40,905 nucleotides of DNA from a virus: positions 1-40,905 of the IMG/VR virus record IMGVR_UViG_3300020710_000014. One strand, given 5' to 3'. Below, in pieces: positions 1 through 40,905 of the stretch (positions within the stretch are counted from its first letter, which is position 1; each line of letters opens with the position of its first letter). Under the pieces are notes generated by a model. That model saw only the letters and a list, made by a program, of their open reading frames with translations, searched no databases and was not told the origin of the DNA. The position numbers and the translations under genes are program-made.

Positions 1-542
1 ATTAAAACGTAAGCAGTATAACCACAGCCTATTACAGAGTTAGCATAAGTAGGATTTATATTTGCAAATCCTGGAGTCATACCAGCAGAGAAAACAGTTG
101 GGCTGGAAGAATAAGAACTTAGTGATCCAACTCCGCTTAGGTGCCAAGTTAGAACAGGAGAATAAAAATTGGTTATTGAGGCAGATACATTTACTGATCC
201 GCCAATTGTTACATATGTAGTGCTGGTGGATGGGGGGTATGCTCTTACACTAGGGGCCAAAAGGGTGAAAGATACTGAAGAGGTGACTACTGGAGTCCCG
301 ACCACCGTGAGAGTAATAGGACTACCGGGATTAGTTCCAGTGGTCCACTCAGCAACGGTAGTGTAGGTATTACCACTAACTAAACTGGGAAAAAGTTGCC
401 ACGTTGGAACACTAATGTTACTACTAGTTGCATTAGTAAATACAGGTACCATGGTCAGGGGGGTGCCATATAGGAGAGTTGCTCCATTAACACTTGTCCC
501 TGATGGATCTTTTACAGTAAAAGAAGTAATTGTAGTGGTCAT
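1..542 (-). CDS. Partial tail-fibre/adhesin-like protein (C-terminus beyond window)
   Basis: An open frame runs on the minus strand from ATG at 542 to the window edge without a stop, so about 180 N-terminal residues are visible. The start has a good SD (AAGGTAA) and lies 10 bases after the stop of the preceding fibre gene, so the two are probably co-transcribed. The product begins MTTTITSFTVKDPSG and is rich in Thr, Ser, Val and Gly with alternating hydrophobic residues, as in stacked immunoglobulin-like beta domains of phage appendages. There are no membrane segments. Role as a fibre or decoration protein is inferred from composition and neighbour; no catalytic motif is seen. Confidence 0.6.
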   Translation of the reverse strand, partial: MTTTITSFTVKDPSGTSVNGATLLYGTPLTMVPVFTNATSSNISVPTWQLFPSLVSGNTYTTVAEWTTGTNPGSPITLTVVGTPVVTSSVSFTLLAPSVRAYPPSTSTTYVTIGGSVNVSASITNFYSPVLTWHLSGVGSLSSYSSSPTVFSAGMTPGFANINPTYANSVIGCGYTAYVL

Positions 543-552
543 GCTTTACCTT

Positions 553-1803
553 TTAGGCGTATTGCTCAATATCCAACTGCACAGTTACAAGCGAAGCTGA
601 GCCAGATGCAGTTACAGCCATTGATACTACATCTCCCATATGCAGAGTAATGGGAGTAAATGCAACAACTTCAATAAATCCAGTATCTCCAGAAGTTAAG
701 CCTATGGTGGCAATTATGGTTCCATTTATTTTGATGACCAAAGTGCCGGTCCCAGGAGTTCCAGAATAATAGAAAATATTGCGTAATGATCCTGGTCCAT
801 CTATTCTCATAACTGGTTGATTATCAGTGGTTAAAACGGAAGACTCATAATAGTAACGAATTGGAGATTTAACCACATTTGTTGGGTGAATGTGATCTTC
901 TCTCGATCCCAGAGCGGCAGTTCCTTGGGTGGCTGCTGTAGGGGAGGCAGGAAGGGGCTCAGCATCGCCAGGAGCGGCTAATACGAGGGTCTGAAGGGAT
1001 AAAGCCGTGGGAAATGGGTGAACGTGATCAGAATGGGCTGCGTTGGTATCTGTGCCTATAGCAGCCGTGCCCAAAGCTTTGGGAGAAATTCCACCAGGAT
1101 TTGGGGTTAGCTGCAATTGAACAGTATTTTGAACTCTACTCCAATTTGTTCCATCTGAAATAATCCAATCACCGGCATTCCAGGTATTGATCCCATTGAT
1201 AAGTGTATCCCCAGCGTGAGAAACGATATAATACCACCCACGGCTTCCTACTGGAACTGTGTTGGATAATGTTGGTATATTAGTTGAGGCATCCCAAGTT
1301 CCTTTTAAAGACAGAACATCCTGAGATTGGTTAATGGTGGGTCTAAAAGCAATTTCAATATTGGTATTAGTCACATTAATGACTTCACCAATTCTCTGGT
1401 AATTTGGGCTATCAGTAGGTTGATGGGTTGTTATTTTACCGGCCAAGTGATTGTCAAGAAATACCGAAGAACCAATATCAGCGGAAAGAAAAGTATAACT
1501 ATCCCCACTCCCATCTCCCTGAATTAAATTAACTTGGTTGTTAATTCCTCCAGTGTTAACCACCATAGGGGTAGTATTGTTAACCCAAGGGTCTAAGGTG
1601 AACCCCATGGCGGGATAACCAGCAACAGCATTAGCGAGTCTAACTTTTCTTGCATTAGCTATACTATCCCAATACATGTTTACGAAAGAGCCTGGATCAA
1701 TATTATTGTCCGATAGGGCTTCAAAAGGAGACTGGGCTCCGCTGGTATCCTCAATGACTAATCTAGAGATTGGATCAAATACTACCGGTATATTTAATGG
1801 CAT
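553..1803 (-). CDS. Tail fibre / receptor-binding appendage protein
   Basis: A 416-residue protein starting MPLNIPVVFDP. Residues about 165-225 hold a Trp/Gly-rich module (LKGTWDAST, then RGWYYIVSHAGD, then WNAGDWIISDGTNW) common in phage fibres. Residues 255-310 carry two His-x-His-Pro motifs (DHVHP near 260, DHIHP near 304); such HxH motifs often bind metal in trimeric fibres. The C-terminal 100 residues look like a beta-sandwich. The start ATG shares its A with the TAA stop of the upstream small gene (TAATG), indicating translational coupling. The fibre assignment rests on composition and motifs; the receptor is unknown. Confidence 0.7.
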   Translation of the reverse strand: MPLNIPVVFDPISRLVIEDTSGAQSPFEALSDNNIDPGSFVNMYWDSIANARKVRLANAVAGYPAMGFTLDPWVNNTTPMVVNTGGINNQVNLIQGDGSGDSYTFLSADIGSSVFLDNHLAGKITTHQPTDSPNYQRIGEVINVTNTNIEIAFRPTINQSQDVLSLKGTWDASTNIPTLSNTVPVGSRGWYYIVSHAGDTLINGINTWNAGDWIISDGTNWSRVQNTVQLQLTPNPGGISPKALGTAAIGTDTNAAHSDHVHPFPTALSLQTLVLAAPGDAEPLPASPTAATQGTAALGSREDHIHPTNVVKSPIRYYYESSVLTTDNQPVMRIDGPGSLRNIFYYSGTPGTGTLVIKINGTIIATIGLTSGDTGFIEVVAFTPITLHMGDVVSMAVTASGSASLVTVQLDIEQYA

Positions 1804-2018
1804 TAAAAACTCCTTGATTTCATTTTTCTTTGAGGTGCTTCATAAGCTAGATCCTCTTCAGTGGCCTCTGATTGTTCAGGGTCATTGGCCAGAGCTTCCT
1901 GCATGGCATTTGTTCTGTCATTGGGAAGATCATGATGACTTCTCTGGGTAGGCTCTACAACCTCTCCAGAAATATCTAATCCATATGCTTGCTTTAGTAA
2001 CTTAGAAGAGAATAACAA
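1803..2018 (-). CDS. Small acidic protein of unknown function
   Basis: A 71-residue reading frame ending in a charged tail (QRKMKSRSF) and overlapping the next gene's ATG by one base. I do not recognise the family. The upstream end of the frame is a TTG at 2018, only a few bases beyond the terminator hairpin at 2022-2042; a run of G in the hairpin's 3' arm could serve as SD. The only in-frame ATG is at codon 39, which would leave 33 residues and has a poor SD. The start is therefore uncertain. Coupling to the fibre gene suggests a virion or assembly role, which is inference only. Confidence 0.45.
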   Translation of the reverse strand: MLFSSKLLKQAYGLDISGEVVEPTQRSHHDLPNDRTNAMQEALANDPEQSEATEEDLAYEAPQRKMKSRSF

Positions 2019-2042
2019 AAAGGCCCCCTAAATTAGAGGGCC
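2017..2042 (-). terminator. Intrinsic terminator after the HNH gene
   Basis: On the minus strand a 9-bp stem (GGCCCTCTA / TAGGGGGCC, one T-G pair) with a 3-base loop is followed by TTTTTG. It lies 22 bases past the HNH endonuclease stop and separates that gene from the fibre cluster. Confidence 0.8.
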
Positions 2043-2064
2043 AAAGTTGAAATCAAGGGCTAAC

Positions 2065-2586
2065 TTATGCCTTAGAGGATTCGCAAAGTGTATGAAACTT
2101 CTCCATGAGGTTCCAGCGGAAGGATCGAACAGGCTGAATCAAAGGCATTCCTGCCTCATCGGGAGTCCTATCTCCCTTCTTCTGGTTACACTTGAAACAA
2201 GCAGCAACCAAGTTACCTGGGTTGCTTCCACCACCACGGCTCCTAGGGAGAACGTGATCAATGGTTGTGGCCTTATTTCCATCAGGTCCACAATACTGGC
2301 AAACGTGCTTATCACGCTCAAGAATACCACGAAAACCGCGACCAACAGTGATCTTCGACTCCTTAACAGCAGAAGCAGAAGGGTAGATGATGATCTGGAA
2401 GTCCTTGTAAGACTCCAACTCGTAGAAAGCCAAACGAGCCCAGGTAGAAAGATTCAGAGCTTCAGCCCTCATAGTTACCAGGGCCTTAATAGCGTGGCGG
2501 CGGGAGACTTCCATCATGGGCAGGAAATTCCTATCCACAGCAATAACCCGATCATTCAGGTGCTTCTTGTTCTTCCGCTTGTCCAT
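2065..2586 (-). CDS. HNH endonuclease
   Basis: A 173-residue stand-alone HNH nuclease. C96-x2-C99 and C130-x2-C133 form the zinc knuckles. Between them TIDHVLPRSRGG (108-119) holds the catalytic Asp-His pair, and the Asn of NLVAAC with the later NQKKGD completes the beta-beta-alpha-metal fold. The N-terminal part (VIAVDRNFLPMMEVSRRHAIKAL) matches the leader found before HNH domains in many bacterial and phage proteins. It is probably a free-standing homing-type or packaging-associated nuclease; lack of a terminase neighbour in this window favours the former. A promoter motif lies at 2627-2635 and SD AAAGGTG precedes the ATG. Confidence 0.85.
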   Translation of the reverse strand: MDKRKNKKHLNDRVIAVDRNFLPMMEVSRRHAIKALVTMRAEALNLSTWARLAFYELESYKDFQIIIYPSASAVKESKITVGRGFRGILERDKHVCQYCGPDGNKATTIDHVLPRSRGGGSNPGNLVAACFKCNQKKGDRTPDEAGMPLIQPVRSFRWNLMEKFHTLCESSKA

Positions 2587-2626
2587 AAATTCACCTTTAC
2601 TAAGGAGAGGGGAAACCTCTCACCCT

Positions 2627-2635
2627 TATTATACT
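2627..2635 (-). promoter_or_regulatory. Promoter -10 motif before HNH gene
   Basis: Minus-strand AGTATAATA, about 41 bases before the start at 2586. A small hairpin (GAGAGG / CCTCTC) lies between it and the SD and may be a 5' RNA-stability element. Confidence 0.5.
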
Positions 2636-2659
2636 TCAGATATTCTCTTTTACTCCAAA

Positions 2660-3712
2660 TTATGTTGTTTCGAAGCCAACTCCTTTTTTACCCGAAAGTT
2701 TATCAGAATTTAGCAGTTTCTTTTGTTCTTTGAGTCTCTTCATAGTGTCTTCGAAAGAGTAATTGAAGCAAGTAACAGAAACAATAATTTCCTTCAAATG
2801 AGCAATAGCAAAATCCTTTGTTTCCTTGGCCCACACTTCAAGGGTATCCAATGGGATGTTCTTGGCTTTTGCCACAAGATAGAAAAGTCTATCATCATAG
2901 GAGGGAAGACCAATTGTAATAACTTGGTCAAAACGGCTTGGGCGATCTAAGAATCTGCGGTCAATTTGCTCAGGGTAATTGGTGGTGGCAATATAGACAA
3001 TGTGGTCTACGGATTTTTCGCCATCAAATAGGCTAAGGAAATCAGCTTCTTCATAGTTTTGAATAAGGGAATCAAAGTCCTCCAAGATGCAAATAATTTT
3101 CCTCTCAGGCTCAATAGAGCGAATCATACGAAGGCAGGCGTAACCAATATTGGGATTTTCAAGATAGAGAACTATGCCATCGAACTCAGTTACAAGAGTT
3201 TTAGACAGCAGTTGAATGGTGCTAGATTTGCCACCACCCGGAGGCCCTACTAGAAAAATACCACGTTTATGCATGAAGCCGTTAGTAGCAAAGGTGTCCT
3301 CTAGGGTCCAAAAACGAGAGAATTCTCTCATAAGTTCTGGCATTTTTCCAGAAGGAAGCACCATTAATTCATCAGTAACCGGAGTTTCTTTGATGAGATA
3401 GGGCTGTCCATTGTTAGTCATACCAGCAGAGTAGACTCCGGCTTCTAAAGTGTTTCGAAATTCCTGTACGGAGATAACAACACCGTCTTTATCCGCCCAA
3501 CCAGACTTAGAATCATTAACGATGAAAGCTTCACTGAACTGAGAGGCCAGACGAGAGTTTCCATCGTTAATAAGAACTTGAGTAACTTTCGTTATGAGAT
3601 CGCGTTTTTCTTTATCAATAATTTTACCCTTAACTTTTGGGGTAGGGGAGGCTACTTCAGGGCTACATGGATCATATGGGACTGGGTGGCTTGAGGGCTG
3701 CTTTCGGCTCAT
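2660..3712 (-). CDS. AAA+ ATPase (BCS1/FtsH-like P-loop)
   Basis: A 350-residue AAA+ protein. Walker A GPPGGGKSS is near 156-164, Walker B IICILEDFD near 206-214, sensor-1 IATTN near 241-245, and the RFLDRPSRFD segment near 253-262 supplies arginine fingers. The ATP hydrolysis core is certain from these motifs; the N-terminal 140 residues are not recognised and may bind the substrate. I place the start at ATG 3712 (MSRKQPSS) because AAAGGA lies just upstream; an in-frame ATG 39 bases further up lacks an SD. Probably a remodelling or chaperone ATPase; the target is unknown. The gene diverges from the GIY-YIG gene across a palindrome at 3739-3752. Confidence 0.8.
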   Translation of the reverse strand: MSRKQPSSHPVPYDPCSPEVASPTPKVKGKIIDKEKRDLITKVTQVLINDGNSRLASQFSEAFIVNDSKSGWADKDGVVISVQEFRNTLEAGVYSAGMTNNGQPYLIKETPVTDELMVLPSGKMPELMREFSRFWTLEDTFATNGFMHKRGIFLVGPPGGGKSSTIQLLSKTLVTEFDGIVLYLENPNIGYACLRMIRSIEPERKIICILEDFDSLIQNYEEADFLSLFDGEKSVDHIVYIATTNYPEQIDRRFLDRPSRFDQVITIGLPSYDDRLFYLVAKAKNIPLDTLEVWAKETKDFAIAHLKEIIVSVTCFNYSFEDTMKRLKEQKKLLNSDKLSGKKGVGFETT

Positions 3713-3738
3713 TACTTTTCCTTTAATAGATAAGTATT

Positions 3739-3752
3739 GTTGATTAATCAAC
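3739..3752. promoter_or_regulatory. 14-bp perfect palindrome between divergent genes
   Basis: GTTGATTAATCAAC is its own reverse complement. It lies between the minus-strand ATPase start (3712) and the plus-strand GIY-YIG start (3780), a fitting place for an operator bound by a dimeric repressor. No regulator can be assigned. Confidence 0.35.
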
Positions 3753-3779
3753 TTTCAATTGCTATTACTGAGGTTCAAG

Positions 3780-4481
3780 ATGTTTCAACTATCAAAAGCT
3801 AGCCTGGAAACCAACAAAAGTGAGTTGCAGGGGTCTGGAATATACCGTTTAGCATCAAACTCAGGAAAATGTTATATTGGATCAGCAGGGAGTTCTCGCG
3901 GGATATTACGAAGGTTAAAAGACCACTTAATCATGTTAGAAAGAGGTAGCCATCATTCCAAAAAGCTGCAAGCTGCATGGAATAAATATGGGGAACTACA
4001 TATAACTATTTTGGAGCGTGTAACAGAAAGATTGATAGAACGAGAACAGTTTTACATTGATTTTTACAGGTCTGCAACTGAGGGTTATAATAGCAACCCA
4101 ATAGCGGGTAAAACTAGATTAGGAACAAAACTATCTGAGGAGACTAAAGAGAAGATCAGGGTGGCTAACACTGGCAAAAAAGCCTCTGAAGAAACCAAAA
4201 AACTAATGAGAGAAGTGGCTAAGAGAAAAATGGAAGAAGACCCGGAATTTGGAAAGAAGAGATCACAAAAACTTGTTGGGGTTCCTCGTTCTGAGGAGTT
4301 CAAAGCTGGTAGAAGAGCCTTTAAACACTCAGAGGAAACAAGAGAGAGAATGAAGGGGCCTAAGTCAGATGAACATAAGATGAAAATAACTGAGGGGCTG
4401 AAGGGTAAACCCAAATCTGAAGAGCATAGAAAAAATATAGCTGCTAGCAGACTTGGGAAAAAATTCAACCACCATGAGTAA
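3780..4481 (+). CDS. GIY-YIG homing endonuclease with NUMOD3 repeats
   Basis: A 233-residue protein (start ATG 3780 with GAGG upstream). The GIY-YIG nuclease core runs from GIYRLASNSGKCYIGSA through the Arg of GILRRLKDH and the catalytic Glu of EREQFYIDFY. It is followed by a run of Ser-Glu-Glu-type NUMOD3 DNA-binding repeats (KLSEETKEKI, KASEETKKLM, RSEEFKAGR, HSEETRERM, KSDEHKMKI, KSEEHRKNI). This is the architecture of phage free-standing homing endonucleases. It is the only plus-strand gene in a 20-kb minus-strand block and overlaps the RNA ligase stop by 17 bases tail-to-tail, which fits recent insertion. Confidence 0.88.
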   Translation: MFQLSKASLETNKSELQGSGIYRLASNSGKCYIGSAGSSRGILRRLKDHLIMLERGSHHSKKLQAAWNKYGELHITILERVTERLIEREQFYIDFYRSATEGYNSNPIAGKTRLGTKLSEETKEKIRVANTGKKASEETKKLMREVAKRKMEEDPEFGKKRSQKLVGVPRSEEFKAGRRAFKHSEETRERMKGPKSDEHKMKITEGLKGKPKSEEHRKNIAASRLGKKFNHHE

Positions 4482-5502
4482 TTAAATATTGGTTATTTAT
4501 GGCCTTAAAACTAATGACTTCCTCTCCCTCTACTTCTACTGACTTGAAGACCAATCCCTCACGAATAGCTGCATTAAGAGAAGGGCCAGCACCAGCAAAA
4601 GCTAGGATTTTGTCCATAGTGTCATGACTTACAAATACAGGGTAAGATTCATGTAGAATGGGTACAGTCTTTAGTTGGGGTAGAAGAGAAAGAACCTCTT
4701 TTCTTTCAGGAGCAGTAAGATGGCGGCGTTTATCAATGTCCCAAATATCAAAGACATAGAATTCCTGGCCCTTGATTTTTTCAGGATTGTTTTGGATGCC
4801 TTCTCCAATAAGCTCCCCTTGAATAGCGATATTTCTACCAATGCGAGTCAGGTCTTCACGAAGATTTAGTTTGTTTGCTGTATTCCAGAAAGAATTGCAG
4901 GTATCTTCTTTCAAATCCAAATTACGACTGCAAACTCCAAAATCTTCATCCTTTTTGTAGACAGTCATAGAAGATCCATCAAGTTTAATGGACACTTCAA
5001 ACTTCTTGTCCTTGTATTTCTCAAAATAATGGGTTAGATTTTGAATACGTTCCTGATCCGTCTTACGAATGAAAGGTGGGAACATTCCTTTTACTAGTCC
5101 TGCAAGTTGAGCAGGGACTGGGGGCTCCCATTTCTGGATACCTAACAGTTCTGTGAGGTCTGTGCCCTCTTCAAGCCCTTGAACCTTATCCTTGATAGTT
5201 TCCTCCCATAGAGGTAGCAGAAGACCTTGGGATACTTGATTTCTTAGTTTCACGGTCTTCAGGCGTTCTCCCTCAACTTCGTTGTAAACCTTCGGGAAAT
5301 GGTCTGGTTTGGTCAGGAACGGGGCTACAGCCGTTGGAATCCAAGAATCTACCTCAAAGTAGCAGGCTAGGTCTCCAACTTCATAAAGACCCTTCTGGCA
5401 AACTACCTTCCAGCCCTTGATTGTGGCCACTTCAATCTTATCTGCATCTGGAATAGGGTCCAATGCTAGAACCTTTTCAATGCTTGCTAGAATTCTTTCC
5501 AT
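4465..5502 (-). CDS. RNA ligase, Deinococcus Rnl (DRB0094/Rnl5) type
   Basis: A 345-residue nucleotidyltransferase. The N-terminal 120 residues (ILASIEKVLALDPIPDADKIEVATIKGW) form the OB-fold-like domain typical of the DraRnl family. Motif I is KLDGSS with the nucleotidyl-Lys at 173, motif IV is EGLVFKS and motif V is SFKAINNQYL near the C-terminus. Family knowledge: these enzymes seal 3'-OH/5'-phosphate nicks in RNA through a ligase-adenylate. In a phage this suggests repair of host-cleaved tRNA or other RNA. SD is TAGGAGAA. The gene follows a terminator (5514-5549) and has no promoter motif of the common type. Confidence 0.88.
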   Translation of the reverse strand: MERILASIEKVLALDPIPDADKIEVATIKGWKVVCQKGLYEVGDLACYFEVDSWIPTAVAPFLTKPDHFPKVYNEVEGERLKTVKLRNQVSQGLLLPLWEETIKDKVQGLEEGTDLTELLGIQKWEPPVPAQLAGLVKGMFPPFIRKTDQERIQNLTHYFEKYKDKKFEVSIKLDGSSMTVYKKDEDFGVCSRNLDLKEDTCNSFWNTANKLNLREDLTRIGRNIAIQGELIGEGIQNNPEKIKGQEFYVFDIWDIDKRRHLTAPERKEVLSLLPQLKTVPILHESYPVFVSHDTMDKILAFAGAGPSLNAAIREGLVFKSVEVEGEEVISFKAINNQYLITHGG

Positions 5503-5513
5503 CTTATTCTCCT

Positions 5514-5549
5514 AAACAAAAGAACTCCCTTAGACTACTAAGGGAGTTC
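5514..5549 (-). terminator. Strong intrinsic terminator after rIIB-like gene
   Basis: Perfect 12-bp minus-strand stem (GAACTCCCTTAG / CTAAGGGAGTTC) with a TAGT loop, followed by TTTTGTTT. It ends the rIIA-rIIB unit just before the RNA ligase SD. Confidence 0.9.
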
Positions 5550-5569
5550 CATACTTACTTCCCTTTTTC

Positions 5570-6664
5570 TTAACGGTCTCCCAAGCTCTTAGCAATTTTC
5601 TGGATGGCTGAGAGGGCATTACCAACCACCGAAGGAGAAGGCTTGGCACCCTCACGCTCAATGTGGAAGAAAGCGTTAAGGCTAAGGTTCATGAAATTGG
5701 CAACGGTCAGAGCAGTGAGGCCAGCGGCCAAACGAGCCCTACGAACAGGGTTGGTGATGCCAGTGATGATGTGGTTACCCTCTTCTTCAGCAAGCTGGTC
5801 TGGATCGGGGTCAAAGTCACAATGGCATTCATCGGGCTCATACCCACATTCCTGGCAAAGATCCTCAGGATTAATGGAGTCATCACCTTCAAACTCATCA
5901 TCCCAATCTGCAACGGAAGAAGACCAAGCCTCATAACGCTGGACATCGGTTCCGCCGTACTCCTCAACCACTTCATACTTGCAGCAGCGGCCCTTGGCGA
6001 AATTGTAATCACTGGGGATACTGGTAACATCCTTGGGGTTGATCTTCACGATCATCACACGCTCACCACCGAAGCAAGTCAGGTAGGATAAGCCACAGAA
6101 ATGAAGGCCAGTAGAACAATGGTTTTCACGGACAGGATCGCAGATATTGCGGTCCATCTCCACAACAGCACCTACAGAGTTGTCAATGGTGCCGGTGTAA
6201 CAGTCCTTGTAATCCTCACGAACCTTCTTGTAGGCCAAGAAACAACCATCAAGGGTCAGAGGCAGGACGTTGGTTTCCATAAAATCATAGAGTTCGTTGA
6301 TGGCAGTCTGGCTGGGATTGGCAAACAGATTGCGACAGAAAGCCAACAGGGGCTCAGTATCAAATCCATCACGCCAGAGATCAGCAATACGATCAGACAG
6401 GACATTGTTGAGAGGTTCCAGGTTCCAGTAGACTTCCCCAGTTTCCTTATTGAACCACAGTTCATTGCCTGTGGTAGAGAGCTTATTGGCGATGTTGAAG
6501 CGGGTCTCAACATCAGACCAGTCACCACTCTTCTGAGCAGCACGGATAGAGTTGAGAACTTCAGCAAACATTGAGTGGGAGCGGTCCATTGTGTAGTTAA
6601 CGGCTCCGATTACTGCGGTAACAGAGTCACCAGTCAAGATGAATGCTCCGGTCTTATTACTCAT
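5570..6664 (-). CDS. rIIB: rIIB-like protein with Cys cluster and HTH-like tail
   Basis: A 364-residue homologue of phage T4 rIIB, assigned from the conserved core at about 135-235 (CFLAYKKV, DCYTGTIDNSVG, STGLHFCGLSYL, MIVKINPKDVTSIP) and its position 17 bases after rIIA. In T4, rIIA and rIIB act together at the membrane and influence lysis inhibition and exclusion by lambda Rex; a general anti-defence role is suspected. Unusual here: an acidic linker with C270, C273, C280 and C282, which could bind zinc, and a C-terminal segment from about 305 (NPVRRARLAAGLTALTVANF) resembling an XRE-type helix-turn-helix. SD AGGAGG; a promoter motif overlaps the rIIA stop. Confidence 0.82.
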   Translation of the reverse strand: MSNKTGAFILTGDSVTAVIGAVNYTMDRSHSMFAEVLNSIRAAQKSGDWSDVETRFNIANKLSTTGNELWFNKETGEVYWNLEPLNNVLSDRIADLWRDGFDTEPLLAFCRNLFANPSQTAINELYDFMETNVLPLTLDGCFLAYKKVREDYKDCYTGTIDNSVGAVVEMDRNICDPVRENHCSTGLHFCGLSYLTCFGGERVMIVKINPKDVTSIPSDYNFAKGRCCKYEVVEEYGGTDVQRYEAWSSSVADWDDEFEGDDSINPEDLCQECGYEPDECHCDFDPDPDQLAEEEGNHIITGITNPVRRARLAAGLTALTVANFMNLSLNAFFHIEREGAKPSPSVVGNALSAIQKIAKSLGDR

Positions 6665-6679
6665 GTATTCCTCCTTTTG

Positions 6680-6688
6680 TATTATACT
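6680..6688 (-). promoter_or_regulatory. Promoter -10 motif before rIIB
   Basis: Minus-strand AGTATAATA spans the last codons and stop of rIIA, 16 bases before the rIIB ATG. If active it would give a short leader and let rIIB be expressed independently of rIIA. Confidence 0.4.
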
Positions 6689-8856
6689 GCCTTAGCGGTT
6701 GCTTCATTCTCTTTTTCTTCAAGAAGATCCATAGCGGTCATATATCGAACCATTGAAAGCAGTTCGGCATAATCGGCCCTCCAAGTATTGAAGCTAGCAA
6801 GAGGGTACTTTTTATCAAACCTGTTCTTTTCGTTTTGAAGCTTGGTAAGGGTTCCGTCCATACTAAGACTAATTCCACGGAAATATTGATTGATGCGGCA
6901 AACATCCTGGAACTGAGTTTTAACTGCATCTGACTCGTGAACCATAATCCTAACTTTCTCACAGAACTGAATGAAAGGATGTTCTTTGTAAGACTGGAAA
7001 AGAGGCATGTCTAGCATAGACTTATTCATGTTGGGAAGATTGAGGTTGGAGAAAGAAACGTTTGCACAAGACAATTTGTCCAGGAGAGTAGGGGTCATCA
7101 TGGCATAGAATTTGTCCACGATTTTGTTGATATTAACCCAACTATCCAGATTTTCCTCATCCTTAGCAATGGCTTTCTGCATAGCGGGAGAGCCAGAGAA
7201 AATCAGAGCATCCTCTTCGATAAGACCAAGACGCTTCAAGGAAGCCACAACGTTCAAGAAATCAGTAGTATAGCCACTATCCTCATTCAAAGGCTTATTG
7301 CGAAGTGTGGGGATATAATACTTAGTGTCAGCGTCCAGAGCCTCATCAGTGGCAGGCATCCAGGCATAGCGCCATTCGCTGTTGGAAGTTCGAAGAGTGG
7401 TGAAGGTTTCACGATTGACTTTGGTTCCCGCAATCTTTTCCTTCTTAGGAATCAGAGCCCTAATGTCGGAAGAGGGCTTAATAGTAGCACCACCAAGAAC
7501 TTCCAGGAACTTAGCGACAGCGGCTTCATAGGCTTCAACAGAATGAGTAGGAGTTCCGTCAATTGCGGCTCCCCCCATCTTCTTAAAGGACACGATATAG
7601 CGAGGAGGAGTGTTGCAAAGAGTGCAATCCTTGAAATACTTGCGGTAGAGGGACCTGCTACCACGAGTCTCCACATCCTGGATGATCATGATATCTTCAT
7701 CGGGGATAACCGTGAAATGATCGTAACGATCATCTTCAGAGATAGTCCTACGATGACCACTGATTTGAAGAGTGGTGAACTTAATCGCCGGGTAATCAGC
7801 CTGCTTGATAGTCAGGAAATCAGTGAGAGGAGCAGAGTTCCAATTAAAGTTGGTATTACGAACAATCTGGTAAAGAGGCCCATTATGCTTGAAATGATAG
7901 AGCTTTTTCATTGCTTCCCACTTAGTCGGGCAGGCATCAATTTCCTTCTTGATTTCAGCCATCATTTCTGCCTTGACCTTCTCAAGCTTGGTGATAATGT
8001 TGGCAGTAGTGATCTTATTCATGGAAAGAGTTTCACGAGAAGCTGCGACTTCAAGCTCACCGATAGGGAAGAAAAGATCCACGCCGGAGCCGTTAAGAAG
8101 AGCGGACAGATGCTCATGGCGACCACTAATAGCCGGAACCGTATAGGCAACCACACCCTGGACAGCCCTAGCATTGCCACCCTCTTCACGAATAGCCCAG
8201 CCATCCCCCTTAAGAACATATTTGGGCTGACTGATACTGATGGCCTTACCAGTGATCTTGGGGATGACCGGGAAGTAGCGAAGGGCTACCATGGCCTTAT
8301 AGGAAAAGTCGTAGAAATCGTGCTGCTTGACAGGGAACTGAACCTCAAGACCAGTCCGCTCTCCCGCAGATTCCTCTTCTCCCATCTTTACGATGGTGGG
8401 CATCCCCTCTTCCGTGAGGTAGGCAGAATACACCTTCTTCACACCAGCAAAATAGGAAGTGACGGTGAAAGAGTCAGTGTAGCTGAAGGGGGACTTGGAA
8501 CCAAGACCAAGGGCTCCAATATACTCATTGGACTGCATCTTGGTGGACTGGAAGTAGCTGGTATAGAGGTCGTAAATGTCCTTTTCTTCAAGACCAGGGC
8601 CGAAGTCCCCCACCTTGAAGAAAGGTTCGAAATTATTGGGAAGATGGACCTCGAAAGGCTTTTCCTGATTGCCATTTGCCACATGAGCATCATAGGCATT
8701 ACAGGAAAGTTCACGGATGACAGCAGTCACCTTGTCGGAATAGAGGCCATCACTGAGGATCTTGAAAGCCTTTGCAGTTGCCTGGATGGTAAATGTATGT
8801 GACGTACCGGTCACACCACCCATTTCAAGCTTGTTGCATTCCCCTTGAGTCTTCAT
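6682..8856 (-). CDS. rIIA: rIIA-like GHKL ATPase
   Basis: A 724-residue rIIA homologue. The GHKL (Bergerat-fold) ATPase signatures are all present: N box RELSCNAYDAH (48-58), G1 box DFGPGL (84-89) and the glycine-rich lid GALGLGSKSPF (114-124). Length matches T4 rIIA (725 residues). The remaining two thirds resemble rIIA-type proteins only in general features. It is expected to bind ATP and act with the rIIB product encoded immediately downstream. SD AAGGAG eight bases before ATG 8856, promoter motif at 8876-8884. Confidence 0.88.
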   Translation of the reverse strand: MKTQGECNKLEMGGVTGTSHTFTIQATAKAFKILSDGLYSDKVTAVIRELSCNAYDAHVANGNQEKPFEVHLPNNFEPFFKVGDFGPGLEEKDIYDLYTSYFQSTKMQSNEYIGALGLGSKSPFSYTDSFTVTSYFAGVKKVYSAYLTEEGMPTIVKMGEEESAGERTGLEVQFPVKQHDFYDFSYKAMVALRYFPVIPKITGKAISISQPKYVLKGDGWAIREEGGNARAVQGVVAYTVPAISGRHEHLSALLNGSGVDLFFPIGELEVAASRETLSMNKITTANIITKLEKVKAEMMAEIKKEIDACPTKWEAMKKLYHFKHNGPLYQIVRNTNFNWNSAPLTDFLTIKQADYPAIKFTTLQISGHRRTISEDDRYDHFTVIPDEDIMIIQDVETRGSRSLYRKYFKDCTLCNTPPRYIVSFKKMGGAAIDGTPTHSVEAYEAAVAKFLEVLGGATIKPSSDIRALIPKKEKIAGTKVNRETFTTLRTSNSEWRYAWMPATDEALDADTKYYIPTLRNKPLNEDSGYTTDFLNVVASLKRLGLIEEDALIFSGSPAMQKAIAKDEENLDSWVNINKIVDKFYAMMTPTLLDKLSCANVSFSNLNLPNMNKSMLDMPLFQSYKEHPFIQFCEKVRIMVHESDAVKTQFQDVCRINQYFRGISLSMDGTLTKLQNEKNRFDKKYPLASFNTWRADYAELLSMVRYMTAMDLLEEKENEATAKAV

Positions 8857-8875
8857 GGTTCTCCTTGGATACAGC

Positions 8876-8884
8876 TATTATACT
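8876..8884 (-). promoter_or_regulatory. Promoter -10 motif before rIIA
   Basis: Minus-strand AGTATAATA, 20 bases before the rIIA ATG, in the gap after the GIY-YIG gene stop. No good -35 TTGACA is seen at the standard spacing. Confidence 0.55.
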
Positions 8885-8888
8885 GGGG

Positions 8889-9560
8889 CTAGACGAAGTT
8901 CTTACCAGAAAATTTTGACCAACCTTTGTGGGATTTTCGTCTACCAGCAGCTACTTTATGCATAGAGAGGTAATTTAGGTCTTGTACCCTACAAAATTCT
9001 CGCAGATTAGTAACGGTTTGAGGTTCCCCTGCTGGGTTTAAAAATTGATAAGTTTTTACTGTAGCTTTTAAAGCATTTTGGTAGGCTAAATCCGACAATT
9101 TTTGCCCTTTGTACATTTGCCTTAACTTCTCTTTGTTTACTTCTGACAGGGTTTGACCTTGATGAGCCTCCGACATTCTCTTTTTGCTCTCTTCTGAAGC
9201 TTTTTTGCCTAAATTCCTGCTCCTCATCTTTTCTTTTAAGGCTTCTGAGACTAGAGAAACTACCCCTCCTCCTGCTCTAAGATTATAGCCTTGGGGCACC
9301 ATTGTATCTAATTTTATTACAAACTCAACTTCTTTTATGTTTAGCTCTTCTCTGGAATTACACTCACATAAAATTTCCACTGAAAAGTTGTCCCATCCAT
9401 ATTTTTGAATGGCCCAAGCAATGGGCATATTTTTATAGGTGGCTGAAGATAAAAAACGATGACCTCTAACCCTTTTTTCAAGCGACTGAGCGGTTTGACC
9501 TACATATTTTTTATTTGTTATTTTATTAGTGATGCAATATACGAGCATGTATCTCCCCAT
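8889..9560 (-). CDS. GIY-YIG homing endonuclease with NUMOD3 and IENR1-like HTH
   Basis: A 223-residue protein. The GIY-YIG core is VYCITNKITNKKYVGQTA with the following Arg (KRVRGHR) and a Glu in KEVEFVIKLD. Residues about 110-155 contain NUMOD3-type repeats (KKASEESKKRMSEAHQGQ, LSEVNKEKLRQMYKGQ). The C-terminus (QFLNPAGEPQTVTNLREF through AAGRRKSHKGW) matches the NUMOD1/IENR1 helix-turn-helix DNA-binding module of intron-type endonucleases. SD AGGGGGT supports the first ATG. It is inserted between the NADAR gene and rIIA without breaking either frame, typical for a free-standing homing endonuclease. Confidence 0.87.
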   Translation of the reverse strand: MGRYMLVYCITNKITNKKYVGQTAQSLEKRVRGHRFLSSATYKNMPIAWAIQKYGWDNFSVEILCECNSREELNIKEVEFVIKLDTMVPQGYNLRAGGGVVSLVSEALKEKMRSRNLGKKASEESKKRMSEAHQGQTLSEVNKEKLRQMYKGQKLSDLAYQNALKATVKTYQFLNPAGEPQTVTNLREFCRVQDLNYLSMHKVAAGRRKSHKGWSKFSGKNFV

Positions 9561-9570
9561 ATATTACCCC

Positions 9571-10020
9571 CTAAAGTTTGTTTTTAAGCTCTTCTCTTAT
9601 TTTCATTAGAACTTTGCCCAATACATTTTCACCAATTCCATCACATACTCCAAAATGAGTGTCTCCCCAGGTGTTACCTTCGATGAGTTCTTCATCTCCA
9701 GTCTGGAGCAGGAGTCTCCCTAGGGTAGGATTTTGGGTAAATTTTGCCAAGCAAATCTCATACATGACCTGATTTTTAACCTCTTCCCAATCTGCACGAA
9801 GAGGGAGGTTCTTTCCCAGACGCTTGGCCTGACCGGGTTCAAGTTCCAAGAACCACAATTTTTTAGTGGGGTCAAAGGTCTTGGAAGCCTGATAAGCGGC
9901 TTCTGAATTACGATAGGTGAGTCCTTCATAGACCACCTGACTGATCCAAAAATTGGAGAGGAAGCGATAGTAACCTGAAAAAGAGTTAATCACGCTTGTA
10001 CCCCAGTTCCAGAACGGCAT
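9571..10020 (-). CDS. NADAR-family protein (YbiA-like)
   Basis: A 149-residue member of the NADAR/YbiA (DUF1768) family. Diagnostic segments: NSFSGYYRFLSNFW, YRNSEAAYQASKT, ELIEGNTWGDTHFGVC and GENVLGKVLMKIREEL. Family knowledge: NADAR enzymes cleave N-glycosidic bonds, and some remove ADP-ribose from guanine bases in DNA, acting as antitoxins to DarT1-type toxins; YbiA acts on riboflavin precursors. An anti-defence role here is inference. ATG 10020 has a weak SD. GTG 9993 has GGGG upstream, overlaps the stop region of the preceding 57-aa gene and keeps the whole domain, so it may be the true start. Confidence 0.85.
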   Translation of the reverse strand: MPFWNWGTSVINSFSGYYRFLSNFWISQVVYEGLTYRNSEAAYQASKTFDPTKKLWFLELEPGQAKRLGKNLPLRADWEEVKNQVMYEICLAKFTQNPTLGRLLLQTGDEELIEGNTWGDTHFGVCDGIGENVLGKVLMKIREELKNKL

Positions 10021-10159
10021 ACTTATAAAGCTGAAGGATCAGTTCGTTTCTGGGGTCCATAAAACCAGGGAGCGTGGACTGAACCACGGGACATCCATGC
10101 ATGTAATCTGCTGTGAACTTATCCAGAGCAGCAAAGAGTTCTTCCTTTTTCATTTCCAT
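9986..10159 (-). CDS. Small unknown protein, 57 aa
   Basis: Frame MEMKKEELFAALDKF to ELGYKRD, with SD GAGGGG five bases before the ATG. The ATG follows immediately after the TAA of the upstream gene, and the 3' end overlaps the NADAR gene. The product is helical and soluble; family not recognised. Position suggests co-translation with the 96-aa gene and NADAR. Confidence 0.65.
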   Translation of the reverse strand: MEMKKEELFAALDKFTADYMHGCPVVQSTLPGFMDPRNELILQLYKYAVLELGYKRD

Positions 10160-10450
10160 TTAACCCCTCGCATTCAAAAGAATATTCAGCCCCATCTCAT
10201 AACCCTCTTTGGAGAGCCCAATACCTTTAGCTGCCATTTCAGCCGCCATCCTCTCATACCAACGGCGAAGGGTATAATCTCTATCCTCTTTGGTTGGATT
10301 GAGAATCTTTTGAGCTTCTGGAATAGAATTAGCGAAGCCTAAGATTTCATATTTCCCATATTTGTTGTAATCACCTTCGTAGCCAGTGATAAAACGATCT
10401 CCACCAAACTTACTGTGAAGAACAATGAAAGGCATGATGCGAGAATCCAT
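10160..10450 (-). CDS. Small unknown protein, 96 aa
   Basis: Starts MDSRIMPFIVLHSKFGGDRF, two bases past the stop of the upstream gene (TGATATG); GGGA lies about ten bases upstream. An alternative start is ATG 10435 (MPFIVLHSKF). Longer in-frame extensions only overlap the preceding gene in the wrong frame and are discarded. The C-terminal half (RRWYERMAAEMAAKGIGLSK) is helical. No family recognised. Its TAA abuts the next ATG, so it sits in a tight chain ending with NADAR. Confidence 0.65.
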   Translation of the reverse strand: MDSRIMPFIVLHSKFGGDRFITGYEGDYNKYGKYEILGFANSIPEAQKILNPTKEDRDYTLRRWYERMAAEMAAKGIGLSKEGYEMGLNILLNARG

Positions 10451-10451
10451 A

Positions 10452-10778
10452 TCAGAATTCCCAGCAGTAATAGTAACGAGCGTGACCCAGGCTAATGCTA
10501 GAGAAGCTCTTGCTTCCAACATATTTCCCGGTTTTCTTGGAAATCTTAGCCTTGACCACACCGTTGAGAGGCTTGTCCCAATCAATGATCCATTCCTGGT
10601 GGCCCATGCCCAGTTTCTTGGTGGTATCGGCATGGTGTTCGTACTCAGTAAGCTCCAAGTAGAGGTAGGCGGGGGTTTCCTTGATAGCCAAAACCTTTGC
10701 TGGGTGAGAATCTGAGCCATAGCTAATGGTGGCCTCAAGGCCCTCGTGGATGTCCATTTCTTTGCCGTTGATTAGCAT
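10452..10778 (-). CDS. Small unknown protein, 108 aa, with RBS hairpin
   Basis: Starts MLINGKEMDIHEGLEATISY. I place the start at ATG 10778 because GGGAGA lies upstream; the longer frame beyond it runs through the promoter and hairpin. The protein is rich in beta-type residues (PAYLYLELTEYEHH) and ends YYYCWEF. Family not recognised. Expression is probably controlled by the 13-bp inverted repeat at 10785-10822, whose loop carries the promoter motif and whose 3' arm carries the SD. Confidence 0.7.
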   Translation of the reverse strand: MLINGKEMDIHEGLEATISYGSDSHPAKVLAIKETPAYLYLELTEYEHHADTTKKLGMGHQEWIIDWDKPLNGVVKAKISKKTGKYVGSKSFSSISLGHARYYYCWEF

Positions 10779-10784
10779 AATGTG

Positions 10785-10822
10785 AATCTCCCTATGCCTA
10801 TTATACCGAGCATAGGGAGATT
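10785..10822 (-). promoter_or_regulatory. Hairpin enclosing a promoter and sequestering an RBS
   Basis: Perfect 13-bp inverted repeat (arms 10785-10797 and 10810-10822, arm AATCTCCCTATGC) with a 12-base loop. The minus-strand GGTATAATAG motif (10799-10807) is in the loop, and the 3' arm of the RNA contains GGGAGA, the SD of the gene starting at 10778. Read-through RNA would fold and hide the SD; RNA started from the loop promoter would lack the 5' arm. Confidence 0.7.
10799..10807 (-). promoter_or_regulatory. Promoter -10 motif in hairpin loop
   Basis: Minus-strand GGTATAATA, 20 bases before ATG 10778 and inside the loop of the 10785-10822 inverted repeat. Confidence 0.55.
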
Positions 10823-10888
10823 TCATACTAATTATTTTTTAATTTGTTGCCACCACACTGGCAGGTAGTTTAAAGGGGCTAATACTGA

Positions 10889-11083
10889 TTATTCTACTAA
10901 AAATTTTATGCTAGAGTTGTCATTCAAATGATGCAAGGCTTTAATGGTTTTGTAATTTCCCTCTAGCTCTGCTAGCTCAAGAAATATACTAAAATGGGCT
11001 TGTACATGAGCGGCCATTAGTTTGCGCCTCTCTAATTTAATTCCTTCAAGGGCCTTAATCATGCGCTGATCGTCCGTAGCCAT
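10889..11083 (-). CDS. Small unknown protein, 64 aa
   Basis: MATDDQRMIKALEGIKLERR, a helical, probably coiled-coil protein ending SSIKFLVE. It has a strong SD (GGAGGGCG) seven bases from the ATG. SD and start lie in the loop and 3' arm of the inverted repeat 11076-11124. Family not recognised. Confidence 0.65.
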   Translation of the reverse strand: MATDDQRMIKALEGIKLERRKLMAAHVQAHFSIFLELAELEGNYKTIKALHHLNDNSSIKFLVE

Positions 11084-11124
11084 TCCGCCCTCCGTAATGA
11101 AGCCTACAAAAGAGGAATGGCTAC
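11076..11124 (-). promoter_or_regulatory. Inverted repeat covering the start codon of the 64-aa gene
   Basis: Perfect 11-bp arms (11076-11086 and 11114-11124; GTAGCCATTCC / GGAATGGCTAC on the minus strand) with a 27-base loop. The 3' arm contains the ATG and the loop contains the SD, so folding would limit initiation. No TATAAT core is seen in this loop, unlike at 10785-10822. Confidence 0.5.
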
Positions 11125-11137
11125 TGATTTATTTTAT

Positions 11138-11359
11138 TTACTTTCCAACCACGCCTTCGGCTAGAATACGAGTTACTCCATTGCCATGCCAGGGGGTCTG
11201 GACTACACGATAACAGTCCTGTCCATCAGCATCCTGGTAAAGAGCAACATTGATGGCCCCATTCCAAGAAGCGGCGGTAGTGGAAAGCCCCGAATTTTTG
11301 GTGCCACAACGAGTAACCCCGCCTCGGCTACCCTGCATTACTCCGTAAAAATGACTCAT
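11138..11359 (-). CDS. Conserved small phage protein (MSHFYG type), 73 aa
   Basis: Begins MSHFYGVMQGSRGGVTRCGT and contains AASWNGAINVALY, then DCYRVVQTPWHGNG. From memory, this opening and the Gly/Trp pattern recur in small unannotated proteins of many unrelated phages; function unknown. SD AAGGAGC. The ATG overlaps the stop of the upstream 78-aa gene (ATGA), indicating coupling. Confidence 0.72.
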   Translation of the reverse strand: MSHFYGVMQGSRGGVTRCGTKNSGLSTTAASWNGAINVALYQDADGQDCYRVVQTPWHGNGVTRILAEGVVGK

Positions 11360-11592
11360 ACTTGCTCCTTTTTATCCGTTTCCGGAGGAATAGTTCGATG
11401 TCCAAACTTTGTAGCAACAGACCACTTACTTTTATAGTCATCTGGGTGAGTGATAGTGGCTAAAACCTGTTTACAGTGAGAGCATTCCATAAACCGCAGA
11501 AGGGATGTGTGGTCATCTGCATCCTTTGGGGGCAACCAGTCTTCAAGTAAAACGTGGTATTGATGACCTTTAAAATAACAAAGTAGTCTCAT
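11356..11592 (-). CDS. Small putative metal-binding protein, 78 aa
   Basis: Begins MRLLCYFKGHQYHVLLEDW and carries CSHCK near residue 37. The C...H...CxxC arrangement resembles short phage zinc-ribbon-like proteins (DUF1660-type), but I am not certain of the family. SD GGAGCTACGT; a promoter motif lies 20 bases upstream. Confidence 0.65.
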   Translation of the reverse strand: MRLLCYFKGHQYHVLLEDWLPPKDADDHTSLLRFMECSHCKQVLATITHPDDYKSKWSVATKFGHRTIPPETDKKEQV

Positions 11593-11612
11593 TAGGACGT
11601 AGCTCCTGCATT

Positions 11613-11621
11613 CATTATACT
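11613..11621 (-). promoter_or_regulatory. Promoter -10 motif before 78-aa gene
   Basis: Minus-strand AGTATAATG, 21 bases before ATG 11592, likely driving the 78-aa and 73-aa genes together. Confidence 0.5.
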
Positions 11622-11655
11622 AGACGGATTAAGATTTCATTACAAGTATTTTTGA

Positions 11656-11799
11656 TCAAGTCACAATACTCATGAGTGCATAAGAAATTTCTCTCTCCAC
11701 CAGTTCTTTAAGACACTCTTCTTTCCATACTTTACCACCAAAATCAGTGGTCAGAAGCTGTGTTCTGAGTTGGGATGTAGTCATATCTTTTGGTTCCAT
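11656..11799 (-). CDS. Very small protein, 47 aa
   Basis: MEPKDMTTSQLRTQLLTTDF to ISYALMSIVT, stop TGA. SD AGAGGT lies five bases before the ATG. An in-frame ATG 18 bases upstream (11817) has a poorer context and overlaps the promoter motif. Family not recognised. Confidence 0.6.
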   Translation of the reverse strand: MEPKDMTTSQLRTQLLTTDFGGKVWKEECLKELVEREISYALMSIVT

Positions 11800-11816
11800 G
11801 ATTACCTCTTCCCCCA

Positions 11817-11825
11817 TACTATACT
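11817..11825 (-). promoter_or_regulatory. Promoter -10 motif before 47-aa gene
   Basis: Minus-strand AGTATAGTA, directly after the terminator at 11830-11874 and 17 bases before ATG 11799. One mismatch to TATAAT. Confidence 0.4.
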
Positions 11826-11829
11826 AGCT

Positions 11830-11874
11830 AAAAAAGAAAGTTGCCCCAAGAATTTTTGAACTCTTGGGGCAACT
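11830..11874 (-). terminator. Strong intrinsic terminator after Lys-rich gene
   Basis: 13-bp minus-strand stem built on GTTGCCCCAAG / CTTGGGGCAAC with a 10-base loop, followed by TTTCTTTTTT. It lies about 30 bases after the stop of the 72-aa gene. Confidence 0.88.
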
Positions 11875-11905
11875 ATTATCTAAATGATATTATTATTTAA
11901 ATTGA

Positions 11906-12124
11906 TTACTTCTTTACAGGAGCAACCACAACCTTCTTCTCGGACTTGACAGTCTTGGCCTTCTTGCTCTTCTTGACAGTCTTGGCCTTCTTCACTGGAG
12001 CCTTCTTAACCACAGCCTTAGGAGCTACGGAAGCCACAGAAGCGGCAGGCTTGACAGCAGCGGGGGCCTGAGCGAAAGCTAGGGTTCCAGCAGCGAGTAG
12101 TAGGACTAATAGGGACTTCTTCAT
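11906..12124 (-). CDS. Exported Lys/Ala-rich basic peptide, 72 aa
   Basis: Residues 1-19 (MKKSLLVLLLAAGTLAFAQA) are a textbook Sec signal peptide with a likely AQA cleavage site. The mature part is almost entirely Ala, Val, Pro and Lys (KKAPVKKAKTVKKSKKAKTV), strongly cationic and disordered, like histone H1 tails. The gene has SD AAGGAGAG, its own promoter motif (12168-12176) and its own terminator. The function is unknown; binding to envelope polyanions or extracellular DNA is speculative. The gene looks bacterial in style, perhaps host-acquired. Confidence 0.75.
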   Translation of the reverse strand: MKKSLLVLLLAAGTLAFAQAPAAVKPAASVASVAPKAVVKKAPVKKAKTVKKSKKAKTVKSEKKVVVAPVKK

Positions 12125-12167
12125 TTTGACTCTCCTTAAAATGGCACACAGGCCGGTAGAGGTACTT

Positions 12168-12176
12168 ACTTATACT
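12168..12176 (-). promoter_or_regulatory. Promoter -10 motif before Lys-rich gene
   Basis: Minus-strand AGTATAAGT, 44 bases before ATG 12124. Imperfect arms (12136-12146 and 12187-12199, two-base bulge) flank it, similar in plan to the hairpin at 10785-10822. Confidence 0.4.
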
Positions 12177-12222
12177 GCTATTTTTATGCCAAATTTTATA
12201 AACTGATTTAATTGAAGTTACT

Positions 12223-12339
12223 TTATTTTCCTGTGCTTCCAAACCCTCCTGTGCCGCGAACTGCATCACTAGAGTTGCATTTTGCACGAGATATTGGAGC
12301 GAATACCATCTGAGCAATACGATCCCTAAAAATCTCTAT
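12223..12339 (-). pseudogene. dUTPase C-terminal remnant
   Basis: The minus-strand frame reads RDRIAQMVFAP, then SSDAVRGTGGFGSTGK and a stop. These are dUTPase motif IV (normally GDRIAQ) and motif V (RGTGGFGSTG). Motifs I-III are absent; the frame is closed by a stop about five codons before the Arg. Codons differ from the same motif in the intact fusion gene at 12474 (for example CGC GGC ACA against AGG GGG ACC), so this is not a recent duplicate. Confidence 0.75.
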
Positions 12340-12466
12340 CTAAGAGAAGTTCACCAGTTTTGGAGTAATAATCGCTTCTGCATTCATGACAAAATTCAAG
12401 TTTACGCGCCTCTGGAGTCGCATTCCTATTTTGGAGTCTAAAATCTAAAGCATTACATATAAGGAT
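12326..12466 (-). pseudogene. Remnant of a homing-endonuclease N-terminal region
   Basis: A 46-codon stop-to-stop frame with no ATG near its beginning. It contains NALDFRLQNRN, then RKLEFCHECRSDYYSKTG. This resembles DALRFRNNN, then ICLFCSRTLKFSGRKN at residues 39-66 of the intact LAGLIDADG-dUTPase fusion next door. It ends in TAG exactly where the dUTPase remnant resumes in another frame. I read it as a decayed endonuclease insertion in an older dUTPase gene; the homology is judged by eye. Confidence 0.45.
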
Positions 12467-12473
12467 TCAAAAT

Positions 12474-13742
12474 TTAGTTTCCGGTGCTGCCGAATCCCCC
12501 GGTCCCCCTATTTGTAACTTCCAAGGAATCAACTTCTTCAATCTCAAAATGAGAAGCTGGCATTGGAACTATTTGTGCAATCTTTAGTGGTAACTCCAGG
12601 TCAGGAGCAAGTTTATCTACTTTTCTAAGGGCCACAATGATGTTTCCAGTATAGCTCTGGTCAATTACTCCAAGATTGTTAGCTAGTATGTAGCCTGTTT
12701 TTGAGATTGAACTTCTGGGGACGAGCGCCAACCACCAGCCTGGAGTGGGTTGAATTTTGATGCCTGTGTCGAAAAACTCCACATCTCCAACTGTTTTCAG
12801 CTTAGAAATTATCGTAATGTCATAGCCAGAGTCTGAGATATTAGTTTTACTAGGTATTTTTGCCTCAGAGCTTGTTCTCACACATTTAAAGGTCGCTAAA
12901 GTTGTGCCGGGGCCAAAAGAAGGGAGCCATGCGGCTAGTCTTCTAAAGAGTGTGTATTTTCTTTCTAATTTGAATGAGGTATTGCTGTAGATTCTACCTA
13001 AAATGTCAAGAGCATTGGACCCAGCATACTCTAAGTGGCAGCAAGCCCCTTTAGACAGAGATGAAGAAACACCCAAGAAGGCTTGAAGGCTTTCAAGAAA
13101 CTCTAATGATCCAGAAGCGAAACTACACCTAGGGTAGTTATAGAACTCCTTGTCTTGAGTCACACAACCATCTCCATCAAAAAATCCGGCTACGAAAGAG
13201 AGGGTCAATTCCGGGGAGAGCAAGGGAAATTTGATACCAAAACACTTTTTACCGTGTGAGCCTAATCCAAGATGTGTGATGACATCTGAAGCAATCTGAG
13301 TCGAGTTAAAAGTTAGCCCACAAATGTCCTTGTTTTTCTTTGAGATAACGGGACCACACTGGGACCAGTTAGCAATAGAGGTTAGAAGATTATAGCTAGA
13401 TTCATCAGATTCTTTTAAAGAAATGTTGACCGCCCCCTTTCCTATAGATCCGTCTGAAGCAATTAACCCCAAAACATAGGCTTTTTCGTGAGTGTCTATA
13501 ACAGAAAAGAGGGTGTCATCAAGTGGGTATTTCATGTTGGGATTCTTTCTTCCAGAAAATTTTAAGGTTCTTGAGCAAAATAAACATATGTCCTTGCCTT
13601 CGTTGTTATTTCTAAACCTGAGGGCGTCCTTGTAGGGGTAATTATATTGGCCTCTACATTTATCAGATACTCCAAAGTCACAGGTAACGGTGACTTTGGA
13701 GTGAGAGCCTTTGGTCAGGTATTTTACTTCTTCTTTTATCAT
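12474..13742 (-). CDS. LAGLIDADG homing endonuclease fused to dUTPase
   Basis: A 422-residue fusion. Residues 1-70 hold a Cys-containing module (C21, C29, C53, C56). The two LAGLIDADG helices are YVLGLIASDG (89-98) and FVAGFFDGDG (183-192), both with catalytic acids. From about 283 a complete dUTPase follows: motif I SDSGYDI (303-309), II PRSSIS (342-347), III LGVIDQSYTG (357-366) with the catalytic Asp, IV KIAQIV, V RGTGGFGSTG (412-421). dUTPase makes dUMP and keeps uracil out of DNA. No intein splice junction is evident (the protein starts without an N-extein), so this appears to be a true fusion. It starts inside the hairpin 13742-13783. Confidence 0.87.
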   Translation of the reverse strand: MIKEEVKYLTKGSHSKVTVTCDFGVSDKCRGQYNYPYKDALRFRNNNEGKDICLFCSRTLKFSGRKNPNMKYPLDDTLFSVIDTHEKAYVLGLIASDGSIGKGAVNISLKESDESSYNLLTSIANWSQCGPVISKKNKDICGLTFNSTQIASDVITHLGLGSHGKKCFGIKFPLLSPELTLSFVAGFFDGDGCVTQDKEFYNYPRCSFASGSLEFLESLQAFLGVSSSLSKGACCHLEYAGSNALDILGRIYSNTSFKLERKYTLFRRLAAWLPSFGPGTTLATFKCVRTSSEAKIPSKTNISDSGYDITIISKLKTVGDVEFFDTGIKIQPTPGWWLALVPRSSISKTGYILANNLGVIDQSYTGNIIVALRKVDKLAPDLELPLKIAQIVPMPASHFEIEEVDSLEVTNRGTGGFGSTGN

Positions 13743-13783
13743 TTCTAGTCCTTATCAATGATTCCTCTACTAAGGACTAGAAA
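13742..13783 (-). promoter_or_regulatory. Hairpin sequestering the RBS of the LAGLIDADG-dUTPase gene
   Basis: Perfect 13-bp inverted repeat (arms 13742-13754 and 13771-13783; minus arm TTTCTAGTCCTTA) with a 16-base loop. In the RNA the 3' arm contains the SD AAGGA and ends at the A of the AUG. It begins six bases after the nrdJ stop, so RNA reading through from nrdJ would fold it. No U-run follows, so it is not a terminator. Confidence 0.72.
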
Positions 13784-13788
13784 GTTAT

Positions 13789-16398
13789 TTAACCACATTT
13801 ACTGTTACTGAAAGCACAGGAAGTGCATAGTTCGGTTAAACACCCGGATTCGCGTCTAAATTCAAGGGGTTCACCACATTCTGGACAAACTTTGCCCTTG
13901 GCTTTTTCTTTTTCAATGACTTCTTCATCAGGAATATACTGTTTAAGGACTCTAGCAAATACAGCAGGAGCATCATACATGTTAGCGATGTTGGATTTTG
14001 ACAATTGCTCGACAATATCACCAACTGAAACACCATTTCTCAAGGATAAGGAAATCATACGACAAATAGTGATGATGTCCCCGGCTGGAAATCTCTTTCC
14101 AATGTCATTAATCTTCAATTGATCTTCTTCATCTTCTGATAGCTGAACAGCTAGGGTGTAATGACCTCTAGACTTCTTTGTAAGTGTGGCTAAATGATAC
14201 TGAGTGGGTAGGCTAAGTCCATCTTCGAGACCACCAAAGACCTCAATAGGTTTGCCATCCACATTACCAACTAAGATCATGTAGTTCTTGTCCTTATACC
14301 TAGTCTTATGGATGTCGGCTTGAGTTACTTTGGGTCTTGATACTCTCTTATTGATGCCCACATCTTCCTTGATGGCATTTAGAACACCAGTGCGGCATCC
14401 ATCACGATAAACAGTGAACCCTTTGCAACCATATTCGTGGGCCATCTCATACAAGGCTCTTACATCTTCAACAGTAGCAGTAGATTTGAGGTTAGTGGTG
14501 ATAGAAATAGCGGAATCAATGTATTTTTGCATCTCTCCCTGCATACGAACCCTAGTTCTGGGGTCAACATCTCCAGCTTCAACAAAAATTCTCTTAATAT
14601 CCTCTTCAGTCCAACCAGCATCCCTAGCATTTTGAATTGCTTGATGATAAATAGTGTACACAATCACTTCTCCGGTACCCTGCACCTTAACATTTCTAGT
14701 GCTAGCTCTTAGGAAAGTGGGTTCAGAGCCCGAAGAACAGTTAAACATAACAATACTCATGCTTCCATTGGGGGCTTGAGTCAAAAGTGCAACGTTACGA
14801 ATGCCATATTTCTTAATGTCATATTGAATAGCCTTGGGGAGTCTCTGAATGAAGGGGCAATTCTTGTGTTTTTCCCAATCAAAGGCCAAAAATGAACCTT
14901 TTTCTTTAGCTAAATTAACAGATTCAGAGTAGGCTATATCTCTTAGGAAGGAATAAAGAGTCTTAACGAAGGCGATAGCTTCTTCTGAGTCGTAACGGAG
15001 GCCAAGAGAGGCCATAGCATCAGACAAACCGGTGTTTCCTAGACCAATACGGCGCAATAGAATGGCCATAGCCCTTTGACTTTGAATTGAAAGGCTGGCA
15101 GCATCAATTCCTTTGATATTATCCTGAGCCCTAACTGCAAGACGTAGGACTTTTTCATAGAGAGAGAAGTTAAAAGTGGCTTCTTTAGTCCACGGATCTG
15201 TAATGAAAGCCGGTAAATAGTGGGTTCCTAGGCAGCAGCTATCATCAGCAGGTAATGGCTGCTCACCACAAGGATTTGTAGCGACAACTGCAAAGTCTAA
15301 GTCATAAATAGTTGTCTCTTCCCCGGTCATGGGGTCAATAAAGGTAAACTCTGGTAGTTGTCCATAATAATCTGAGGTAGATTCTCTAGAGATGTGATCC
15401 CAAAATAGAATTCCGGGTTCCGCAGATTTCCAAGCGGAGTGCATAAGAGTGGACCAAATACTTTCAGCACTCACTTTCTTAGAAACGGGAGCATATTTGC
15501 TGGCATCACCGACAAAAGTAAATCTCTGTTCATAATCTGTCTTATTCTTGACAGCAGCCATAAATTCATCAGAAACCATGACCGAAACATTTGCGTAAGA
15601 AGTGGATTTCACTCTATCCGCAATCGCGGCATATTCTTCATCATTGATGTCAATGCCCACTGCTGCTAGTTCTTCAAAGAAGGGTTGAAGGGGTTTGTCC
15701 ATCTTCATTTCAATGAACCTAGTAATATCAGGGTGATGAACCGTCATACACTCCATTAAGGCCCCTCTGCGACCTTCTTGTCCAATAAGACCTGTTACAT
15801 CAGAGAAGAAAGGCATGAAGCTAGCGGCCCCCGTAGAGGTCTTTGCAGCATTGTTTGTGAAAGCACCATAAGGACGTAGATAATTTAAATTAATCCCACA
15901 CCCACCACGGCTAGCAAAGGTTCTAGCCATGTACTTTGCAGTATCAAAGATAGATTCTAGAGAATCCTTAGGGCTTGGAGCAACAAAGCAGTTACTCACA
16001 GAGGCTTTTACATAAGGATTTCCAAGAGCATACATCCCACTACCTTGTGGGGAGTATTTCCAGTCTTGAAGAATATAGAGAAACTCTTTATACCAGTAAT
16101 CGAAGTCTTTATTGGTAGGGTTTGTTCTAATTTCTTCATTAGCAAGAGCTACTGCTTCTCTTTCCCAGGTGTCCTCAGGAGTGCTTTCTAGACAAGTGCC
16201 ATCTGAAGAATGAAGGGCATATTTATTAACCCAAACATCTGAAGCAATTGCAGCGGTATTGGTAGTGCTACCTTTTGATAAATACCAGAGGTAACAGCTT
16301 GCGTAACTTTCTGCTTTACTTTGTTGTTGAGAAGTAGGCTCTACAATCCTTTTATCCTTTAGGTATTCCGACACCAACTCTAGGAAGGTCTGACTCAC
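13789..16398 (-). CDS. nrdJ: Class II (adenosylcobalamin-dependent) ribonucleotide reductase
   Basis: An 869-residue NrdJ, within the family's usual length. The catalytic barrel carries SNCFVAP (C137) and NPCGEQPL (375-382, Asn/Cys/Glu radical-site residues), the glycine-rich RRIGLGNTGLSDAMASLG, APNGSMSIV and the family-typical KGFTVYRDGCR. The C-terminus has CPECG and CTSCAFSNSKCG, a zinc-ribbon plus redox-Cys tail. It reduces ribonucleotides using B12 and needs no small subunit, giving the phage oxygen-independent dNTP supply. The start is GTG 16398 with SD AAGGAG eight bases upstream. The dUTPase fusion follows 46 bases downstream, a sensible nucleotide-metabolism pair. Confidence 0.95.
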   Translation of the reverse strand: MSQTFLELVSEYLKDKRIVEPTSQQQSKAESYASCYLWYLSKGSTTNTAAIASDVWVNKYALHSSDGTCLESTPEDTWEREAVALANEEIRTNPTNKDFDYWYKEFLYILQDWKYSPQGSGMYALGNPYVKASVSNCFVAPSPKDSLESIFDTAKYMARTFASRGGCGINLNYLRPYGAFTNNAAKTSTGAASFMPFFSDVTGLIGQEGRRGALMECMTVHHPDITRFIEMKMDKPLQPFFEELAAVGIDINDEEYAAIADRVKSTSYANVSVMVSDEFMAAVKNKTDYEQRFTFVGDASKYAPVSKKVSAESIWSTLMHSAWKSAEPGILFWDHISRESTSDYYGQLPEFTFIDPMTGEETTIYDLDFAVVATNPCGEQPLPADDSCCLGTHYLPAFITDPWTKEATFNFSLYEKVLRLAVRAQDNIKGIDAASLSIQSQRAMAILLRRIGLGNTGLSDAMASLGLRYDSEEAIAFVKTLYSFLRDIAYSESVNLAKEKGSFLAFDWEKHKNCPFIQRLPKAIQYDIKKYGIRNVALLTQAPNGSMSIVMFNCSSGSEPTFLRASTRNVKVQGTGEVIVYTIYHQAIQNARDAGWTEEDIKRIFVEAGDVDPRTRVRMQGEMQKYIDSAISITTNLKSTATVEDVRALYEMAHEYGCKGFTVYRDGCRTGVLNAIKEDVGINKRVSRPKVTQADIHKTRYKDKNYMILVGNVDGKPIEVFGGLEDGLSLPTQYHLATLTKKSRGHYTLAVQLSEDEEDQLKINDIGKRFPAGDIITICRMISLSLRNGVSVGDIVEQLSKSNIANMYDAPAVFARVLKQYIPDEEVIEKEKAKGKVCPECGEPLEFRRESGCLTELCTSCAFSNSKCG

Positions 16399-16505
16399 TG
16401 TGTTGCTCCTTGCGTGTAATATGCTATGAAAAAGTCAAAAATTTGATGGTTATCATCTAAGTAAAATAAGCAATTTTATGTAATTTCCATACCGGACATT
16501 TTTTG

Positions 16506-17345
16506 CTATTCTGTGTCGCCTATAAGCTCTATACCGGTAGGCATTTCATAATCTTCTGGTTCCATGGCATTTACCACTACTTTTTCATCAGCGACCTCTA
16601 CCATCTCAAGAATGTAGGTTATGAGTTCATTTTCTTGTTTTTTGAATTTAGGGTCATCTAGCAGTGGGTCTTTGCCAAGAAAATCCAAAGCCCTATATCC
16701 ACTGAGAGCGTGGGGAAGCTCATCCCCCCTCTCATCATAAGCACGAGCCTCTTCGACTTCTTCCAATAATTTCTTAGCAACATCCTCTGAGTTTGTAGCA
16801 AAACCAGAACCAACAGCTATAGAATTCTGAATGAACCAACCTTGCCACGAATTAGTGACTGTGGGAGTGTTCCTATCTAAGAAATCTTGTAGAATAGCGA
16901 GTTTGTTAGACATAGAATCAGTTGGAGAAACTTTTAGTGAGGAGCGAGATACAGAACGATCATCTATAATGTTCAATCTAGCCAACTCAGTAATTAAAGC
17001 ATACTTTTCGTGATAGTTAGGCTTCTGGTGCATAGGTAGACATCTACATTCTTGCGCCAACTGTTCTTTAATCTCATCCTTTGTTCCAAACATCAGAATG
17101 TAGTCTCTTTTAAGAGAGGCTGCATCAGCATCTAAATTGGAGGAATCAAATTCTTTGTTAGTGGCAAAAAACCCCTTCAATTGGGTCAATACCTTCTTCC
17201 TAAATCTCCAGCTAGAGTTCATCAATCTTTTTCTGAAAATAAGATCGTTATATTTAGGAAAAGCAGCATCTCTAAAATGAAAAAAGTTTCGTTTGTCAAT
17301 TACCTTAGGACCCATTGGGATTTCTTTAAGCTTTAGGCTTGCCAC
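16506..17345 (-). CDS. Unknown protein, about 279 aa
   Basis: I choose GTG 17345 because AAGAGGT sits eight bases upstream. A TTG at 17351, directly after the previous stop, gives two more residues but poor spacing. The protein is charged and helical, starting ASLKLKEIPMGPKVIDKRNF and ending EPEDYEMPTGIELIGDTE. A basic first half (FRKRLMNSSWRFRKKV) contrasts with a very acidic second half (EEVEEARAYDERGDELP). No signal peptide, membrane segment or recognised motif is seen. It directly follows the glycosyltransferase gene and precedes nrdJ by about 110 bases. Confidence 0.7.
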   Translation of the reverse strand: MASLKLKEIPMGPKVIDKRNFFHFRDAAFPKYNDLIFRKRLMNSSWRFRKKVLTQLKGFFATNKEFDSSNLDADAASLKRDYILMFGTKDEIKEQLAQECRCLPMHQKPNYHEKYALITELARLNIIDDRSVSRSSLKVSPTDSMSNKLAILQDFLDRNTPTVTNSWQGWFIQNSIAVGSGFATNSEDVAKKLLEEVEEARAYDERGDELPHALSGYRALDFLGKDPLLDDPKFKKQENELITYILEMVEVADEKVVVNAMEPEDYEMPTGIELIGDTE

Positions 17346-17351
17346 TGTCAA

Positions 17352-20099
17352 TTACCTCTTTGAACTAATACTCTTGGACCACAGAGTTTTTACAGCGTTG
17401 TCCACCATCTCTACAGAAATTCCTTCCATACAAGCATGACAAGGATTCTCATAGACTTGACCCTCTGGATTGATGCAAGGGTCTTTAGGGTGCTGGGATA
17501 TGGCTGGGTCTTCACGGAAACATGGTTGACAAGAGAGACCTAGGCTAATATTGAGATTGTTAGAGTAGCCTGCGGCACTCCATTGAGTAGATCCCCATAG
17601 GATGACTGCTGGAGTGCCAAATAGGTGAGTAGCATGGTTGGAGAAGGAATCAACTCCTACATGCATTGTAGCATTAGCAATCAGGGCCAAACCAGTCATC
17701 AAATCTTTACCCATAAAATCTTGAGTTGCTCCGAGGAGCCTTGGATCACTTTCTGCACCAATCTGATAAAATTCAATGTCAGGATTAAGTTTTATTACCT
17801 CTTCCCATCTATCTTGAGCCCAGTTTTTGTAAACAGACCAGCCAGCCTTAGTGTGAATGGTTGCATATCTTTTAGGGGTTCCCACTACTCTAGGCAATTT
17901 AAGATTTAGAGGTAAAATATTACTTTCTTTGCACCCCATCTCCGCAGCAAAGTAATCAATTAAATGACGCTTCATAGGGTTATTAGGGTAGTCTTCAGCT
18001 TGCACAGGATAACCAATCAGGTTCACTACTTTATCACATTTAGCGTGGTCAATAATATCTACATTATAGTCAAATACATTGTCAACACCGGCCATTTTCA
18101 TTATTGGGCTGAGTTTTTCACCTATAGACTTGTGACAGTAATAGGAAATCTCACATTCCGGATGAAGTTTCTTGAGTTCCGGAATACAATTTAAAGTCAT
18201 GAGAACATCCCCGATGGCTCCAGGTCTAACGAGGGCTATTTGTCTCTTGTTAATTGATCCAAGCTGACTCTCTAGCATGGTTATTCTATTGTCCCATTCA
18301 ACATCAAGAACACCAATGGCAGTCTTAGCTTTCTTGGCCCAAGCTAAAGCATTGACAATATCCCCTGAATACTCTGAGCAGAAAGATAACATTCTTAGAG
18401 GTTGATCAGCATACTTATTACTTTCTCTCCAAAGAGCAGTGTAAGGGGGAGTCTTTGCCGAAGCTACTAGAGCCATAGCGTGACTCTCAGCAATTTTACC
18501 TTGAGCCATGTAAATATAACTTAATTCCATCCAAAATTCGGCCCAAGATGGCTCTTTACTTAAAGCTTCGAGTAAAGTTTTAATGGAGGTGTCAGTGTCA
18601 CCACTAGCTCTTTCACATCTAGCCTTGTAAAGATAGGCAAATAGCCATTCATCTCTATAAAACTCACCCATTTTAATGCGCTCATCATAATATTTAACAG
18701 CGGGAAGCCAATTAGATGCATCCTTGTAGGTGTTGGCTAGGTAGAAAACACTTCTAGAGGTTGGAGCAGTCTCATGATCCTTTAGTAGAATTCTAAGATT
18801 TCTTGCATTAGAATTTTCTCCAGTAGCAGGAGTTGGATCGTGATGAATGACAGTATCACTCAAAATCATAGTAGGAAGATCACCAATAACAGGATACTCG
18901 TGAATGGCTCCTTCAAAGTGAATACCATTACCAGTTTTCCACATGCGATGGTGAACCCATCTGTCTCCGGATTCAATTTGGAATCCAAAGACCGTATATT
19001 CATTCAAGTAAACTACTCTTCTGAGATTTTTAGGAGGAGAAACAAGAGTATCATCAGCATCCATCCAAATCAAATAGTTAGCTGAGGTTTTATTCTCAAT
19101 AATGTCCACAAAATGGTTTCGGGCTTTACCAAAATTCCACAGTTTCCAGTCACCTGTTTCATCCTTCTCTGAGGCTTCTGTGTAAGTAGTAAAGATCATT
19201 GGATTCTTTCCAGAAGGCCAATTAGCTTTAGCAACTCTCTCAGTGTTATCAGTAGACCCAGTGTCCACAATTACAATACCATCAGCAACTTTTCTGATAG
19301 TATTTAGACACTTAGGAAGATCACGTTCTTCATTTTTTACAATCATACCAACATAAATCTCAGGCTTTTTCTTGATGGGCTTGAGAATTAGGTCTCTTTG
19401 TCCTCCACCCTCCATAGGACGTTCCCATTCAATGGTAAATAGGTCTTTAGCTTGAACTAAAAGTTCTAAAAGGCTAGTTAGAGAATGAAAGAAAGGGTGA
19501 ATTGTGTAGTGCCCTGTGGTTAAATCTCTTTCAAATCCAGACACATCATGCTGCGGAAGACGAAGGAAAAGCACACCATCATCAGTCAGCATTTTCTTCA
19601 TCTTCTTTAGGGCAGCAAGAGGGTTGTAGAGGTGTTCGAACATGTGAACCATGGTAATTAGTTGAAATTTATCTGTATGGGTCCATTCTGCAATTTGCTC
19701 CTCAGATATATTTTCAAAATCAGCCATAAGCATGGGAACATCTAGTGCCTTAGAATATTCCGGCACGATTTCAATATTGTCCATAGCATAAGATTCACAT
19801 CCTAACTCTTTAAAACAGTAAGCCAAATAAGGATATTTGGCTCCTATGTCTAGAGTCTTTATAGGGCCACTAAACCAACGAGAGAAAATATTTGTGGCCA
19901 AAGCTTTGTTGATGTCTTTCTCATAGTCTGACATGAGATGACCCGTAAAACCACCCTCACTATCCTTTTCGTGGTCTGCTTCATATACCTTGGGAGGCAT
20001 AGGAGATTGAAACCAACATCCACAAAAAGGACAGTCCCAGTAAGGGGTATCCTTATATTTTGAGGATGCTTTGCTACGACAGATAGGGCATTCGGCCAT
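17352..20099 (-). CDS. Zn-ribbon/methyltransferase + GT2 + TPR + GT9-like glycosyltransferase
   Basis: A 915-residue multidomain enzyme. Residues 4-28: zinc ribbon (CPIC, CPFC). About 78-240: class I SAM methyltransferase (LDIGAKYPYLAYCF, MVHMFEHLYNPLAAL, LTDDGVLFLRLPQHD), like sugar C/O-methyltransferases with N-terminal zinc. About 247-420: family-2 glycosyltransferase (IYVGMIVKNEERDL, VIVDTGSTDNTE, metal-binding WMDADD 345-350). About 440-610: TPR-like helices. About 620-905: GT-B half like family-9 heptosyltransferases (ALVRPGAIGDVLMTLNCIPE, VGVDSFSNHATHLFGTP, VILWGST). It should build or modify a glycan; target (virion, DNA or host envelope) unknown. SD GAAGGA. Fusion of three usually separate activities is unusual. 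Confidence 0.88.
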   Translation of the reverse strand: MAECPICRSKASSKYKDTPYWDCPFCGCWFQSPMPPKVYEADHEKDSEGGFTGHLMSDYEKDINKALATNIFSRWFSGPIKTLDIGAKYPYLAYCFKELGCESYAMDNIEIVPEYSKALDVPMLMADFENISEEQIAEWTHTDKFQLITMVHMFEHLYNPLAALKKMKKMLTDDGVLFLRLPQHDVSGFERDLTTGHYTIHPFFHSLTSLLELLVQAKDLFTIEWERPMEGGGQRDLILKPIKKKPEIYVGMIVKNEERDLPKCLNTIRKVADGIVIVDTGSTDNTERVAKANWPSGKNPMIFTTYTEASEKDETGDWKLWNFGKARNHFVDIIENKTSANYLIWMDADDTLVSPPKNLRRVVYLNEYTVFGFQIESGDRWVHHRMWKTGNGIHFEGAIHEYPVIGDLPTMILSDTVIHHDPTPATGENSNARNLRILLKDHETAPTSRSVFYLANTYKDASNWLPAVKYYDERIKMGEFYRDEWLFAYLYKARCERASGDTDTSIKTLLEALSKEPSWAEFWMELSYIYMAQGKIAESHAMALVASAKTPPYTALWRESNKYADQPLRMLSFCSEYSGDIVNALAWAKKAKTAIGVLDVEWDNRITMLESQLGSINKRQIALVRPGAIGDVLMTLNCIPELKKLHPECEISYYCHKSIGEKLSPIMKMAGVDNVFDYNVDIIDHAKCDKVVNLIGYPVQAEDYPNNPMKRHLIDYFAAEMGCKESNILPLNLKLPRVVGTPKRYATIHTKAGWSVYKNWAQDRWEEVIKLNPDIEFYQIGAESDPRLLGATQDFMGKDLMTGLALIANATMHVGVDSFSNHATHLFGTPAVILWGSTQWSAAGYSNNLNISLGLSCQPCFREDPAISQHPKDPCINPEGQVYENPCHACMEGISVEMVDNAVKTLWSKSISSKR

Positions 20100-20117
20100 A
20101 AATATTCCTTCAAGTAG

Positions 20118-20305
20118 TTAGTTAATACTCAGCAGGAGATCAAAATGATATCCAACTGTTATGGGTGATCGGTCTATTTCCATCTGACCTCTCATTTTTA
20201 TTGAACCTCTATTCCTATGGGGGTTATCTGCCAAAGCAGCCACTTTCCGATGCAAATCTGAGTTGATGATGCTCAAATTGCCTAGGTAACTAAGGTTTTT
20301 ATTTC
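20118..20305 (-). other. Gene-poor stretch with an uninterrupted frame after the downstream repeat
   Basis: Between the glycosyltransferase gene and the direct repeat no standard gene is obvious. On the minus strand one frame stays open from about 20338 through the repeat to TAA 20118-20120, ending MEIDRSPITVGYHFDLLLSI. Starts are weak: TTG (at INSDLHRKV upstream) after TAGG, or a late ATG giving about 25 residues. It may be a small gene, the 3' remnant of a gene broken by insertion of the 20306-21877 segment, or a non-coding RNA following the TnpB-like gene. Confidence 0.3.
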
Positions 20306-20332
20306 CAAGACTGTTGTCTTTTGCTATAGCTT
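20306..20332 (-). repeat. 27-bp direct repeat, downstream copy
   Basis: Exact copy of 21851-21877, 1545 bases apart. On the minus strand it contains the palindrome GCTATAGC followed by a hairpin (AAGAC, loop AACA, GTCTT). It overlaps the last codons and TAG stop of the RuvC-like gene. Confidence 0.95.
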
Positions 20333-21724
20333 TTCTTTACGGCGATCCAACCCTTTACGGACTGTGCGACATGTTCCACGATCTAAGAATGTGGCACCGT
20401 GCCACATATCTCTTTTCGCCAAAGCAAGTAGGAGGGCGTGATTGGCCATGGTTTCAGGGTTAACTTCACTACCAGTTGAGGTAATAAGCTTTCCCTGAGA
20501 CACCTTGATAAGACACGGCGCTCCCGTTAATCCCTGAATCATAGCAAAATCCTCGTGAGGAGAAAGAAGTTTTTTCTCCCATACCTTCAAGTGACATTTG
20601 TCATAAAAGGGTGTTCCACTTGGATACTGCTCACCAAATGAGATGAGTTTTGGTGATAAATAAAACTCCGTAGCACCTACCGCCGCCAGAGTCTTAAGTC
20701 TACGAGATAGTTCTTTACGAACTTCAAGTAGATGACCTGTGATTGGGAAAGTTGAGTCCATACCAATGGATCTGGTTTTCCCTTTCAGATTTTCTAAAAA
20801 TTTGTTAATAAATTGGGCCGTATTTTTTAACAAATCGCTTTTAACACAGTAGAATTCTCTATCTTCAAAAGCATTTTGAACTACGATGGACATCCCTTTA
20901 TTTGAGAAGGAGATTCCAATGTCTACAAGTCTTGGATCACGACAAAAATTGATGGATGGATCACCATCATCATTAACAACTTCACGAATTACATCAGAAA
21001 CTGTAAATGTAAAGCAGAGCAGGAAACGTTTATTTGACTTTCTAACCAATCTACAATTTATAACTCTCCTTAAGTCACTACCTAAGGAGGCCATGTAATC
21101 AGCTACCTGCTCTTTTAGGGCCGGATGTAAGGTCAGATCAAGAGGCATGGAGCCTAATCTATGCTCTTTTTTGTGCCTTAGAGGGCCTTTTGCCAATTTT
21201 CGGCGGGAAACATACTCTCGGAGGATCTTCTTGGCGTAAAAGGGTTGTTCTGAGAAATGCTGAGCCATTATGGGATCAGTTTGAAGTAGCCCAATCTGAA
21301 TCTTAGTTCCTTTCTGATCCTGGAATACCAAGTAGTTCCAAATAGTTTGATATAGAAAGAAAAGAGATGCAACCTCCTCAATTCCATCATCTTGAATCCC
21401 TAGGGATTTGCGGTGCCTCTGTTTTCTAAGAGAAAATTCGGAATCTGAGAATTCTGTGTTAGAGAAAATTCTCCCATCTTCAATGTGGTAATCTGTTTCC
21501 CTACGTTGAATAGGATCAATCCCTTTATTTAGAGAACCCCAGCCATTAAGTGTGGCCCCACGAGCAAATACACAACCATCCCACCACTCCACGGAAGACC
21601 AACAGGATTTTTTACGGTGAAACTCTTTCTTTTTGTAGAAAGATAGAGGCTTTGGAAAGACTTTCCCCATATCCTCAAATTTAGAGACAGGGTAGACTAG
21701 AAATTCAGTAGTCTGGTGGGTCAT
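20324..21724 (-). CDS. Putative RuvC-fold nuclease, TnpB/Cas12-like
   Basis: A 466-residue basic protein. Residues 221-242 (VINCRLVR, then KRFLLCFTFTV) followed after a linker by PRLVDIGISFSNKGMSIVV (264-282) resemble the WED strand plus RuvC-I of TnpB/Cas12, with D268 as candidate acid. ELSRRLKTLAAVGATEFYLSP (338-358) resembles the helix plus RuvC-II strand, E353 candidate. NPETMANHALLLALAKRD (422-439) resembles the RuvC-III helix, but the expected Asp is not clear (E420 or E424 instead) and there is no CxxC zinc ribbon. Length fits TnpB or compact Cas12. It lies between two 27-bp hairpin repeats. Start ATG 21724 with GAGG at a long spacing of 11; promoter-like AGTATAAGC at 21745-21753. Assignment is by eye and tentative. 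Confidence 0.5.
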   Translation of the reverse strand: MTHQTTEFLVYPVSKFEDMGKVFPKPLSFYKKKEFHRKKSCWSSVEWWDGCVFARGATLNGWGSLNKGIDPIQRRETDYHIEDGRIFSNTEFSDSEFSLRKQRHRKSLGIQDDGIEEVASLFFLYQTIWNYLVFQDQKGTKIQIGLLQTDPIMAQHFSEQPFYAKKILREYVSRRKLAKGPLRHKKEHRLGSMPLDLTLHPALKEQVADYMASLGSDLRRVINCRLVRKSNKRFLLCFTFTVSDVIREVVNDDGDPSINFCRDPRLVDIGISFSNKGMSIVVQNAFEDREFYCVKSDLLKNTAQFINKFLENLKGKTRSIGMDSTFPITGHLLEVRKELSRRLKTLAAVGATEFYLSPKLISFGEQYPSGTPFYDKCHLKVWEKKLLSPHEDFAMIQGLTGAPCLIKVSQGKLITSTGSEVNPETMANHALLLALAKRDMWHGATFLDRGTCRTVRKGLDRRKEKL

Positions 21725-21744
21725 CCGAAAAACATCCTCAAAGA

Positions 21745-21753
21745 GCTTATACT
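21745..21753 (-). promoter_or_regulatory. Promoter -10 motif before RuvC-like gene
   Basis: Minus-strand AGTATAAGC, 21 bases before ATG 21724, the same core and distance as at other minus-strand genes. Confidence 0.4.
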
Positions 21754-21850
21754 CATTTTAGCTCTGGAAGTTCAAAAAGTCCTGGTCACTTTTCTAGCTC
21801 ACTAAAGATAAAGAATAAATAATAAATATATTACTCTTTTCTATTCGCTT

Positions 21851-21877
21851 CAAGACTGTTGTCTTTTGCTATAGCTT
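21851..21877 (-). repeat. 27-bp direct repeat, upstream copy
   Basis: Identical to 20306-20332. In the direction of the RuvC-like gene the repeat ends with the AAGAC/GTCTT hairpin, and the bases that follow (AAGCGAATAG) differ from those after the other copy (GAAATAAAAA). Flanking sequence differs on both sides. Confidence 0.95.
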
Positions 21878-22070
21878 ATTATAGAAATTTCAAGGTTTTT
21901 TCAGGACCTCTTGCATGTAAGTTACTGATTCTACTAGTATGACCACTTCCTGACACCCCCTAAACACCTCTAATTTTGGAAAAAACTCTAATTTTTCGGT
22001 GCGATGTGTAAGTCCAGTAAATTCTGATAACCATATTCTCAACCCTAAGATGAGGATCAAAGGAGTTGAG

Positions 22071-22478
22071 ATGAACATCATTACACCTATAAAATATTTG
22101 CAATCAGTCATCAGAGAAGACACTCCGGAACGAGTCAGTGCATTTCTTGCCGTAGCCGCTGGACTAGCCTTGGTTGTTGGTTTCCTAGCCATCATTCTAG
22201 CCATTACCTATTTTCATCAGAAGCTTACTACCGAACTACTCACCATTTCTGGTGCCTTAGTGACCTTATCCACCTTTAATAAGGTTGACCAAAGTCCTAT
22301 CATCACTGCCACTAAGTCAGTGACTAGCACAAGTGAGGGTAATACAGTAACCAACACTGTAAATACTAATACTAGCATTGGTGGCTCTGGTCGCGCCCCA
22401 ACCCCCCTACCTGTGCCTTCCCCTACTCCAACAGCCCCATCAGCTAAAGTAGCCCCTGGAGTTGGATCGGACGATTAA
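22071..22478 (+). CDS. Small membrane protein with Pro-rich tail, 135 aa
   Basis: Start ATG 22071 (MNIITPIKYLQSVIRE) is chosen for its SD AAAGGAG; a longer frame from 21999 has none. Residues about 23-47 form a clear transmembrane helix (FLAVAAGLALVVGFLAIILA), with a second weaker hydrophobic stretch (LLTISGALVTLSTF). The C-terminus is Thr/Asn-rich then Pro-rich (APTPLPVPSPTPTAPSA). It opens the structural operon, and its stop overlaps the next ATG (TAATG). A holin-like or virion membrane role is possible but not shown. Confidence 0.75.
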   Translation: MNIITPIKYLQSVIREDTPERVSAFLAVAAGLALVVGFLAIILAITYFHQKLTTELLTISGALVTLSTFNKVDQSPIITATKSVTSTSEGNTVTNTVNTNTSIGGSGRAPTPLPVPSPTPTAPSAKVAPGVGSDD

Positions 22479-22963
22479 TGATCCCACATGTAAAGGACAT
22501 CATAGAGGTAGAATTGGGCAAACACCAATTCAAATTCCACCGTCTAACCTGGAAAGAGGCCATAGGTCAACCCAGAAATAGAGAAGAGCTACTTGCTGCC
22601 GCTTTATCTGAAGTATCTGGAAAGATTATGACTTATGAAGAGGCTTTCAAGGTTATAGTCTCTCTTCCTATCCCCATTCAAGAGAGACTTCACATGATTT
22701 ACATGGGTTCTCAAGATGCAAGACGCCTGTTCACGGCACCTCTAACTTGGTCTGCACCAGATGCCATGGACTATAAAGATATGTTAGATAAAGAAGAGAA
22801 AGCCAGGGACAAAGTGGCTGATGATGCCTCTGCTAACTTCGCTAGTCGTTATGGTCAAGAGGCTCTGGAGGAAGAGCAGGAGTTATCTAAAAAGCTACTC
22901 AAACAAACTGGTTATAAAGGTGTTCTACTCCAAACAAAAGCTGAAGTTGAGGAGTTGCAATGA
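22478..22963 (+). CDS. Tail-assembly candidate, 161 aa
   Basis: MIPHVKDIIEVELGKHQFKF opens a beta-type segment; the rest is acidic and helical, ending GVLLQTKAEVEELQ. Two and three genes before a tape measure gene is the usual position of tail assembly chaperones. The small size, acidic helices and four-base overlap with the next gene (ATGA) fit, but no family signature is recognised and no convincing slippery heptamer for a frameshift was found near its end. Confidence 0.7.
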   Translation: MIPHVKDIIEVELGKHQFKFHRLTWKEAIGQPRNREELLAAALSEVSGKIMTYEEAFKVIVSLPIPIQERLHMIYMGSQDARRLFTAPLTWSAPDAMDYKDMLDKEEKARDKVADDASANFASRYGQEALEEEQELSKKLLKQTGYKGVLLQTKAEVEELQ

Positions 22964-24021
22964 GCATTGGCAACGACTTAATGAATGATATTAGTAATGG
23001 AAGCATGGCAATTAAGAGTTCCGCCTATGCTGAGAAAGTTAAGATCAAGGTAACTGATGCCATGGTTGAAATTCTCATGTTTGGAGCTAGAGTTCGCCCC
23101 TTACTTCTTAATGGTAAGCGAGTCGGATGGGCCAAAGCCATGTCTTTCAGTGAAAAGAAACAAATTGATACTTGGTACTCGACTGAAACTGAGAGAATTG
23201 AGACCACACTCACTCATACTACATCCCTTACTCAAGAAGAGATCGACAGCCTGGATATGGTTGAGCTAAATAGTGTTTTGAGGGCAGTTTTACAACTTAA
23301 TCTAGCTGATTTGAGTTTATTTCCTTATATTTCAGCCTTTGTATCTACCCAGGCTTCTTTTAATTTGTGGTCCAGCAAATTACACCTTGAACCAAAGACC
23401 ATAACCCTACCTGATGGGTTAAAACTCAGACAGCTATCAATTCCTGACCATACTATGTTGTGGGCGGCTCTATCTTCTTCAAGAATGGATACTATCAACA
23501 GGTTAGAAAACGCTCAAAATGCTGGAACAATAGCCAGAGCTTTCGTAGGAACTGGTGCGGATAACTATAATAATGCCATTAACAAAGCTCTGACTAGCTT
23601 GAGGTCTGACTCCATTGACCCATGGATGGAACTCATTAATTTTATGAATGTTAAAGAGTTACAGAATTTTAATGATGGATATGGCCACTCCCATCAAGAT
23701 AGTTCGGTAGAAGGGCTTATGCGAGAGATGAAGGGCATGTCCGAAGGGGATAAGCATGAGGAACTGATGAATGCTTTCCACCAGACTCAAATAAGAATGG
23801 AAAATGAGAAGATAAAACAGATGAAAGAACTGGCTAAGAGAAGAAGAGCCTTGGATGAGGTTGATGAAAGCACCTATATTATCAGAACTGCGGTGGAAGT
23901 GAAGAAAAAAGAAGCTTTATTGAAACAACAGAACTATGGTTGGGTATTAGATCAACAGAAGCAACTTTTATTAGACCAGGAAAGTGGTCCTCCTCAGAAC
24001 CGCTGGTCAAAATATTTGTAA
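22960..24021 (+). CDS. Unknown structural-operon protein, 353 aa
   Basis: Starts MSIGNDLMNDISNGSMAIKS and overlaps the previous gene by four bases. The middle is mixed alpha/beta (KLRQLSIPDHTMLWAALSSS); the last 110 residues are a highly charged, probably coiled-coil helix (IKQMKELAKRRRALDEVDES) ending QNRWSKYL. No catalytic motif or signal peptide. Place in the operon suggests tail assembly or tail-tube completion; family not recognised. Confidence 0.7.
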   Translation: MSIGNDLMNDISNGSMAIKSSAYAEKVKIKVTDAMVEILMFGARVRPLLLNGKRVGWAKAMSFSEKKQIDTWYSTETERIETTLTHTTSLTQEEIDSLDMVELNSVLRAVLQLNLADLSLFPYISAFVSTQASFNLWSSKLHLEPKTITLPDGLKLRQLSIPDHTMLWAALSSSRMDTINRLENAQNAGTIARAFVGTGADNYNNAINKALTSLRSDSIDPWMELINFMNVKELQNFNDGYGHSHQDSSVEGLMREMKGMSEGDKHEELMNAFHQTQIRMENEKIKQMKELAKRRRALDEVDESTYIIRTAVEVKKKEALLKQQNYGWVLDQQKQLLLDQESGPPQNRWSKYL

Positions 24022-24065
24022 TTTACAGAACAGTGATATTAAACCACTTTTAGAAGGAGACTTTT

Positions 24066-24668
24066 GTGGCCGGTAGGAAAAGAAAAGTAATACCAACAGT
24101 TAAAGTTGAAACAGAAGAACCTAAACCAGAGATAGTGTTAACTTTAGATCAAATTATTGCTGATTTACAAGGCTTTGGTATTGAAGATACCGAAGAAATG
24201 ATCACCTTAAAGGTTGGGGGTAAGGTTATTAACCTTCGTCTGGCAAATATCCCCAGTGAGGCTGAAATTCAAGCTCTCTATTCGGCTGAGGAACTAAAAG
24301 GACATGCTTGGGTAACTCGTATCAAGTGCGAAGTGCTATCCAGGTCCATTAGTTGGGTTAATGGCTGGTCTTTGAAAGATGCCAACTCTATTTTCATCGT
24401 TAATCCGATGACTGGAGTAGAAGGCAATATTAGACCAGTTTTAAGGGATCTAATTATGGGTTGGGGTCAGGAAACCGTTAATGTTTTGTGGAAAGTGTTG
24501 ATGGTTCACTGCCAGAAGATTGAAGATAGACTATATGAGTCGTTACCTGATGTCTCGGTTATGACAGATGTAGAAAAGAGATTCTTCCAGAAGGCCCTAG
24601 AAGAAATTGACCAGATCAACAAGGAGATTTTAAAGGATACTATTGAGTCTGCTGTAGAGATGGAGTAA
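24066..24668 (+). CDS. Unknown pre-tape-measure protein, 200 aa
   Basis: GTG start at 24066 with an excellent SD (AGAAGGAGA). A basic N-terminus (AGRKRKVIPTVKVE) is followed by acidic mixed alpha/beta sequence (IADLQGFGIEDTEEMITLKV, VRDLIMGWGQ-like helix) and an acidic C-terminal helix. It lies one base from the tape measure start, the position where a tail assembly chaperone is usually encoded; that role is inference from order alone. Confidence 0.7.
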   Translation: MAGRKRKVIPTVKVETEEPKPEIVLTLDQIIADLQGFGIEDTEEMITLKVGGKVINLRLANIPSEAEIQALYSAEELKGHAWVTRIKCEVLSRSISWVNGWSLKDANSIFIVNPMTGVEGNIRPVLRDLIMGWGQETVNVLWKVLMVHCQKIEDRLYESLPDVSVMTDVEKRFFQKALEEIDQINKEILKDTIESAVEME

Positions 24669-24669
24669 T

Positions 24670-27600
24670 ATGGCCAGTAATGCCCAACAAATTAAAGATT
24701 TAAACGCTGTTGTTAGAACTCTATCTGAAAATGTAGATGGAGTTAATAAGTCTATATCCAAAATTGCTGAGGCATTAGGGGATTCTGTAAAACCGGCTAA
24801 ATTATTGGGAAAAGAGCTAAAAAATCTAGGGGAAAGATTAGAAGATACCCTGGATGAAGCTGATTCAATGCAAGATAAATTAAAAAATCTTAGCACCACA
24901 GCTAAAGCTATGTCTAGAATTAATTGGATGGCTGGAGCAACAAACACTCAAGCCGCAGCAGCCTTAGAGAAACAAATTGAAGCAGCAAAAACTTTAAAAT
25001 CAAAAATGGATGAAAGCTCTGTGTCTGCTGGAAAGCTCGATAAGCAGATAGTTATCCTTCAAGGTCAATTTAATAAATTGAAGGGAAGTGTCAAAGATGT
25101 AAAAGATATGACAGAAGAGGCACTCAACCCGGATCAAGTTACTGAGCTAAAAGAAGAATTAGAAAAAGCATCCAATGAAGTTAAATCCTTTAGTAGAAGT
25201 ATATCCACTATTGATTTTAAACGAAGCAAAGTGGCTATGGAAGGTTTCGGTTCTTCTATGACAGGTATATTTGGCGGAGCCTTAGGCACCATGAAGATAA
25301 TGGATTCCTACGGATTTAAAAATTTAACTACTACTTTGCACAAGATGAAAGTGCAGTCAGCAGAAGTTAAAAAAAGTATGGAAAGTGGAGAAGGAAAAGC
25401 AAAACAAGAAGAAATAAGAAATATTTTGTCCACTGGAACAAAAGAAGAGAGAAAAGCCGCACTAAAGAAAGCTCAATTAGAGTCCGGAGTTGACCCCCAC
25501 TCGGCTAAAGGATTTGCTGATTCTATGTTAAATAGACTTATGGCTAAAAGGGTGGAAGGAGGAAAAGGACAAACTTTAACTAAAATGTTTGCTCAAGGTG
25601 GAGGGTCCATTACAGAAGGTATTGGAATGAGTTCCATGATGGGAATTACCAAATTTTTAGGCCCAATAGGAATGGCTATTACTGCTATAGGAGGGTTATT
25701 GGCTGCTTTTGGTGCTGTAGGAGATAGAAGAAAAGGTACTTATGAAGCCCTAGGTAAAGGTGGTCTACTAGGAACTGGTGTGGTACCTAGAGAAGCCTAT
25801 AATAAATTACAAGAACAACTTAGTGCTAGAGGTGCTGGTCCTGGGGGGCTGGTTCCTGGTAAAGATTGGTTTGAGAGTAGTGTTATGGGCTTAAATTATG
25901 AAAAAAATATGGCCACTGTCAAAGCTCTAGTAGAAAATGGTATTGGGGTTAGTGCCATTGGAAATAAGAATGCTTTTGCTGAATTAAAGGGGGGACGAGC
26001 TACTACAATGATGGGCGGAATTATGAGAAATGCCAATTATTTTGGTCATAATCTCGGGATGGCACCAGAAGAGTCGGTAGCATTGACAGTTAAGGCCATT
26101 GGTGAATTTAATATGTCTTTTGGCGAGACAGAGGATCTATTTATAAATATTAATAGGGGGGTAACTGCTGCGGGGGTATCAACCACTAAATATTTAGGAA
26201 TAATTGATAATATTGCTGGCCAATTTAGTAGGTTTAACAAAACTATGAGTGAAACAGTTATCATAATTACCGCTATGGGAAGGTCCGGAAAATACACCGC
26301 TGACTATATCCAAGAAATGGTAGGATCACTTATTGGTGGGGACAAAACTGATGAACAAAGAGCTTTTGGTTATAGTCAAATGTCAGAAGAAGACAGAAGA
26401 GGATTAGCAAGAGGTTATCGTGAGCAAGCTAATGAAGCTGGAAGACAGCTTACAAAGGCCACTGGAGTTGATTTAACAACACTCTCACCAAGAGAGCGAC
26501 ATGCTTTTATGGATAAATATCACAAAGATGAAAAGTTGGGTCAATTTGTCTCTCAATATGAACAAGCACAGTTAGCAGCAGGAACTTGGGAGACAGCCGT
26601 TGGTAAAGAAGGAAATGCTGGTGCTTTAGCAATGGCAGGAGCGGCACAAAATTTAGGAAAAACCCCTAGAAGTGAGATGGCCGCTAATATATCTCTCATA
26701 AACACCCTTATGAAAAATAGAGAAGGTGGAGAAGGTGGTGACTTGATGGATGTGTTAAATCCTGAAAAGATGCAGGGAATATTAGCTGACTATGGATTTG
26801 GTAAGAAAGCTAAGGAGATGGGAGTTAAGCCAGAAACTCTTGCAACTACCCTTAAGGATGCTCTATTACAAGCCGAGGGAGCTTTTGAAGATACAAAAAA
26901 AGAAGCCATGATGAAGGAAGAATTAAAAGGTAAAAAGGGAACACCTGAAGAAATTGCAGCAGCTAAAGTAAAAGTTGAAGAAAAGTTTGCAGCTAGAACC
27001 CCTGCCCAAAAACAAAAAGATTCTGAAGAATTTGCAGCGGCTATGAGGCAGGGCAATTTTGGAAAATTAGCTGGAGTTGTAACTGATGCTCAAAGAAAAG
27101 AAGAGGAACAAAAAGCTGAACAAAATTTCAAAGTTATTCTAAATCCTTTAGAATTTATAAAAAATACCTTAAAAGCTATGCTTGATAAAATTATTGAAAT
27201 GTTGACTGTTGTTGTTGACTGGTTTAATAAAACTTGGTTTGGTAGTAAAGAAGAAGAAGGCAAAGAGGCAATGGCAGAAGTTGAGAAAAAAGGATTTAAT
27301 GTTGATTATGGCCGACAAATTTTAAAAGATGCTGCTACTAATCCAGAATTTAAAGATTTAGACCAAGTAGATGCTGCTCATCATAAACAGAATTTAGAAG
27401 ATTTTAAAGATTTAGTGGATATCAGAGAAAAAGGTGGCAGTGTCACTAAGGATGAAGCTGAACTCATAGATAAACTACAAGAGAAAATATCAAAGGGTGA
27501 GGTATATGATGATTATACTGGTGAAATTATGCAAGAAGGAAGAGCATTCAGAGCCGGAATAAAAACTAGTTCGGGTACTGCGGAAGAAGGGATTAATAAA

Positions 27601-28068
27601 GCAAAAACTGATGCTGAAATTATTAGGGATAAAGAACAAAGAGATAAAGAAGCAGACAGGGTTGCTGCTTCTCAAGCTGAGTTAAAAAAGGGGGTAGTTG
27701 GTGCTGGTAGCGATGCACTAGCCCTTGACTTCTCTCCCGAGCAGTGGGCAAACAGAAGAGCATTCCTAGGTACAGCTTTAAAAGATCCTTGGGCTGAGGC
27801 TGAGGCCATGAAAAAGGCTCAAGAAATAGCTCTAATGGCTGATAAAGCGGTAGATCAAGCAGGAGGAATAACTAGTATAGAGGGCGGAAAATTAGCAAAA
27901 ACTTTAGCAGAAACTCTCAATGTGGCTTATGTCCAAAATTACAGTTATAATGTCGGAGCTAGCACTGCTGGCCCTACAAGCTCTTCCCTAAAACAAGCTC
28001 CTGGTCAATTAGCCAAACCTACATCTACTGAAATATCAGATGAACTCCCAATCTTCTATCCTTGTTAA
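24670..28068 (+). CDS. Tape measure protein
   Basis: A 1132-residue, Lys/Glu/Ala-rich, mostly helical protein, the longest helical product of the tail operon. The first 180 residues are coiled coil (VRTLSENVDGVNKSISKIAE). A hydrophobic segment occurs near 329-350 (FLGPIGMAITAIGGLLAAFG), as is usual for tape measures that enter the host membrane. A second amphipathic segment lies near 830-860 (IEMLTVVVDWFNKTWFG). Tape measures set tail length at about 0.15 nm per residue, which would predict a tail near 170 nm. No peptidase or transglycosylase motif was seen inside it; the next gene carries one. Confidence 0.85.
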   Translation: MASNAQQIKDLNAVVRTLSENVDGVNKSISKIAEALGDSVKPAKLLGKELKNLGERLEDTLDEADSMQDKLKNLSTTAKAMSRINWMAGATNTQAAAALEKQIEAAKTLKSKMDESSVSAGKLDKQIVILQGQFNKLKGSVKDVKDMTEEALNPDQVTELKEELEKASNEVKSFSRSISTIDFKRSKVAMEGFGSSMTGIFGGALGTMKIMDSYGFKNLTTTLHKMKVQSAEVKKSMESGEGKAKQEEIRNILSTGTKEERKAALKKAQLESGVDPHSAKGFADSMLNRLMAKRVEGGKGQTLTKMFAQGGGSITEGIGMSSMMGITKFLGPIGMAITAIGGLLAAFGAVGDRRKGTYEALGKGGLLGTGVVPREAYNKLQEQLSARGAGPGGLVPGKDWFESSVMGLNYEKNMATVKALVENGIGVSAIGNKNAFAELKGGRATTMMGGIMRNANYFGHNLGMAPEESVALTVKAIGEFNMSFGETEDLFININRGVTAAGVSTTKYLGIIDNIAGQFSRFNKTMSETVIIITAMGRSGKYTADYIQEMVGSLIGGDKTDEQRAFGYSQMSEEDRRGLARGYREQANEAGRQLTKATGVDLTTLSPRERHAFMDKYHKDEKLGQFVSQYEQAQLAAGTWETAVGKEGNAGALAMAGAAQNLGKTPRSEMAANISLINTLMKNREGGEGGDLMDVLNPEKMQGILADYGFGKKAKEMGVKPETLATTLKDALLQAEGAFEDTKKEAMMKEELKGKKGTPEEIAAAKVKVEEKFAARTPAQKQKDSEEFAAAMRQGNFGKLAGVVTDAQRKEEEQKAEQNFKVILNPLEFIKNTLKAMLDKIIEMLTVVVDWFNKTWFGSKEEEGKEAMAEVEKKGFNVDYGRQILKDAATNPEFKDLDQVDAAHHKQNLEDFKDLVDIREKGGSVTKDEAELIDKLQEKISKGEVYDDYTGEIMQEGRAFRAGIKTSSGTAEEGINKAKTDAEIIRDKEQRDKEADRVAASQAELKKGVVGAGSDALALDFSPEQWANRRAFLGTALKDPWAEAEAMKKAQEIALMADKAVDQAGGITSIEGGKLAKTLAETLNVAYVQNYSYNVGASTAGPTSSSLKQAPGQLAKPTSTEISDELPIFYPC

Positions 28069-28085
28069 AGTAAGGATTAAGCAAT

Positions 28086-29561
28086 ATGACTACACCATCT
28101 TCTACTTCTGCTGCCTCTCTTATTGAGGGAGTTGTAGCCACCTTTAAAGGTCTGGATTTAAAATTAATGACTGGAATTCTTCTTACAGAGAACGCCCAAT
28201 TAAGCACTTCAGCTACCTCCAATACCAATGTTAAAGGGTTATTTCAAATTGAAAAAAGCACTTGGGATAACACAGCAGGGCTAGGGCCATATGATACTAG
28301 TATAGTGGGTCAAACTAAAGCAGCTTGCACTATTATGTTAAACAATTTAGCTTATTTTAGTAAATCTGGATGGCAACAAGATGCAGCTATCTTAGGTTAT
28401 AGTAGTAATGGATATGTAGGAGCTAATGCCTATATAAAAAGTAGAAATTCTCATGCGACTTTGGACGAGGCTACAGCGGCGGCGGCGGCGGCGGCTGATG
28501 CTGCTTTTGCGGCTACAAATCCTCCAGGAAAAGGGAAAGCAGATCCTCGATATCTACAAAAAGTAAATGCCAATATGGGTAAGCCTCTACCCTCTGTAGT
28601 TCCACCAGATGACACTGTTGATCCTATTGCGGTCAAATGGGAGGATGTTTCTGAACCTCAAATTGAAGAGTCCGCATTAACAAATCAGGAATTGGTTATT
28701 ACAGATGGAATTGATAATCTTCCATGGTATAAAGATCCTGCTACACTCATTGGAAATCGTGGTTTATTGCTGTCATCTCCTGCTTATTTCACCATTAATT
28801 TAAAAGAATTCGACATGACTCAACCTCTTCCTAATAAGGCAGGGGGCACAAATCCATTAGTTATACGCCTAAATTGTGGTTTAAGTGATTTTAATATCAG
28901 TATGAAACACATAGTTAACAAATCCAACACACGTACTGGTTTTCACATGACTTTTTGGGGCATGGAACCGGATACAATTACTGGCTCCGGGTCCACTGGA
29001 ATATTCTTAAATAGAACTGGTGTAACGGATATGATGTCATTAGATGGCTCACTTGCAGATAACAGTTTATATCAAATTGCTCACGATGCTTATGGCAATA
29101 AATCTCCATCTTCAATTTCTGGTCAATATGGTGCTGATATACTTAGTTCTTTAAATGAAGCAGACAGCCCCCTAAAGGTTGCCGCTCAAGATGCTTTTAT
29201 AGAATTACTAGCTACTTTTAGGAATAATGGAATCATCCGTTACATTAATCAGAATTATGACAATAGTTCTCAAACTATTGGAAGATCCCAAATTCAGAAT
29301 TCTGTATGGTCAGAAAAGTATGGTGGATCTAGTTACACTAGACAGGCTAGAGTGAATGATGTAATGGTTAAAGGGAATGTTGTGCTACACTATCGAAGTA
29401 ATATATACCATGGTTATTTTAAAACTCTCTCTTGGGTTATGGACGCAGAACACCCATTTCATTGGAAATTTGATTTTACTTTTCAGGTTCAAAAAAGTAT
29501 ATCTCAGGTTTTTTATCCAGCCCCAGGAACTGCTCCTGTTAACACTGATACTTTTGATTAA
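28086..29561 (+). CDS. Tail protein with N-terminal lytic-transglycosylase-like domain
   Basis: A 491-residue protein. Residues about 25-125 look like a lysozyme/SLT fold: LMTGILLTENAQLSTSA with candidate catalytic E35, then VKGLFQIEKSTWDN (the GLFQI motif of SLT enzymes) and LGYSSNGYVGANAYI. A poly-Ala linker (about 131-140) follows. The C-terminal 270 residues form a tail domain ending in YHGYFKTLSWVMDAEHPFHW, which is similar to the C-terminus of the next gene's product. It is likely a hub-proximal protein that digests peptidoglycan during genome entry. Starts 17 bases after the tape measure stop. Confidence 0.75.
   Translation: MTTPSSTSAASLIEGVVATFKGLDLKLMTGILLTENAQLSTSATSNTNVKGLFQIEKSTWDNTAGLGPYDTSIVGQTKAACTIMLNNLAYFSKSGWQQDAAILGYSSNGYVGANAYIKSRNSHATLDEATAAAAAAADAAFAATNPPGKGKADPRYLQKVNANMGKPLPSVVPPDDTVDPIAVKWEDVSEPQIEESALTNQELVITDGIDNLPWYKDPATLIGNRGLLLSSPAYFTINLKEFDMTQPLPNKAGGTNPLVIRLNCGLSDFNISMKHIVNKSNTRTGFHMTFWGMEPDTITGSGSTGIFLNRTGVTDMMSLDGSLADNSLYQIAHDAYGNKSPSSISGQYGADILSSLNEADSPLKVAAQDAFIELLATFRNNGIIRYINQNYDNSSQTIGRSQIQNSVWSEKYGGSSYTRQARVNDVMVKGNVVLHYRSNIYHGYFKTLSWVMDAEHPFHWKFDFTFQVQKSISQVFYPAPGTAPVNTDTFD
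28476..28493 (+). repeat. (GCG)6 trinucleotide run
   Basis: Six GCG codons followed by GCT encode seven Ala in the linker between the transglycosylase-like and tail domains. It stands out in an AT-rich gene and is a likely slippage site. Confidence 0.9.
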
Positions 29562-29563
29562 AA

Positions 29564-30469
29564 ATGACAAATCCACTCCTCCCACTCGGCACTAATTTCT
29601 CCACTTCTCAAGAATTGGGTATACTACCAATCAGGGGAGAAAAGAGACTTATACCAATCCAGTTGGATTGGTCAGATAGTAGTGTATCTGTATCAAATGC
29701 TCTTCCTCCTTTACTTGATTTCATGACTATTCGCATTCCTCAATTAGATGGATCAATATTTGTTTACCGTTTTCTAATAAACCCCAAAACTATTTCAGTT
29801 GCTCATCAAACTCTAGATTCTCACTCTATGACTCGATCTGGTTGGCAGTTTGGTGTGTGGGGGGAAGACACCATTGATCTTCATATAAGTGGGACCACTG
29901 GAGGTCAATATGTTACTACAGGATTATCCGATAGTCTTCAAGAATATACTTTAAGTTATCGAAATGGCCTGGAGTTAATGAATGTGTTTGAGAATAACGG
30001 TTATTATTTTGAGGGCAGTGCTGTAACTCAAGGTGATCCGCTAGCCGCTGATTATGCGAGAAAAAGAATAAAATGCCATCAAGATGTAGAAATACGAGTT
30101 GGAAATTTTATATGGAAGGGCATGTTCACCACCATGTCTTTTAATAGTTCTGCTGAAAACCCATATTTAGTAAAATTTGATTTAGGGTTTTTAGCCTGGA
30201 AAGAGGATTACTCCAATACTTCTCCATGGAGAAGCCCAATTCCTAATAATGTTTATAGGGGACATAGCCAAGAAGTGGTGGAAAATATTATACGAGCTAA
30301 TGAAACAGCTAACACAATAGCCTCTCTTAACTCCACAGGTAACTCCCTCACAACTCAACCAGTCAATCCTGTTACTGGAGTTACTCAAGCTTTTTCCTCA
30401 ACACCAATTAATCCTTCCGCAAATTTAATCACTTCTTACAGTTCTTCTTTCTCACCAGGAAATTCATAA
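29564..30469 (+). CDS. Baseplate/tail protein, paralogue of preceding C-terminal domain
   Basis: A 301-residue protein starting MTNPLLPLGTNFSTSQELGI. Its segment VGNFIWKGMFTTMSFNSSAE followed by NPYLVKFDLGFLAW parallels NIYHGYFKTLSWVMDAEHPF and HWKFDFTFQV of the upstream protein, so the two share a fold and probably arose by duplication. The last 60 residues are Ser/Thr/Asn-rich and probably disordered. Likely a component of the tail tip or inner baseplate. Two-base gap from the previous stop. Confidence 0.7.
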   Translation: MTNPLLPLGTNFSTSQELGILPIRGEKRLIPIQLDWSDSSVSVSNALPPLLDFMTIRIPQLDGSIFVYRFLINPKTISVAHQTLDSHSMTRSGWQFGVWGEDTIDLHISGTTGGQYVTTGLSDSLQEYTLSYRNGLELMNVFENNGYYFEGSAVTQGDPLAADYARKRIKCHQDVEIRVGNFIWKGMFTTMSFNSSAENPYLVKFDLGFLAWKEDYSNTSPWRSPIPNNVYRGHSQEVVENIIRANETANTIASLNSTGNSLTTQPVNPVTGVTQAFSSTPINPSANLITSYSSSFSPGNS

Positions 30470-30470
30470 A

Positions 30471-33038
30471 ATGACAGAAATTAGAAATATTCTTCAATCA
30501 GTTCAGGGCCGAGAGATAATCAAGTCTAGTCCTGATATGATTGTGTACATTGAAGGAGTGCCATATTTTAAAAATGATTATTTAAAAGGCCCTTCAACTA
30601 ATTATGTAATAGTAAATTTTAATGATTATGTTACCGCCATTTCTTGTAACTATGGTGTGGATAATTTGATGCCCTCTGGTTCTGTGAATTTATCTATACC
30701 TAATGGATCAAAATCCTTATTTCTAGCTCCAGGAGGTGGATTTATGTTACAACCCATGAGTGAGCTTAGAATTTATGCAAAAAATTATTATTTTGCCAAA
30801 AATGGTAACACTATTTATAGAAGAGTATTCAATGGAATGATTAGGTCAATTGATTATAATGAGACTAATACCTCTATGGAAGTTGCTATTTCCATAGTGG
30901 GGAATATGCGTTGGTTAGAATTGATGCAAGTTGATATACACCCAGCTTTTTTAAGCTTTTCCTCTGCGGGGCAACGAGCTACTAAAACTATAGACTCCTA
31001 TTTAACCCCCTATGAAATGCTGGCCAATGTTTTATGGAGAGCCATGGATTTCAGTGGATTTTTAAAAAGTGGATTTGAAGAATCTTTGAAACTTTATGGA
31101 GTTCAAAAAGATTTTATAACTAATTGGCAAGCTCGATTAGAGAGTTTAAAAAAATATATTCATGTATTTGGATGGACTAAACCCATAACTGTGCCAACCG
31201 ATGATCTTCTTTATGACCCTGTAAATCCATGGGCTATTGAGGGACAACGAAAACTATCAAATACTAGCCCAGAAGATGCAGCAAAAGACATAAATGTTGC
31301 TTATATAAACAAGCACTTGCCAGAAATGTCAATTGGGACTTTAAATTTAATTGACTCCAGCGGTATTACTTCCAGGCTTGAAAGATTTAAACAAATTATT
31401 GAAACTATGGGTTATGAGGGATATCAAGACTTGGATGGTAATATTGTTGTTAAGCCACCAGCCTACAACTTGGATTGTACAGTTATAGGCGACACTTCAA
31501 AAATTCCAAATGAAAATCTCACTCCAACAACTAATCCCTATATAATAAACTTATCTGAAATTTTAGGAGAAAATTATATGGAGGATGAAACCGGAATTAG
31601 ACGAACAAGAATGACGGTTAAAGGTAGTTTTTATCCAGAAGGGTTGGGAATTAATATTGATAAATTTCAATCTATTGGTAGCTTTACTGATGTTAATCTA
31701 CTAAGAAAATTTGGCATAAGAGATGAGTCAGTGAAGACCATATCCTTTTTGGGAAACAATGCCTCTGTTTTAACGGCCTTCGCCGCTATGGAATTGGCTA
31801 AAGCCAACAAAAATGCTAAAGTATACCATGTAACAATCCCCATGAGACCAGAATTGAGATTGGGATTCCCAATATTTATACCCCACTTGGATATGTATGC
31901 TTACATAACTGCCATATCGCTTTCCTATAATGTTGGTGGTAGGGCGGATATGTCCTTAACTTGTAACTATATAAGAAAAAGGCCACAGAAAGGAGTCCCT
32001 CAAAAAATAAATAATGTAGACTCAATAGTTTACACCTCTCAACCCAATCTTGTACACGCTTTTGTTTATGGGGCTCCTTCATCTTCTACTACCACACTCG
32101 CCTCCACTACTCCACCTTCTCCTCAATCTACTGTTTCCAACACACAACCGATAGGCCCAGGTACTTCAGATACCCTACCCAGCCCTATTCCTCCAACTGC
32201 AAGTGATAATATTATTAACACTTATATTAAGACAAGAAGTAAGACAATATTTGAAACAATGCCGGATAGCCCCACCTCTAATTGGCGTATTCAGAATGAC
32301 CCCGGTATTTTTGATGGGAAAATGAATCCTGTTACACAGCTTAAGACACTAGTGCCTCAGGATAAAAATTTGTTGGATATAATTAGAACCTACCAGCCTT
32401 ACACGGATGAAAAAGGATATGAAGTTATCTCTCCCTTTGCCTGGGGAAGATACACACCTTTAGCAGAAGCTATTTTTGATTTTACAACAAATACAAGCAA
32501 CAACTTAGATTTAAGAACTCAAGCTCCTGTTAAAGTAGTCCAAAATGCTAGTGCTTTTGTATATGCAGGACTCGCAATACCTATAAATGGGGGATCTTCG
32601 TCTGCTCTTAATGATGTCATGAACCAAGAATTAGTAGCATTTGACCAATCTAATGTTATTTCTTTCGAGATGGATTATAGTAATAGTATAATGACTGGTA
32701 CACAAATCCAAAATAATGCTGTTGTGGGGAGTTACATGCCCTCTTCCACTGCAACAATATCTGGAGGAAGTAATAATCCTGATGCCTTACAGAAAGCTCA
32801 AGTGTTTTTAAGTGGAGTTTCAGATGGCCTCTCTAACTACATGTCTGGTGGGGCTAATAACTCTGGAAATAACATTTCAACTCAAGCTCAAAATACTGAT
32901 TTAGGTGGCTATATGTCACCCGGCACTGCCTTCTCCAAAGTTCAATATGCTGTTAATCCTGCTTTTGCTTCCTCTACCACCTCCGTTTCAAATATTTTTG
33001 GTGGATCTAATAATGCACTTTCTTCTTCCCCAGGCTAA
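30471..33038 (+). CDS. Putative baseplate hub protein
   Basis: An 855-residue protein. The N-terminal 170 residues (NYGVDNLMPSGSVNLSIPNG, then RRVFNGMIRSIDYNETNTSM) match the style of hub barrel domains (gp27/gpD-type: a rotated first domain that defines coordinate-like functions 'S/NLSI...GxI'). Residues about 290-500 continue with a second barrel (YHVTIPMRPELRLGFPIFIP). The C-terminal 350 residues are Ser/Thr/Asn-rich and low in complexity. Followed by a spike gene, as in gp27-gp5 or gpD-gpV pairs. Assignment is from order and fold-like patterns, not a firm motif. Confidence 0.65.
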   Translation: MTEIRNILQSVQGREIIKSSPDMIVYIEGVPYFKNDYLKGPSTNYVIVNFNDYVTAISCNYGVDNLMPSGSVNLSIPNGSKSLFLAPGGGFMLQPMSELRIYAKNYYFAKNGNTIYRRVFNGMIRSIDYNETNTSMEVAISIVGNMRWLELMQVDIHPAFLSFSSAGQRATKTIDSYLTPYEMLANVLWRAMDFSGFLKSGFEESLKLYGVQKDFITNWQARLESLKKYIHVFGWTKPITVPTDDLLYDPVNPWAIEGQRKLSNTSPEDAAKDINVAYINKHLPEMSIGTLNLIDSSGITSRLERFKQIIETMGYEGYQDLDGNIVVKPPAYNLDCTVIGDTSKIPNENLTPTTNPYIINLSEILGENYMEDETGIRRTRMTVKGSFYPEGLGINIDKFQSIGSFTDVNLLRKFGIRDESVKTISFLGNNASVLTAFAAMELAKANKNAKVYHVTIPMRPELRLGFPIFIPHLDMYAYITAISLSYNVGGRADMSLTCNYIRKRPQKGVPQKINNVDSIVYTSQPNLVHAFVYGAPSSSTTTLASTTPPSPQSTVSNTQPIGPGTSDTLPSPIPPTASDNIINTYIKTRSKTIFETMPDSPTSNWRIQNDPGIFDGKMNPVTQLKTLVPQDKNLLDIIRTYQPYTDEKGYEVISPFAWGRYTPLAEAIFDFTTNTSNNLDLRTQAPVKVVQNASAFVYAGLAIPINGGSSSALNDVMNQELVAFDQSNVISFEMDYSNSIMTGTQIQNNAVVGSYMPSSTATISGGSNNPDALQKAQVFLSGVSDGLSNYMSGGANNSGNNISTQAQNTDLGGYMSPGTAFSKVQYAVNPAFASSTTSVSNIFGGSNNALSSSPG

Positions 33039-33041
33039 TAA

Positions 33042-35360
33042 ATGGATGTTTATAACCAACCACCAGAAAAATACACAATATCAGATAGGACTCGTTCAGA
33101 CGAGCAATATAACTTATTTGTAGTAGAAGTTAAAAGAGTAGACTACGAGCTAAAAATCTTAACTGTAGAGGATAGAAGAACTAATTTAAGATATGAAGTA
33201 AAAATATTTCCATTACTTTCTTCTTCTACCACAATAACAGATGGAGTTATGCCAGACAGTGGAGCCATGGGATTGGCGGCATTTCTAGAGAGTAGAGGCT
33301 CTTATTCTGAAGTGGTTATTGTTGCTTGGGTAATATCGGACACCGCTAAAGGTATTGATGCAATTGCAACTAGACTTATTACAACAAATGACACCCTACC
33401 GGGGTATACAAATCGTAAACGTGGTATCTTTAGAAAGATGTACCCTGGCCAAAAAACCTCAGTCCTTACAGCGGGTTTTACAGAGAAAGAGGATGAAGGG
33501 TGGGATAAAACTTCTTCAGATTTTTCAAGAGAAAAGCTAGATGCTTTTAGAAGAGCCCTATTATCTTCTACTGGCAGAAAACTAGCCTATACAGATGCAG
33601 GGCTAGCCTTCCAGGGTGCTGTAAACCGCCCTAATGCCTCTACAGATGACATTCTACCCCTTACCCTACCCGATGGCACTCAAGAGTGGATTCTGTATTT
33701 ATCATCTACTAATAGGGCTAAGAGAGATCGCTATTTTAGTGGTGCAACAGATTTAGCACCTATTGTAGAACATACAGAAAAAATTCAGGAGTTTGCTTTA
33801 GACTTCCCTCTCCCTCTTGAAGTATTGGAATCCACCACTATGGATACCCTTCTCGGGTTATCTAATAGTTCCTGGGCTGACAGAACAGCCATCCAATCCA
33901 CTAAAGGTATTAGCTTTGATGACCAGAGCTTTATTACTTCTCAGGACTCCGATCATCCAGATTCCATGGGCCTCAATGCAAATGTAAAAGGCCCCTCAAC
34001 AAAAGAAGGCCCAACTCCCAGAAGAAAGGGATGGATAATTGAGTCCTCTAAGGGCACTTTAGTAGGTTCAAACTCTTTTGATACCACTACTTATGGGAAA
34101 GTTCTTAAACCTAAAATCTTCGCCTACTCAAAGGCCGGTAGATTTGGATCTAATACAGAATCTGGCTATCTCCCCATAACTAAAATGACAGATCAAAGTG
34201 AAGCCAGATTAGCTGCCTCTGCTTGGTCTGTTCGTTTCCCTTATGAATATAATACCACTCGCTTTGAAGTATCCAAAGAAGGCCATTTACAATTTGAAAT
34301 TGGATCTACAGTTCCAAAAGAAAATATCACTTGGGACAACGGAACCTATGAACACCCTTACGGCGCTGGTAGGTCTATTGATGGTCATCTAACTGGAAGT
34401 ATGCGCCTTGCAATAGGAAAGAATAGGGATGAAGAGGAGTCTCTTGATTTAACCACAATGGGAGGTGCGGTTCTTCGCTTAGGTTCAGATGACACCACTC
34501 TCCCCACAGCCACGAGAACCGTTAAAACACAGATCAGAGGCCAAAAGGATGCCATAAATGACAGAACTTTCCAATATTGGAAGACCCCCAAACTAAAAAC
34601 TACTGGAGATGCAGGGAGTTTAGATGCAGGCTCCAAAATAGCTGGTGAGTGTGTATCTCTAAGGGCTTCATTCGATGGGGGAACCCTCCTTCGCATGGGG
34701 GCTAGAGACCCCGCTGCTAGAAGACGCCATATCAAAAATGGTTACAATGATGGACAAGGAACAGTGAAGTCCGGACCAAACTCTCATGATCCTGGCAGAC
34801 CTGTTTACGGAGTAGGGGATGCTTCTTACCGTTTTCACGACCTTACTACAACTGGCCAGACTGTAGCCCAAACTCCACCCTATGCTTGGTCAGGTAACCC
34901 TGTGGGTAATATGGACACTACCGGCTTATCCGGCGATATTCACGCTGTACGCGATATCCTACTTAGAATAGGCTCCAACCCTCAGAATGGTCAATCCTTG
35001 CTTCTAGACACCCAAGGAGGCATCGTAATGGCCGTTGGGAAGGACCAGCAGGATAGAAGTCTTACCGCAGCCTTTGATGGTGGTATTGAAGCCACGGTTG
35101 GAAACACTAAGGGTAAAGGTATAAAGCTTGAAATTAATGGAGATGTTGATCTTGGAATTAAAGGCAATCTCCACTTGAATGTTACTGGAGACATCTTTGT
35201 CGAAGGTGTTCGAATTAGCAACATAGCTAAGCTGATGATGGTCAACAAAAGCGTAGTTAAAATCGAAAAGATGCTTGTCGCTCATAATATAGAGGCCCCC
35301 CAATCCAATATGTCTACTGGTGCCGGGTTCCCCGCTGAAACTCCCCCCTATGGTGATTAA
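33042..35360 (+). CDS. Putative central spike protein (gpV/gp5-like)
   Basis: A 772-residue protein. N-terminal ~130 residues fit an OB-fold (NLFVVEVKRVDYELKILTVE, then RTNLRYEVKIFPLLSS, GAMGLAAFLESRGSYSEVVI). The C-terminal half has repeated strand-turn units: GGAVLRLGSDD, GGTLLRMGARD, RDILLRIGSN, GGIVMAVGKD, GGIEATVGN, GDVDLGIKGNLHLNVTGD. These are characteristic of intertwined beta-helix spikes. It should sit at the tip of the hub and pierce the outer envelope. The stop overlaps the next start (TTAATGG). Confidence 0.75.
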   Translation: MDVYNQPPEKYTISDRTRSDEQYNLFVVEVKRVDYELKILTVEDRRTNLRYEVKIFPLLSSSTTITDGVMPDSGAMGLAAFLESRGSYSEVVIVAWVISDTAKGIDAIATRLITTNDTLPGYTNRKRGIFRKMYPGQKTSVLTAGFTEKEDEGWDKTSSDFSREKLDAFRRALLSSTGRKLAYTDAGLAFQGAVNRPNASTDDILPLTLPDGTQEWILYLSSTNRAKRDRYFSGATDLAPIVEHTEKIQEFALDFPLPLEVLESTTMDTLLGLSNSSWADRTAIQSTKGISFDDQSFITSQDSDHPDSMGLNANVKGPSTKEGPTPRRKGWIIESSKGTLVGSNSFDTTTYGKVLKPKIFAYSKAGRFGSNTESGYLPITKMTDQSEARLAASAWSVRFPYEYNTTRFEVSKEGHLQFEIGSTVPKENITWDNGTYEHPYGAGRSIDGHLTGSMRLAIGKNRDEEESLDLTTMGGAVLRLGSDDTTLPTATRTVKTQIRGQKDAINDRTFQYWKTPKLKTTGDAGSLDAGSKIAGECVSLRASFDGGTLLRMGARDPAARRRHIKNGYNDGQGTVKSGPNSHDPGRPVYGVGDASYRFHDLTTTGQTVAQTPPYAWSGNPVGNMDTTGLSGDIHAVRDILLRIGSNPQNGQSLLLDTQGGIVMAVGKDQQDRSLTAAFDGGIEATVGNTKGKGIKLEINGDVDLGIKGNLHLNVTGDIFVEGVRISNIAKLMMVNKSVVKIEKMLVAHNIEAPQSNMSTGAGFPAETPPYGD

Positions 35361-38300
35361 TGGCTGATGCCTCAACCCCAGATAACACAATTTTTTACAT
35401 AAATTGTAAAGGCCCAAACCCCCCAAGGGAACAAATACCCTCTCCATCTAAAACTGAGAATTATTATCATGAGTCTTTGGAAAGAGGAAGAGAGTTAGAA
35501 AAATCTATTGGTGATGCCGCAGATTGGGCTAAAAAGATCCAAAAGGATCTAAATGAAAAAATTACTCTTTGGCTAAAACTACAAGTTTTAGGCACTGATG
35601 GTCAATTGCCAGATTCGATTAGACCAGCCAAATATGCTAAAGTTGTAATTGACTTCATCAAAGAAATGAAGAAATTGATGGATGAAGTAGTAGCAGTCAT
35701 CTCAGCTATGATCAAAATAGCCCAGATGATTATTGCTATGATCAACCGATTTAAAGCGATGATTCAAAGCATCCTTAATGCTTTAGCAAAACTTATTGCA
35801 GCAATCTGTAATTGGAATCTTCCCACTCTCCCCTCTATCCCAAATCTTTTTGGAAATCTAGTATGGGGATTTAACGGTTTCAATATTGGAAAAGTAGGCA
35901 AGATCACTTTTGATGCAAATTTTGCTTTCAGTCATTGCCAAATTAAAAAACCCAGTTTTAATGTATTGAGCAACTATCCTTCTCAAGTAACTGGAAGTGA
36001 CGGATTAGTTTATGGTCAGCAATTGTTTAACCCCCCTCTTGGTGGTATCATTGCTACTCCAACTAACCTCAAAGATCAGTATTTTGCGGCTGCTTACTTA
36101 AATCCAGACAGAAACTACACACCTATCTTTGTTCCCTCCTTCAATCAAAATACAGATATGGTTGGCTCTCTTCCAAAAGCCTCAACAATCGCGTCTAATT
36201 ACTCTTTATCTCCTATCGACTATGCTCAAAATGCAATATCTTTAATTTCTAATCTAACTCCTTTTATTCCTAAAACTACAGATGCAGACTACGATTCTAT
36301 TGACGAACCCAATGACCCATTTATCACAACAGACATCACACCAGCCACCACTCTTCGTAGACAAGCCCTACAAACCGGATTTGGATCTTATGTAAATCTA
36401 GGACAAGTAGTAGATTCTGGCTATGATTTAAATCTGACTTCAGTATGGGTTTTATACCTCAGTCGCTCTCTTTCAGCTAGAGGGGGACAATGGATTGCAG
36501 AGTTCAAGGATCTTTATAATCAAATTATTCTGCCTACAGTTACACAGCTTCAAACAACAAATGTTCCTTACAATTCCTTCGGAGGGACTACAAAATCCTC
36601 CCCTACGAGCTTACCATTAATTGATCATTTTATAACAATCACTGATGCTGGAACATTAAATAACCTCTATTGGAGACTATCTTTCATAGAAGCAAGTCTT
36701 TTAGGTTATCCTAGAAACCAGAGATGGGATTCTTATGCTAATGGCTTTTTGTCTACAGTCACAGGTAGTGATTTAGATTTTTCTATTATTCCAATCTCAG
36801 CAGAAACCACCCCAATAGTGCTTTCTTCCAATGGATTAGCTACTTATCCACAACAGATTTTAGTTCCCATTTCCCATTTGAGTTTGGTCACTCAAGCCAT
36901 TGCAGTGGGGGTTCAGAGCATAGCTGATCATCCTGAATGGAGAACCGCTAACTCTCAATTTCGTTATATTTATGACCAATTTGCTAATGCCACAGAGGTA
37001 GATCGTTATTCTCAATTCTGGAGAGAATGGACTAGTAATTTTAATGCTTCTCTCATTTCTGAGGTTAACAATAGGACATTAAATTATTGGCAGTCTATTG
37101 ATTCCCAGGTAAATCCGCTAGGTGATAGCACCCTATCAAATTATATTCGTATTGATTCACAAACTCGCAATTCTTCTTGGGCTCCCGGTGATGGACTTTT
37201 AAATCTTCCGAAAGAGCTTTATGCAGACACTACCCCCAATTGGCAACCCAATAACTCTAATAATGGTTGGAGTGGAGAGGCTTTTGATGCCACTGTTTTC
37301 CTAGCTAGACCTGACATTCAGGCTCTTCCCGTCACTACACAGATGGCTATGACCGATCTTAATAAAGCATACGCCTCTATCCTAGTCTATCAACAGCAAG
37401 CTCTAGAGGCCATGAATACCCAATTAACTTCTGTTCAAAATGCTATCACTGCAACTTCAACTTACTCCGGATTTCAAGTAGAATCTACAGCTACTATGAC
37501 TTTATCGGGTGGGAAGACCCTACCTCTCACCTTACCTTCTGTACAATTCGATTATACAAATAATGTAACCTCACCCACATCATTTACTATTCAGACTGCT
37601 GGAGATTATTCAATAGCTGGTGCAATAACTACCGGAACTTCTTTGACCCCAAGTGTGATTGAAGTTGATATGATTGTTAATGGAGTTACAGCTTTATCCG
37701 CTTCATCAGACAAAACAATTAACTCCTCCACTATAAACCTGTCGGGCACAGTAACCCTTGCCGTTGGAGATATTATTACTTTCCAAGTGACAAATAATGG
37801 CTCCTCTTCTATTGATATTCTTAACTCAATAATTTCTTGTATGGCCTATATTGCAGCTTCTTCAAATGTAAATATAGTAGTCACTGAGCCAGGATACCCA
37901 ATTGGAGTTGACTCGTTATCTGCTGCAACGGCTGTAGAGATTAATGACAATGGTCAGATCATTCCCATTCATCCAGAAACAAATACTGCTATCACTCCTT
38001 GGTTTGATGGGGTCACACTAACTAGTGGGACACTTAATCAAACTGTGGCCATATCTTTAATATATGGCACTACTTATACCATTCCTGATGCTCACTTTAC
38101 CGAAGGATCTAACTTATACATTGGAGCCAATGGGGTTTTAACAGAAGATTTTTCGGCTGTTCAATCCTCTTGTAGATGGATAATTGGAGTAGGAAAAGCC
38201 GTGTCAGGAACAGAATTTATTTATGAGCCACAACTACCTATGGACTCCCAATCTGGCGGAGGAGGTGGTGGCTCATATCTCGTACCCTCCTTCTCAAGCT

Positions 38301-38905
38301 TCTTCATTGATTCTCAGAGTAGCTCTTTGGAAGTTGGAGCAACTAGTAATGCTAATCCGACCTTTGTTTGGACCATTGCTAATGCCTCTAACACCTCACC
38401 CAACACTATTGATATTTCTGACATAACAGCCTCAATCGTATTGGCAACTGGAATTTCAACTACCTCGCCTCATGTTTCTACCTACGGGGGAGTTACTAAA
38501 ACTAGTATTAGTTCTGAAACCTTCTCAATTACCGGAACTAATACCCACGGCTCCCCGTTCTCTGGTAGCTTCACTATTTCTTGGTATGATAGAGTTTATT
38601 ATGGTGAAAGTGCCACAGATCCTCTAAACGCCTCCGGAATTACTGGACTTCGTGCTAGTGGATTACAGCCCTCCTTTGCTGGAGTTTATTCCTTCTTAGC
38701 CTCTCCAAGTGAGTATAAATATCTATGTTTCCCTGTATCCTTTGGAACTCCATCATCGTTCAAAGATCAAAGCACTAATTTGAATGTCCCATTTAATAAT
38801 CCTTATGTAGTCACAGTGACTAACACTTATGGTGTGGTTATAACTTATAATGTTTTCCGCACATTCTATCCGATTGGTGGAGCCATTAGTGTGGTGGTGG
38901 CCTAA
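35360..38905 (+). CDS. Large baseplate/appendage protein with C1q-like and Ig-like domains
   Basis: An 1181-residue protein. Residues about 85-150 form long hydrophobic helices ([20 protein letters not shown]), possibly a trimerisation core or membrane-active segment. The middle 500 residues are unrecognised. About 700-840 resembles a C1q/TNF jelly roll ([48 protein letters not shown]). A Gly-rich hinge ([10 protein letters not shown]) leads to a C-terminal Ig-like domain common in phage fibres ([26 protein letters not shown]). Likely links the baseplate to the fibre encoded next; its TAA overlaps that gene's ATG. Confidence 0.72.
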
Positions 38906-40905
38906 TGAGTGATTTTCCCGGTGGAGTAGAGGTCGCGGGGTATATATCCCCAACAGCTTTATCTGACACTTTTCCAACACATGACTCCCAATTTGGTTTA
39001 GGTGGTGGTCACGAAGTAACAGATGAGACTGCTCGTAATGCCATACCCGCTACTCGTAGACGCGAGGGCATGACCTGTTATACTCAAAATGATCAACAAA
39101 CATGGCAACTTCAAGGTGGTATCCTTGATATAAATTGGGTCAATATAACCGGACAGACCGGAGCCACTGGATTATCTGGAGCCACTGGCGCTGTAGGCGC
39201 GACTGGCAACTCAGGTCCAACCTCAACTATTACAGGTATGACCGGTAATTCCGGTGGAACCGGACAGACCGGAGCTACAGGACAGACAGGTCTAAGTGGA
39301 GCCACTGGCGCTGTAGGCGCGACTGGCAATAGCGGACCTACTTCAACTATTACTGGTATGACCGGTAATTCCGGTGGAACCGGACAGACCGGAGCAACGG
39401 GACAAACTGGATTATCTGGAGCCACTGGCGCTGTAGGCGCGACTGGCAATAGTGGACCTACATCTACAGTAACTGGTATGACAGGAAATAGTGGTGGAAC
39501 AGGACTAACCGGTAACACTGGAAATAGCGGTGCTACTGGTTCTGTAGGTATGGCTGGAAATAGTGGTCCTACTTCAACAGTTACTGGTATGACTGGTAAT
39601 AGCGGTTTTACTGGATTAACTGGTATGACTGGTAATAGTGGTTCTACAGGTGCAATAGGAGCTACTGGTAATTCTGGTGCAACTGGCCCAGCTTCAACTG
39701 TTACAGGAAATACTGGACAAACAGGAAATACTGGAGTTACTGGGGCTACAGGTAATACAGGAACAGCAGGTTCTTATACAATAGCTAATGGAGTATTATT
39801 AGGAAATAATACTGGAACTACTGGTGTTCCATATGGTATATCATTAGGAACTAATTTATCATTCTCTGGTTCTACATTAAATGCATCAGGTAGTGGAACA
39901 ACAACTAATGCGTTAACAATAGGTAATGGTTTATCAGGTTCTTCATTTAATGGGTCATCACCAGTAACTATAGCTGTATCTGCTGCTAATAATACAACTA
40001 ATGCAACTTATTATCCAATATTTGCTACAACACAAGGAACTTCTGTAATATTAGGGACTAATGCTGGTTTAACTTTTAATCCTTTTACTGGCGCTGTCTC
40101 CATGGGTGCGCTCACGGCGACGAGTGGGGCGTTCAACCACGCTGCCTATCGCGGGGGCGTTGTAACGATTAGCGATGTGAACCGCACAGCCGCCTCTGCG
40201 CTTGCCAATTTCCATGTCACCACCAGCACCGCACAGGGCATAGACATTGGTGGGTCCATCGGAATGGGTGGGCAGGTTGGTGGTGATGAAACTCCCCTCG
40301 CCTACATTTCTGGGCGCAAGGAAAATTCATCCTCTGGAAACTACGCTGGCTATTTCGTGGTGCATGTCCAGGACTCCGGGGCCACGGTTTCTGAAGCCTT
40401 CCGCATCGCGTCCACTAAAGCCGCCACCTTCGCGTCCTCAGTCTCCATGGGTGCTCTCACGGCAACCGGCGCGTCTCTATACAACGCTTCAAACGCCGCC
40501 AGTATCCTGACCATCGGAAATCCTACGGGTGGTCAGAGTAGCCTGGATTTTAGACCATTCATGAATACGTCCACCTGGGCGAACCCAGCCCAGGCGCAGA
40601 TTCGAGCGATTGATGCGGGGGTCTACGGTGGGCGAATGATCTTCGCCACCAAGCAGAACGGCTCTATCGGGGCAGCCTTAACGGACGCACTCACTATTTG
40701 GGAGAACCAAACCGCCACCTTCGTGTCCTCCGTCACCATGGGTGCGCTCACGGCTACCTCCGAGACGATTTCCGGCCTCGCCACCTGGAACGGTGGCGGA
40801 AGCCTTGCGGCGGGCTACGGCATCGCCATCGGGGACGGGGCGCCGGGAGGCACCACTGGCAAGCTCTATTCGGTAGCCACCAACCAGCTCATGTGGAATG
40901 GCTCC
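38905..40905 (+). CDS. Collagen-like tail fibre (C-terminus beyond window)
   Basis: The frame opens at ATG 38905 ([20 protein letters not shown]) and runs without stop to the right edge, 667 residues visible. Residues about 50-80 ([20 protein letters not shown], then WQLQGG) are the standard attachment module of many phage fibres. From about 85 to 290 there are Gly-x-Thr collagen-like triplets ([13 protein letters not shown]), partly in 120-bp tandem copies. About 290-390 is Asn/Thr/Ser-rich and AT-rich in DNA. From about 397 the DNA turns GC-rich and the protein shows repeated SMGALTAT motifs. It is a trimeric adhesin with a mosaic, probably recently exchanged distal part. Confidence 0.85.
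39181..39500 (+). repeat. 120-bp tandem repeats in the collagen-like region
   Basis: The block beginning GCCACTGGCGCTGTAGGCGC recurs at 39181, 39301 and 39421, exactly 120 bases (40 codons) apart. Copies one and two are almost complete; the third decays after about 60 bases into related triplets. Confidence 0.9.

What the first reader, a model, noticed from the sequence alone, without database searches (positions are those of the whole stretch)
20306..21877. RuvC/TnpB-Cas12-like gene between two identical 27-bp hairpin repeats
Seen: two exact 27-bp direct repeats 1545 bases apart bracket a single gene; each contains GCTATAGC and a 5-bp hairpin (AAGAC/GTCTT, 4-base loop). Both lie in the same direction as the gene, with the hairpin at the repeat's 3' end followed by different sequence at each copy. 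In type V crRNAs a short hairpin directly precedes the spacer. The protein shows a strand-linker-VDIG arrangement and a later E-containing strand like a TnpB/Cas12 RuvC core, at TnpB size. Inference: a compact phage-borne RNA-guided nuclease with two single-guide units, or a mobile element with 27-bp ends. The unclear third catalytic acid and missing zinc ribbon are cautions.
Basis: partly seen in the sequence, partly recalled or inferred. Interest (0 to 1): 0.85.

Follow-up and report, generated by a model that had tools for sequence, protein, structure and literature searches.

The report
Phage TnpB-like element with hairpin ends
A single phage gene is bracketed by two identical hairpin repeats and carries a conserved folded RNA in its 3' end, the layout of transposon-derived RNA-guided DNA cutters of the TnpB type, although its protein cannot be matched to any known family by sequence.

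Summary
In detail: two exact 27-bp direct repeats, 1545 bp apart, bracket one 466-aa gene on the minus strand. A 56%-identical homologue sits at the same locus of a related phage (221-kb contig) between its own identical 27-bp pair. That pair differs from the window's at 7 positions but keeps the core AGCAAAAGAC-N4-GTCTT. So the two copies evolve together, and they occur nowhere else in those contigs. The gene's last third carries conserved sense-strand RNA structure with compensatory changes running up to the 3' repeat, and codons near the end are unusually conserved. Two bona fide TnpB-only elements in other phages show the same plan: same-direction hairpins about 90-130 nt upstream of the start codon and at or after the stop. 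D268-E353 spacing (85) matches TnpB (84-97 in phage TnpBs; 87 in ISDra2).

Best reading: a very divergent IS200/IS605-like, TnpB-only element, the repeats being left and right end hairpins, with an omega-RNA-like guide read from the 3' end. TnpB membership is not met: no Pfam, NCBIfam or PDB match, no zinc ribbon, third acid E rather than D. Fold prediction failed (pLDDT 33 and 39), so the nuclease fold is unproven. 'Two guide units' is disfavoured.

The parts
21851..21877 (-). Upstream 27-nt hairpin repeat, proposed left end (LE)
   Evidence: Exact match to the downstream copy; starts 153 nt upstream of the ATG; extends to a longer palindrome with the bases after it in both lineages
21876..21883 (-). 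TATAATAA block at the outer edge of the upstream repeat (its last AA are the repeat's first two bases): possible -10 promoter element or transposon-adjacent motif
   Evidence: Identical in both lineages, whereas the sequence further to its left is little conserved
20324..21724 (-). 466-aa TnpB-like protein gene; proposed catalytic residues D268, E353, E424
   Evidence: ORF; 56% identical homologue at the same locus; dN/dS about 0.17; D-E spacing 85
20300..20770 (-). Sense-strand structured RNA region overlapping the 3' third of the ORF: proposed omega-RNA/reRNA-like scaffold
   Evidence: Conserved folds with 9 and 2 doubly compensated pairs and none broken; window z-scores; synonymous constraint at the 3' end
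20306..20332 (-). Downstream 27-nt hairpin repeat overlapping the stop codon, proposed right end (RE) and 3' hairpin of the guide scaffold
   Evidence: Exact repeat; its 5' half pairs with upstream coding bases in the consensus fold
20286..20305 (-). Sequence just after the right-end hairpin: predicted guide (boundary uncertain by about 10 nt)
   Evidence: Position by analogy with ISDra2 reRNA (PMC8612924); differs between the two lineages; no second match in the window

Best explanation
The segment is a single-gene mobile-element-like unit of the IS200/IS605 'TnpB-only' plan, now a stable resident of a lineage of large phages. The two 27-nt repeats are its left- and right-end hairpins (shown as sequence; role inferred). 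The protein is a very divergent TnpB/Cas12-like effector (inferred). The gene's own transcript carries, in its last 400-450 nt, a conserved multi-hairpin RNA that ends in the right-end hairpin (structure supported by comparison of two lineages). The protein would bind this RNA and use the roughly 16-20 nt that follow, which are flanking phage DNA, as a guide (inferred). The guide plus a left-flank motif would recognise and cut copies of the locus that lack the element. Repair from an element-bearing copy would then keep or spread the element among co-infecting phages (inferred). No Y1 transposase was found in the related contigs, so movement, if any, would rely on one supplied in trans or on nuclease-driven copying.
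For: Homologue at the same locus with its own identical repeat pair, the pair having changed at 7 positions in concert while the core is kept; exactly two full-strength copies per contig, always flanking this gene. Same plan in bona fide phage TnpB-only elements: iLp1308 has an identical 20-nt hairpin at -128 and +119; Pollywog a 22-nt hairpin at -86 from the start and overlapping the stop. Sense-strand RNA structure in the ORF's 3' third: 38 pairs with 9 doubly compensated and 38 pairs with 2, none broken; window z up to -7.7 and -4.3; best windows -5.2 and -4.1 with codon alignment, where 428 control windows gave 2 at or below -4, both in one gene. Identical codons 24/32 at the end against 90/210 elsewhere, Fisher P 0.001. 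D268-E353 spacing 85 against 84-97 in phage TnpBs and 87 in ISDra2 (D191, E278: PMC8612924). Best local profile match aligns the strand pair plus D268 with the TnpB catalytic aspartate, P 0.06, third of 101 against shuffles. Published: the right-end hairpin close to the scaffold end is the one consistent omega-RNA feature (PMC10278001); reRNA is the 3' end of tnpB plus RE plus about 16 nt of flank (PMC8612924).
Against: No significant match in Pfam, PHROGs, NCBIfam, PADLOC or PDB by sequence. No zinc ribbon; third acid would be E424. AlphaFold2 models unusable and fold search uninformative. No Y1 transposase in the related contigs. No empty site found, so insertion is not shown. Same site in both lineages, so no direct sign of movement. 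RNA structure rests on two independent lineages only, and one control gene also had strong windows.
Confidence: 0.58

Rival explanations
1. The repeats are RNA or DNA binding sites for self-regulation of an ordinary phage gene. The protein binds the hairpin in its 5' leader and at its stop codon and controls its own expression, without guide RNA or cleavage.
For: Only two copies, one in the 5' leader just after TATAATAA and one at the stop codon; concerted change fits two sites bound by one protein; no nuclease family match.
Against: Does not explain the long structured RNA and synonymous constraint upstream of the 3' copy or the likeness to TnpB-only elements.
Confidence: 0.2
2. A recombination cassette: the 27-bp repeats are recombination or homing sites (or an old long target duplication) and exchange between them keeps them identical; the hairpin is incidental.
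For: Exact direct repeats with concerted evolution; the window looks rich in homing-type genes by eye.
Against: A target duplication would decay independently in each copy and lineage; the hairpin stem is preserved while loop and 5' part change; no recombinase motif identified; no single-repeat empty site found in the collections searched.
Confidence: 0.13
3. A miniature type V CRISPR locus: each repeat is a crRNA repeat with one spacer, two guide units beside a Cas12-like effector.
For: Hairpin with 5-bp stem and 4-nt loop at the repeat's 3' end, both copies in the gene's direction.
Against: No array: two copies separated by the gene in each lineage; downstream copy overlaps the stop codon and is joined to conserved upstream RNA structure; upstream copy forms a longer palindrome that uses the would-be spacer.
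Confidence: 0.05

Closest known systems
TnpB-only elements of the IS200/IS605 family and their omega-RNA/reRNA (ISDra2 TnpB as the reference; phage examples Mycobacterium phage Pollywog gp16 and Lactobacillus phage iLp1308)
   Same: One gene; same-direction hairpins at both ends, the left one 86-165 nt upstream of the start codon and the right one at or after the stop; structured RNA read from the 3' part of the gene; D-to-E spacing of about 85 residues
   Different: No detectable sequence homology to TnpB; no zinc ribbon; third acid E; end repeats unusually long and identical (27/27); same locus in two divergent phage lineages
Type V CRISPR effectors (Cas12 family, including compact phage-borne ones)
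   Same: Proposed C-terminal RuvC-like half and a short hairpin directly before variable sequence
   Different: No CRISPR array seen; two repeats only, one overlapping the gene; no Cas12 profile match
TIGR-Tas systems of phages (TasR)
   Same: Phage-encoded, RuvC-type RNA-guided system in the published case
   Different: TIGR loci have arrays of alternating 8-12-nt repeats with 9-nt spacers and TasR has its RuvC at the N-terminus (PMC12045711); here the candidate acids are in the C-terminal half and there is no array

Membership tests
TnpB (IS200/IS605, OMEGA) | Recognisable TnpB sequence domains (PF07282, PF01385) | tested here: not met
   No such match in Pfam even at E 10; PF07282 absent from the window record and both families absent from the related 221-kb contig
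TnpB (IS200/IS605, OMEGA) | RuvC-like DED active site | tested here: inconclusive
   D268, E353 and E424 conserved in both lineages, D-E spacing 85 as in TnpB (84-97 in phage TnpBs), but third acid E; fold not predicted reliably; profile match P 0.06
TnpB (IS200/IS605, OMEGA) | Zinc ribbon (paired CxxC) between the second and third acids | tested here: not met
   Cysteines in 354-423 are absent or not conserved between the homologues
TnpB (IS200/IS605, OMEGA) | Same-direction hairpin ends (LE and RE) flanking the gene | tested here: met
   27-nt identical hairpin repeats in both lineages; positions like those of iLp1308 and Pollywog TnpB
TnpB (IS200/IS605, OMEGA) | Structured guide RNA overlapping the 3' end of the gene and ending near the right-end hairpin | tested here: inconclusive
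   Conserved compensated structure and codon constraint, two lineages only; RNA not observed
TnpB (IS200/IS605, OMEGA) | RNA-guided DNA cleavage with a flank-derived guide | not testable with these tools
   Needs protein and RNA work
TnpB (IS200/IS605, OMEGA) | Y1 or serine transposase in cis (present in complete elements, absent in TnpB-only ones) | tested here: inconclusive
   No Y1_Tnp match in the five related contigs searched; serine transposase not searched; optional for TnpB-only elements
Type V CRISPR-Cas12 | CRISPR array of several repeats and spacers | tested here: not met
   Two full-strength copies flanking the gene per contig
TIGR-Tas (TasR) | Tandem dual-repeat array beside a Nop-domain protein with N-terminal RuvC | tested here: not met
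   No tandem array near the gene in the repeat search; candidate acids in the C-terminal half; no Pfam domain match

The most novel reading that the evidence does not exclude
The founding member of a separate class of compact phage RNA-guided nucleases, not descended from known TnpB or Cas12 lineages (or so far diverged as to be a new family), in which both hairpin copies are used: the right one as guide scaffold and the left one as a second guide or as a switch on the mRNA.
Probability: 0.12. Interest if true: 0.88.

Novelty: new variant of a known kind. Interest (0 to 1): 0.55.

Why it matters
If right, it adds a phage-resident OMEGA-type system that profile searches cannot see. It shows that hairpin-end pairs plus RNA structure at the 3' end of a gene can reveal such systems when protein homology fails. 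A TnpB-like effector without a zinc ribbon and with a D-E-E triad would be a useful test of how far the active site can change, and a resident guide nuclease in large phages would bear on gene drive between co-infecting phages.

Tried and rejected
Genome-wide phage regulatory repeat: rejected, two full-strength copies only, also in the 221-kb contig. Intrinsic terminator: the downstream hairpin is not followed by a T run in the window. Known RNA family: none in Rfam. Further homologues: none in GTDB genomes, INPHARED phages or PLSDB plasmids; five IMG/VR contigs besides the window's own record. Empty site: relatives found through the tail chaperone were the same five contigs; relatives found through the 915-aa gene include contigs in which no homologue of this gene was seen, but without the tail genes alongside, so they are not usable as empty sites. 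Tunturi_5, the nearest named phage, has replication and tail genes at this junction and no homologue of this gene. AlphaFold2 on the whole protein and on residues 210-466, Foldseek and VIA-align against PDB: uninformative; RNase H-like transposases appear there only at insignificant scores.

Full report
Observation. The two 27-bp repeats are exact, at 20306-20332 and 21851-21877, and are the only copies in the window even with three mismatches. On the strand of the gene (20324-21724, minus, 466 aa) each reads AAGCTATAGCAAAAGACAACAGTCTTG, with a 5-bp hairpin and 4-nt loop at its 3' end.

Relatives. The same segment is present unchanged in two IMG/VR contigs, and a homologue with 56% identity occurs in three more, one of them 221 kb long, at the same place between the 915-aa gene and the tail genes. 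That homologue has its own two identical 27-nt repeats, AAAGTACAGCAAAAGACTTCTGTCTTT. The two versions differ at 7 of 27 positions, each change being shared by both copies, while AGCAAAAGAC-N4-GTCTT is kept. Under a tolerance of two mismatches the core on the gene's strand is found only at these places in four contigs; the other two hits are reverse readings of the same palindrome. This is concerted evolution of a functional pair, not a decaying target duplication. The protein is under purifying selection (dN 0.42, dS 2.5). No homologue was found in bacterial genomes, named phages or plasmids with the searches used. The nearest named phage by tail genes is the acidobacterial phage Tunturi_5, which has no homologue of this gene.

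RNA. Nucleotide identity between the lineages rises to 82-90% in positions 1260-1380 of the aligned gene against about 45-75% in most of the rest. Among conserved amino acids with a choice of codon, 24 of 32 use the same codon near the end against 90 of 210 elsewhere (Fisher P 0.001, scan-corrected permutation P 0.017). In this part the two sequences share a long hairpin and the repeat hairpin: 38 pairs, none broken, two changed on both sides; a permutation of substitutions gives P 0.006 for the consensus energy and 0.05 for the number of doubly compensated pairs, with a weaker fold on the opposite strand. A scan along the segment found a second and stronger structure at about 20770-20600, again on the sense strand, with nine doubly compensated pairs in 38; each sequence folds into much of it alone. 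As a control, six neighbouring genes gave 2 of 428 windows at z of -4 or below, both in one 40%-identical gene, against 3 of 66 in this gene, all sense and all in its last third. The structured region therefore covers roughly the last 400-450 nt of the gene up to the right repeat. Published omega-RNAs range from 79 to 466 nt and almost all have the right-end hairpin within 10 nt of the scaffold end (PMC10278001).

The two repeat copies behave differently. In both lineages the upstream copy extends into a longer palindrome with the bases that follow it, whereas the 5' half of the downstream copy pairs with the last codons. This fits a left-end hairpin and a guide-scaffold right end better than two equal guide units. 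The block TATAATAA at the edge of the upstream copy is the same in both lineages; it could be a -10 element or the left-flank motif that a TnpB-like enzyme would need.

Comparison with known elements. Twelve TnpB loci of other phages were fetched as a yardstick. Two show clear same-direction hairpin repeats at both ends, above shuffles: iLp1308 (20 nt identical, at -128 and +119) and Pollywog (22 nt with two mismatches, at -86 from the start codon and overlapping the stop). The other ten did not show such long pairs in this simple test. The window (-153, -8) and its homologue (-165, -41) have the same plan with longer repeats.

Protein. No significant family or PDB sequence match was found. 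AlphaFold2 gave pLDDT 33 alone and 39 for residues 210-466 with three sequences, two of them identical in that stretch, and structure searches were uninformative. The support for a RuvC-like half is therefore indirect: order of predicted strands and helices in weak models, conserved D268, E353 and E424, D-to-E spacing of 85 against 84, 84, 84, 84, 86 and 97 in six phage TnpBs and 87 in ISDra2 (D191 and E278), and a profile match around D268 in the right register but insignificant (P 0.06; third of 101 against column shuffles). There is no zinc ribbon, and the third acid, if E424, is not the usual D. So it is not filed as TnpB.

Mechanism. By the published TnpB model (PMC8612924) the transcript's 3' end would be bound and trimmed, the bases after the right repeat (about 20305 downward) would serve as guide, and an empty copy of the locus would be cut and repaired from an element-bearing copy. 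Steps shown here: the repeats, their co-evolution, the conserved RNA structure. Steps inferred: binding, guide use, cutting, spread. No Y1 transposase is found in the related contigs, and both lineages carry the unit at the same site, so it may be a resident, copying rather than transposing.

Limits. Two independent lineages only; no empty site; no reliable structure; metagenome collection not available.

Noticed in passing
L010:7267 (contig 3300037010_000943): L010 and L011 differ at a single base in 18.7 kb, and that base makes a stop codon (R309 to TGA) in the homologue of this gene: a broken variant or an assembly error.
   Followed up: partly
12474-13742: ORF with what looks by eye like a LAGLIDADG-type stretch and a dUTPase-like C-terminus; 89% identical to the 221-kb phage while neighbours are 40-80%, as if recently exchanged.
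   Followed up: no
2065-2586, 3759-4481, 8889-9560: By eye, HNH and GIY-YIG type free-standing endonuclease genes; the phage looks rich in homing-type genes.
   Followed up: no
21961-21995: Tandem pair of near-identical CTCTAATTTT blocks upstream of the plus-strand tail genes, with GAAAAAACTCTAATTTT conserved in the related phage; possible phage promoter.
   Followed up: partly
16506-17351: The 281-aa gene also shows strong sense-strand covariation windows near its 3' part (z about -5); unexplained, may be an alignment effect.
   Followed up: no
39111-39518: Proline- and valine-rich repetitive stretch on the minus strand, opposite a plus-strand repeat region that may encode a collagen-like tail protein.
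   Followed up: no
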